Source: Candidatus Omnitrophota bacterium (GTDB lineage: Bacteria > Omnitrophota > Gorgyraeia > Zapsychrales > Fredricksoniimonadaceae). From it: a stretch of 41,689 nt of DNA. Shown here one piece after another: positions 1 through 41,689 of this stretch; position 1 is the first letter of the stretch; each line of letters begins with the position of its first letter. Position numbers and translations under genes: made by a program. The DNA is taken from NCBI GenBank assembly GCA_021731625.1, contig JAKFXC010000007.1, positions 1 through 41,689 on the forward strand, written 5' to 3'. The notes under the pieces are model-generated. The model searched no databases. It was not told the origin of the DNA and saw only the letters and a program-made list of their open reading frames with translations.

Positions 1-2
1 TG

Positions 3-512
3 ATTGCCGACAATGTGAAGAATGTGCCGGTACCTCCTCCGGGTACAAAAGCCGTAGAGACTAAGACCCTGGGGCAGTATGTTCAGAATCGCCTGGGTAG
101 TGGTCGTTGGGGTTTTTGGGAAGAAGCCCTTACCATTATCCATCACTACCCCATATGGGGCTCAGGATTAAATACCTATTCCCAGATGGGCCACCGGTAC
201 AAAATCACTTGGGGCGGCTACCCCCACAATTCCTATTTGCAATTGACCGCGGAACTGGGGTTTTTCGGATTGGCCACGTTTTTGTGGATGGTGGGGACGG
301 TGTTTAAGATGGCCATGACCGGGAGCAAACGCCTGCCGTCGGGATATGCCAGAGCCGTGCTCATCGGGACCATGTGCGGCTTGCTGGCATTTTTATGCCA
401 GAGTTTTTTTGATACGACCTTTTATTCGGTGCAGCTATCGGTGCTGATGTGGCTGATGTTTGGCTTGATTGTGGCAGTCTATGGTATGGCGGCGAAAACT
501 AAAAATTGCTAA
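3..512 (+). CDS. O-antigen ligase / Wzy-like family protein, C-terminal part (5' truncated by window edge)
   Basis: Frame is open to the window start; WGFWEEALTIIHHYPIWGSGLNTYSQMGHRYKITWGGYPHNSYLQLTAELGFFGL matches the O-antigen ligase C-terminal signature (G.G...Y......H N.YL....E.G..G), followed by TM helices. Confidence 0.8.
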   Translation: MADNVKNVPVPPPGTKAVETKTLGQYVQNRLGSGRWGFWEEALTIIHHYPIWGSGLNTYSQMGHRYKITWGGYPHNSYLQLTAELGFFGLATFLWMVGTVFKMAMTGSKRLPSGYARAVLIGTMCGLLAFLCQSFFDTTFYSVQLSVLMWLMFGLIVAVYGMAAKTKNC

Positions 513-524
513 CGGGCGGGGACT

Positions 525-1736
525 ATGCATAAAAAGACCATTAAGGATGTGGATGTTAAGGGCAAGCGGGTCATGGTGCGGGTGGATTTTAACGTGCCGC
601 TTGAACATGGGCAGATCACCGATGATCGACGCATCCGGGCGGCCTTGCCGACGGTGCAGTACGCGTTAAGGCAGGGCGCTTCCAAGGTGATTCTCATGAG
701 CCATTTGGGACGGCCTAAAGGCGCACCGCTTGGCGCCCCAATCGGTGCGGGTTTTGAGCCGGAGTTTAGTTTAAAACCGGTGGCGCAGCACCTGGAGCCG
801 TTGCTGAAAGAGAAACTTTTATTTTTAGATGATTGCGTGGGATCGGCGGTGCAGGCAGCGGTCGCCAAATCCAGCCAGCGGGTCATACTTCTCGAGAATT
901 TGCGCTTTCATAAGGCAGAGGAAAAAAATGATCCGGTCTTTGCCAAAGACTTGGCTTCGCTGGCGGACATTTATGTCAATGATGCGTTCGGCACCGCGCA
1001 CCGGGCCCATGCTTCGACCGCCGGCATCACCAGATATTTGCCGTCGGTGGCTGGGTTCTTGATTGACAAGGAACTGGAATACTTGGGCAATGCCATCAAT
1101 AACCCAAAGCGGCCGCTGGCCGTCATCTTAGGCGGGGCCAAGGTCTCGGACAAAATCGAGCTGATTAAAAATTTGGTCCCCAAAGTCAATGCCATCGTCA
1201 TCGGCGGAGGCATGGCTTATACATTCTTGAAGGCCCAGGGCATCAACGTGGGAAATTCCAAATTGGAAAAAGACAAGGTGGAGACGGCCCGGGAGTTATT
1301 GGAGCAGGCCAAAGCAGCCGGCGTGGAAATGGTCTTGACCATTGATTTTGTGATCACCAAGAGTTTTGACAGCGACGACTGTAAAATCTCTGACACCATC
1401 CCCGACGGATGGGAAAGTTTGGACATCGGCCCCAAGACCATTGAGCTGTATAAAAAGGTTTTGGCCAAGTCCAAGACGGTGGTATGGAACGGGCCGCTGG
1501 GGGTTTTCGAGCGCGACGCGTATGCCAACGGCACCCGGGTGATCGCGGAGTATTTGGCGACGCTGTTTGCCAAGGGAGTGACCGTCATTGTGGGGGGCGG
1601 CGATTCCGCAGCCGCGGTGGCTAAATTTGGCTTGGAAGAGAAGATGACGCACATCTCCACCGGCGGCGGCGCGTCATTGGAATTTTTAGAAGGTAAGGAA
1701 TTGCCAGGCATTGCGGCACTTAACAATAGGGGATGA
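525..1736 (+). CDS. pgk: Phosphoglycerate kinase
   Basis: [85 protein letters not shown]. Confidence 0.98.
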
Positions 1737-1911
1737 CTAAAGTTAAGATCTTTGGTATTACTTTAGCGGCTCCGGTGGCCTTTGTCCGCCAATCTTCTCT
1801 AGATTTTTAGAAACGCAACGCCCCTTCGGGGCTGTGTTTCAGAATCGGTGACGTTGATTGGCGGGGCCACAGTCGCCTTTAAAGTAATACCAAAGCTCTT
1901 AACTTTAGTCA
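1734..1911. repeat. 178-bp near-continuous palindrome (imperfect inverted repeat) filling the pgk-tpiA gap
   Basis: Left arm TGACTAAAGTTAAGATCTTTGGTATTACTTTA...GTGGCC...CCGCCAATC; right arm GATTGGCGGGGCCAC...TAAAGTAATACCAAAGCTCTTAACTTTAGTCA; inner stem GAAACGCAACGCCCC-TTCG-GGGCTGTGTTTC. Confidence 0.9.
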
Positions 1912-1918
1912 CACATAT

Positions 1919-2677
1919 ATGCGTATACCGATTATTGCAGGCAACTGGAAACTCAACAAAACTTCCCGAGAAGCGCTGGTGCTGGTGGAAGAGCTTAAAC
2001 GGGAGGTGGTGGATGTCGGTGGGGTGGACATTGTGGTCTGCCCGCCGTTTACCGCCCTCGAGACGGTCAGCGACGCCATCACCGAAACGAACATCATGCT
2101 GGGCGCGCAAAATGTGTATTGGGCTGACAACGGGGCGTTTACCGGCGAGATTTCGGCCCCCATGCTCAAGGATTTGGGCGTGCAATACGTCATCATCGGG
2201 CATTCCGAACGCCGCCAATTTTTCGGTGAGACCAATGAAACGGTCAATAAACGTTTGCGGGCGGCACTCAAACATGGGTTAACGCCCATCGTGTGCGTGG
2301 GGGAAAATTTAAGCGAACGCGAAGCCAACCAGACGTTTGAGGTCATCCGCAATCATTGCCAAGGTTCACTGGCGGGCCTGAGCGCGGTGGAGTTGGGCGG
2401 CATGGTGCTCGCCTATGAACCGGTGTGGGCGATCGGCACTGGCAAAACCGCCGCCCCGGCGCAGGCTCAGGAAGTGCATGCGTTCATCCGAGGGCTGCTT
2501 AAAAAAATGTTCGGCGAAGCGGCCGCGCAAGAGACCCGCATCCAATACGGCGGCAGCGTGACGCCGGAGAACATCGCGGCATTGATTGGCGAGGCAGACA
2601 TCGATGGGGCATTGGTGGGTGGGGCAAGTTTAAAAGTGCCGTCATTTGCGGCGATTATCAAGGCAGCTAAAAAGTAG
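1919..2677 (+). CDS. tpiA: Triosephosphate isomerase
   Basis: IAGNWKLNKT, VIIGHSERRQFFGET, LAYEPVWAIGTGKTA, RIQYGGSVTPENIA, GALVGGASLK. Confidence 0.98.
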   Translation: MRIPIIAGNWKLNKTSREALVLVEELKREVVDVGGVDIVVCPPFTALETVSDAITETNIMLGAQNVYWADNGAFTGEISAPMLKDLGVQYVIIGHSERRQFFGETNETVNKRLRAALKHGLTPIVCVGENLSEREANQTFEVIRNHCQGSLAGLSAVELGGMVLAYEPVWAIGTGKTAAPAQAQEVHAFIRGLLKKMFGEAAAQETRIQYGGSVTPENIAALIGEADIDGALVGGASLKVPSFAAIIKAAKK

Positions 2678-2685
2678 GGTCAACG

Positions 2686-2714
2686 CCCTATTTAATAGGG
2701 GGCAGGCCCCTATT
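2686..2714 (+). promoter_or_regulatory. Two overlapping, mutually exclusive hairpins in the tpiA-secG leader
   Basis: CCCTATT(2686-2692) / AATAGGG(G)(2694-2701) / CCCCTATT(2707-2714): the central arm can pair with either flank; SD AAGGAG follows. Confidence 0.5.
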
Positions 2715-2728
2715 TACAAGGAGAGTTT

Positions 2729-3109
2729 ATGGGATTTGTTTTATTTATTCACATTTTGGTGTGCATTTTGCTGGTCATAACCATTCTGATGCAGGCGGGT
2801 AAGGGCGGTGGCCTGGCGGAGAGTTTTGCTTCGGCAGAGAGCATGTTCGGCACCCAAACCAATGCCTTTATGGTGCGCACCTCCACCATTCTGGCGGCGA
2901 TTTTTCTGCTGACATCGCTCACCCTGGCCATACAGGGGGCCAAGGCCGATAAATCGTTGATGAGCAATTCAAAGATGTTGCCTAAAGTCCAAACCAACGC
3001 GCTCGTCGAAGGACAACCGGAAGTGTCCATCAAAATCGAGGCGCCCAAACCGATGGATTTGCCCGGCGCGGGAGAACAGGCTCCGCCCATTGTTAATGCG
3101 GCCCCCTAA
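2729..3109 (+). CDS. secG: Preprotein translocase subunit SecG
   Basis: Two TM helices with ILMQAGKGGGLAESFASAESMFGTQTNAFMVRTSTILA; SD AAGGAGAG upstream. Confidence 0.93.
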   Translation: MGFVLFIHILVCILLVITILMQAGKGGGLAESFASAESMFGTQTNAFMVRTSTILAAIFLLTSLTLAIQGAKADKSLMSNSKMLPKVQTNALVEGQPEVSIKIEAPKPMDLPGAGEQAPPIVNAAP

Positions 3110-4826
3110 TTTTTGGATGTTGTGTTACGCCGCACTGCTGTCCTTGCCCTCGGCCTTGGCAGAGGGTAAGGACCCTGCGGCCGGCCGACACGAAGGCCAA
3201 ATTGTCATTTCCGTTTCTTCCGACCCCAAGACCTTCAATGATGTGGTGGCCAGCGAAACCAGCTCCACCGCGGTCACCAACCTGCTCTTCGAAGGCCTGA
3301 CCACCTCAGACCCTGTGACCCTTCAAGTCGTCCCGCAGTTGGCCGAGCGTTGGGAAGTTTCCGACGACGGCTTGCAATGGGTCTTCCACTTGCGCCGCAA
3401 TGTCAAATTCTTCGACGGCAAGCCCTTGACGGCGGAGGATGTGGTCTTTACCTTCAACGACATCATTTACAACCCGAAAATCCCTTCCTCGGCCCGGGAC
3501 ATCTTCACCGTGGAAGGCAAAATGTTTAAGGTCGAGGCCCTGGACGCCTTCACCGTGCGTTTCACCTTGCCGGTCAAGTTTGCGCCGTTTTTGCGCGGCA
3601 TGAGCCAGCCGATTTTTCCTAAACACAGACTGCAGTCGGCGGTGCGCGAGGGCAAGTTTGCGTTCACTTGGGGGATCAACACCCCTCCTAGGGAGATCAT
3701 CGGCACCGGTCCTTTCTATCTGGCAGAATACCGGCCGGGCGAAAAACTGGTGTTTAAGCGCAACCCTTTGTATTGGAAAAAATCCCCCGACGGAGAGCCA
3801 CTGCCGTATCTAAGTAAAGTTGTGTTTATGATCATCCAGGACCAGGATGCGGCCCTGCTCAAATTTATCGACGGGGAGTTGGATTACATTGCGGTGCGCG
3901 GCACCGACTTTCCTCTGCTTAAACCCCAGGAGCGGAAGAAGAATTTTAAAATTTACGATGCCGGCCCGGATTTTGGCAGCAATTTTTTGGCTTTTAACGT
4001 CAACCCCCGGGCCAATCCCGAAACTAAAAAACCATTCCTGGACCCCATCAAGCGGTCCTGGTTTAGCAATGTGAATTTCCGACGGGCAGTGGCCCATGCC
4101 GTGGACAAGGCGAAAATCATTGAGATCGCCTCCAACGGGTTCGGCTATCCCCAACATGGCCCCATGAGCCCCAGCAGCGGGTTTTTTTATAATCCGCATG
4201 TCTCTCATTATGCCTACGACCTGGCAGCGGCCCGGGCGCTGCTTAACAAAGAAGGGTTTAGCGATCGCACTGGCGACGGGATCCTGGAAGACGCCCAAGG
4301 CCATCCGGTGGAGTTTAACCTGATCACCAATTCCGCCGGGACGTCCGGCGGCGGGCGTGAACAAATGGCGGGCATGATCCGGGCTGACCTGGAACAATTG
4401 GGCCTGAAGGTCAATTTCCAGACCCTTGAATTTAACACCCTGGTTTCCAAATTGACGTCAACCTTTGAGTGGGACGCGGTGATTCTGGGTTTGACCGGCG
4501 GGGTGGAGCCGCATTTCGGGCAGAATGTGTGGGTCTCCTCGGGGCAGTTGCATATGTGGAACCCCCGGCAGGAGTCCCCGGCGACCTCCTGGGAGAAACG
4601 CCTGGACGAAATTTTCACCCAGGGCGTGCAGGAATTGGACGAGCACAAGCGCAAGCTGCTCTACGACGAGTATCAGCAGATCGCCGCCGCCGAGGTGCCG
4701 GTGATTTACACCGTGCTGGGCGCGGACCTGTACGCCGTCCGTCAGAAATTCGGCAATTTAAAACCCACCGCGTATGGCGGCGCCTTTCACAACCTGGAAG
4801 AGATTTACCTTTTAAGGGACAAATAA
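3096..4826 (+). CDS. ABC transporter substrate-binding protein, oligopeptide type (SBP family 5)
   Basis: Signal-like N-terminus; ISVSSDPKTFNDV...LFEGLTTSDP...VPQLAERWEVSDDGLQWVFHLRRNVKFFDGKPLTAEDVVFTFN is typical of SBP_bac_5; start uncertain (3090-3117). Confidence 0.93.
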   Translation: MRPPNFWMLCYAALLSLPSALAEGKDPAAGRHEGQIVISVSSDPKTFNDVVASETSSTAVTNLLFEGLTTSDPVTLQVVPQLAERWEVSDDGLQWVFHLRRNVKFFDGKPLTAEDVVFTFNDIIYNPKIPSSARDIFTVEGKMFKVEALDAFTVRFTLPVKFAPFLRGMSQPIFPKHRLQSAVREGKFAFTWGINTPPREIIGTGPFYLAEYRPGEKLVFKRNPLYWKKSPDGEPLPYLSKVVFMIIQDQDAALLKFIDGELDYIAVRGTDFPLLKPQERKKNFKIYDAGPDFGSNFLAFNVNPRANPETKKPFLDPIKRSWFSNVNFRRAVAHAVDKAKIIEIASNGFGYPQHGPMSPSSGFFYNPHVSHYAYDLAAARALLNKEGFSDRTGDGILEDAQGHPVEFNLITNSAGTSGGGREQMAGMIRADLEQLGLKVNFQTLEFNTLVSKLTSTFEWDAVILGLTGGVEPHFGQNVWVSSGQLHMWNPRQESPATSWEKRLDEIFTQGVQELDEHKRKLLYDEYQQIAAAEVPVIYTVLGADLYAVRQKFGNLKPTAYGGAFHNLEEIYLLRDK

Positions 4827-4841
4827 GAGACAAGTCATTCT

Positions 4842-5816
4842 ATGGCATGGCATTTATTTAAACGGCTGGTGGTGTCGCTCCTGCTCCTGTTGGCAATGAG
4901 CTACATCACATTTTTTTTGGTGCACGCGACCCCGGGGAATTTTTTTGACAGTTTGAAACTCAACCCGCAAATCTCCGCCGAGACCATTGAACGGTATGAA
5001 CGCTTGTACCATTTGAAGGACCCGGTGCTGGTGCAGTACGGCCATTGGCTGCTCAATGTTTTTCAGGGCGAATTTGGATATTCCTTTTATTACAATGTGC
5101 CGGTCATGGACATAATCCTGCCGCGGTTGGGCAATACCTTCATCTTATCCCTGGTGGCCTTGTTACTCACGTGGGGGGTGGCCATTCCGCTGGGGGTATG
5201 GGCGGCCTTGCGGCATGGTTCGCTCGTCGATAAAGTATTAAGCGGTCTGTCGTTTGCGGCCTACTCCATGCCTTCGTTTTTTCTGGCCATGCTTTTTTTA
5301 TTTGCGGCCAGCCATTTCGGGGTCTTGCCCTTGGGAGGGATCCGCAGCCCGGGTTATGAGGACCTTTCACTCATCGGCAAATGGATGGACGTGGCCAAAC
5401 ATTTGGTGATCCCGGGCGTGGTGTTGGCGTTGGCGTCCATGCCCGGGTTGCAGCGTTTGATGCGCAGCAGCATGCTGGCCCAGCTGGGCCAGCAATACGT
5501 TCTGGCCTGCCGGGCCAAGGGGCTGCCTGAGCGCCAGGTCATTTATCGGCACGTGTTGCGCAATGCGTTTAATCCCATGGTGACCTTGCTCGGTTACGAA
5601 TTTGCGTCGCTGCTCAGCGGCGCCGCCTTCGTCGAGATTGTGTGTTCGTGGCCGGGGCTGGGCAGTTTGATGCTGACCGCGGTGCGTTCCAAAGACGTTT
5701 ACGTGGTCATGGCCAGCATGCTCATGGGCGGGGTTTTGCTCTTGCTGGGAAATTTATTGGCGGACTTTTTACTCCTCTGGGTCGATCCCAGGATCAGGAC
5801 TAATGGCCGAACCTAA
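4842..5816 (+). CDS. Oligopeptide-type ABC transporter permease (DppB/OppB-like)
   Basis: Six-TM BPD family; YITFFLVHATPGNFFDSL, QRLMRSSMLAQLGQQYVLACRAKGLPERQVIYRHVLRNAFNPMVT EAA loop. Confidence 0.93.
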   Translation: MAWHLFKRLVVSLLLLLAMSYITFFLVHATPGNFFDSLKLNPQISAETIERYERLYHLKDPVLVQYGHWLLNVFQGEFGYSFYYNVPVMDIILPRLGNTFILSLVALLLTWGVAIPLGVWAALRHGSLVDKVLSGLSFAAYSMPSFFLAMLFLFAASHFGVLPLGGIRSPGYEDLSLIGKWMDVAKHLVIPGVVLALASMPGLQRLMRSSMLAQLGQQYVLACRAKGLPERQVIYRHVLRNAFNPMVTLLGYEFASLLSGAAFVEIVCSWPGLGSLMLTAVRSKDVYVVMASMLMGGVLLLLGNLLADFLLLWVDPRIRTNGRT

Positions 5817-6864
5817 AGCACATATGCAGCGGGTGCTGCAATCCTTTTTCCGTCGGCGGACGGCGGTGTGGTGCTTTTGGGTGCTCATCACTCTGTATGC
5901 GGGGGCCTTGTTTGCACCGGTGCTAGCGCCCTATCACTACAGCGATGAGCAGCGGGAATATTCGTATTGCCCTCCGACACCGGTGGAATTTTTTGACCAG
6001 GGCAAGTTGCGCCGGCCTTTTGTATACGGCCGGAAATTGACTTTTGACGAGAACCACCGCCGGGTGTATGTGGTGCAGCCTGACAAAATATATCCGGTGC
6101 GTTTTTTGACCCAGGGGCGATTATTCACCGTCGACCATCCCGGCCGGATTTTTCTCTTGGGCGCCGACAGCCGGGGGAGGGACTTGTTGTCGCGCCTGAT
6201 TTATGGGGGGAGGATTTCCTTGTCGATTGGCTTGTTGGGTGCCTTGATTTCCCTGGTCCTGGGGATCATTGTCGGCAGCATTTCCGGCTATTACGCCGGG
6301 AGAGTCGACTATATCTTGATGCGCATTTGCGAAATGTTCATGCTGGTGCCCGGATTTTATCTTATGCTGGCCCTGCGCTCGGCCATGCCGGACAATTTTA
6401 ATTCCCTGCAGGTTTATTTGATGGTGGTGGGCATCCTGTCCATGATCGGGTGGGCATCCCTGGCGCGGGTCATCCGAGGCATGGCCTTGTCGCTGCGCGA
6501 GCGTGACTATGTGGCGGCGGCCAAGTTGCTCGGCCGCGGCGACGCCAACATTATCCTGCGGCATATTTTTCCACACACCCTCAATTATTCGCTGGTGGTG
6601 GTGATGCTGGCGATCCCGGGATATATTTTAGGCGAGGCGGGCTTAAGCGTGTTGGGGTTGGGCATCCAGGACCCGGTGCCGAGCTGGGGGAACTTGCTCT
6701 CCGACGCCATGGGTGTGGTGCACATTTACTTTGCCCCCTGGATTTTGGTGCCTGGGGTGATGATTTTTATAACGGTGGTCTGTTTCAACGTGGTAGGAGA
6801 CGCCCTGCGCGATGCCCTGGATCCGTCATCCTCATCCTCTGGACCGTTTCCAGATAACCCATAG
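5803..6864 (+). CDS. Oligopeptide-type ABC transporter permease (DppC/OppC-like)
   Basis: LGADSRGRDLLSRLIYGGRISLSIGLLGALISLVLGIIVGSISGYYAG; ARVIRGMALSLRERDYVAAAKLLGRGDANIILRHIFPH. Confidence 0.93.
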   Translation: MAEPKAHMQRVLQSFFRRRTAVWCFWVLITLYAGALFAPVLAPYHYSDEQREYSYCPPTPVEFFDQGKLRRPFVYGRKLTFDENHRRVYVVQPDKIYPVRFLTQGRLFTVDHPGRIFLLGADSRGRDLLSRLIYGGRISLSIGLLGALISLVLGIIVGSISGYYAGRVDYILMRICEMFMLVPGFYLMLALRSAMPDNFNSLQVYLMVVGILSMIGWASLARVIRGMALSLRERDYVAAAKLLGRGDANIILRHIFPHTLNYSLVVVMLAIPGYILGEAGLSVLGLGIQDPVPSWGNLLSDAMGVVHIYFAPWILVPGVMIFITVVCFNVVGDALRDALDPSSSSSGPFPDNP

Positions 6865-6878
6865 TGAGCTAACGAGAT

Positions 6879-7667
6879 ATGACAGAAGTGTCCCCCATAT
6901 TATCCATCCAGGACCTGTCCGTCCAAGTCGGCCGCACCAAGATCTTGGACCATGTGTCGCTGGATGTCACCCGCGGCAACATCGTGGGGGTCGTCGGCGG
7001 GTCCGGCAGCGGGAAGACCACGCTCGGTCTGTCCGTGCTCAACTTATTGCCTACCGCTCTGCGCATCGCGGGCGGCCGCATAATTTTCTCTGCCGGCGAA
7101 GACCCGCAGAATATTTTTGCCGCCTCGCCGGAACGCCTGCGCCGCCTGCGCGGGGGCGCCATCAGCATGGTGTTCCAGGAGCCGCTGTCCGCTTTTGACC
7201 CGCTCTTTACGATCGGCGCCCAGATCGACGAGACCCTGGCCGCCCACACGGAATTAACCCGTTTGGACCGTCGGGAGCGCATCATGCAGACCTTGATCCG
7301 CGTCGAAATCGATGATCCACAGCGCATTGCCGAAAGCTACCCGCATCAGTTAAGCGGGGGGCTCCGCCAGCGGGCCATGATCGCCCAGGCCATTGCTTGC
7401 GGCCCGTCGCTGATTATTGCCGATGAACCCACCAGCAGTTTGGATGTCACCATTCAGGCGCGGATCATGCGCCTCTTGCGCAAGCTCAATGAAGAGGAAC
7501 ACATGACCATTGTTGTGATTTCCCATGATTTAGGTCTGGTGGGCCATTTGGCCGACGAGATCGCCGTCATGTCCGAGGGGCGGATCATCGAATCCGGCAA
7601 CGCCGCCCAAATTTTAAGCCACCCCAAGCAGGCGTACACCAAAAAACTCCTGGAGGCCTTTCAATGA
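6879..7667 (+). CDS. Oligopeptide-type ABC transporter ATP-binding protein (DppD/OppD-like)
   Basis: Walker [10 protein letters not shown], signature LSGGLRQR, Walker [13 protein letters not shown]. Confidence 0.94.
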
Positions 7668-8368
7668 TCTTGGACGCCCGCCATTTAAGAAAATCGTTTG
7701 GGCCCGTGGATGCCGTCGATGACGTTAGTTTTGCCCTGGCCCCGCAGCAAACCTTAAGCATCGTCGGCGAATCCGGCTGCGGCAAGACCACCCTAGCCAA
7801 AATCTTAGTCGGCCTATTGCGCCCGGATTCCGGCGAGGTCATCACCGAGGCCAAAATTCAAATGGTGTTTCAGGACCCCAACAACAGTCTGGACCCGCTG
7901 TATACGGTGCGCGGCATTTTAGGCGAAGTCTTCCATAAACATAAACCACCTCTGGTCCGTCGGGAAGAGCAGATGGCGGAGGTGCTGGTGTCGGTGGGCT
8001 TAAACCCCAGCGTCCTTAGCCGGTTCCCTCATGAATTTAGCGGCGGGGAGCGGCAACGCATTGCCATTGCCCGGGCCTTGTTGTCCCGTCCGCAAATCCT
8101 GGTGCTCGATGAAGTGACCTCGTCGCTGGATGTGTTGGTGCAAAAGCAGATTGTAGACCTCTTAACGCAACTTAAGTCGCACTACGGCCTCACGTATATT
8201 TTTATTTCGCACAATCTGCGTGTGGTGAAGCGTTTCTCTGATACAATAGGCGTGATGCACGAGGGAAAGATTGTCGAGATCGGCGGGGCCCGCCAGGTGT
8301 TTGCCCAGCCGGTTCATCCGTATACCCGCCAGCTGTTGTCGGCGGCGATGTCGTACGAAACCCAATAA
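7664..8368 (+). CDS. Oligopeptide-type ABC transporter ATP-binding protein (DppF/OppF-like)
   Basis: Walker A GESGCGKTT, FSGGERQRIAIARAL, LVLDEVTSSLD; ATGA overlap with upstream gene. Confidence 0.93.
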   Translation: MILDARHLRKSFGPVDAVDDVSFALAPQQTLSIVGESGCGKTTLAKILVGLLRPDSGEVITEAKIQMVFQDPNNSLDPLYTVRGILGEVFHKHKPPLVRREEQMAEVLVSVGLNPSVLSRFPHEFSGGERQRIAIARALLSRPQILVLDEVTSSLDVLVQKQIVDLLTQLKSHYGLTYIFISHNLRVVKRFSDTIGVMHEGKIVEIGGARQVFAQPVHPYTRQLLSAAMSYETQ

Positions 8369-8370
8369 TC

Positions 8371-10392
8371 ATGAGCGATTTTTTCTGGAGAAAACTCAAC
8401 CACATCGCCGGCTTCTTTGCGATTGGCGCCTTCTTTGCCCTGGCCGCCTTTATTTCCAATCTGGAGATCAAAGACCTCGACCTCTGGCTGCATCTGAAAA
8501 CGGGCAAGATCATTGTGGAAAGCGGAGCCGTGCCCAACCACGACGTGCTTTCCTCGACGATCGCCGGCAAATCCTGGCACAACCACGAATGGCTGTTCCA
8601 GGCGATTGTGTATCTGATCAAAAGCGCCTGGGGCTTTAACGCGCTGATCACCATGCAGTCGGTGGTGGTCTGCCTAACGTTTCTGGTGCTGCTCTACATC
8701 GGCTACCGCAGCGACCGTCAATGGCTCTCGGTGTTTGTCATGCTGCTTGTGCTCATGGTGTACCAGAGCCGTTTCACCATCCGCCCCGACATTTTCAGCC
8801 TGCTGTTTTTTGCCATCAACATGTATGTTCTGGCCATCCACCTGGACAAGCGCATCTCGATTTTGGTCCTCGCCCTGGTGCAGGTGTTGTGGGCCAACAT
8901 GCACGGGTTCTTTTTCTTTGGGCCTTTGCTCGTCCTCATTGCCATTGCCTCGGAGACCATCAAACGCAAAGTCCCGCTCCCGTACGAATGGAATAACATG
9001 GGCCGGTTGACCGACGAGGAATTTCGGCGCCTATGGATCATCCTCGGCGTCCTGCTGGGCATGTGCCTGCTTAACCCAGTGGGCCTGGAGGGGGCGCTGT
9101 ACCCGTTGAAAGTCTTGTTTCAGTCCGCCGGCGACAGCAAAATATTTTTCAAGCACATTTCCGAGCTGCAGCCGCCGTTTTCCTTCGGCCGCTTTGAGCA
9201 CATCCACTACAAGATCCTCATCCTCATTTCGTTTTTTTCATTTTTCTTTAACCGGCGCATGATCGACATCAGCGTGTTTTTGGTGTGGCTGGTGTTTTTG
9301 CTGTTTTCGCTGATAGCCATCCGCAACATGGTGTTCTTTGCCTGCGCCGCGTATCTGGTGATTTTGGTCAACAGCATGACCATCAACCTCGACGACATTG
9401 TGCCTTTTCGTTTTAGCAGCCCGAAATTTAAGGACATCACCGGGATCATGGCCAAAATTGCCCTGATCATCTGGATGGCCAGTTATGGGCAGGGCATGGC
9501 GGACAACGGCTATTTTGATTTCGACACGTTCGAGCGCAAGAGCGAATACGGGGGGGTGTCCAAGCGCAGCTTCCCCTACAAGGCGGTCGATTTCTTGAAT
9601 GCCAACAAGATCAAAGGCAATTTTTTTAATGATTTTAACAGCGGGGCTTATCTGGTGGGCCGCACCGTTCCCCGCATCAAAGTTTTTATCGACGGACGCA
9701 CCGAAGTGTACGGAGGGAAGTTCTTCGAGGACTACCTGGAAATCTGGTACAAGGGCAATAAAAAATCCTTCCAGGCCGCCGCAAAACGCTATTCCCTTAC
9801 GGGCGCGTTCTTAAACGGGGCCAACCAGCAGATCCCGCCCAAGGCGATACGGATGTTTAACGGGCTCAAGGATTGGAAGCTGGTGTATTTCGACGATGAC
9901 GCGATGATCTATTTAAAAAAATCGCCGCAGAACCAGCAACTCATCGACCGCTTTGCCATTGATTTGACAAAATGGAAAGCGCCGCGGTTTGATTTGCAAA
10001 AATTGGGCCCCAAGCGGGTCTCACCTTACCAATACATCCAGCGGGCCCGCTCGCTCATGGCCATCAAGCTCGACGGGCCGGCCCTGGAGGAACTCAAGAT
10101 CGCCCAAAGAATTGCCCCGGACACGGTGGAAATCTACCAGCTCATGGGCGACATCTACGGGCACCAGAAAAAATACCGCCTGGCCTTTGAGCATTTCCGC
10201 GTGGCCACCATGTATGCGCCCAACAAATACAACCGCAAAGGCCTGGCCTGGTCGTACCTGCAGCTTGGCAATTATGCCGCGGCCCTGGTGCAGTACGAAC
10301 GTTTGCTTGCTGAAAATCCCGGCGATGCTAAAATAGCGGAGCAAGTCAAAAAATTAAAGAAACGTCTGGGGCCTCCCGAAAAGAAGTCCTAG
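8371..10392 (+). CDS. Multi-pass membrane protein with C-terminal tetratricopeptide repeats, function unknown
   Basis: N-terminal DLDLWLHLKTGKIIVESGAVPNHDVLS plus many hydrophobic segments; C-terminal TPR-like APDTVEIYQLMGDIYGHQKKYRLAFEHFRVATMYAPN...LGNYAAALVQYERLLAENPGD. Confidence 0.75.
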   Translation: MSDFFWRKLNHIAGFFAIGAFFALAAFISNLEIKDLDLWLHLKTGKIIVESGAVPNHDVLSSTIAGKSWHNHEWLFQAIVYLIKSAWGFNALITMQSVVVCLTFLVLLYIGYRSDRQWLSVFVMLLVLMVYQSRFTIRPDIFSLLFFAINMYVLAIHLDKRISILVLALVQVLWANMHGFFFFGPLLVLIAIASETIKRKVPLPYEWNNMGRLTDEEFRRLWIILGVLLGMCLLNPVGLEGALYPLKVLFQSAGDSKIFFKHISELQPPFSFGRFEHIHYKILILISFFSFFFNRRMIDISVFLVWLVFLLFSLIAIRNMVFFACAAYLVILVNSMTINLDDIVPFRFSSPKFKDITGIMAKIALIIWMASYGQGMADNGYFDFDTFERKSEYGGVSKRSFPYKAVDFLNANKIKGNFFNDFNSGAYLVGRTVPRIKVFIDGRTEVYGGKFFEDYLEIWYKGNKKSFQAAAKRYSLTGAFLNGANQQIPPKAIRMFNGLKDWKLVYFDDDAMIYLKKSPQNQQLIDRFAIDLTKWKAPRFDLQKLGPKRVSPYQYIQRARSLMAIKLDGPALEELKIAQRIAPDTVEIYQLMGDIYGHQKKYRLAFEHFRVATMYAPNKYNRKGLAWSYLQLGNYAAALVQYERLLAENPGDAKIAEQVKKLKKRLGPPEKKS

Positions 10393-10406
10393 TCTTTAAA
10401 GAGCAT

Positions 10407-11612
10407 ATGCGTGAGATATTGACATTCATTCTGGCCGGCGGCAAAGGCGAGCGCCTGGACCCGCTGACCCGTGACCGGGCCAAACCGGCCGTGCCTTTCG
10501 GCGGCATTTACCGCATCGTGGATTTCCCGTTGTCGAATTGCGTCAACTCCGGGCTCCGCCGGATCTTTCTGCTCACTCAGTACAAGTCCTTTTCCCTGCA
10601 GCGGCACATTCTGGAGGGCTGGAACATTTATTCCAACCAGCTGGGTGAGTTTATCGACGTGGTGCCGGCCCAACAGCGCATTTCCAGCGACTGGTATTTG
10701 GGCACCGCCGACGCCATTTATCAAAACCTTAACATGATCAATGACTATGACCCGCGCCTGGTGCTGATCTTAGCCGGCGACCATGTCTATAAAATGGACT
10801 ATCGCCGCTTGATCGACCATCACCTCGAGAAGGGCGTGGACATGACCGTCGTGTGCATGGCCATGCCCAAGGAAGATTCGCTGCAATTCGGGGTGGTGGA
10901 GGTCAATGAGAAAAATCTGGTGGTCGGTTTTCAGGAGAAGCCGGCGCACCCGAAAGTCATCCCAACTGACCCCGGCGCCATTTTCGGCTCCATGGGGATT
11001 TATTTGTTCGATGCGGACGTGCTGCGCAAGGAACTGAAAATCGACGCCGACAAAAAAGATTCCGGCCACGATTTCGGAAAAAATATCATCCCGCAGATGG
11101 TGGCCAAAAAGTTAAAAGTGGGCGCCTACGATTTCGCCAAGGAAAACCCCGTCGGAAATTACTGGCGCGACATTGGGACCCGGGACTCGTATTACCAGGC
11201 CAACATGGACCTGCTCGGCCGCAGCCCCAAATTTAATATTTACGACAAGGGCTGGCCTCTGCGCACACACCACCACCATTACCCGCCCCTGCGGGCCTAC
11301 ACCACCGGCAAGGAGCCCGGCCGCATCGTGGATTCTTTGGTCGCCGGAGGCTGTGTTTTGGAAAGTGCCGAAATCGAGCATTCGGTGGTGTCGCAAAATG
11401 TGTGCATCGGCGACAGCGCCTCCATCAATCATTCCGTCATCATGGACGGGGTCAACATCGGCAAAGGCGCCAAAATCCGGAATGCCATCATCGACAAAGA
11501 CGTGGACATCCCCGCCAATGCCAAAATCGGTTTCGATGCCGAGAAGGACCGCAGCCGTTTTGTGCTGACCACATCCGGCATTGTTATTGTTGCTAAGAAA
11601 ACGCCTTTATGA
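10407..11612 (+). CDS. glgC: Glucose-1-phosphate adenylyltransferase
   Basis: LAGGKGERLDPLTRDRAKPAVPFGGIYRIVDFPLSNCVNSG; GTADAIYQNL; LAGDHVYKMDY; left-handed beta-helix C-terminus. Confidence 0.96.
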   Translation: MREILTFILAGGKGERLDPLTRDRAKPAVPFGGIYRIVDFPLSNCVNSGLRRIFLLTQYKSFSLQRHILEGWNIYSNQLGEFIDVVPAQQRISSDWYLGTADAIYQNLNMINDYDPRLVLILAGDHVYKMDYRRLIDHHLEKGVDMTVVCMAMPKEDSLQFGVVEVNEKNLVVGFQEKPAHPKVIPTDPGAIFGSMGIYLFDADVLRKELKIDADKKDSGHDFGKNIIPQMVAKKLKVGAYDFAKENPVGNYWRDIGTRDSYYQANMDLLGRSPKFNIYDKGWPLRTHHHHYPPLRAYTTGKEPGRIVDSLVAGGCVLESAEIEHSVVSQNVCIGDSASINHSVIMDGVNIGKGAKIRNAIIDKDVDIPANAKIGFDAEKDRSRFVLTTSGIVIVAKKTPL

Positions 11613-11625
11613 TAGTTTGGTGCCC

Positions 11626-12822
11626 ATGATTGTCCGTCCTAAAATCCGCGGTTTCATCTGCACGACCGCGCATCCCGTCGGCTGCGCCCAAAACGTGCAG
11701 GAGCAGATCGATTTCGTCAAATCCAAAGGCCCCATCACCGGCGGCCCCAAGAAGTGTCTGGTGCTCGGCTCCTCCAACGGGTATGGTTTGGCCTCCCGCA
11801 TCACCGCGGCCTTTGGCTGCGGCGCAGCGACGATGGGGGTCTTTTTTGAGCGGGAGTCCGACGGCAAGCGCACGGCCACGGCCGGCTGGTACAACTCCGT
11901 CGGCTTTGATGCCGCGGCCCGCCAGGCTGGCTTATACGCCAAGAGCATCAACGGCGATGCCTTTTCCGACGAGGTCCGCCAAGAAGTCGGCGCCCTGATC
12001 AAAAGAGATTTGCGGCAGGTCGATTGCGTGATTTATTCCCTGGCTGCGCCCCGACGGCTGGAGCCTAAGACCGGCACCCTCTTTAAGTCGGTCCTTAAAC
12101 CTAAAGGCAAGCCCTATACCAATAAGACCATTGAATTTGAACACAACGCCGTTACCAACCTCACCCTGGAGGCCGCCACCGACGAAGAAGTGGCCCACAC
12201 GGTCAAGGTCATGGGCGGGGAGGACTGGGAGCTGTGGATCAATGCGCTGCAGAAAGAAAATTTGCTGGCTCCCCAGGCCGTCACGGTGGCGTACACCTAC
12301 ATCGGCCCTGAAATCACCACCGCTGTCTACCGCAACGGCACCATAGGCGCCGCCAAAGACCATTTGGAATTGACCGGCCGGCAGATGGATGAGCGTCTCA
12401 AGAAAATCGGCGGCCGGGCCCTGGTGTCCGCCAATAAGGCCTTGGTCACCCAGTCGAGCTCCGCCATTCCGTTTATTCCCCTATATTTTACCTTGCTGAT
12501 GAAGGTGATGAAACACAAAGGGGTGCATGAAAATTGCATCGAGCAAATGCACCGCCTGTTCCGGGAACGGCTGTTCAATAATCGCCCGCTGCAGCAAATC
12601 CCGGTCGACAGCCAGGGCCGGGTGCGCATCGACGATCTGGAAATGCGCCCAGATGTGCAGGCCGAGGTCAATAAACTGTGGGCGATCGTCAGCAGCGACA
12701 ATGTCCGGCAGATCGCCGATGTGGATGGCTACAACGACGATTTTTTGCGTTTGTTCGGGTTTAACCTCAAGGGCGTCGACTATGACGCCGATGTCCAGAT
12801 CGAGATCCCGCTGCTTGCCTAA
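11626..12822 (+). CDS. fabV: Enoyl-[ACP] reductase FabV / trans-2-enoyl-CoA reductase
   Basis: MIVRPKIRGFICTTAHPVGCAQNVQEQI; KCLVLGSSNGYGLASRI; CVIYSLAAPRR; start taken at 11626 (internal ATG) rather than 11581, which overlaps glgC. Confidence 0.94.
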   Translation: MIVRPKIRGFICTTAHPVGCAQNVQEQIDFVKSKGPITGGPKKCLVLGSSNGYGLASRITAAFGCGAATMGVFFERESDGKRTATAGWYNSVGFDAAARQAGLYAKSINGDAFSDEVRQEVGALIKRDLRQVDCVIYSLAAPRRLEPKTGTLFKSVLKPKGKPYTNKTIEFEHNAVTNLTLEAATDEEVAHTVKVMGGEDWELWINALQKENLLAPQAVTVAYTYIGPEITTAVYRNGTIGAAKDHLELTGRQMDERLKKIGGRALVSANKALVTQSSSAIPFIPLYFTLLMKVMKHKGVHENCIEQMHRLFRERLFNNRPLQQIPVDSQGRVRIDDLEMRPDVQAEVNKLWAIVSSDNVRQIADVDGYNDDFLRLFGFNLKGVDYDADVQIEIPLLA

Positions 12823-12866
12823 AAAGAGAGGCAAGAGATGGCATCATAAAACAACAAGGAGACAAG

Positions 12867-13025
12867 ATGGCTTATCAAGACGGTTATGACAGAGGTCCAA
12901 GAGAGATGCACAAAGCAGTGTGTTCAGAATGCAAAAAAGAGTGCGAGGTCCCTTTCAAACCAAGGGGCGACCGTCCAATCTATTGCAAAGAGTGCTATTC
13001 CAAACGGAAAGATAGCGGTCGTTAA
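12867..13025 (+). CDS. 52-aa CxxC-x17-CxxC zinc-ribbon protein (absent from supplied ORF track)
   Basis: Manual translation MAYQDGYDRGPREMHKAVCSECKKECEVPFKPRGDRPIYCKECYSKRKDSGR; strong SD AAGGAG upstream of ATG 12867. Confidence 0.88.
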   Translation: MAYQDGYDRGPREMHKAVCSECKKECEVPFKPRGDRPIYCKECYSKRKDSGR

Positions 13026-14004
13026 AAGCAGCGCTGCAGATTTAACCCTCCAGCTGAAACGCGCCTTCGATCATCGCAGGACCTTGAAACTGGACAGCAA
13101 CGCCGTGCGGTTAGTCAACAGCCGCGGGGACGGTCTTGAAGGGTTGATTATTGACCGTTTCTATCGGCATGTCGCCGTTTACATTCTCAATGCCCGCTGG
13201 CAGTCGCAACAGAAGACCATCAGCGAGGCGTTGCGCGAAAATTTTGACGTGGATTATCTCGTTTTCAAGGATCGCACCGGCTGTAGCACCGGCTCCGGAT
13301 CGGCAAGCGCGCCTCCAAAAGCCGTAGAGCCCATCGGCCAGGGAAAGTCCCAGACCATCATCGAGGAACATGGCCTGCGTTTTCAGGTGGACCTAAACGA
13401 CCATCTGAACGCCGGTTTGTTTCTGGATATGCGCAAAAACCGCAAGCTGGTGGCTTTTTACGCCAAGGGCCGGAGGGTGCTTAACTGTTTCGCGTACACG
13501 TGTTCATTCGGGGTGTATTGCCGGAAATTCGGCGCCTCTCGGGTGAGTAACGTCGACATCAGTGCCAAATTTTTGCAAAAAGGCAAGGACAACTACCGCC
13601 TCAACAATTTGCCTGAGGGACCCGGCGAGTTTGTCCGCGATCACGCGGTCCTTTACCTGGAGCGGGCCGCCAAACGCAAAGACGTCTTCGATATCATTAT
13701 CCTGGACCCTCCTTCATTCGCGCGGTATGAGGGAACGGTCTTTAGTGTTAAGAAAGACATGCCGCTGCTTATCGACAAGGCACTGCGGGCCCTGACCCCG
13801 GAGGGCATGCTGTTTATTTCTACCAACTTAAGTACGATTCCCCGCGCCAAGCTGGAAGAGTGGGCCCACATCGCGGCCAAGAAGATGGGACGTAAAATCG
13901 TTGAGGTCAACCGCCTGGGCCAGGACCTGGATTTCCGGGAGAGCGGGGCCATGAAGGAAAGCTTCCTGTCCGCCATCCTGGTTAAAACTACCATGAAATT
14001 TTAA
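12886..14004 (+). CDS. Class I SAM-dependent rRNA methyltransferase, RlmI-like (start uncertain; conserved region begins about 13045)
   Basis: LVNSRGDGLEGLIIDRF; LNDHLNAGLFLDMRKNRKLV; VLNCFAYTCSFGVY; IILDPPSFAR; first about 45 residues overlap the zinc-ribbon gene in another frame and look spurious. Confidence 0.85.
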   Translation: MTEVQERCTKQCVQNAKKSARSLSNQGATVQSIAKSAIPNGKIAVVKSSAADLTLQLKRAFDHRRTLKLDSNAVRLVNSRGDGLEGLIIDRFYRHVAVYILNARWQSQQKTISEALRENFDVDYLVFKDRTGCSTGSGSASAPPKAVEPIGQGKSQTIIEEHGLRFQVDLNDHLNAGLFLDMRKNRKLVAFYAKGRRVLNCFAYTCSFGVYCRKFGASRVSNVDISAKFLQKGKDNYRLNNLPEGPGEFVRDHAVLYLERAAKRKDVFDIIILDPPSFARYEGTVFSVKKDMPLLIDKALRALTPEGMLFISTNLSTIPRAKLEEWAHIAAKKMGRKIVEVNRLGQDLDFRESGAMKESFLSAILVKTTMKF

Positions 14005-14194
14005 CTCGACCCCCCGCATTTCATTCCTTCCTTTTTTAAGCCATTTGTGATATATTGTTTTTTTTCTAACCCCCTCTCGCCTCTATGGTTAATGCGTTTA
14101 GCGGTAATTTTTTTGATATTAAAAGATTTTAATGGGCTTTTCATCATGGCTTAATCGCTTTTTTGATATTTTGTCCGCGCCTAACTACGTATAT

Positions 14195-15310
14195 ATGAAA
14201 ATTTTATATTTAATTATTATATGTGCGGTGCTTTTGACCAGCTTTCCTACGCAATCCTCCGCGGACGTGCACTGGCTGCTGGGGGGGGAAATTCGGGAAA
14301 CGTATACTGACAATGTGACGTACACCAAAAATGATCCTATCCGCGATGCCGTCACGGGGATTTCCCTCCTAGGCGGGGCTAAATATGAGGGCAAAAACAC
14401 CTATCTGGATGTTAAGGGCCGGGTGACCCAAAATATTTACGCCAGCCATTCCGAATTCAACAATATTTCCGAAGATATATACGTGTCCTGGCACCACGAT
14501 TTAACTCCCTACGATGGCTTCACGGTCCGCGACACCTTCCAGCACGGGGAGGACCCTTTTAATTTTGAATCGGCATTCGGGCGCACCAGCGGAAGATACT
14601 CCTTTTCCCACAATTATTTAGACATGTCCTACGCGCGGATCCTGTCCAAACAGTGGACGGCAAAGCTAAACTACCGGCAATTCAACGATAACTATTCCCG
14701 CAGCGACATCAGCGACTCGGTGCAATACAGCCCCGGCGTGGAAACTATTTATGAATTTGATTCCGCCCATCAGGCCTTACTCAGTTATGATTTCGATCAC
14801 CGGACTTTTGACCCCGGCGAATCCGCGTCAACCCACACGGTTTCCACCGGATACCGCCATTATTTGACCAATCAATGGGTGGTGGAATTAAAACCGGGGG
14901 TGAGTTTGATAGACTCGTATTCGGGACGGCATTACACCAAACCCCGGTACGAGGCTTCTTTGACCGAGATTGTCGATAAGAACACCACATTCAAAGTCAA
15001 ATATGTCCAGTCCTATGCTCCCACGTCTTATAATCAAGACATTTTCAACAGCTGGCGCTGGGTGGGAGAGGCCACTAAGCAATTGAGCGATCTCTTAATC
15101 GGCCGTGTGTCGGCCTTTTTCGGCAAAGGGGAGTATGTGGCCTCGGAAATCCGGGACAAACTCATCGGCGCCAACGTCAACATCGAGTATGCGTTGACCA
15201 AACATTCGGACCTCTTTTTGAGTTACTCGCTCGAGCGCACCGATTCTAACACCGACACCCGGGACTACACGCGCAACATGGTCACGGCAGGGATAAAATT
15301 TTCTTTTTAA
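14195..15310 (+). CDS. Outer-membrane beta-barrel protein of the polysaccharide cluster
   Basis: Signal peptide MKILYLIIICAVLLTSFPTQSSA then alternating amphipathic strands and C-terminal aromatic residue (...MVTAGIKFSF). Confidence 0.78.
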   Translation: MKILYLIIICAVLLTSFPTQSSADVHWLLGGEIRETYTDNVTYTKNDPIRDAVTGISLLGGAKYEGKNTYLDVKGRVTQNIYASHSEFNNISEDIYVSWHHDLTPYDGFTVRDTFQHGEDPFNFESAFGRTSGRYSFSHNYLDMSYARILSKQWTAKLNYRQFNDNYSRSDISDSVQYSPGVETIYEFDSAHQALLSYDFDHRTFDPGESASTHTVSTGYRHYLTNQWVVELKPGVSLIDSYSGRHYTKPRYEASLTEIVDKNTTFKVKYVQSYAPTSYNQDIFNSWRWVGEATKQLSDLLIGRVSAFFGKGEYVASEIRDKLIGANVNIEYALTKHSDLFLSYSLERTDSNTDTRDYTRNMVTAGIKFSF

Positions 15311-15311
15311 T

Positions 15312-16736
15312 ATGCTGAAACAATACGCCCAAATCTTGCGCTGGCTCATAATCCTGACCGATTGTTTTCTGATGGGAGTGGCTTTCTTCTTGGCGTATCA
15401 CGCCCGCCGGCATTGGTTTCTTGATTTCTTCCCCTATAACCTGTACTTCTTAAAAGTCTATTTATGGATTTTGCCGACGGTGATCATCCTGTGGGCCTTC
15501 TTTCTGTATTCTTTCGGGATGTACCAATCCTTCCGGTTAAAGAAGCTGCGCTCTATGATCTGGTTGATCATTAAGAGCGGGATCATGACATTTGTGATTT
15601 TTTCCGCCGCGGCCTACATCTTTAAAATCGAAAATATCAGCCGTTCGTTCGTGTGTTTGTTTTTTGCCACCACCACGCTCATCTTGATCGTAGAGAAAAT
15701 AGTCCTCATCGCCTTTTTCCGTTTCCTTCGCACCAAAGGGTTTAATTTCCGCAACATTTTGGTCGTCGGCACCGGCCGTCGGGCCCAGCGTTTTATCAAA
15801 TATTTGCACCAGCACCGCGAACTGGGTCTTAAGGTCATGGGTTTGGTGGATGAAGACGTCCAGCGGCAGGGGGCCATGGTGCAGGACCTTGTGGTGTTAG
15901 GGGGCCTTAGCGATGTCCCGCGCATTTTACGGGATCATGTGGTCGATTACGTGGTTTTTATTGTGCCTCGGGCCTCCCTCAATAAAATCGAGCCGGCCCT
16001 CAAGTATTGCGAGCTGGTCGGGGTTTCAGCCAGCGTGGCCATGGATTTTTTCAATTTGAAGTTCACCAGCGGCAAAGACACCAACATTTTAGGCATCCCC
16101 ATGGTGACGTTTGAACCCACCCCCCACAGCGTGTCGGCGTTGCTGCTTAAACGCTTGTTGGACGTGGCGATCTCCCTGACCGCGCTGGTAGTCATTATGC
16201 CGGTCTACTTTTTGGTGGCCCTGCTCATTAAATGCACCTCGCCCGGGCCGGTGTATTTTTGCCAGGAACGCATCGGTTTAAACGGTCGCAAATTCAAACT
16301 CTACAAGTTCCGCACCATGGACATCCACGCTGAAAAGCAATTAAAAAATCTCATGGCCTTCAATGAAATGTCTGGCCCGGCCTTTAAAATGGACAAAGAC
16401 CCACGGGTCACCTCCGTCGGCCGTCTGCTGCGCAAGTACAGTCTGGACGAGTTGCCGCAGTTATGGAATGTGTTTCACGGGGACATGAGTTTGGTCGGTC
16501 CCCGGCCGCCGCTGGAGCGGGAAGTCAAGCAGTACGACCCCTGGCACACCCGCCGGCTCAGCATGCGCCCCGGCATCACCTGCTATTGGCAGATCAAGGG
16601 CCGCAACCGCATCAGCGATTTTGACCAATGGGTGAAGATGGATTTGGAATACATCGACAATTGGTCCTTGATGCTCGACGTGAAAATCCTCTTAAAAACT
16701 ATCCCAGCCGTGTTATCAACCTCCGGAGCCAAATGA
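15312..16736 (+). CDS. Exopolysaccharide polyprenyl glycosylphosphotransferase (WbaP/WcaJ-type initiating transferase)
   Basis: RLLDVAISLTALVVIMPVY...KCTSPGPVYFCQERIGLNGRKFKLYKFRTM...SLDELPQLWNVFHGDMSLVGPRPPLEREV...RPGITCYWQIKGRN. Confidence 0.96.
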   Translation: MLKQYAQILRWLIILTDCFLMGVAFFLAYHARRHWFLDFFPYNLYFLKVYLWILPTVIILWAFFLYSFGMYQSFRLKKLRSMIWLIIKSGIMTFVIFSAAAYIFKIENISRSFVCLFFATTTLILIVEKIVLIAFFRFLRTKGFNFRNILVVGTGRRAQRFIKYLHQHRELGLKVMGLVDEDVQRQGAMVQDLVVLGGLSDVPRILRDHVVDYVVFIVPRASLNKIEPALKYCELVGVSASVAMDFFNLKFTSGKDTNILGIPMVTFEPTPHSVSALLLKRLLDVAISLTALVVIMPVYFLVALLIKCTSPGPVYFCQERIGLNGRKFKLYKFRTMDIHAEKQLKNLMAFNEMSGPAFKMDKDPRVTSVGRLLRKYSLDELPQLWNVFHGDMSLVGPRPPLEREVKQYDPWHTRRLSMRPGITCYWQIKGRNRISDFDQWVKMDLEYIDNWSLMLDVKILLKTIPAVLSTSGAK

Positions 16737-17362
16737 AGCCACTGACAATTGCCTTTGTTGCCATGATGTTGTGCATTCCTGTCACGCGGGCCGTTGAACC
16801 TGCCCCTATTGAATTGCAGAAGATCACCGTCCGTCCTGACGCCATGGAGGCCTTGCCGGTGGGGGAGTACACGGTCGGGATCGACGACATTTTGGCTGTC
16901 AACGTGCTTCAGCCGGAACAAATTTTTAATGAGTGTATTGTGTCGCCGGACGGGTCCATCGCCTTTCCATATATCGGCAGCGTGATGGTCAAGGGCTTGA
17001 CCATCAACCAGGTCCAGGAAGAGGTCCAGCGCCGCCTCTCCGACGGCTACTTAAAATACCCGTCGGTGGTGGTGTCTTTGAAAGAGTCCCGCAGCCGCAA
17101 ATTTTTTGTGTACGGCGAGGTCATCAAGCCCGGGCCTTATCCCATGGACGAGAACACCACCGTACTGCGGGCGATCTCCATTGCCGGCGGGTTCACCCGT
17201 TTCGGGTCGGCCAGCCGGGTAAAAGTTTTGCGGCCTAAAAAACAGGGCTCCGGTTATGAGACCATCCAGGTTAAGATCAAATCGGTCATGGAAGGGGATT
17301 CCAGCGCCGATGTGGCACTCACGTCCGGGGACATTGTGGTAGTTTCGGAGGGCATTTTATGA
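16733..17362 (+). CDS. Polysaccharide export protein, Wza-like (poly_export + SLBB)
   Basis: Signal peptide MKPLTIAFVAMMLCIPVTRA; YTVGIDDILAVNVLQPEQIFNECIVSPDGSIAFPYIGSVMVKGLTINQVQEEV; FFVYGEVIKPGPYPMDENTTVLRAISIAGGF; ATGA overlap. Confidence 0.93.
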   Translation: MKPLTIAFVAMMLCIPVTRAVEPAPIELQKITVRPDAMEALPVGEYTVGIDDILAVNVLQPEQIFNECIVSPDGSIAFPYIGSVMVKGLTINQVQEEVQRRLSDGYLKYPSVVVSLKESRSRKFFVYGEVIKPGPYPMDENTTVLRAISIAGGFTRFGSASRVKVLRPKKQGSGYETIQVKIKSVMEGDSSADVALTSGDIVVVSEGIL

Positions 17363-18966
17363 GTGAATTATTTCACGCACCAGTGGAAGAAATGAACCTG
17401 CGTGATTTTATGCGGGTTCTGTTTAAGTATTGGGCGGTGATCATTTTATCGTTTTTGGTGGTGACGGTGATTGCGGCGGTGGGGGTGATTTTCCGCACAC
17501 CCGTGTATGAGGCCAGCGTCAAAATGCTGGTTTCCGGCGAGAAACAGGTGGAAGCGCCGTATTACCGCGAGTTGGGCAGCGGCGCGCAAAACCAGGCCAG
17601 TTTGACCCAAAGCCAAATCGCCACGTCCGAACCGGTGCTGGAGCGGGTGGTCAATGCCTTGCGTCTCGACATGAAGCCATCGGATTATGAACTGCGCTAC
17701 GCCTCACCGTGGAAGATCAAATTGCTCAACTGGCAAAAAGCGATGACCAAAATCTTTAGGAGCAGGGCTGCAATGTCTGACCCACAGAGGACCGTAGGGT
17801 TCCGCCAAGCCGTAGCGGACCTGCGCGGCAGCATTAAAGTCACGCCGGTGCAAGACACCAATCTTTTTTCCATCGTCGTGCGCGATTTTGATCCGTTAGG
17901 CGCCGCCGTCACCGCAAATACGGTCAGCCGCTCTTACATTATTTTTGACCTCGAGCAGCAAATGGCGGAACTGCAGTTAAAATACGGCGAAAAACATCCG
18001 GTGGTCCGCCAGCTGCAGGACGGTATCAAACACATCACCCAAGATTTGTCCGGTAAGCCGCTGGGCAATGCCGAGGCCATTGGTCCTGCCAGCGTCAAAA
18101 TCATTGAACAAGCCAGCGTTCCCCTTGAGCCCTTGGCCTCCAAAGGCCCGCTGCTTTTGATGGCGGCCGTTTTTATAGGATTGTTCCTGGGTGTTGCGCT
18201 GGCCTTTATTTTTGACTATATGGATTCCACCATCAAGTCGCCACGCATCATCGAGCATCTGCTGGGTTTGCCGCTGCTTGGCAGCGTGCCCAGGGGGACG
18301 ACCCCTCGCAAACTATTTGTCAAAGGCAAATTGAAAGTGCGGCACTCTTTGCTGGCGGCTTTCCAGAATTTGGCCAACCAGATCCATCTGATGCGCAGCA
18401 CCAAGGGTTTCCACACCCTGTACGTGGCGTCCACCGACTCTCCGGACGGGGATGCTTTGATCATGGCCCAGTTGGGCTATCATTTGGCGGAACAAATCGC
18501 CCGCAAGGTCCTCATCATCGACGCCAATTTTCGCCATCCCAGCCTGCACAGGGCGTTCCAGCTGCCCTTGTCGGAGGGCCTGGCGGACCTCTTGAAAGAC
18601 AAAGACCGCCTCACTGAAGTGGTCTACAGCGTCAACCCCAATTTATATGTGATGCCCGCCGGAGAGACCAAAATCAATCCGGTGACATTTCTCAATTCCG
18701 AAAAAATGAAAGCCATTTTGGAGGTGGTCAAATCAAAATTCGATCTGGTGCTGGTGGCCTGCGCCGATTTAAAGACGTTTCAGGACGGATACTTGCTGGC
18801 CCCCTCCGTCGACCAAACTATACTGGTGGTCTCGGAGAGCCGCACCCGCCGGCAAATGGTTTCGCGTAAAGTCGCATTCTTAAAAGAACATAAAGTCCCT
18901 CTGCTCGGCGCCATCCTCAAGAACCGCACTTATCCAATCCCGAAGTTTGTCTATGATCGGGTCTAA
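17359..18966 (+). CDS. Wzc-like chain-length determinant with C-terminal CpsD/BY-kinase-like domain (degenerate Walker A)
   Basis: Wzz N-terminus [105 protein letters not shown] Walker A'. Confidence 0.88.
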
Positions 18967-19486
18967 GCTGGCGCGCCTTATTTTTTGTTTTTTATATTAT
19001 GGGTTCGCCCGGCACCTGCCCTCGACGGATATGCCCGGGGGCCGCTTATGGAAGGCCATCCGTTACTTTGTGTGCCGGCCTTTATTTGGGTCGTGCGGGA
19101 AGAATGTGAACGTGGAGAACAAGGTCTTTTTTCATTCGGGCCGGGATATTTCCATCGGCGATAACTCAGGCATTGGCATTAGGGCAAATTTATTGGGACG
19201 GGTCACGATTGGCCGCGACGTCATGATGGGCAGGGATGTCACGATTATAACCCGGAACCATAAATTTGACCGGCTGGACATCCCGATGGACCAGCAGGGG
19301 TTTGGGCCGCAGGAGCCGGTGACCATCGATGACGATGTATGGATCAGCGACCGGGTGGTCATTTTGCCCGGAGTGAAGGTTGGCCGCGGGGCTATCCTCG
19401 CCGCCGGTGCCATTGTGACTAAGAATGTCCCGGAATATGCCATCGTCGGGGGGAACCCGGCGCGGGTCATTAAATCTAGAAAATAA
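18953..19486 (+). CDS. Hexapeptide-repeat acetyltransferase (maltose/galactoside acetyltransferase-like)
   Basis: [41 protein letters not shown]...[48 protein letters not shown]. Confidence 0.92.
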
Positions 19487-19487
19487 C

Positions 19488-20318
19488 ATGAAAAACGAAA
19501 CCGAATTAGTCATTGAGGCAGGACGGGCAGAGAAACACTACTGGATAGACCTGTGGCGCTACAGAGAATTGTTTTACATTCTTAGCTGGCGGGACATCAC
19601 GGTCCGTTACAAACAAACGATCATCGGCATATTGTGGGCCGTTATAAGACCTCTCCTGACCATGCTGATTTTTACATTTATCTTCGGCAAGGTGGCCAAA
19701 CTGCCCAGCGACGGCAATGCTCCTTACGCCATTATGGTCTATGCGGCCATGCTCCCGTGGCAATTTTTTGCCACTTCGGTGTCGGATGCCAGCAATAGTC
19801 TGATCAACAATGCGCATCTGATTACCAAAGTCTATTTTCCCCGCATCATTATTCCCATCAGTTCCCTGGTGACCAGTCTGGTCGATTTTGCCATTTCTTT
19901 TGTGATCCTGATTTTTTTGATGTTTTATTTTCACTACGCCCCCGGATGGCAGATCCTCTTTTTGCCGTTTTTTTTACTGATCGCCTTGATTGCCGCCGCC
20001 GGGGCTGGCCTCTATATCACCGCCCTGAATGTGAAGTACCGGGACTTTCGCTTCATTGTGCCGTTCATTGTGCAGATTGGCCTGTATATTTCTCCCGTCG
20101 GGTTTAGCAGCAGCATTGTTCCGGAACAGTACCGGCTCATCTATTCGCTCAACCCCATGGTCGGGGTGATCGACGGCTTTCGTTGGGCCATTTTAGGCGG
20201 CACCTCGCCGCTGTCCTCGTCCAGTCTAATTTTGTCTGTGGGCGTTTCGCTGGCTCTTTTGGGGCTGGGGATTTATCAATTTAGAAAAACGGAACGAAAG
20301 TTTGCGGATATTATTTGA
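19488..20318 (+). CDS. wzm: ABC-2 type polysaccharide export permease (Wzm/TagG-like)
   Basis: LWRYRELFYILSWRDITVRYKQTIIGILWAVIRPLLTMLIFTFIFGKVAKLPSD...YRLIYSLNPMVGVIDGFRWAILG. Confidence 0.93.
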   Translation: MKNETELVIEAGRAEKHYWIDLWRYRELFYILSWRDITVRYKQTIIGILWAVIRPLLTMLIFTFIFGKVAKLPSDGNAPYAIMVYAAMLPWQFFATSVSDASNSLINNAHLITKVYFPRIIIPISSLVTSLVDFAISFVILIFLMFYFHYAPGWQILFLPFFLLIALIAAAGAGLYITALNVKYRDFRFIVPFIVQIGLYISPVGFSSSIVPEQYRLIYSLNPMVGVIDGFRWAILGGTSPLSSSSLILSVGVSLALLGLGIYQFRKTERKFADII

Positions 20319-20325
20319 GAAAAGT

Positions 20326-20997
20326 ATGTCGGAAAGCAAGCGCATTTTATATATATTTCTCGATGAAGGTGGCAATCTTGATTTTTCTAATAACGGTACA
20401 AAATATTTTACCCTGACAACGTTATCCAAAGAAAGGCCGTTCGAGGCATTTAAATCTTTATGTGAACTTAAATATGATCTTATTGAATTGGGCGTCGAGA
20501 TTGAATATTTTCATGCCGCTGAAGACACCCAAGCCGTAAGAAATGGAGTCTTTGAAGTTATCCAAAGATATATTGCTCAGACAAGAATTGATAGTTTAGT
20601 GGTTGAAAAGAGAAAAACTGGACCGAGTTTGCGGGCGGAAGATCGCTTTTATCCTGAAATGCTGGGATACTTATTACGTTATGTTGTTAATGGGTATGAT
20701 TTGACCAAGTTTAGCAAAGTGATTGTGTTTACGGATAGCATTCCTGTTTTGCGAAAAAAACAGGCTATTGAAAAAGCAATAAAGAAGATATTAGCCAGAA
20801 TGTTGCCGGACGGAGTTGTTTACGAGATTTTACATCATGCGTCTAAGTCGAATTTTGATTTACAAATTGTGGATTCTTGTAATTGGGCTGTGTACCGCAA
20901 GTGGGAGAGGGCTGACAGCAGATCTTATAATATTATAAGAAGGGTTATTAAGAGTGAATTTGATATCTTCAGGGAGGGGACTACGTTGTATTACTAA
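20326..20997 (+). CDS. DUF3800 domain-containing protein
   Basis: MSESKRILYIFLDEGGNLDFSNNGTKYFTLTTLSKERPFEAF...YFHAAEDTQAVRNGVF; visibly AT-richer than neighbours. Confidence 0.82.
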   Translation: MSESKRILYIFLDEGGNLDFSNNGTKYFTLTTLSKERPFEAFKSLCELKYDLIELGVEIEYFHAAEDTQAVRNGVFEVIQRYIAQTRIDSLVVEKRKTGPSLRAEDRFYPEMLGYLLRYVVNGYDLTKFSKVIVFTDSIPVLRKKQAIEKAIKKILARMLPDGVVYEILHHASKSNFDLQIVDSCNWAVYRKWERADSRSYNIIRRVIKSEFDIFREGTTLYY

Positions 20998-21005
20998 AAA
21001 AGCGA

Positions 21006-21058
21006 CCGCCTCGACTACTCTTGCGAGAGGGCCCCTTGGGCCCTTGTCATCGAGGCGG
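21006..21058 (+). ncRNA. Candidate structured RNA following the DUF3800 gene (DUF3800-RNA-motif-like three-way junction)
   Basis: P1 CCGCCTCGA(21006-21014)/TCGAGGCGG(21050-21058) perfect 9 bp; P2 CTCT-TGCG-AGAG (21018-21029, UNCG-type loop); P3 GGCCC-CTT-GGGCC (about 21030-21042); starts 8 nt after DUF3800 stop codon. Confidence 0.65.
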
Positions 21059-21256
21059 AACCTTTATGACATCTTAGATACATTTAAAGTATATAATTTT
21101 ATTGGTCAGACGACAAGGTTTATTTTAACTGCCATTCTGAAGTTCAATGGGGGAATAAAGAATGGTTGGAGATCTCTCTTTAAGGGAGAAATTCCGGGAT
21201 TTTTTGTGTCTAGATTCGCTGACATATGAAAGTATAACTGGACAGTAAGGGTAGAT

Positions 21257-22525
21257 ATGACCAACATCGCCATCCAAGCAGAAGGCATCAGCAAATCGTA
21301 TGTCATCAGGCACATGGGGGACAGATCCATGACCCTGCGGGAGGCCATTGTCAACGGCGCCAAAAAATTGAGCCCGAGGGGCAGGAGGCCGAGGTCGCTG
21401 GAGCAAGAGGAATATTGGGCCCTGAAGGAAGTGTCATTTGTGGTCAAGAAAGGCGAGACCGTCGGCATCATCGGCCGCAATGGCGCAGGCAAGTCAACGC
21501 TGCTTAAGATCTTAAGCCGGGTGACGGAGCCGACCCACGGAAAGATTTCCATTCGCGGCCGGGACGCCAGCCTTCTGGAAGTAGGGACAGGGTTCCATCC
21601 GGAACTCAGCGGCCGGGAGAATATTTTTCTAAACGGTGCCATCCTCGGCATGACCCGCCAGGAAATCAAACGCAAATTTGATGACATCGTGGCTTTTTCG
21701 GAGGTTGAGAAATTTTTAGACACCCCGGTCAAACGTTTTTCCAGCGGGATGTATGTGCGTTTGGCATTCGCCGTCGCCGCGCACCTTGAGCCTGATGTCT
21801 TGATCGTCGATGAGGTGCTGGCAGTCGGGGATGCGCAATTTCAGAAGAAATGCCTGGGCAAGATGGGCGACGTCGCTAAGGAAGGCCGCACGGTGCTCTT
21901 TGTCAGCCACAGCATGGGCGCTGTCCACACGTTGTGTTCCACCTGCATGTGGATTGATGAGGGCAAGGTCCGCAAGATCGGCCCCACGGAGGAGGTCATC
22001 CGCGCCTATTCCGCCCGGTTTAACCCGTCTGAGTTTACCGGCGTGGCAGACTTAAAAGATTGGACCAGCCGCTATGGCGACGGGCGGGTGCGCATTTTGT
22101 CCGCCCGGTTGCTCGATGAGGCCGGAGACGTGACCAATACCGTTTATCGTTCGCGCCCCATGACGGTGGAATTCGTCGTCGATGGCGAACATGTGCCTGG
22201 GCTGCAATTCTCAGCTGTCATGGTGGCGGCCTCAGGAGTTAAAGCTTTGCATTTGTCACACACCGATACCCCGGGCCTTGAGCTCGGTAAAATGGCCGGC
22301 CGTCATGTGGTCCGCTTTACCGTCCCAAGCCTGCCGCTGTGCGCCGGCAATTACAGCATGATTTTAGGGATCCATACGACCAACATGATGGCTGTTGATG
22401 TGGTGACAGACATATTGCCTTTCATCGCCCAGGACGCCGCGGATTCCCGCCGGCCTTATAGAACAACCGTGTCCGATGGTTATTGCACGGCGTCCAACCA
22501 TTGGTCATTTACGCCGGTGCCTTGA
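21257..22525 (+). CDS. wzt: Polysaccharide ABC transporter ATP-binding protein with C-terminal domain (Wzt-like, copy 1)
   Basis: GRNGAGKSTLLKILSRVTEPTHGKI; FSSGMYVRLAFAVAAHLEPDVLIVDEVLAVGD; extra ~180-residue C-terminal domain. Confidence 0.93.
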   Translation: MTNIAIQAEGISKSYVIRHMGDRSMTLREAIVNGAKKLSPRGRRPRSLEQEEYWALKEVSFVVKKGETVGIIGRNGAGKSTLLKILSRVTEPTHGKISIRGRDASLLEVGTGFHPELSGRENIFLNGAILGMTRQEIKRKFDDIVAFSEVEKFLDTPVKRFSSGMYVRLAFAVAAHLEPDVLIVDEVLAVGDAQFQKKCLGKMGDVAKEGRTVLFVSHSMGAVHTLCSTCMWIDEGKVRKIGPTEEVIRAYSARFNPSEFTGVADLKDWTSRYGDGRVRILSARLLDEAGDVTNTVYRSRPMTVEFVVDGEHVPGLQFSAVMVAASGVKALHLSHTDTPGLELGKMAGRHVVRFTVPSLPLCAGNYSMILGIHTTNMMAVDVVTDILPFIAQDAADSRRPYRTTVSDGYCTASNHWSFTPVP

Positions 22526-22531
22526 AAGAAT

Positions 22532-23911
22532 ATGTTAAAAGAATCCGAAACAATTGAATTTAAAAAATCCACTGCAGAGGTTAAAACGGCGGTCGTTTCT
22601 ATTGTGGCTATGCTCAACAAGCATGGCCGGGGAGAGGTCCACTTTGGCATTAATGATGACGGCAAGGTTTTAGGGCAGACGATTGGAAAAACGACGCTTA
22701 AGGATGTGACGCAGGCGGTCGTGGATAATACTGAACCAAAGGTCTACCCTAAGGTGGAGGTGCGTCAGATTGAAGGAAAAGATTGTATTGTTATGGAGGC
22801 GCAGGGGACCAACAGCCCTTATTTTGCTTATGGCCGCGCGTACATCCGCGTCGGTGAATCGGACAAAGCGATGAGTCCTCAAGAGATTGAAATACGCATA
22901 TTGAATCGAAAAAGATTGCTGTGGGAAAAAGAGATATCTGAAAAGACGCTGGCTGATGTTAATGAGGATGTGATCAAGGAGTTCATGCGTAAAGCCAAGA
23001 TGGCGAAACGCATCGACTTTGATTTTAAGGACGTAAAAAGCACACTCCACAAGCTCCACCTTTTGCATAAGAATCAATTGACCCGCGCGGCTGAAATTCT
23101 TTTTTGTGATGACAATTCAATGGAGGTTCAAGCGGCGATTTTTGCCGGCACGGACAAGTTGACCTTTCTAGACATTAAGTCGTTTAAAGGAACTCTTTTT
23201 AGCTTGCGCCAGGAGGCAGAGGTTTATGTCAACGGGCATATGAAATGGCGCGCAGATTTAAGTGAGAGCCGTCGTAAGGAGATTCCGGAAATTCCGGTAA
23301 GAGCCCTTTCAGAGGCGATCGGTAATTCATTGTGCCATCGCGATTATTCCAATCCTAAAGGCAATGAGGTGGCAATTTTTAAAGATCGGATTCAGATCTA
23401 CAATCCGGGATTTTTTCCAGAGGGAGTTAATCCGGAAGATTTCTTCAGCGGAAATGAGAAATCAATTTTACGTAATCCTTTGATCGCGGAAACGATGTAT
23501 AAGTCCAAGGACATTGAACGGTGGGGAAGCGGGATTAAGCGTATCCATGATGATTGCGTTGCCGCTGGTATCCGGGTGGAGTTTAAGCGCCTTAAAACCG
23601 GATTTGTGGTGGATTTCTATCGGCCAAAGTGGGAAGAAGGCGAGGGGCTGGAAAAGAAAAATCAGACAGGTGGTCAGACAGGTGGTCAGACAGGTGGTCA
23701 GAGAAAAAAACTTTTATTGAGTGTAAAGCAAAAGAAGATAATTGAGACATTAAAAACGAGACCAAAAATATCAAGGAAAGAATTAGTGGAGATTTTAGGT
23801 ATCAATGCTTCTGCCGTGCAAAAACATCTCTTAAAATTAAAAGAGGCTGGATATATCAAGCGTATTGGCCCTGATTTTGGCGGACACTGGGAGATTGTGA
23901 CTGATGCATAA
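22532..23911 (+). CDS. ATP-binding protein with AlbA_2 (Schlafen AAA_4-type) domain and C-terminal wHTH
   Basis: MLKESETIEFKKSTAEVKTAVVSIVAMLNKHGRGEVHFGINDDGKVLGQTIG; EAIGNSLCHRDYSNPKGNEVAIFKDRIQIYNPGFFPEGV; wHTH ISRKELVEILGINASAVQKHLLKLKEAGYIKRIG. Confidence 0.88.
   Translation: MLKESETIEFKKSTAEVKTAVVSIVAMLNKHGRGEVHFGINDDGKVLGQTIGKTTLKDVTQAVVDNTEPKVYPKVEVRQIEGKDCIVMEAQGTNSPYFAYGRAYIRVGESDKAMSPQEIEIRILNRKRLLWEKEISEKTLADVNEDVIKEFMRKAKMAKRIDFDFKDVKSTLHKLHLLHKNQLTRAAEILFCDDNSMEVQAAIFAGTDKLTFLDIKSFKGTLFSLRQEAEVYVNGHMKWRADLSESRRKEIPEIPVRALSEAIGNSLCHRDYSNPKGNEVAIFKDRIQIYNPGFFPEGVNPEDFFSGNEKSILRNPLIAETMYKSKDIERWGSGIKRIHDDCVAAGIRVEFKRLKTGFVVDFYRPKWEEGEGLEKKNQTGGQTGGQTGGQRKKLLLSVKQKKIIETLKTRPKISRKELVEILGINASAVQKHLLKLKEAGYIKRIGPDFGGHWEIVTDA
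23663..23701 (+). repeat. In-frame 12-bp tandem repeat (CAGACAGGTGGT x3 plus partial) encoding TGGQ repeats
   Basis: cagacaggtggt at 23663, 23675 and 23687; translates QTGGQTGGQTGGQ. Confidence 0.95.
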
Positions 23912-23963
23912 ACCCGTCCATACGACCCTCAACCGAAGGTAATCGGGGCGAGCCGGACATTAT

Positions 23964-24257
23964 TTGAGTGAGGCCATGAGAAAAAAGATAGAGCAACAAT
24001 ACAGTCAGTTTCTTGTATCGATTAAAGAGAGGATCCGTAAAGCTCAATATGACGCGCTCAAGGCAGTCAATGAGGGGCTGACCAATCTTAATGAGACTGT
24101 CCCCGAGAAATTTCGCAACCAGGATATATTTGATTTCTTGGAGTTGGGCGAAGAGCATAGTGAACGTGAGTTGGAAGCAGCAATTGTCACGCGCATGGAC
24201 CGGTTTTTGCGCGAAATGGGTGGAACTGTAACCTTCGTGGGTAGGTCGTTGATTTAG
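23964..24257 (+). pseudogene. Remnant of DUF1016 (YhcG-type PDDEXK) protein, internally deleted and 3' truncated
   Basis: N-terminal YSQFLVSIKERIRKAQYDALKAVNEGL (DUF1016_N-like) joined directly to IFDFLELGEEHSERELEAAIVTRMDRFLREMGGTVTFVGR (DUF1016 nuclease-domain start), then stop. Confidence 0.72.
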
Positions 24258-24266
24258 GAAGTCGAG

Positions 24267-25730
24267 TTGAGAGAGGATATTTTAAACTTGCCTAGTGAGA
24301 ATGAGTTTTTAAAAGGACTTTTGGACATTCCCTCCGAGACTCAGACGATAGAATTTAAGCGTATGGGGGATGAAAGGGTTGTGTCTAAAACGATTGAAAC
24401 CGTTGTTGCTATGGCCAATACAGATGGTGGGATTATCGTATTAGGAATTGATGATCCTCAAAAAACGAAACTGAAAGGACTTGATAGAGTTTTCGGTGTT
24501 GAGGAAAATTTAGAAATTTTCGATGAAATCGGCCGTGAATTACAAAAAATCATTCCGCCACTATCAGGGGTATGGTTGCCTAATATGCTGGAGGTTAAGC
24601 AGAACAACAATCGCGTGGGGGTATTATTTGTTCCCAAGGCTGTTGATAGTTTTCGTTCCATCCATAACCATGTATACATTCGTTTAGAAAAAGGCAATCA
24701 TCGGCTTACTGCTCATGAGATTGTAAAGTTTGCTTATGCCAAGGGGTTCCAGAAAGCTGATCGGGAGCTTGTTTCTGTGGATTTCGCCCTTCTTAAAACT
24801 TTAATTTATGAGGAATGGAAGGCCTCGAGGCGTTTAAACGGAGGATCCATTGAGGCGATTCTTGAAAAAACAGGATTGGCTCGAAAGGATGACAAAGGAA
24901 CAGTCTTACCGACCAGGGCTGCGGTGCTGTTATTTGCAGAATATCCTAGTGATATTATGGATACAAAATGTACGGTTCGTATTTTGCAGTATACCGGGAC
25001 TATTGAAACTATCGGGGGCACTCCTAATTTGATAGGCATACCCAAGACGATCCAGGGACCTTTGGTCAGACAGATTGCGGATGTGCATGAGTACGTTTTG
25101 ACATTATTGCGTTCAGGGATCAGGATGCCCTCTGGCTTTAAGACTGAATATTTGATTCCAGAAAGAGCACTAAAAGAAGCAATCACGAATGCTGTTATCC
25201 ACCGTGATTATCATATGAAACGGGATATTGAAGTGAAAATTTATGAGGATCGAGTAGAGGTGGAAAGTCCGGGATTATTTCCTTATAACATTACCCGTAT
25301 GAATATTGGGCGAGAAAGGGCAGAAGGTTATCGTAATGACCTGCTTGTAAAACATCTTCGAGATTTTCCATTACCACCTAATTTGGATCAGAACGAAGGC
25401 GTGAAGGCAATGCGTAACGAAATGATGGCTCAGAATTTATATCCTCCGATCTTTTTAACGTATCCACTCCTTGAGGATTCTGTAAGAGTAGTGTTGTTAA
25501 ATGAGAAACGAGTTAGTGAATGGGAGAAAATAAGTAGTTACCTCAAGGAACATAAATATATTGCAAATGAAGAAGCCCGTAAGCTTACAAGGGTTGACCA
25601 GCGGGATAAAATGTCAAGAATGTTAAAAAATTGGGTCAAGCGCGGCCTTTTGATTCAGATCGTTCCGGCTAGTAAATATGTTAAAGATACGAAATATAAA
25701 TTACCGGATGATCAAGAAGTAAGGCGGTAG
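24267..25730 (+). CDS. ATP-binding protein with AlbA_2 (Schlafen AAA_4-type) domain
   Basis: ETQTIEFKRMGDERVVSKTIETVVAMANTDGGIIVLGIDDP; VYIRLEKGNHRLTAHEI; EAITNAVIHRDYHMKRDIEVKIYEDRVEVESPGLFP; TTG start. Confidence 0.87.
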   Translation: MREDILNLPSENEFLKGLLDIPSETQTIEFKRMGDERVVSKTIETVVAMANTDGGIIVLGIDDPQKTKLKGLDRVFGVEENLEIFDEIGRELQKIIPPLSGVWLPNMLEVKQNNNRVGVLFVPKAVDSFRSIHNHVYIRLEKGNHRLTAHEIVKFAYAKGFQKADRELVSVDFALLKTLIYEEWKASRRLNGGSIEAILEKTGLARKDDKGTVLPTRAAVLLFAEYPSDIMDTKCTVRILQYTGTIETIGGTPNLIGIPKTIQGPLVRQIADVHEYVLTLLRSGIRMPSGFKTEYLIPERALKEAITNAVIHRDYHMKRDIEVKIYEDRVEVESPGLFPYNITRMNIGRERAEGYRNDLLVKHLRDFPLPPNLDQNEGVKAMRNEMMAQNLYPPIFLTYPLLEDSVRVVLLNEKRVSEWEKISSYLKEHKYIANEEARKLTRVDQRDKMSRMLKNWVKRGLLIQIVPASKYVKDTKYKLPDDQEVRR

Positions 25731-25929
25731 GTCTACATGTTTCTGTCAAAACAAGTAAAAACTATTCCTTTTGTTTTCAAGCACTTACAGCATTTTTACT
25801 TGTTTTTTATGCCACTTAGGCGTGCGAAAATTGCGCTCAAAGCAGAAAAACTCGCATCATTGGTGCGAGAAATTGGTCCCGCGCCCGAACAAGTGGCGCG
25901 GCTTTTGCAGGAGATTTCATAGGTGCCCC

Positions 25930-26787
25930 ATGCCATTCCAAAACAATCCCCTCGACATTTTTTATAAGACCCTGAATCAAATTCTCAAAAATTCGGCGGT
26001 CACGGTGGACAAGCGGCCGGTGCCCATTGTTGTCAGCCTGACGTCTATCCCTGAACGCATGCACCTGGTCCATTTATGCATCGAGTCGCTGCTTAATCAA
26101 TCTTTAAAACCCGATTACCTTAACCTCTGGCTTCCGGAATCGGAACAGGTCAACAGTGACACTCTGCCTAGAAAGCTGCGAGATCAGCAGGAGCGGGGAC
26201 TGACCATAGATTTTGTCAGGGACATTGGGTCCTATACCAAGTTGCTTTATTCTTTGAAAAGGTTCCGGCATGCCGTCATCGTCACTGCCGACGATGACAC
26301 TATATATCCTTCCACCTGGCTGGAAGGCCTATACACCTCACATCTTCTCAACAAAAATTCCATCATTTGCTATCGGGGGACGCTGATTACCGGCATCAAG
26401 GACCGGGGCATCGACCAATACAGCCAGTGGCCGGAATATAATAGCCAACAGTCGAATTTGAGTTTGTTCCCGACCGGCAAAGATGGGATCTTGTATCCGC
26501 CGTTTTCCTTGCATGACGAAGTTTTTAATGAGCCGGTCTTTAGGGAAATTTGCCCGACGGGCGATGATATCTGGTTTAAAGCCATGTCGCTTAGGAAAAG
26601 TACCCTTTGTCAAAAAATCACCATGAACCATGTTGATTTCCCCACGATTCCCGGGAGCCAGCTTAGAACTTTGCACCAAATCAACAACATCGGGGGCCAG
26701 AATGAGGTTCAATTGAGGAAGGTCTTTGAGAAATATAAATTGCAGGACAGGTTGCGGGCCTCTGTGATCCATGAGGACCTGCCATGA
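25930..26787 (+). CDS. Glycosyltransferase (GT2-like)
   Basis: PVPIVVSLTSIPERMHLVHLCIESLLNQSLKPDYLNLWLPESE...HAVIVTADDDTIYPSTWLEGL (DDD motif); start taken at ATG 25930. Confidence 0.8.
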   Translation: MPFQNNPLDIFYKTLNQILKNSAVTVDKRPVPIVVSLTSIPERMHLVHLCIESLLNQSLKPDYLNLWLPESEQVNSDTLPRKLRDQQERGLTIDFVRDIGSYTKLLYSLKRFRHAVIVTADDDTIYPSTWLEGLYTSHLLNKNSIICYRGTLITGIKDRGIDQYSQWPEYNSQQSNLSLFPTGKDGILYPPFSLHDEVFNEPVFREICPTGDDIWFKAMSLRKSTLCQKITMNHVDFPTIPGSQLRTLHQINNIGGQNEVQLRKVFEKYKLQDRLRASVIHEDLP

Positions 26788-28058
26788 GCAACACAGTCAT
26801 CAAAGCTGAAGGCATTGGAAAGTCTTATGTAATTGATCATATGACCAATCAGCAACATGTCACTTTACGAGATGTTATTGTCAATACGACCAAAATGTTG
26901 GTTGAGAAAGTTCGTCACCCCAATAGCAGGATTAGTAAAGATAAAGAAGAATTTTGGGCACTTAAGGACATATCCTTTGACGTCAAACAAGGAGAGACCA
27001 TTGGAATTATCGGCCGGAACGGAGCGGGTAAATCAACGCTTCTAAAAATCTTAAGCCGGATCACGGAGCCCACGACGGGAAAAATTTCCATTAAAGGAAG
27101 GGTTGCCAGTCTCCTGGAAGTAGGCACCGGCTTTCATCCGGAGTTGACCGGAAGGGAAAACATTTATCTTAATGGCGCCATTCTTGGCATGAGCCGCGAG
27201 GAGATTAGACGTAAATTTGATGCCATTGTTGCGTTTTCGGAAGTGGAAAAATTTTTAGATACTCCGGTGAAGCATTTTTCCAGCGGCATGTATGTGCGTT
27301 TGGCGTTTGCCGTAGCAGCTCATCTTGAGCCGGAGATTTTGATTGTTGATGAGGTGTTAGCCGTTGGGGATGCTTCCTTTCAAAAAAAGTGTCTTGGGAA
27401 AATGGGTGAAGTGGCAACAGAGGGCAGAACAGTACTTTTTGTGAGCCACAACATGACAGCGGTAGAGAATCTTTGTCAGAAGGCAGTTCTTATTGATGAC
27501 GGCAGTGTGGTAATGCAGGGGAATACGACAGCATGTATTCAGCATTATCTTGCAATTATTCTGCCTTCTATCATAAAAGATGTTCCTCTGGTTGAAAGAA
27601 AAGATCGATCAGGAAATGGAAAGATTAGGCTAACGAATTTTCACATTGAGGATTCATCTGGAAACAGGTTAATGGCCGCACGCAGCGGTATGGACATAGT
27701 GTTTGTTTTTGGTTATCAATCATCCGAAAAGGAACCACTTAAAGATGCGGATATCGGCTTTTCAATTCATGATAAAGGAACGCTCTCAGTTCTATACAGC
27801 TCTTACGTTGATCAAAGCTTTCAGACTTTGCCGTATAAAGGAGAGTTTCGTTGTTTAGTTTCCCGACTGCCTCTCTCAGCAGGTCGTTATTCCATTGGTG
27901 CCCGCGTTACGATAGCCGGCCAAGAGGCTGATTGGCCCCGGAATGCGATTGGCTATTTAGATATTGAAGGTGGCGACTTCTATGGAACGGGCAGAGAAGG
28001 TTTTGGGACTTCAGCTCCTTTATTGTTGATGGGTCAATGGACCATCAGAGAGGATTAA
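26784..28058 (+). CDS. Polysaccharide ABC transporter ATP-binding protein with C-terminal domain (Wzt-like, copy 2)
   Basis: NBD closely similar to 21257-22525 (GRNGAGKSTLLKILSRITEPTTGKISIKGRVASLLEVGTGFHPELTGREN...) but different C-terminal domain. Confidence 0.93.
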   Translation: MSNTVIKAEGIGKSYVIDHMTNQQHVTLRDVIVNTTKMLVEKVRHPNSRISKDKEEFWALKDISFDVKQGETIGIIGRNGAGKSTLLKILSRITEPTTGKISIKGRVASLLEVGTGFHPELTGRENIYLNGAILGMSREEIRRKFDAIVAFSEVEKFLDTPVKHFSSGMYVRLAFAVAAHLEPEILIVDEVLAVGDASFQKKCLGKMGEVATEGRTVLFVSHNMTAVENLCQKAVLIDDGSVVMQGNTTACIQHYLAIILPSIIKDVPLVERKDRSGNGKIRLTNFHIEDSSGNRLMAARSGMDIVFVFGYQSSEKEPLKDADIGFSIHDKGTLSVLYSSYVDQSFQTLPYKGEFRCLVSRLPLSAGRYSIGARVTIAGQEADWPRNAIGYLDIEGGDFYGTGREGFGTSAPLLLMGQWTIRED

Positions 28059-28062
28059 TTTA

Positions 28063-28746
28063 ATGATCAACAGATTAAAAGGAGCACTCTTATCACGACT
28101 AAAGAAAAGATCCTATTCACTGAATGAGTTGGATTTAAAGCTAATACCTTACATCGATTTCAAAAACGGTTTTTTTATTGAGGCAGGAGCAAACGACGGT
28201 ATCAGTCAGAGCAATACTTTGTATTATGAAAAATATAGAGGATGGAAAGGCTTATTAATTGAAGCGATTCCGGCGCTGGCGGAAAAGTGCCGACAGAATC
28301 GGCCAAAATGTATTGTGGAAAATTGTGCATTGGTTTCTCCTGACTATCGTGATGAAAAAATAAAAATGCAATATTGTAATCTAATGAGTGTGGTGAAAGG
28401 TGGTCTACATAGTCCCGACGAAGAGGAGAGTCATATCCAAAGCGGAAAGCAATTTCTAAGCAGAAATGAGGAAACGTACATTGTTGACGTCCCTGCAAGA
28501 ACATTGGGTGCGATTCTGAGCAAACATAATATTAATAAGATTAACCTTCTTTCTCTTGACGTAGAAGGGTATGAAACACAAGTACTGAAAGGCATAGACT
28601 TTGATCGTGTATGCATAGAATTTATGTTGATTGAAGTTCGGCACAAACAAGATGTCGAGACAGTTATAGGCCGTTTCTATAAATCCATCGCGGTCTTGAA
28701 TGACGTAGAGACCTACGCCGACATCTTGTATCAGAGGAGAGTATAG
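28063..28746 (+). CDS. FkbM family methyltransferase
   Basis: NGFFIEAGANDGISQSNTLYYEKYRGWKGLLIEAIPALAEKCRQNRP...INLLSLDVEGYETQVLKGIDF. Confidence 0.9.
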   Translation: MINRLKGALLSRLKKRSYSLNELDLKLIPYIDFKNGFFIEAGANDGISQSNTLYYEKYRGWKGLLIEAIPALAEKCRQNRPKCIVENCALVSPDYRDEKIKMQYCNLMSVVKGGLHSPDEEESHIQSGKQFLSRNEETYIVDVPARTLGAILSKHNINKINLLSLDVEGYETQVLKGIDFDRVCIEFMLIEVRHKQDVETVIGRFYKSIAVLNDVETYADILYQRRV

Positions 28747-29663
28747 TGGCATTAATCCCAATAATTCTTTTTACTTACGCTCGTCCCGACCATTTGCGTC
28801 GTACTTTAGACTGTTTGCAAGCAAACAAGGTGCAATTGATTTACGCTTACAGCGACGCGCCCCGCACTCCAGATAAAGCATCTGCGGTGACCGAGGTCCG
28901 GGCTATGTTGCGCGGGATTGATTGGTGCAAGGTAGTGCTTTGTGAACGAGAGACCAATATGGGATTGGGAAAATCAATACGTGCCGGTGTGACGGAAGTA
29001 TTAAGTAAGCATGATGCGGCAATTATTTTTGAAGATGACCTGATTTGCGTGCCAGGCACGTATAGTTACCTGTGTGCAGCCTTGGAACACTATAAGAACG
29101 ATCCTCGGGTGATGAGCGTTACCGGATGGACGCATCCTTTATTGACGCCTAAAAATGTCACCAATAAGCCATATTTTGATGGCCGGGCCGAATGCTGGGT
29201 GTGGGGGACCTGGCCTCGGGCATGGAAGGGAATGGAAATAGATGCCAAGACCCTGATGGAAAAATGTGAAGCGCAAGGAATGGATATCTATAAATATGGC
29301 GCTGACTTGGTACATATGGCCAATGAGGAACTGCAGCGGAACATCTGGGCGGTACGACTTTTATATTGGCACATTTTTAATAGGGGTTTATGTTTACGGC
29401 CTCCATGGAGCATGGTGGAGCACATCGGCTTTGATGCTCAAGCGACCAATGCCAAAAATGAACTATGGATAAAAAATCCACCGCTCCAGCCTGCGCCACC
29501 TATACCGATCCAATGGCCTGAACCGATAGAGAATCCCGATTGTGGCAGCTTGCATCAAAAGGTTTGCGGCTCCCGTCCAAAGCCTCCGAGTCCACTTTAC
29601 GATTTGGGGCGTCGGGTACTATCAAAAGCAAAACGCGTGATGACCCGGAATAAGAAATGGTAA
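28746..29663 (+). CDS. Glycosyltransferase family 2-like protein
   Basis: PIILFTYARPDHLRRTLDCLQANK...ERETNMGLGKSIRAGVTEVLSKHDAAIIFEDDLICVPGTYSYL; GTG start. Confidence 0.85.
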   Translation: MALIPIILFTYARPDHLRRTLDCLQANKVQLIYAYSDAPRTPDKASAVTEVRAMLRGIDWCKVVLCERETNMGLGKSIRAGVTEVLSKHDAAIIFEDDLICVPGTYSYLCAALEHYKNDPRVMSVTGWTHPLLTPKNVTNKPYFDGRAECWVWGTWPRAWKGMEIDAKTLMEKCEAQGMDIYKYGADLVHMANEELQRNIWAVRLLYWHIFNRGLCLRPPWSMVEHIGFDAQATNAKNELWIKNPPLQPAPPIPIQWPEPIENPDCGSLHQKVCGSRPKPPSPLYDLGRRVLSKAKRVMTRNKKW

Positions 29664-30463
29664 GAACTTTAAACGAAATAGTACGGATGGTAACCCGACG
29701 GCGTGTTCCCAATGCTGCGAATTTTGGCCTTTCGGGGGATTATCGCAGCTGGAAGGAAGCCATGGCCGCCAGTACTGGATACGATTCTTCCGTTATACTC
29801 GAGAAAACAAAATCGGCTTTGCTGAAGGTCAAAAATGGCGAGGCCGTCTTTGAACGCGATTCTGTTTTGTTTGATGAAATTGAATATTCCTGGCCTTTGT
29901 TGGCTGGTTTACTGCAGGCAGCGGCCAAAGCGAGAGGCCATCTTAACGTTTTAGATTTCGGAGGTTCTCTAGGCAGTACCTATTTCCAAAATCGCGCATT
30001 TCTCACTGACCTTCCCCATGTGCAATGGAACATCGTTGAGCAGCCAAAATTTGCAGAGGCAGGGAAAAAATATTTCGAAGACGAACATCTTAAATTCTAT
30101 GCGCAAGTCAGTGACTGCCTTAAGCAGACTAAGCCCAATGTGGTCATACTGTGTAGTGTTTTGCAATATTTGGAGCGCCCTTACGAAGAGTTACATGAGC
30201 TCTTAAAGTTAAGCTGCGACCTTATTATGGATAGAACTCCGTTTTGGGATGGCCCCACGGACAAACTGTGTGTGCAAAATGTCCCTCCGAGCATTTATCA
30301 GGCAAGCTATCCAAGTTGGATTTTTTCAAGGGAACGCTTCAAAGCACAGCTACCTAAAAATTGTAAGATTACAGCCACCTTTAACAATGTGGACAAAATG
30401 CCTTCACCGGTCGAGTTTCAATACCAAGGAGCGATCATTGCCCCCAGCGGCCAAATATCTTAA
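29657..30463 (+). CDS. Putative methyltransferase, TIGR04325 family
   Basis: SWKEAMAASTGYDS...VLDFGGSLGSTYFQNRAFL...WNIVEQPKFAEAGKKYFEDEHLKFY...ILCSVLQYLERPYE. Confidence 0.8.
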   Translation: MVRTLNEIVRMVTRRRVPNAANFGLSGDYRSWKEAMAASTGYDSSVILEKTKSALLKVKNGEAVFERDSVLFDEIEYSWPLLAGLLQAAAKARGHLNVLDFGGSLGSTYFQNRAFLTDLPHVQWNIVEQPKFAEAGKKYFEDEHLKFYAQVSDCLKQTKPNVVILCSVLQYLERPYEELHELLKLSCDLIMDRTPFWDGPTDKLCVQNVPPSIYQASYPSWIFSRERFKAQLPKNCKITATFNNVDKMPSPVEFQYQGAIIAPSGQIS

Positions 30464-31253
30464 TCTCGGCTGCGGCACGCGATATCATCCGGATTGGATC
30501 AATATCGACATTGCGCCGCAATGTCCTGAGGTCATCCAACACGACCTTAGCCGCGGGATTCCATTTGCCGACGGCAGCTGCGATGTGGTGTATCATGTCG
30601 CGGTCTTTGAACATTTAAGATGCCCGGATGCCGCGAAATATTTGGCCGAATGCTATCGAGTTCTCAAACCCGGCGGCATCGTCCGCATAGGCTTGCCTGA
30701 TTTGGAAAAAATGTGCCAGCTGTATTTAGCCAAACTGGCAGGGGCTATGAAGGGTGACAAAGCTGCGGCAAACGATTATGACTGGATCCTGCTGGAACTT
30801 TTTGACCAGATGGTGCGCGAAAAAAGCGGTGGCAGGATGATGGACTATCTTAAGAACCCGATACCTAATGAGGCTTTTGTCTATGAACGGATTGGTGAAG
30901 AAGGGCGGCATTTGGTAAAAACATTGCGAGCTAATGCTGCCGAGTCGCCACGCCGGAGACACTCGTTTAAATCTCAGATGTTGTCGTGGTTGCTTGGAGA
31001 AGAAGACACGCGGGCCCTGGAGATTGGCCGTTTTCGTTTGGGGGGAGAGGTGCATCAATGGATGTACGATCGTTATTCGCTGTCCCGTTTGCTTACGAAA
31101 ACGGGTTTTTCCAATCCTCAATTGCAGGATGCGCATACCAGTCAAATTCCTGACTGGAACAGATTTCATCTGGACACCTTGCCTGATGGCCAGGTGATTA
31201 AACCGGATTTATTTTTTATGGAAGCCATCAAGCCAGCGGTGGGCCAGCGATGA
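30438..31253 (+). CDS. Class I SAM-dependent methyltransferase
   Basis: AKYLNLGCGTRYHPDWINIDIAP...VYHVAVFEHLRCPDAAKYLAECYRVLKPGGIVRIGLPDL; TTG start at 30438 preceded by SD AAGGAG (30426-30431), better than the ATG at 30249 in the ORF track. Confidence 0.85.
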   Translation: MPPAAKYLNLGCGTRYHPDWINIDIAPQCPEVIQHDLSRGIPFADGSCDVVYHVAVFEHLRCPDAAKYLAECYRVLKPGGIVRIGLPDLEKMCQLYLAKLAGAMKGDKAAANDYDWILLELFDQMVREKSGGRMMDYLKNPIPNEAFVYERIGEEGRHLVKTLRANAAESPRRRHSFKSQMLSWLLGEEDTRALEIGRFRLGGEVHQWMYDRYSLSRLLTKTGFSNPQLQDAHTSQIPDWNRFHLDTLPDGQVIKPDLFFMEAIKPAVGQR

Positions 31254-32236
31254 GTGCATACAATTTCTCAAACAAGAAGATTCTCATTACCGGGGGCCTA
31301 GGATTTATTGGTTCCAACCTAGCCGCTCGACTGGTTGAGTTGGGGGCAGACGTCACCTTAGTCGACAGCTTGATTCCCGAATATGGTGGGAATGTGTTTA
31401 ATATTAGCGAGATCAAAGACAAGGTCAAAGTCAACATTTCCGACGTGCGCGATGCGCACAGCATGCAAAATTTGGTTAAGGACAAGGACTACCTCTTTAA
31501 CCTGGCCGGGCAAACCAGCCACCTCGACTCGATGCAAGATCCTAACACCGACTTGGAAATCAACTGTCGGGCCCAGTTGTCCATCTTGGAATCCTGCCGC
31601 AAGCATAACTCGGACATTAAAATTATTTTTGCCAGCACCCGCCAGATTTATGGCAAACCGGAGCGACTTCCCGTCGATGAGTCGCATCTGTTGCGCCCGA
31701 CCGACGTCAATGGCATCAATAAAATGGCAGGGGAGTGGTATCACATCCTTTATAACAATGTCTATGGCATCCGCTCTTGCGCGCTGCGCCTGACCAACAC
31801 CTACGGTCCTCGCATGCGGGTCAAAGATGCCCGGCAGACCTTCTTAGGCATTTGGATCAAGTTGGTGCTGGAAGGCAAGCCCTTTGATGTGTGGGGTGGC
31901 GCGCAGTTGCGGGATTTTACGTATGTGGATGACGCGGTGGAAGCCTGTTTGCTCGCCGCCACCAGTGAAAAAGCCAATGGCAAAGTTTTTAACTTAGGCG
32001 GGTGTGAGGTGATCAGTTTGAAGGACCTCGCCGATCTTCTAGTGGCCGCCAATGGCAAAGGCACGTTTAATGCCAGGGAGTTTCCTGCCGAACGCAAGCG
32101 CATTGACATCGGCGACTACTATGCCGACGACCGGCTCATTCGCTCCGAGTTAAACTGGAGTCCCCAGGTGAACATTCAAAAGGGCCTGGCTAAAACGTTG
32201 GAGTATTACCGCAAACACATTGAGCATTATTTATGA
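31250..32236 (+). CDS. NAD-dependent epimerase/dehydratase (SDR; nucleotide-sugar epimerase)
   Basis: ILITGGLGFIGSNLAARLVELGADVTLVDSL; LRLTNTYGPRM; RDFTYVDDAVEA. Confidence 0.92.
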   Translation: MSAYNFSNKKILITGGLGFIGSNLAARLVELGADVTLVDSLIPEYGGNVFNISEIKDKVKVNISDVRDAHSMQNLVKDKDYLFNLAGQTSHLDSMQDPNTDLEINCRAQLSILESCRKHNSDIKIIFASTRQIYGKPERLPVDESHLLRPTDVNGINKMAGEWYHILYNNVYGIRSCALRLTNTYGPRMRVKDARQTFLGIWIKLVLEGKPFDVWGGAQLRDFTYVDDAVEACLLAATSEKANGKVFNLGGCEVISLKDLADLLVAANGKGTFNAREFPAERKRIDIGDYYADDRLIRSELNWSPQVNIQKGLAKTLEYYRKHIEHYL

Positions 32237-33360
32237 ACGTACCACAGTGTAACCCCAAAGCCGGCTATCAGGCCCACCAAGCTGAAATCGACGCTGCCAT
32301 CAAGCGGGTGTTGGATAGTGGCTGGTACATTTTAGGTAAAGAGGTTGAGACCTTTGAAAAAGCTTTTGCCTCTTATATTGGCGTAAGCCACGCCGTCGGC
32401 GTCGGTAATGGCACCGACGCGCTGGAACTTGCGCTTCGAGCTTGCGGCGTGGGGCCAGGAGATTTAGTCTTTACCGTTTCACACTCCGCCGTCGCCACAG
32501 TTGCGGCCATCGAATTGACCGGCGCAACTCCGGTATTGGTCGATATTGATCCCAATAGTTATACGATGGATCCTAAAAGCTTGGCCGCGGCTTTGGCTCG
32601 TCCTCCTCAGGGAAACCCCAAGGCCATCATCCCCGTGCATTTGTATGGGCATCCGACAGATATGCCGGTGATTGTCGAGATCGCACGTCACCACAAGATG
32701 CATGTGATCGAAGACTGCGCCCAGAGTCATGGGGCTACCCTGAATGGCAAGAAGACCGGCGTGTGGGGACACCTGGCGGCATTCAGTTTCTATCCCACCA
32801 AAAATTTAGGCGCCTTAGGCGATGGTGGCATGGTGGTTACCAGCAACCCATCGTTGGCAGAGCAAGTGAGGTTGCTTCAGCAGTATGGCTGGCGGCAACG
32901 CTACATCAGCGATATGCCCGGCGGAAATTCTCGTCTGGATGAGATGCAGGCCGCCATTTTAAACGTTAAACTCAATTACCTGACAGCGGATACAACGCGG
33001 CGTAATGATATCGCTGTGATGTATGACAATCTTCTCCGCAATACTGATCTGGACCTCCCGACGACAACGGCCGGCGCAGCGCACGCCTATCATCAGTATG
33101 TGGTGCGCTCCCGGACCCGCGATGCTCTCGCAGAACATTTGAAGCAGCAGGGAGTAGGCACCGCAATCCATTACCCCGTTCCTGTTCATATGCAGCCCGC
33201 CTATCAAAATCGCCTCGCCCAAGTGGTACCTTTGTCCAATACCGAGCAAGCGGCAAAGGAAATTTGTAGTCTTCCCATGTTCCCGCAGCTGAGCGAAGCC
33301 CAAGTCCAATATGTCTGCGAAGTTGCCAATCAGTTCCGTCATCAAGCGGGGCTCCGCTGA
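32233..33360 (+). CDS. DegT/DnrJ/EryC1/StrS family PLP-dependent aminotransferase
   Basis: LDSGWYILGKEVETFEKAFASYIGVSHAVGVGNGTDALELALRACGVGPGD; EDCAQSHGATLNGKKTGVWGHLAAFSFYPTKNLGALGDGGMVVT. Confidence 0.96.
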   Translation: MNVPQCNPKAGYQAHQAEIDAAIKRVLDSGWYILGKEVETFEKAFASYIGVSHAVGVGNGTDALELALRACGVGPGDLVFTVSHSAVATVAAIELTGATPVLVDIDPNSYTMDPKSLAAALARPPQGNPKAIIPVHLYGHPTDMPVIVEIARHHKMHVIEDCAQSHGATLNGKKTGVWGHLAAFSFYPTKNLGALGDGGMVVTSNPSLAEQVRLLQQYGWRQRYISDMPGGNSRLDEMQAAILNVKLNYLTADTTRRNDIAVMYDNLLRNTDLDLPTTTAGAAHAYHQYVVRSRTRDALAEHLKQQGVGTAIHYPVPVHMQPAYQNRLAQVVPLSNTEQAAKEICSLPMFPQLSEAQVQYVCEVANQFRHQAGLR

Positions 33361-34337
33361 TGCGATACTTTTGCACCTACTTTGATCAGCATTACCTCTC
33401 CCGTGGTTTGGCTTTATACCGCTCCATGTGTGCGCATTGCCCGGATTTTCAGTTATGGATCTTGTGCATGGATGATGTTGCGTACCGAATTTTGGCGGAA
33501 CTTAAGCTTCCCCGGATACACCCAATCGCTCTTGAAACATTCGAGCAGGGTGACGCGCCCTTAGCAGTAGCCAAAGCCAATCGCTCTCGCATTGAGTATT
33601 ATTTCACCTGCACTCCGTCGCTACCACTCTACGTTTTTAAGAATCACCCAGAAGTTGACCTGATCACCTATCTTGATGCCGATTTGTTTTTATTTGCCGA
33701 CCCAACGCCTGTATTTGACGAAATGGGAGCGTGTTCCATTGCCATCATTGGCCACCGCTTTCCCTCTAAAATAAAGAAGGAAAAAGAAGTCTACGGAAAA
33801 TATAACGTCGGCTGGTTGTCGTTTAGAAAAGATGCGGATGGCCACTCCTGCCTGAACTGGTGGAGGGAAAGTTGCATTGAGTGGTGCTACGATCGCCTGG
33901 AAGGCCATCGATTCGCTGACCAGAAGTACTTAGACGATTGGCCTACCCGTTTTCGGAAGGTCATTGTGCTGGAGCATAAAGGGGCTAATCTAGCGCCCTG
34001 GAACGTGAGCAACTACCAACTCCGATATGACCGACACGTAACTGTGGATGGCCAGGCGCTCATATTTTTTCATTTCCATGGCTTAAAGCAAGTCACCCCA
34101 TGGAGATATAATCCTGGTTGGGAAGACTACCAAACCACTCCATCCCAAGTATTGCGTAAGAGGGTGTACGCCCCGTATCTTAAAACCCTATTTGAGGTCA
34201 ATCGCCAGTTACGATCGGCGTCCAATTTGAGTTCCATGTCTGGTCTTAAGAGGAAGGAAAGCAATCAATCCCTTTCCTTATTGAACGGTATGTGGAAAAG
34301 GAAAGATATCCTCATGGTAAGAGGGGTTGTGATCTAA
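33360..34337 (+). CDS. Glycosyltransferase-like protein (GT-A, nucleotide-diphospho-sugar transferase type)
   Basis: MRYFCTYFDQHYLSRGLALYRSMCAHCPDFQLWILCMDD; DLITYLDADLFLFADPTPVFDE (DxD). Confidence 0.8.
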   Translation: MRYFCTYFDQHYLSRGLALYRSMCAHCPDFQLWILCMDDVAYRILAELKLPRIHPIALETFEQGDAPLAVAKANRSRIEYYFTCTPSLPLYVFKNHPEVDLITYLDADLFLFADPTPVFDEMGACSIAIIGHRFPSKIKKEKEVYGKYNVGWLSFRKDADGHSCLNWWRESCIEWCYDRLEGHRFADQKYLDDWPTRFRKVIVLEHKGANLAPWNVSNYQLRYDRHVTVDGQALIFFHFHGLKQVTPWRYNPGWEDYQTTPSQVLRKRVYAPYLKTLFEVNRQLRSASNLSSMSGLKRKESNQSLSLLNGMWKRKDILMVRGVVI

Positions 34338-34375
34338 GCACCAAATAAAATAAGATACACACGTTATCTATAACT

Positions 34376-35221
34376 ATGAAAATCTCCATTATTACACCCT
34401 GCTTCAACGCTGAGAAGTATATCGCGGAAACCATCGAGAGTGTGATTTCGCAAAAGGGAGATTTTGAAATTGAGTATTTGATCGTCGATGGCCAGTCGAC
34501 CGATAAAACCATGGCCATTGCCCGGGACTACCAAGGGAATTTGGAGAAGGGGAGTATACCCATTCGCTGCAAGAGAGTCCGTATGCAATGCATCAGCGAG
34601 AAGGATTTCGGCATGTACGATGCGCTGACCAAGGGACTTGCAGGCGTCACCGGAGACATCGTTGCCTATATCAACGCCGACGATATGTATTTGCCAAATA
34701 GTTTTTCCACGGTTGAGGAGGTATTCCATGGTTTTCCCGAGATAAAGTGGCTGACCGGCATGCCTATGATATTTAACCACAAAGGACAAATCACCAGCTG
34801 CCATTTGCCATTTGCTTATCCCAGGGATTGGATCAGAAAAGGCATTTGCGGACTTAAGCTCCCTCACATCCAGCAGGAGTCGACATTTTGGCGAAGGGAG
34901 CTAATCAGAACCATCGATCCGGACAAGTTAACAAAACACAAATATGCCGGCGATTTTTACCTCTGGCATTGTTTCGCCGGACTTGAAGATTTATACATTG
35001 TGGAAAGTTGCCTTGCCGGCTTTCGAAAACACAGCGGCCAATTGTCCGATGAGCGCGGGAAGTATTTAGAGGAATTTAGAGCAATCACGGAACCGACACA
35101 TGTTTTGGACGGTTTCAGAGTATTTTTTCTGCAGAAAATGATCCGGCATTTGGGTTTTCTAAAGACACTCAGGTACAAAGGAATCGTCTCTTACAAAGAT
35201 AATAAATGGTCGTTTAAATAA
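34376..35221 (+). CDS. Glycosyltransferase family 2
   Basis: MKISIITPCFNAEKYIAETIESVISQKGDFEIEYLIVDGQSTDKTM...ISEKDFGMYDALTKGLAGVTGDIVAYINADD. Confidence 0.93.
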   Translation: MKISIITPCFNAEKYIAETIESVISQKGDFEIEYLIVDGQSTDKTMAIARDYQGNLEKGSIPIRCKRVRMQCISEKDFGMYDALTKGLAGVTGDIVAYINADDMYLPNSFSTVEEVFHGFPEIKWLTGMPMIFNHKGQITSCHLPFAYPRDWIRKGICGLKLPHIQQESTFWRRELIRTIDPDKLTKHKYAGDFYLWHCFAGLEDLYIVESCLAGFRKHSGQLSDERGKYLEEFRAITEPTHVLDGFRVFFLQKMIRHLGFLKTLRYKGIVSYKDNKWSFK

Positions 35222-35267
35222 CATAAATATGTTATTTAAGCTTGACAAATAACATAAATATGTTATT
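35214..35267 (+). promoter_or_regulatory. Duplicated palindromic operator-like sites, with promoter for the AAA/DUF4143 gene
   Basis: AAATAACATAAATATGTTATT at 35216-35236 and 35247-35267 (31-bp period); TTGACA 35242-35247 and TATTCT 35264-35269 bracket the second palindrome. Confidence 0.8.
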
Positions 35268-35275
35268 CTTTAATC

Positions 35276-36454
35276 ATGGAATTCCAGAGACTCCTTAAAT
35301 TAGAGCATATTTCAGATTCGCTTTTTCTGTTTGGGCCGCGCATGACAGGCAAGACCTTTTTATTGCGCCGGCTAAGGGCAGATTTGTTTGTTGACCTTTT
35401 AGACCCCGAAGAAGAGCTCCGGCTGAAACGTTCACCAAAGGAATTTTGGGAACAGTTAGGGGTTTTAAAGAGCGGGCAACTGGTCATTGTGGATGAGATA
35501 CAGCGTGTACCGGCGCTTTTAGATTATGTCCAGAAGGGCATTGAAGAATTAAATTTAAGATTTATCCTCTCCGGCTCAAGCGCGAGGAAGCTGCGGCGCG
35601 GAAGTGTCAACCTTTTAGGGGGCAGGGCGCTTGATTTGAGGCTGCACCCGTTGACTTCAATCGAGGTGGGGCACGTGTTTGATATTGCCAGGGCATTGGC
35701 CTATGGGACATTGCCGCGCATCGTTTCTTCCCTGTTGGAGAACAAAGAGGATGATGCCAGGCGCCGTTTAAAAACTTATGGGACGATTTATATTAAAGAG
35801 GAAGTCCAAGCGGAAGCGTTAACGCGCAATATTGGCGCTTTTCAGCGGTTTTTAAGCGTCGCCTCACAAATGAACGGCGAAACAATTGAATTTGCCGCCA
35901 TTGCCCGTGACTCGGCGGTCCCTATGAGTACGGTCAAAGAATATTTTTCCATCCTTGAAGACACTCTTTTAGGATCGTTTTTATGGCCCTGGGACCGCAG
36001 TGAACGTAAAAAGGCCAGGCCGAAATTTTATTTTTTTGATTGCGGGGTAGTTCGGGCCCTGCAAAACCGGTTGGTTGACCCTCCAACGCCGCAGGAAAAA
36101 GGGCATTTGTTTGAGACATTTTTTTACAATGAGTTAAAGCGCCTCCGTGATTATTATGAAAGACCTGATGATTTCTCCTTTTGGAGAGAAGGAAAACATG
36201 AAATCGATCTGCTGGTCACGGGGCCTAAAGGGCCCCTGATGGCATTTGAATGCAAGACATCTTCAGAGGCTGTATCCGAGGATACATTAACGGCCTTTCG
36301 TAGAAAATTCCCCTCAGTAAAAGTCCACGTTGCTTCATTTAAAGATAGCAGTTCCAGGAAATTAAAAAATGGCGTTACCGTCCTTCCTTGGCGCAAAGCT
36401 CTGGAGACTTACTGTTCTCAGCGTTCGGAAAGTTCGATTTCAAAGAAACATTAG
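35276..36454 (+). CDS. AAA family ATPase with DUF4143 domain (AAA_14-type)
   Basis: LFLFGPRMTGKTFLLRRL Walker A; LVIVDEIQRVPALLDYVQKGIEELNLRFILSGSSARKLRRGSVNLLGGRALDLRLHPLT; C-terminal FYNELKRLRDYYERPDDFSFWREGKHEIDLLV. Confidence 0.93.
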   Translation: MEFQRLLKLEHISDSLFLFGPRMTGKTFLLRRLRADLFVDLLDPEEELRLKRSPKEFWEQLGVLKSGQLVIVDEIQRVPALLDYVQKGIEELNLRFILSGSSARKLRRGSVNLLGGRALDLRLHPLTSIEVGHVFDIARALAYGTLPRIVSSLLENKEDDARRRLKTYGTIYIKEEVQAEALTRNIGAFQRFLSVASQMNGETIEFAAIARDSAVPMSTVKEYFSILEDTLLGSFLWPWDRSERKKARPKFYFFDCGVVRALQNRLVDPPTPQEKGHLFETFFYNELKRLRDYYERPDDFSFWREGKHEIDLLVTGPKGPLMAFECKTSSEAVSEDTLTAFRRKFPSVKVHVASFKDSSSRKLKNGVTVLPWRKALETYCSQRSESSISKKH

Positions 36455-36459
36455 AAACA

Positions 36460-37212
36460 ATGAAAATTTCCATTATCACCGTTTGTTACAACGCCGGAGC
36501 CGCCATTGAGCGCACTATTCAATCTGTCCTGCGTCAAAACTATCCGGCCATCGAATACATTGTGGTCGATGGGGCGTCAACCGATCAGACGTTGGACGTA
36601 ATTAAGAAATTTGGAACCAAGATTGATAAGGTCATATCGGAAAAAGATCAGGGAATCTACGATGCGATGAACAAAGGGCTGGCGATCTCGACGGGCGACC
36701 TGGTGTATTTTCTAAATGCGGACGATACTTTGATCGACGAGGATGTGTTAAGCGGCATCGCCCGAGTATTTTTAGGAGACCCCTCCAAAACTCTTATTTA
36801 CGGGCGGGTAAAACAAAGTAATGTTTCCGGCCCCGTCGAATTATTTAATGGGCAGTTTGCGATCCGAACCCTGGATGATTTTCTTCAGAAAACCATTTGT
36901 CATCAGGCCGTGTTCGCGCACCGCTCATTATTTAGCAAGATCGGCAATTTCGATTGCCAATATAAGTATGCCGCTGATTACGAATGGTTGGTCCGGGCCT
37001 ACAAGTACAATCCCAACGGGTTCTTCTACGTGGACAAGGAAATCGCCAACTACGTATCTGGAGGACGCAGCTATCAGCAAGGTTCAATCACCACCGAGGA
37101 GTATGCCAAGGTCCGCTTAAAACACCTTTTTTCCCTGAAGCATGCCTGGTATTTCTCCCGGTATGTCATCTTAAGAGGACTTAAGAAGAGAGTTCTGAAT
37201 GAAAAATGGTGA
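36460..37212 (+). CDS. Glycosyltransferase family 2
   Basis: MKISIITVCYNAGAAIERTIQSVLRQNYPAIEYIVVDGASTDQTLDVIKK...ISEKDQGIYDAMNKGLAISTGDLVYFLNADD; start at ATG 36460. Confidence 0.93.
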   Translation: MKISIITVCYNAGAAIERTIQSVLRQNYPAIEYIVVDGASTDQTLDVIKKFGTKIDKVISEKDQGIYDAMNKGLAISTGDLVYFLNADDTLIDEDVLSGIARVFLGDPSKTLIYGRVKQSNVSGPVELFNGQFAIRTLDDFLQKTICHQAVFAHRSLFSKIGNFDCQYKYAADYEWLVRAYKYNPNGFFYVDKEIANYVSGGRSYQQGSITTEEYAKVRLKHLFSLKHAWYFSRYVILRGLKKRVLNEKW

Positions 37213-38161
37213 AACCGTCAGTGTTATTGTCATCAATTACAATTACGGGGCTTTCATAGGTCAGGCCATAGAGAGCATCCTCAACCAAACCTATCAAAAT
37301 TTTGAAATCATTGTGGTGGACGATGGATCCACCGACAACAGCCGGGCCGTTGTGGAATCGCTCATCAAGAAACACCCTGGGCGGATCACTTACCATTTTC
37401 AAACCAACCAGGGCGTCGGGTCAGCCAGGAATGCCGGCCTAAGTTTGGCCAGGGGGGAATGGATCGCTTTTTTGGACGCGGATGACATGTGGCTTCCTGA
37501 AAAGCTAGAACATCAAATTTCTGTTTTTAAGCGCCTGCCTGAAATCGGCTTTTGCTGCAGCGACTATTGGAATATGCTGGCCGGCACAGAAGCGAGCCAT
37601 TTTATGGCCTTAAGGGAAATGAAAGATTTCCAGTATGATCAGTTGCTCACCAAAAACTACATTTTGGGGAAATTGTTGAAAGGAAATTTCGTTGGGACAT
37701 TCACTACCGTTTTTAGAAAATCAGTGGTTGAAAAAGTGGGGACATTCAAACCGGAACTCAGACAATGCGAAGACTATGACTACTGGTTAAGGTGCGCGAT
37801 GGTGACTCCTGTTTATGTGTCCAGCAAGCCTCTGGTGAAGAGGCGGATCCATTCCAGCAACCTGACCAATAATTTTCTGATCTGTTCCCAATTTCATGAG
37901 CAGGTGTTGATCAGTTTTTATGCTAAAAACCGAGCATTTCTAATGGAACAGGGTTTGGCCCCCGACGTCAAGGCCGGTTTGGCAAGGGTTAATTATATGG
38001 TCGGCAACCTGCAATTTGAGCAGGGTCAGACCGCGGCAGCGTTCCGCACCTACTTGCGGGCATTTAAGAGCAATCCGGATATCCATAATTTTGGGCTGTT
38101 TACAGGTGCGGTCTTTAGGAAAACATGCCGCATCTTGAGCTTGGGGTTGATTTCTCGATGA
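37199..38161 (+). CDS. Glycosyltransferase family 2
   Basis: VSVIVINYNYGAFIGQAIESILNQTYQNFEIIVVDDGSTDNSRAVVESL...NQGVGSARNAGLSLARGEWIAFLDADDMW. Confidence 0.94.
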   Translation: MKNGETVSVIVINYNYGAFIGQAIESILNQTYQNFEIIVVDDGSTDNSRAVVESLIKKHPGRITYHFQTNQGVGSARNAGLSLARGEWIAFLDADDMWLPEKLEHQISVFKRLPEIGFCCSDYWNMLAGTEASHFMALREMKDFQYDQLLTKNYILGKLLKGNFVGTFTTVFRKSVVEKVGTFKPELRQCEDYDYWLRCAMVTPVYVSSKPLVKRRIHSSNLTNNFLICSQFHEQVLISFYAKNRAFLMEQGLAPDVKAGLARVNYMVGNLQFEQGQTAAAFRTYLRAFKSNPDIHNFGLFTGAVFRKTCRILSLGLISR

Positions 38162-39318
38162 AAATTCTAATGGTGACCCGGCTTTTCCCGCCCCAGTTTG
38201 CCGGGGCAACAGTCCAGGCCATCTATCTTTCCAAACAGCTGGTCAAAGATGGGATGCAGCCCGAGTTCATTACGAACAATCGTTCCGGAAAAACAGCGGT
38301 GGAGTCTTACCAGGGTTTGGTGGTCTATAAAATAGGTACGTATTTTTCCCAGCCGGCGCTCTTTAAAATAAGAGAACTGGTGTACTGCCTTAAATTATTT
38401 TTTTTTATTCTCCAGCACCCTGAATACAAGGTCATATTCTTTCATGGGGCCAACAGTTTCGAAATATTCCTGTTCTTTGTCTGTAAGCTGTTTAATAGAA
38501 AAACCATCCTTGAGTTGACCCTGGTGGGGGACGATGATCCGCTGTCATTGAAAAAAAGGAAGCTGGGTTTTTTATTTTACCCTTGCTTAAAATGCGTGGA
38601 TAAAATCATCCCCATCTCGACGCAATTAAGGAAGTTGTCTGTAATGGCGGGTATCGAAGAATCTAGATTAGAAGTCATCCCCGTCGGGGTTGATACATCC
38701 AAATTCTTCCTGACCGAGCCTGGCGAAAAGGCGCGCCTCAAGAAAAAATTAGGTTATGACCAATATTCACATGTGTTTCTAGCGGTGGGGCAAATCGACG
38801 AACGAAAGGGATATAACTTCATGGTGGATGCCTGGAAGTTTCTAAATGGCAAACTCCCAGCGGCGGTTTTGTTGGTTGCCGGACCCAAAAACACGGAATC
38901 AAACCCTTTTTATCAGTTCTTGCAAACGAAGGTTAAGGCCGAGGGAATTCGGAACATCCAATTTTTAGGTCTGGTGGATCATGTGAATGAATTGATGCGC
39001 ATCTCTGATGCCCTGCTGCACTGCGCGTTACGGGAGGGCTTGCCGAATACCTTGATTGAGGCTGGCTTGTCGGGGCTTCCGATTGCTTGCCGCAAAATGG
39101 AGGGCATTACCTCGGATATTGTGGTGAATCCAAATATCGGCGTAGAAGTATCCTCGGACGCGCCGCAAGATTTCGCAAATGCAGCCGCTGAGTTGATCGG
39201 CCGGCATAACAAGGCGCAAGCTATAGCGGATATTGTTGAATTTAGAAAGAGATTTGATATTAAAGAGGTTTCCAGGAGATACGTCCGTCTCTTTGAAGAG
39301 TTGACGGCCAAAACATAG
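38158..39318 (+). CDS. Glycosyltransferase family 4
   Basis: MKILMVTRLFPPQFAGATVQAIYLSKQLVKDG; AVGQIDERKGYNFMVDAW; REGLPNTLIEAGLSGLPIACRKMEGI; ATGA overlap at 38158. Confidence 0.9.
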   Translation: MKILMVTRLFPPQFAGATVQAIYLSKQLVKDGMQPEFITNNRSGKTAVESYQGLVVYKIGTYFSQPALFKIRELVYCLKLFFFILQHPEYKVIFFHGANSFEIFLFFVCKLFNRKTILELTLVGDDDPLSLKKRKLGFLFYPCLKCVDKIIPISTQLRKLSVMAGIEESRLEVIPVGVDTSKFFLTEPGEKARLKKKLGYDQYSHVFLAVGQIDERKGYNFMVDAWKFLNGKLPAAVLLVAGPKNTESNPFYQFLQTKVKAEGIRNIQFLGLVDHVNELMRISDALLHCALREGLPNTLIEAGLSGLPIACRKMEGITSDIVVNPNIGVEVSSDAPQDFANAAAELIGRHNKAQAIADIVEFRKRFDIKEVSRRYVRLFEELTAKT

Positions 39319-39328
39319 AGGGGTACAG

Positions 39329-40669
39329 GTGGGGAAATATCTGGTGACCATTGGCGCCGCTATCGTCTGCGCGAACCTGCTCTTGATGATCATGCCAAAA
39401 GCAAGTTCAAACCCGTTGTTCCTGATGGGCATGCCTTTGGCATTGATCGTGCTCCTGGTATTGATCATTAATCCGATCCTGATGCTGCTCATTATTTTAT
39501 TTACCCGGATTCCCTTCGAACCCTTCTTCGATTTGAGCCGGTTGGGCGAAGGAGGCATGGGTATTGGGGCCGGGTTCAACTTGCTGGTCATTCTTTTGGG
39601 CTGCTATTTTGCCGTCCGGGAGTCGGAGACTTTTAAAAAACTCCCTTTTCTCCGGGTGTGGATTTTCTTTCTTGCCGTTGCTTTTATAAGTTGTACGTAT
39701 TCTTCGGTGCCGTTTACGGGGATACGGCTGGCCTTAAATCTGACGACCTATTTTGTCATGGCCATCCTGCCATTTTTTATCATTCGCACCACCGCCGACA
39801 GAGACCAGTGGCTTAAGGTTTTATTCTGGACCACGCTCGTCCCGATCTTGGGCACCAACCTGCATATTTTAACTGGCAATTTGCCCGACGGCCGGGTCCA
39901 GGGGTTTTTTCATCACCCCAATCAACTGGCCTTTTATGCTATGTTTGTTTTGACATTGTGCTTTTTGATCCTTCAAGGAGGTTTTTTTACGTTAAGCCGG
40001 TTTAGTAAAAACTTGATTTTCCTTCTGATCATCAATGTCTTTTTCATCTTATTGATGACGCAAACCAGGAGTGCTTGGGTGGCGGTCTGGATGTGCTTGT
40101 TGATCTACGGTCTGCTGAGCGAGCGCCGGTACCTTTGGGCGGCCATGGTTTTACCCTTCCTTGCTTTTCTTCACCCGGAGGTCCAGAACCGGGTCATGGA
40201 CCTGTTCCAGGGGAACACGCCGGGAGGATACCGTAAACTCAACTCCTTTGCCTGGCGAAAGGAATTATGGAAGAGCGCTTTGCCCTGGATCCAGGAAAGG
40301 CCGTGGTTTGGCTATGGCTTAGCGTCCTTTAAACCGACGACCCTGCAATTTTTTAAAAATGCGGTTGGCTCTGGATCGGGGGCGCACAATACTTATTTGG
40401 AAATCGCCTTTGAGATGGGGCTGGCTGGCCTTTTGCCTTTTTTGCTCCTTTTTAAAGAGTATGTCTTTCGGTTTTTTTCAGCGATGAAAAAACTGAAAGG
40501 AGGGCTGTCCAAGCGGTATGCCATCATGGTTGCTTTCGTACTGAGCTATATGATTATCTGTACCTCGGACAATTTGCTCCATTACCTGACCTTCAATTGG
40601 TACTTTTGGTTTTTCACCGGCTTGATGCTCAAATCCTATTTCCTGGACAGTGCTAACAAAACCACGTGA
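39329..40669 (+). CDS. O-antigen ligase / Wzy polymerase-like membrane protein
   Basis: Polytopic; HHPNQLAFYAMFVLTLCFL; QTRSAWVAVWMCLLIYGLL; WFGYGLASFKPTTLQFFKNAVGSGSGAHNTYLEIAFEMGLAGLLPF; GTG start. Confidence 0.87.
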   Translation: MGKYLVTIGAAIVCANLLLMIMPKASSNPLFLMGMPLALIVLLVLIINPILMLLIILFTRIPFEPFFDLSRLGEGGMGIGAGFNLLVILLGCYFAVRESETFKKLPFLRVWIFFLAVAFISCTYSSVPFTGIRLALNLTTYFVMAILPFFIIRTTADRDQWLKVLFWTTLVPILGTNLHILTGNLPDGRVQGFFHHPNQLAFYAMFVLTLCFLILQGGFFTLSRFSKNLIFLLIINVFFILLMTQTRSAWVAVWMCLLIYGLLSERRYLWAAMVLPFLAFLHPEVQNRVMDLFQGNTPGGYRKLNSFAWRKELWKSALPWIQERPWFGYGLASFKPTTLQFFKNAVGSGSGAHNTYLEIAFEMGLAGLLPFLLLFKEYVFRFFSAMKKLKGGLSKRYAIMVAFVLSYMIICTSDNLLHYLTFNWYFWFFTGLMLKSYFLDSANKTT

Positions 40670-41689
40670 AGAACATTGCTTATATCACAGGATGCTTCGG
40701 GTCTTTGTCTCACACATTTCTCCGGCGAGAAGTGCGGGAAATGCAGGCCATGGGCCTGGACATTGAACTCTACGGCATCCGGCCCGACGCGTCGGACACC
40801 TTGACCCCGCAGGAGAGGTCCTTGGTGGACCGGACGATTTATTTGTATCCGCTGAAAATAAAAGAGCTCATCGGGGCAAAGCTCTTTTTCATGTTCCGTT
40901 ATCCGTCGCTGTATCTTAGGACGTTGCTGAGAGCCTTGACCAATGAAGAGCGTCACCCGTTGCATTACTTAAAAATGGTTTATCATTTTGGCATCGCTAC
41001 CTATTTGGCCCGGCACATGCTGCGTCAGAACATACAGCACATTCATGCCCATTTTATGAATGTTTCCGCCACCCAGGCCATGTACTGCGCAGGTTTGTTG
41101 GACGTTCCGTTTAGTATAACCAACCACACGGGCTCGATTAAGTCTGTGAAAGGCATGATTGGTTTAAGAGAGAAGATTCGCCGAGCGCAATGGATCGGCA
41201 CAATTTCCGACCATAGCCGCAAACATTTGGAAACCATTTATCCCTGCCGGGAGAAATGCCATGTGGTCCGCTGCGGCCTGGATTTGACAGCTTATGCGTT
41301 CTCACCCGACCATCATGAGTTGAAGACGCCGGGTTTGGTCCGTTTGCTGGGCATTGGCCGCATGATCGAGGTGAAGGGTTTTCGGTATTTGATCCAGTCG
41401 ATGGCATTACTGAAAAAAAACCAGATCCCCGCCAAGTTAACTCTGATCGGGGATGGCCCCTTGAGGGAAGACTTGAAAACTTTGGCAAAAACCGAAGAAG
41501 TGTCGCAGGATGTGGATTTTGTAGGCTACCGTTCCCAAGAGGATGTTGTGCGGGCTTTTCAGTAACACGACATCGTCATCGTCCCGTCGATAACGGCCAA
41601 GGACGGTGTGAAGGAAGGGCTGCCCGTGGTCTTGATGGAGGCCATGGCCTGCGGGGTCCCGGTGATTGCCTCCGAATATTCCGGCATTC
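40666..41689 (+). pseudogene. Glycosyltransferase family 4, interrupted by in-frame TAA at 41563-41565; runs off window
   Basis: GTG start; IHAHFMNVSATQAMYCAGLLDVPFSITNH; LGIGRMIEVKGFRYLIQSMALLKK; LTLIGDGPLREDL; after TAA the same frame continues HDIVIVPSITAKDGVKEGLPVVLMEAMACGVPVIASEYSGI. Confidence 0.85.

Follow-up and report, generated by a model that had tools for sequence, protein, structure and literature searches.

A convergently encoded structured RNA accompanies an RNase HII-like DUF3800 protein in a putative mobile nuclease module of bacteria and phages

A DUF3800 gene and a small structured RNA gene that faces it from the opposite strand were analyzed in a bacterium of the Omnitrophota and in relatives of the pair. 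As the best explanation, held with about even confidence, we propose a mobile two-part module in which an RNA antitoxin acting in trans would keep an RNase HII-like nuclease in check. That gene and RNA are partners is well supported. The antitoxin role is one that we infer, with moderate support, from the analogy with the RNA RCd22 and its partner AbiF (PMC12373285) and from an asymmetry in the retention of RNA and protein.

The window, that is the whole 41,689-nt stretch analyzed, is a 41.7-kb contig of a 2.28-Mb genome in 101 contigs and bears a polysaccharide export cluster. Its DUF3800 gene lies on the plus strand (ATG at 20326, stop codon at 20995-20997) and is the only one in the genome. 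The upstream neighbor is wzm (19425-20318), and wzt (21257-22525) lies downstream of the DUF3800/RNA pair. Since 13 of 14 comparable loci of relatives have wzm directly next to wzt, and 942 nt separate the two here, gene and RNA were inserted between them as a unit, in agreement with the original prediction. At the locus with the closest relative of the window's wzm (L118, 2319-3350), a Fic-domain gene follows wzm and no wzt is present over a distance of 1.5 kb, which suggests that the interval between wzm and wzt may be a hot spot for insertions. The window also encodes two ABC proteins of the Wzt type (21257-22525 and 26784-28058), which share 56% identity and lie 4.3 kb apart, and two Schlafen AlbA_2/RecG-C-like genes (22532-23911 and 24267-25730) are located between them.

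The structured RNA core comprises 67 nt (20999-21065, minus strand) and occurs as a single copy in the genome. Its closing stem P1 (21006-21058) pairs 21050-21058 with 21006-21014 and is extended by a U-G pair at 21049/21015. P1 encloses hairpin P2 (21028-21044), in which 21038-21044 pair with 21028-21034 around a loop at 21035-21037, and hairpin P3 (21018-21027), which reads CUC(GCAA)GAG with the GNRA loop at 21021-21024. The perfect 9-bp stem with two hairpins inside, 8 nt past the DUF3800 stop codon, had been recognized from the start, and the fold proved to be unusually stable, with a folding z of about -4.8 on either strand and none of 200 shuffles equally stable.

A search of 84,980 species genomes with the DUF3800 protein yielded 43 relatives from many phyla, 72% to 37% identical, and the 3' flanks of their DUF3800 genes contain the same RNA element. 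In an alignment of 38 RNA sequences, pairing is kept in 99.3% of the cells and 17 of the 23 base pairs vary on both sides. None of 500 shuffles attains any of five measures, and pairing falls to 42-63% when the partners are slid out of register. The RNA model R1, built from this alignment with L035, L042-L044, L048, L049 and all later loci excluded from building, gives 89.7 bits in the window and scores at 43 of 43 relative loci, a figure that covers close relatives only because the relatives were collected via the protein. Genome-wide, R1 was positive in 45 of 46 carrier genomes or records with a copy number of nearly always one; many of the loci are metagenome bins. An RNA-only blastn search of plasmids returned no matches, and a degenerate DNA pattern of the RNA run against viral contigs gave chance matches only. 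Judged from the sequences, the three-stem RNA fold is genuine and conserved.

The element had originally been read on the plus strand, as a 3' product of the DUF3800 message with a UNCG tetraloop. Among the 38 sequences, P1 contains 13 G-U wobbles on the minus reading versus none on the plus reading, and at a further P1 position the minus strand has U-G in 34 sequences and C-G in the other 4, a pattern that would mostly give A-C mismatches on the plus strand. The P3 loop is of the GNRA type with at least three closing pairs in 29 of 38 sequences on the minus strand. The plus strand offers a UNCG loop in 10 of them, which is the GNRA loop in a shifted register. Folding energy is lower on the minus strand in 35 of the 38 sequences, and the minimum-energy fold coincides with the conserved structure in 31 on the minus strand versus 11 on the plus strand. 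For the window, the minimum-energy fold of the minus strand is the exact conserved three-way junction, whereas that of the plus strand is without the CTCT hairpin.

The region upstream of the minus-strand RNA was scored for sigma-70 promoters up to a distance of 30 nt, applying a promoter model of the E. coli kind that is weak in some groups (Verrucomicrobiota). The mean score was 7.57 versus 3.08 in dinucleotide shuffles (z=11.9), and three control regions scored in the same way gave z values of 1.4, 0.5, and 1.6. The single promoter-like site of the window, TTGTCG-17-TATACT (21088-21116, minus strand), ends 22 nt before the RNA core; since one site of this kind would be expected by chance as well, the weight rests on the family-wide result. 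The predicted transcript runs from approximately 21081 to 20996 on the minus strand, and the element, with its promoter, extends beyond the end at first assigned to it. A U6 tract at 20996-21001, the predicted 3' end of the RNA, overlaps the DUF3800 stop codon, and the minus-strand 3' end is T-rich across the RNA family. Wobble counts, GNRA loop, folding energy, promoter, and T-rich 3' end together strongly support an RNA gene on the minus strand, convergent with DUF3800 (20326-20997) and under its own promoter. A plus-strand RNA was ruled out by wobble counts, loop type, promoter, and energy, and with it the initial views of the tetraloop and of a 3' product were abandoned.

The 223-residue product of the gene matches the PF12686 profile with 32.8 bits against a cut-off of 21, which places it in the DUF3800 family as first assigned. 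A sequence search for solved structures gave nothing useful. An AlphaFold2 model with a pLDDT of 92.4 had RNase HII (PDB ID: 1eke) as its best match in the Protein Data Bank (E=6.5e-6, TM 0.46), and Argonaute PIWI domains ranked after RNase HII with non-significant scores. Residues D13, E14, G16, D67, D137, and D183 are invariant across 43 sequences (alignment A2). The D-E-x-G motif, located on the first strand, and the aspartates further along the chain presumably agree with the active site of RNase HII. Both the match in structure and the acidic residues of the active site (D13, E14, D137, and D183) are thus present, and the model suggests that DUF3800 folds like RNase HII. An RNase H fold has already been reported for DUF3800 (PMC10910872).

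The question whether the RNA belongs to the known series of DUF3800-associated RNAs, named as families in Rfam (PMC11701678), was addressed with covariance models. Neither the gathering score nor a relaxed limit of E<=10 yielded any relevant Rfam match for the window itself. Minus-strand alignments to DUF3800-IX (RF02968) that span the whole RNA (1-67) were obtained for two relatives, one scoring 31.6 bits (E=1.5e-5) and the other 23.2 bits; the best relative tested is thus below the gathering score of 36.8 bits, and membership in DUF3800-IX fails by score but is matched in architecture, a convergent three-way junction beside DUF3800. At one locus (L060) a true DUF3800-IX RNA (60.5 bits) is convergent at the end of the DUF3800 gene. 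It has in common with the window RNA this placement at the DUF3800 3' end, the three-stem order, a GA-containing first junction, a UAG last junction, and the U tail, but differs in sequence and loop of P2 and is missed by R1. A MAFFT alignment of the distant RNA cores with DUF3800-IX was poor, and the kinship is based on cmscan and architecture. In a genome of the window's order (L006), a DUF3800-V RNA (RF02964, 72.5 bits) likewise is convergent with a DUF3800 gene, whose protein is 28% identical, and terminates at its stop codon, but this RNA has another, longer fold of 96 positions with no sequence match to the window RNA.

The original prediction that the element belongs to or extends this series was upheld, since a covarying structured RNA is regularly found beside DUF3800 genes. 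Of the checks proposed with it, the Rfam search was blank for the window and the covariation analysis was strongly positive; the outcome named as speaking against it, no Rfam match together with no covariation, did not arise because covariation is strong and relatives reach DUF3800-IX. As the window has no Rfam match, its relatives reach DUF3800-IX below threshold, and DUF3800-IX and DUF3800-V are likewise convergent, the RNA is, at the level of sequence comparison, a new and distinct member of the known series that is invisible to Rfam, although the original authors may have described this very variant without an Rfam entry resulting. DUF3800 genes of phages and prophages with 24-37% identity carry recognizable variants of the core in the same place and on the same strand. 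Three distant DUF3800 genes (26-28%) missed by R1 were inspected by eye and showed convergent promoter-like sites and other folds, one of them being DUF3800-V. At L005 and L007, the 3' flanks of distant DUF3800 genes hold promoter-like sites in convergent orientation together with multi-stem folds for which Rfam has no matching family, possibly further members of the series.

Linkage of gene and RNA was assessed in 679 genomes from three samples: 92 genomes related to that of the window, 388 from the phylum of G098, and 199 from the family of G112. The RNA is present in 17 of them. All 10 intact DUF3800 genes with at least approximately 42% identity have the RNA alongside, whereas 7 of the 17 RNAs are without an intact close partner, the gene being dead, truncated, distant, or absent. 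In G058 a 43-residue DUF3800 stub is left, and a TIR gene has been inserted ahead of the RNA; in G062 the RNA accompanies a distant DUF3800 that has decayed, inside a type I restriction locus; in G727 there is an 11-residue stub flanked by an AAA ATPase and a restriction subunit; in G757 the DUF3800 gene has three stops; and in G573 a distant DUF3800 lies on the other side of the RNA. In G849 and G867 there is no DUF3800 partner, and the RNA lies in the hsdS-hsdR gap or beside hsdR. A close intact DUF3800 gene was hence never found without the RNA and the RNA outlives the protein, an asymmetry that rests on 17 genomes and small numbers. It is the pattern to be expected of an RNA that does no harm and a protein dependent on it, and it suits an antitoxin but also a cofactor. 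At L062 (7083-10062), downstream of restriction-modification genes, a TIR/STAND-type gene lies between a C-terminal DUF3800 stub and the RNA; this defense gene appears to have been inserted precisely between the DUF3800 gene and the RNA.

HsdM, HsdS, or HsdR neighbors occur at 14 of 46 loci, with HsdS upstream and HsdR downstream of DUF3800/RNA at eight loci, and the first downstream gene is a type I restriction subunit in 10 of 41. On the protein tree the restriction-neighbor label shifts 6 times, 5 of them forced by well-supported branches, so the association has been gained or lost repeatedly. The tree also mixes phyla, with 14 changes; the window protein, for example, groups with one sequence from Omnitrophota and one from Chlamydiota. 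Gene 54 of Gordonia phage Kenna (L081, 2881-3642), annotated as hypothetical, is a DUF3800 gene with the RNA. The phage RNA scores 63.7 bits, the adjacent protein is 26% identical, and the pair lies directly after the immunity repressor gene. DUF3800 and RNA move as a pair among bacterial phyla and phages. Four loci (L025, L028, L041, and L052) contain, in the stretch from the RNA to hsdR, a conserved GC-rich element of approximately 58 nt (AAAACGGCCGCCCCCGGTTAC...GAACGGGCATTCCCGTTCC), and just upstream of DUF3800 three of these (L025, L028, and L041) contain a conserved element of approximately 62 nt with a terminator-like look (CCTGGCAGTAAGCCTTCCC...CCCCGGGGCTTTTC). A second type of this structured RNA, beside hsdR and with its own DUF3800 absent, was seen at L025 (3915-3991), L112 (1501-1574), and L111 (1501-1575). 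Its pairing is kept, and these RNAs may be relics, anti-addiction RNAs, or RNAs acting on the restriction genes.

On this basis a mechanism in three steps is suggested. In the first, which we regard as almost certain, a structured RNA of approximately 70-86 nt would be transcribed from its own minus-strand promoter towards DUF3800 and end at the DUF3800 stop codon. In the second, very probably, the RNA would be a trans-acting partner of DUF3800, a putative RNase HII-like nuclease. Besides the strict linkage, this step builds on the layouts: the RNA is commonly convergent, but lies upstream of DUF3800 and co-directional at L042-L044 and is divergent from it at L069. As all three layouts occur, the RNA is not merely part of the DUF3800 message and would act in trans. 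In the third step, somewhat less probable than even, DUF3800 would by analogy be a latent nuclease, a toxin or abortive-infection effector, held inactive by direct binding of the RNA. When transcription or the associated restriction system is disturbed, the RNA would be lost and the nuclease could act. Several observations speak against an antitoxin: the orphan RNAs beside hsdR at L111 and L112 and the second copy of L025 retain their base pairing and might serve a separate function, the RNA is a single copy unlike the tandem repeats of ToxIN-type systems, and the window locus is a polysaccharide operon and not a restriction locus.

An activating cofactor would give the identical linkage, and this is the main competitor of the antitoxin reading. 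Here the RNA would be an obligate cofactor or sensor, and DUF3800 and RNA an active defense ribonucleoprotein in which the RNA switches the nuclease on or recognizes the trigger. The Argonaute PIWI domains in the fold search, non-significant as they are, point in this direction, as does the fact that DUF3800 accompanies some Cas12a2 systems (PMC10910872). On the other hand, RNAs persist after decay of the protein, although a harmless cofactor could do so too, and the structured, conserved core has no variable guide-like segment. We consider a cofactor possible but less likely than not.

Two further explanations fare worse. The convergent RNA could pair with the DUF3800 mRNA in its 3' untranslated region, as in convergent type I toxin-antitoxin pairs, and in the common layout a read-through DUF3800 message would indeed be complementary to the whole RNA. 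Such antisense pairing is impossible where the RNA precedes the gene in the same orientation (L042-L044) or is divergent from it (L069), and it is structure, not sequence alone, that is conserved; as a general mechanism cis-antisense control is disfavored by these layouts and is very improbable. The RNA or its DNA could instead mark where a mobile element ends or attaches, with DUF3800 as a recombinase-like enzyme. Insertion of the cassette as a unit, spread across phyla, and the replacement of DUF3800 by other genes right beside the RNA at some loci would suit such an element. But no direct or inverted repeats were found around the cassette, there is one copy per genome, and the own promoter and RNA-type wobble pairs indicate an expressed RNA, which makes a mobile-element end very improbable. 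Finally, a mere transcription terminator, the alternative raised in the original prediction, or a chance hairpin can practically be dismissed in spite of the GC-rich stems and the minus-strand U tract, because junction bases are conserved, covariation spans a wide range, the promoter is present family-wide, and a scan of both strands found no terminator-like site.

DUF3800 RNAs have so far been an orphan series of candidate structured RNAs. The present case supplies a strand, a promoter, a protein fold, a retention pattern, and a recurrent tie to type I restriction operons and phages, and the convergent orientation is common to at least three RNA families, DUF3800-V, DUF3800-IX, and that of the window. 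Strand, promoter, fold, context, and retention together make a direct and cheap functional test possible.

Among known systems, type III toxin-antitoxin pairs such as ToxIN have an array of tandem RNA repeats that precedes the toxin gene and is co-transcribed with it, whereas the window RNA is a single copy on the opposite strand. A TnpB/IscB-type system would have a guide segment and transposon ends; flanking repeats and a variable segment are both absent here. Retrons of type VII have a DUF3800 effector with a reverse transcriptase alongside. No reverse transcriptase was found among the window neighbors scanned, and the window DUF3800 has only weak similarity to DUF3800_VII of PADLOC. A functional likeness is offered by AbiF, which is neutralized by the RNA RCd22 as shown by experiment (PMC12373285). 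In this type III-like system too, a structured RNA with its own promoter was first listed as an orphan motif, and as in the window family the RNA adjoins a nuclease-like protein of phages and prophages (PMC12373285). The systems differ in that AbiF is a HEPN-like Abi_2 protein and DUF3800 has an RNase H-like fold, that the RNA of AbiF is upstream, co-transcribed, and of two motifs, and that neutralization is experimental there and inferred here.

A likeness in genomic setting is seen with PrrC, which sits between hsdS and hsdR. PrrC, a latent nuclease whose gene forms part of the EcoprrI type I restriction operon (PMC3874165), resembles those DUF3800 genes that lie with their RNA between hsdS and hsdR, but only some DUF3800 loci are in restriction operons. 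Unlike DUF3800, PrrC is a tRNA anticodon nuclease, and it is the restriction enzyme, not an RNA partner, that silences it. Extending the antitoxin reading to the whole series, we tentatively suggest that DUF3800 proteins might be RNase HII-like toxins, each with its own family of trans-acting RNA antitoxins, and could form a widespread RNA-controlled defense class that often guards type I restriction operons as PrrC does.
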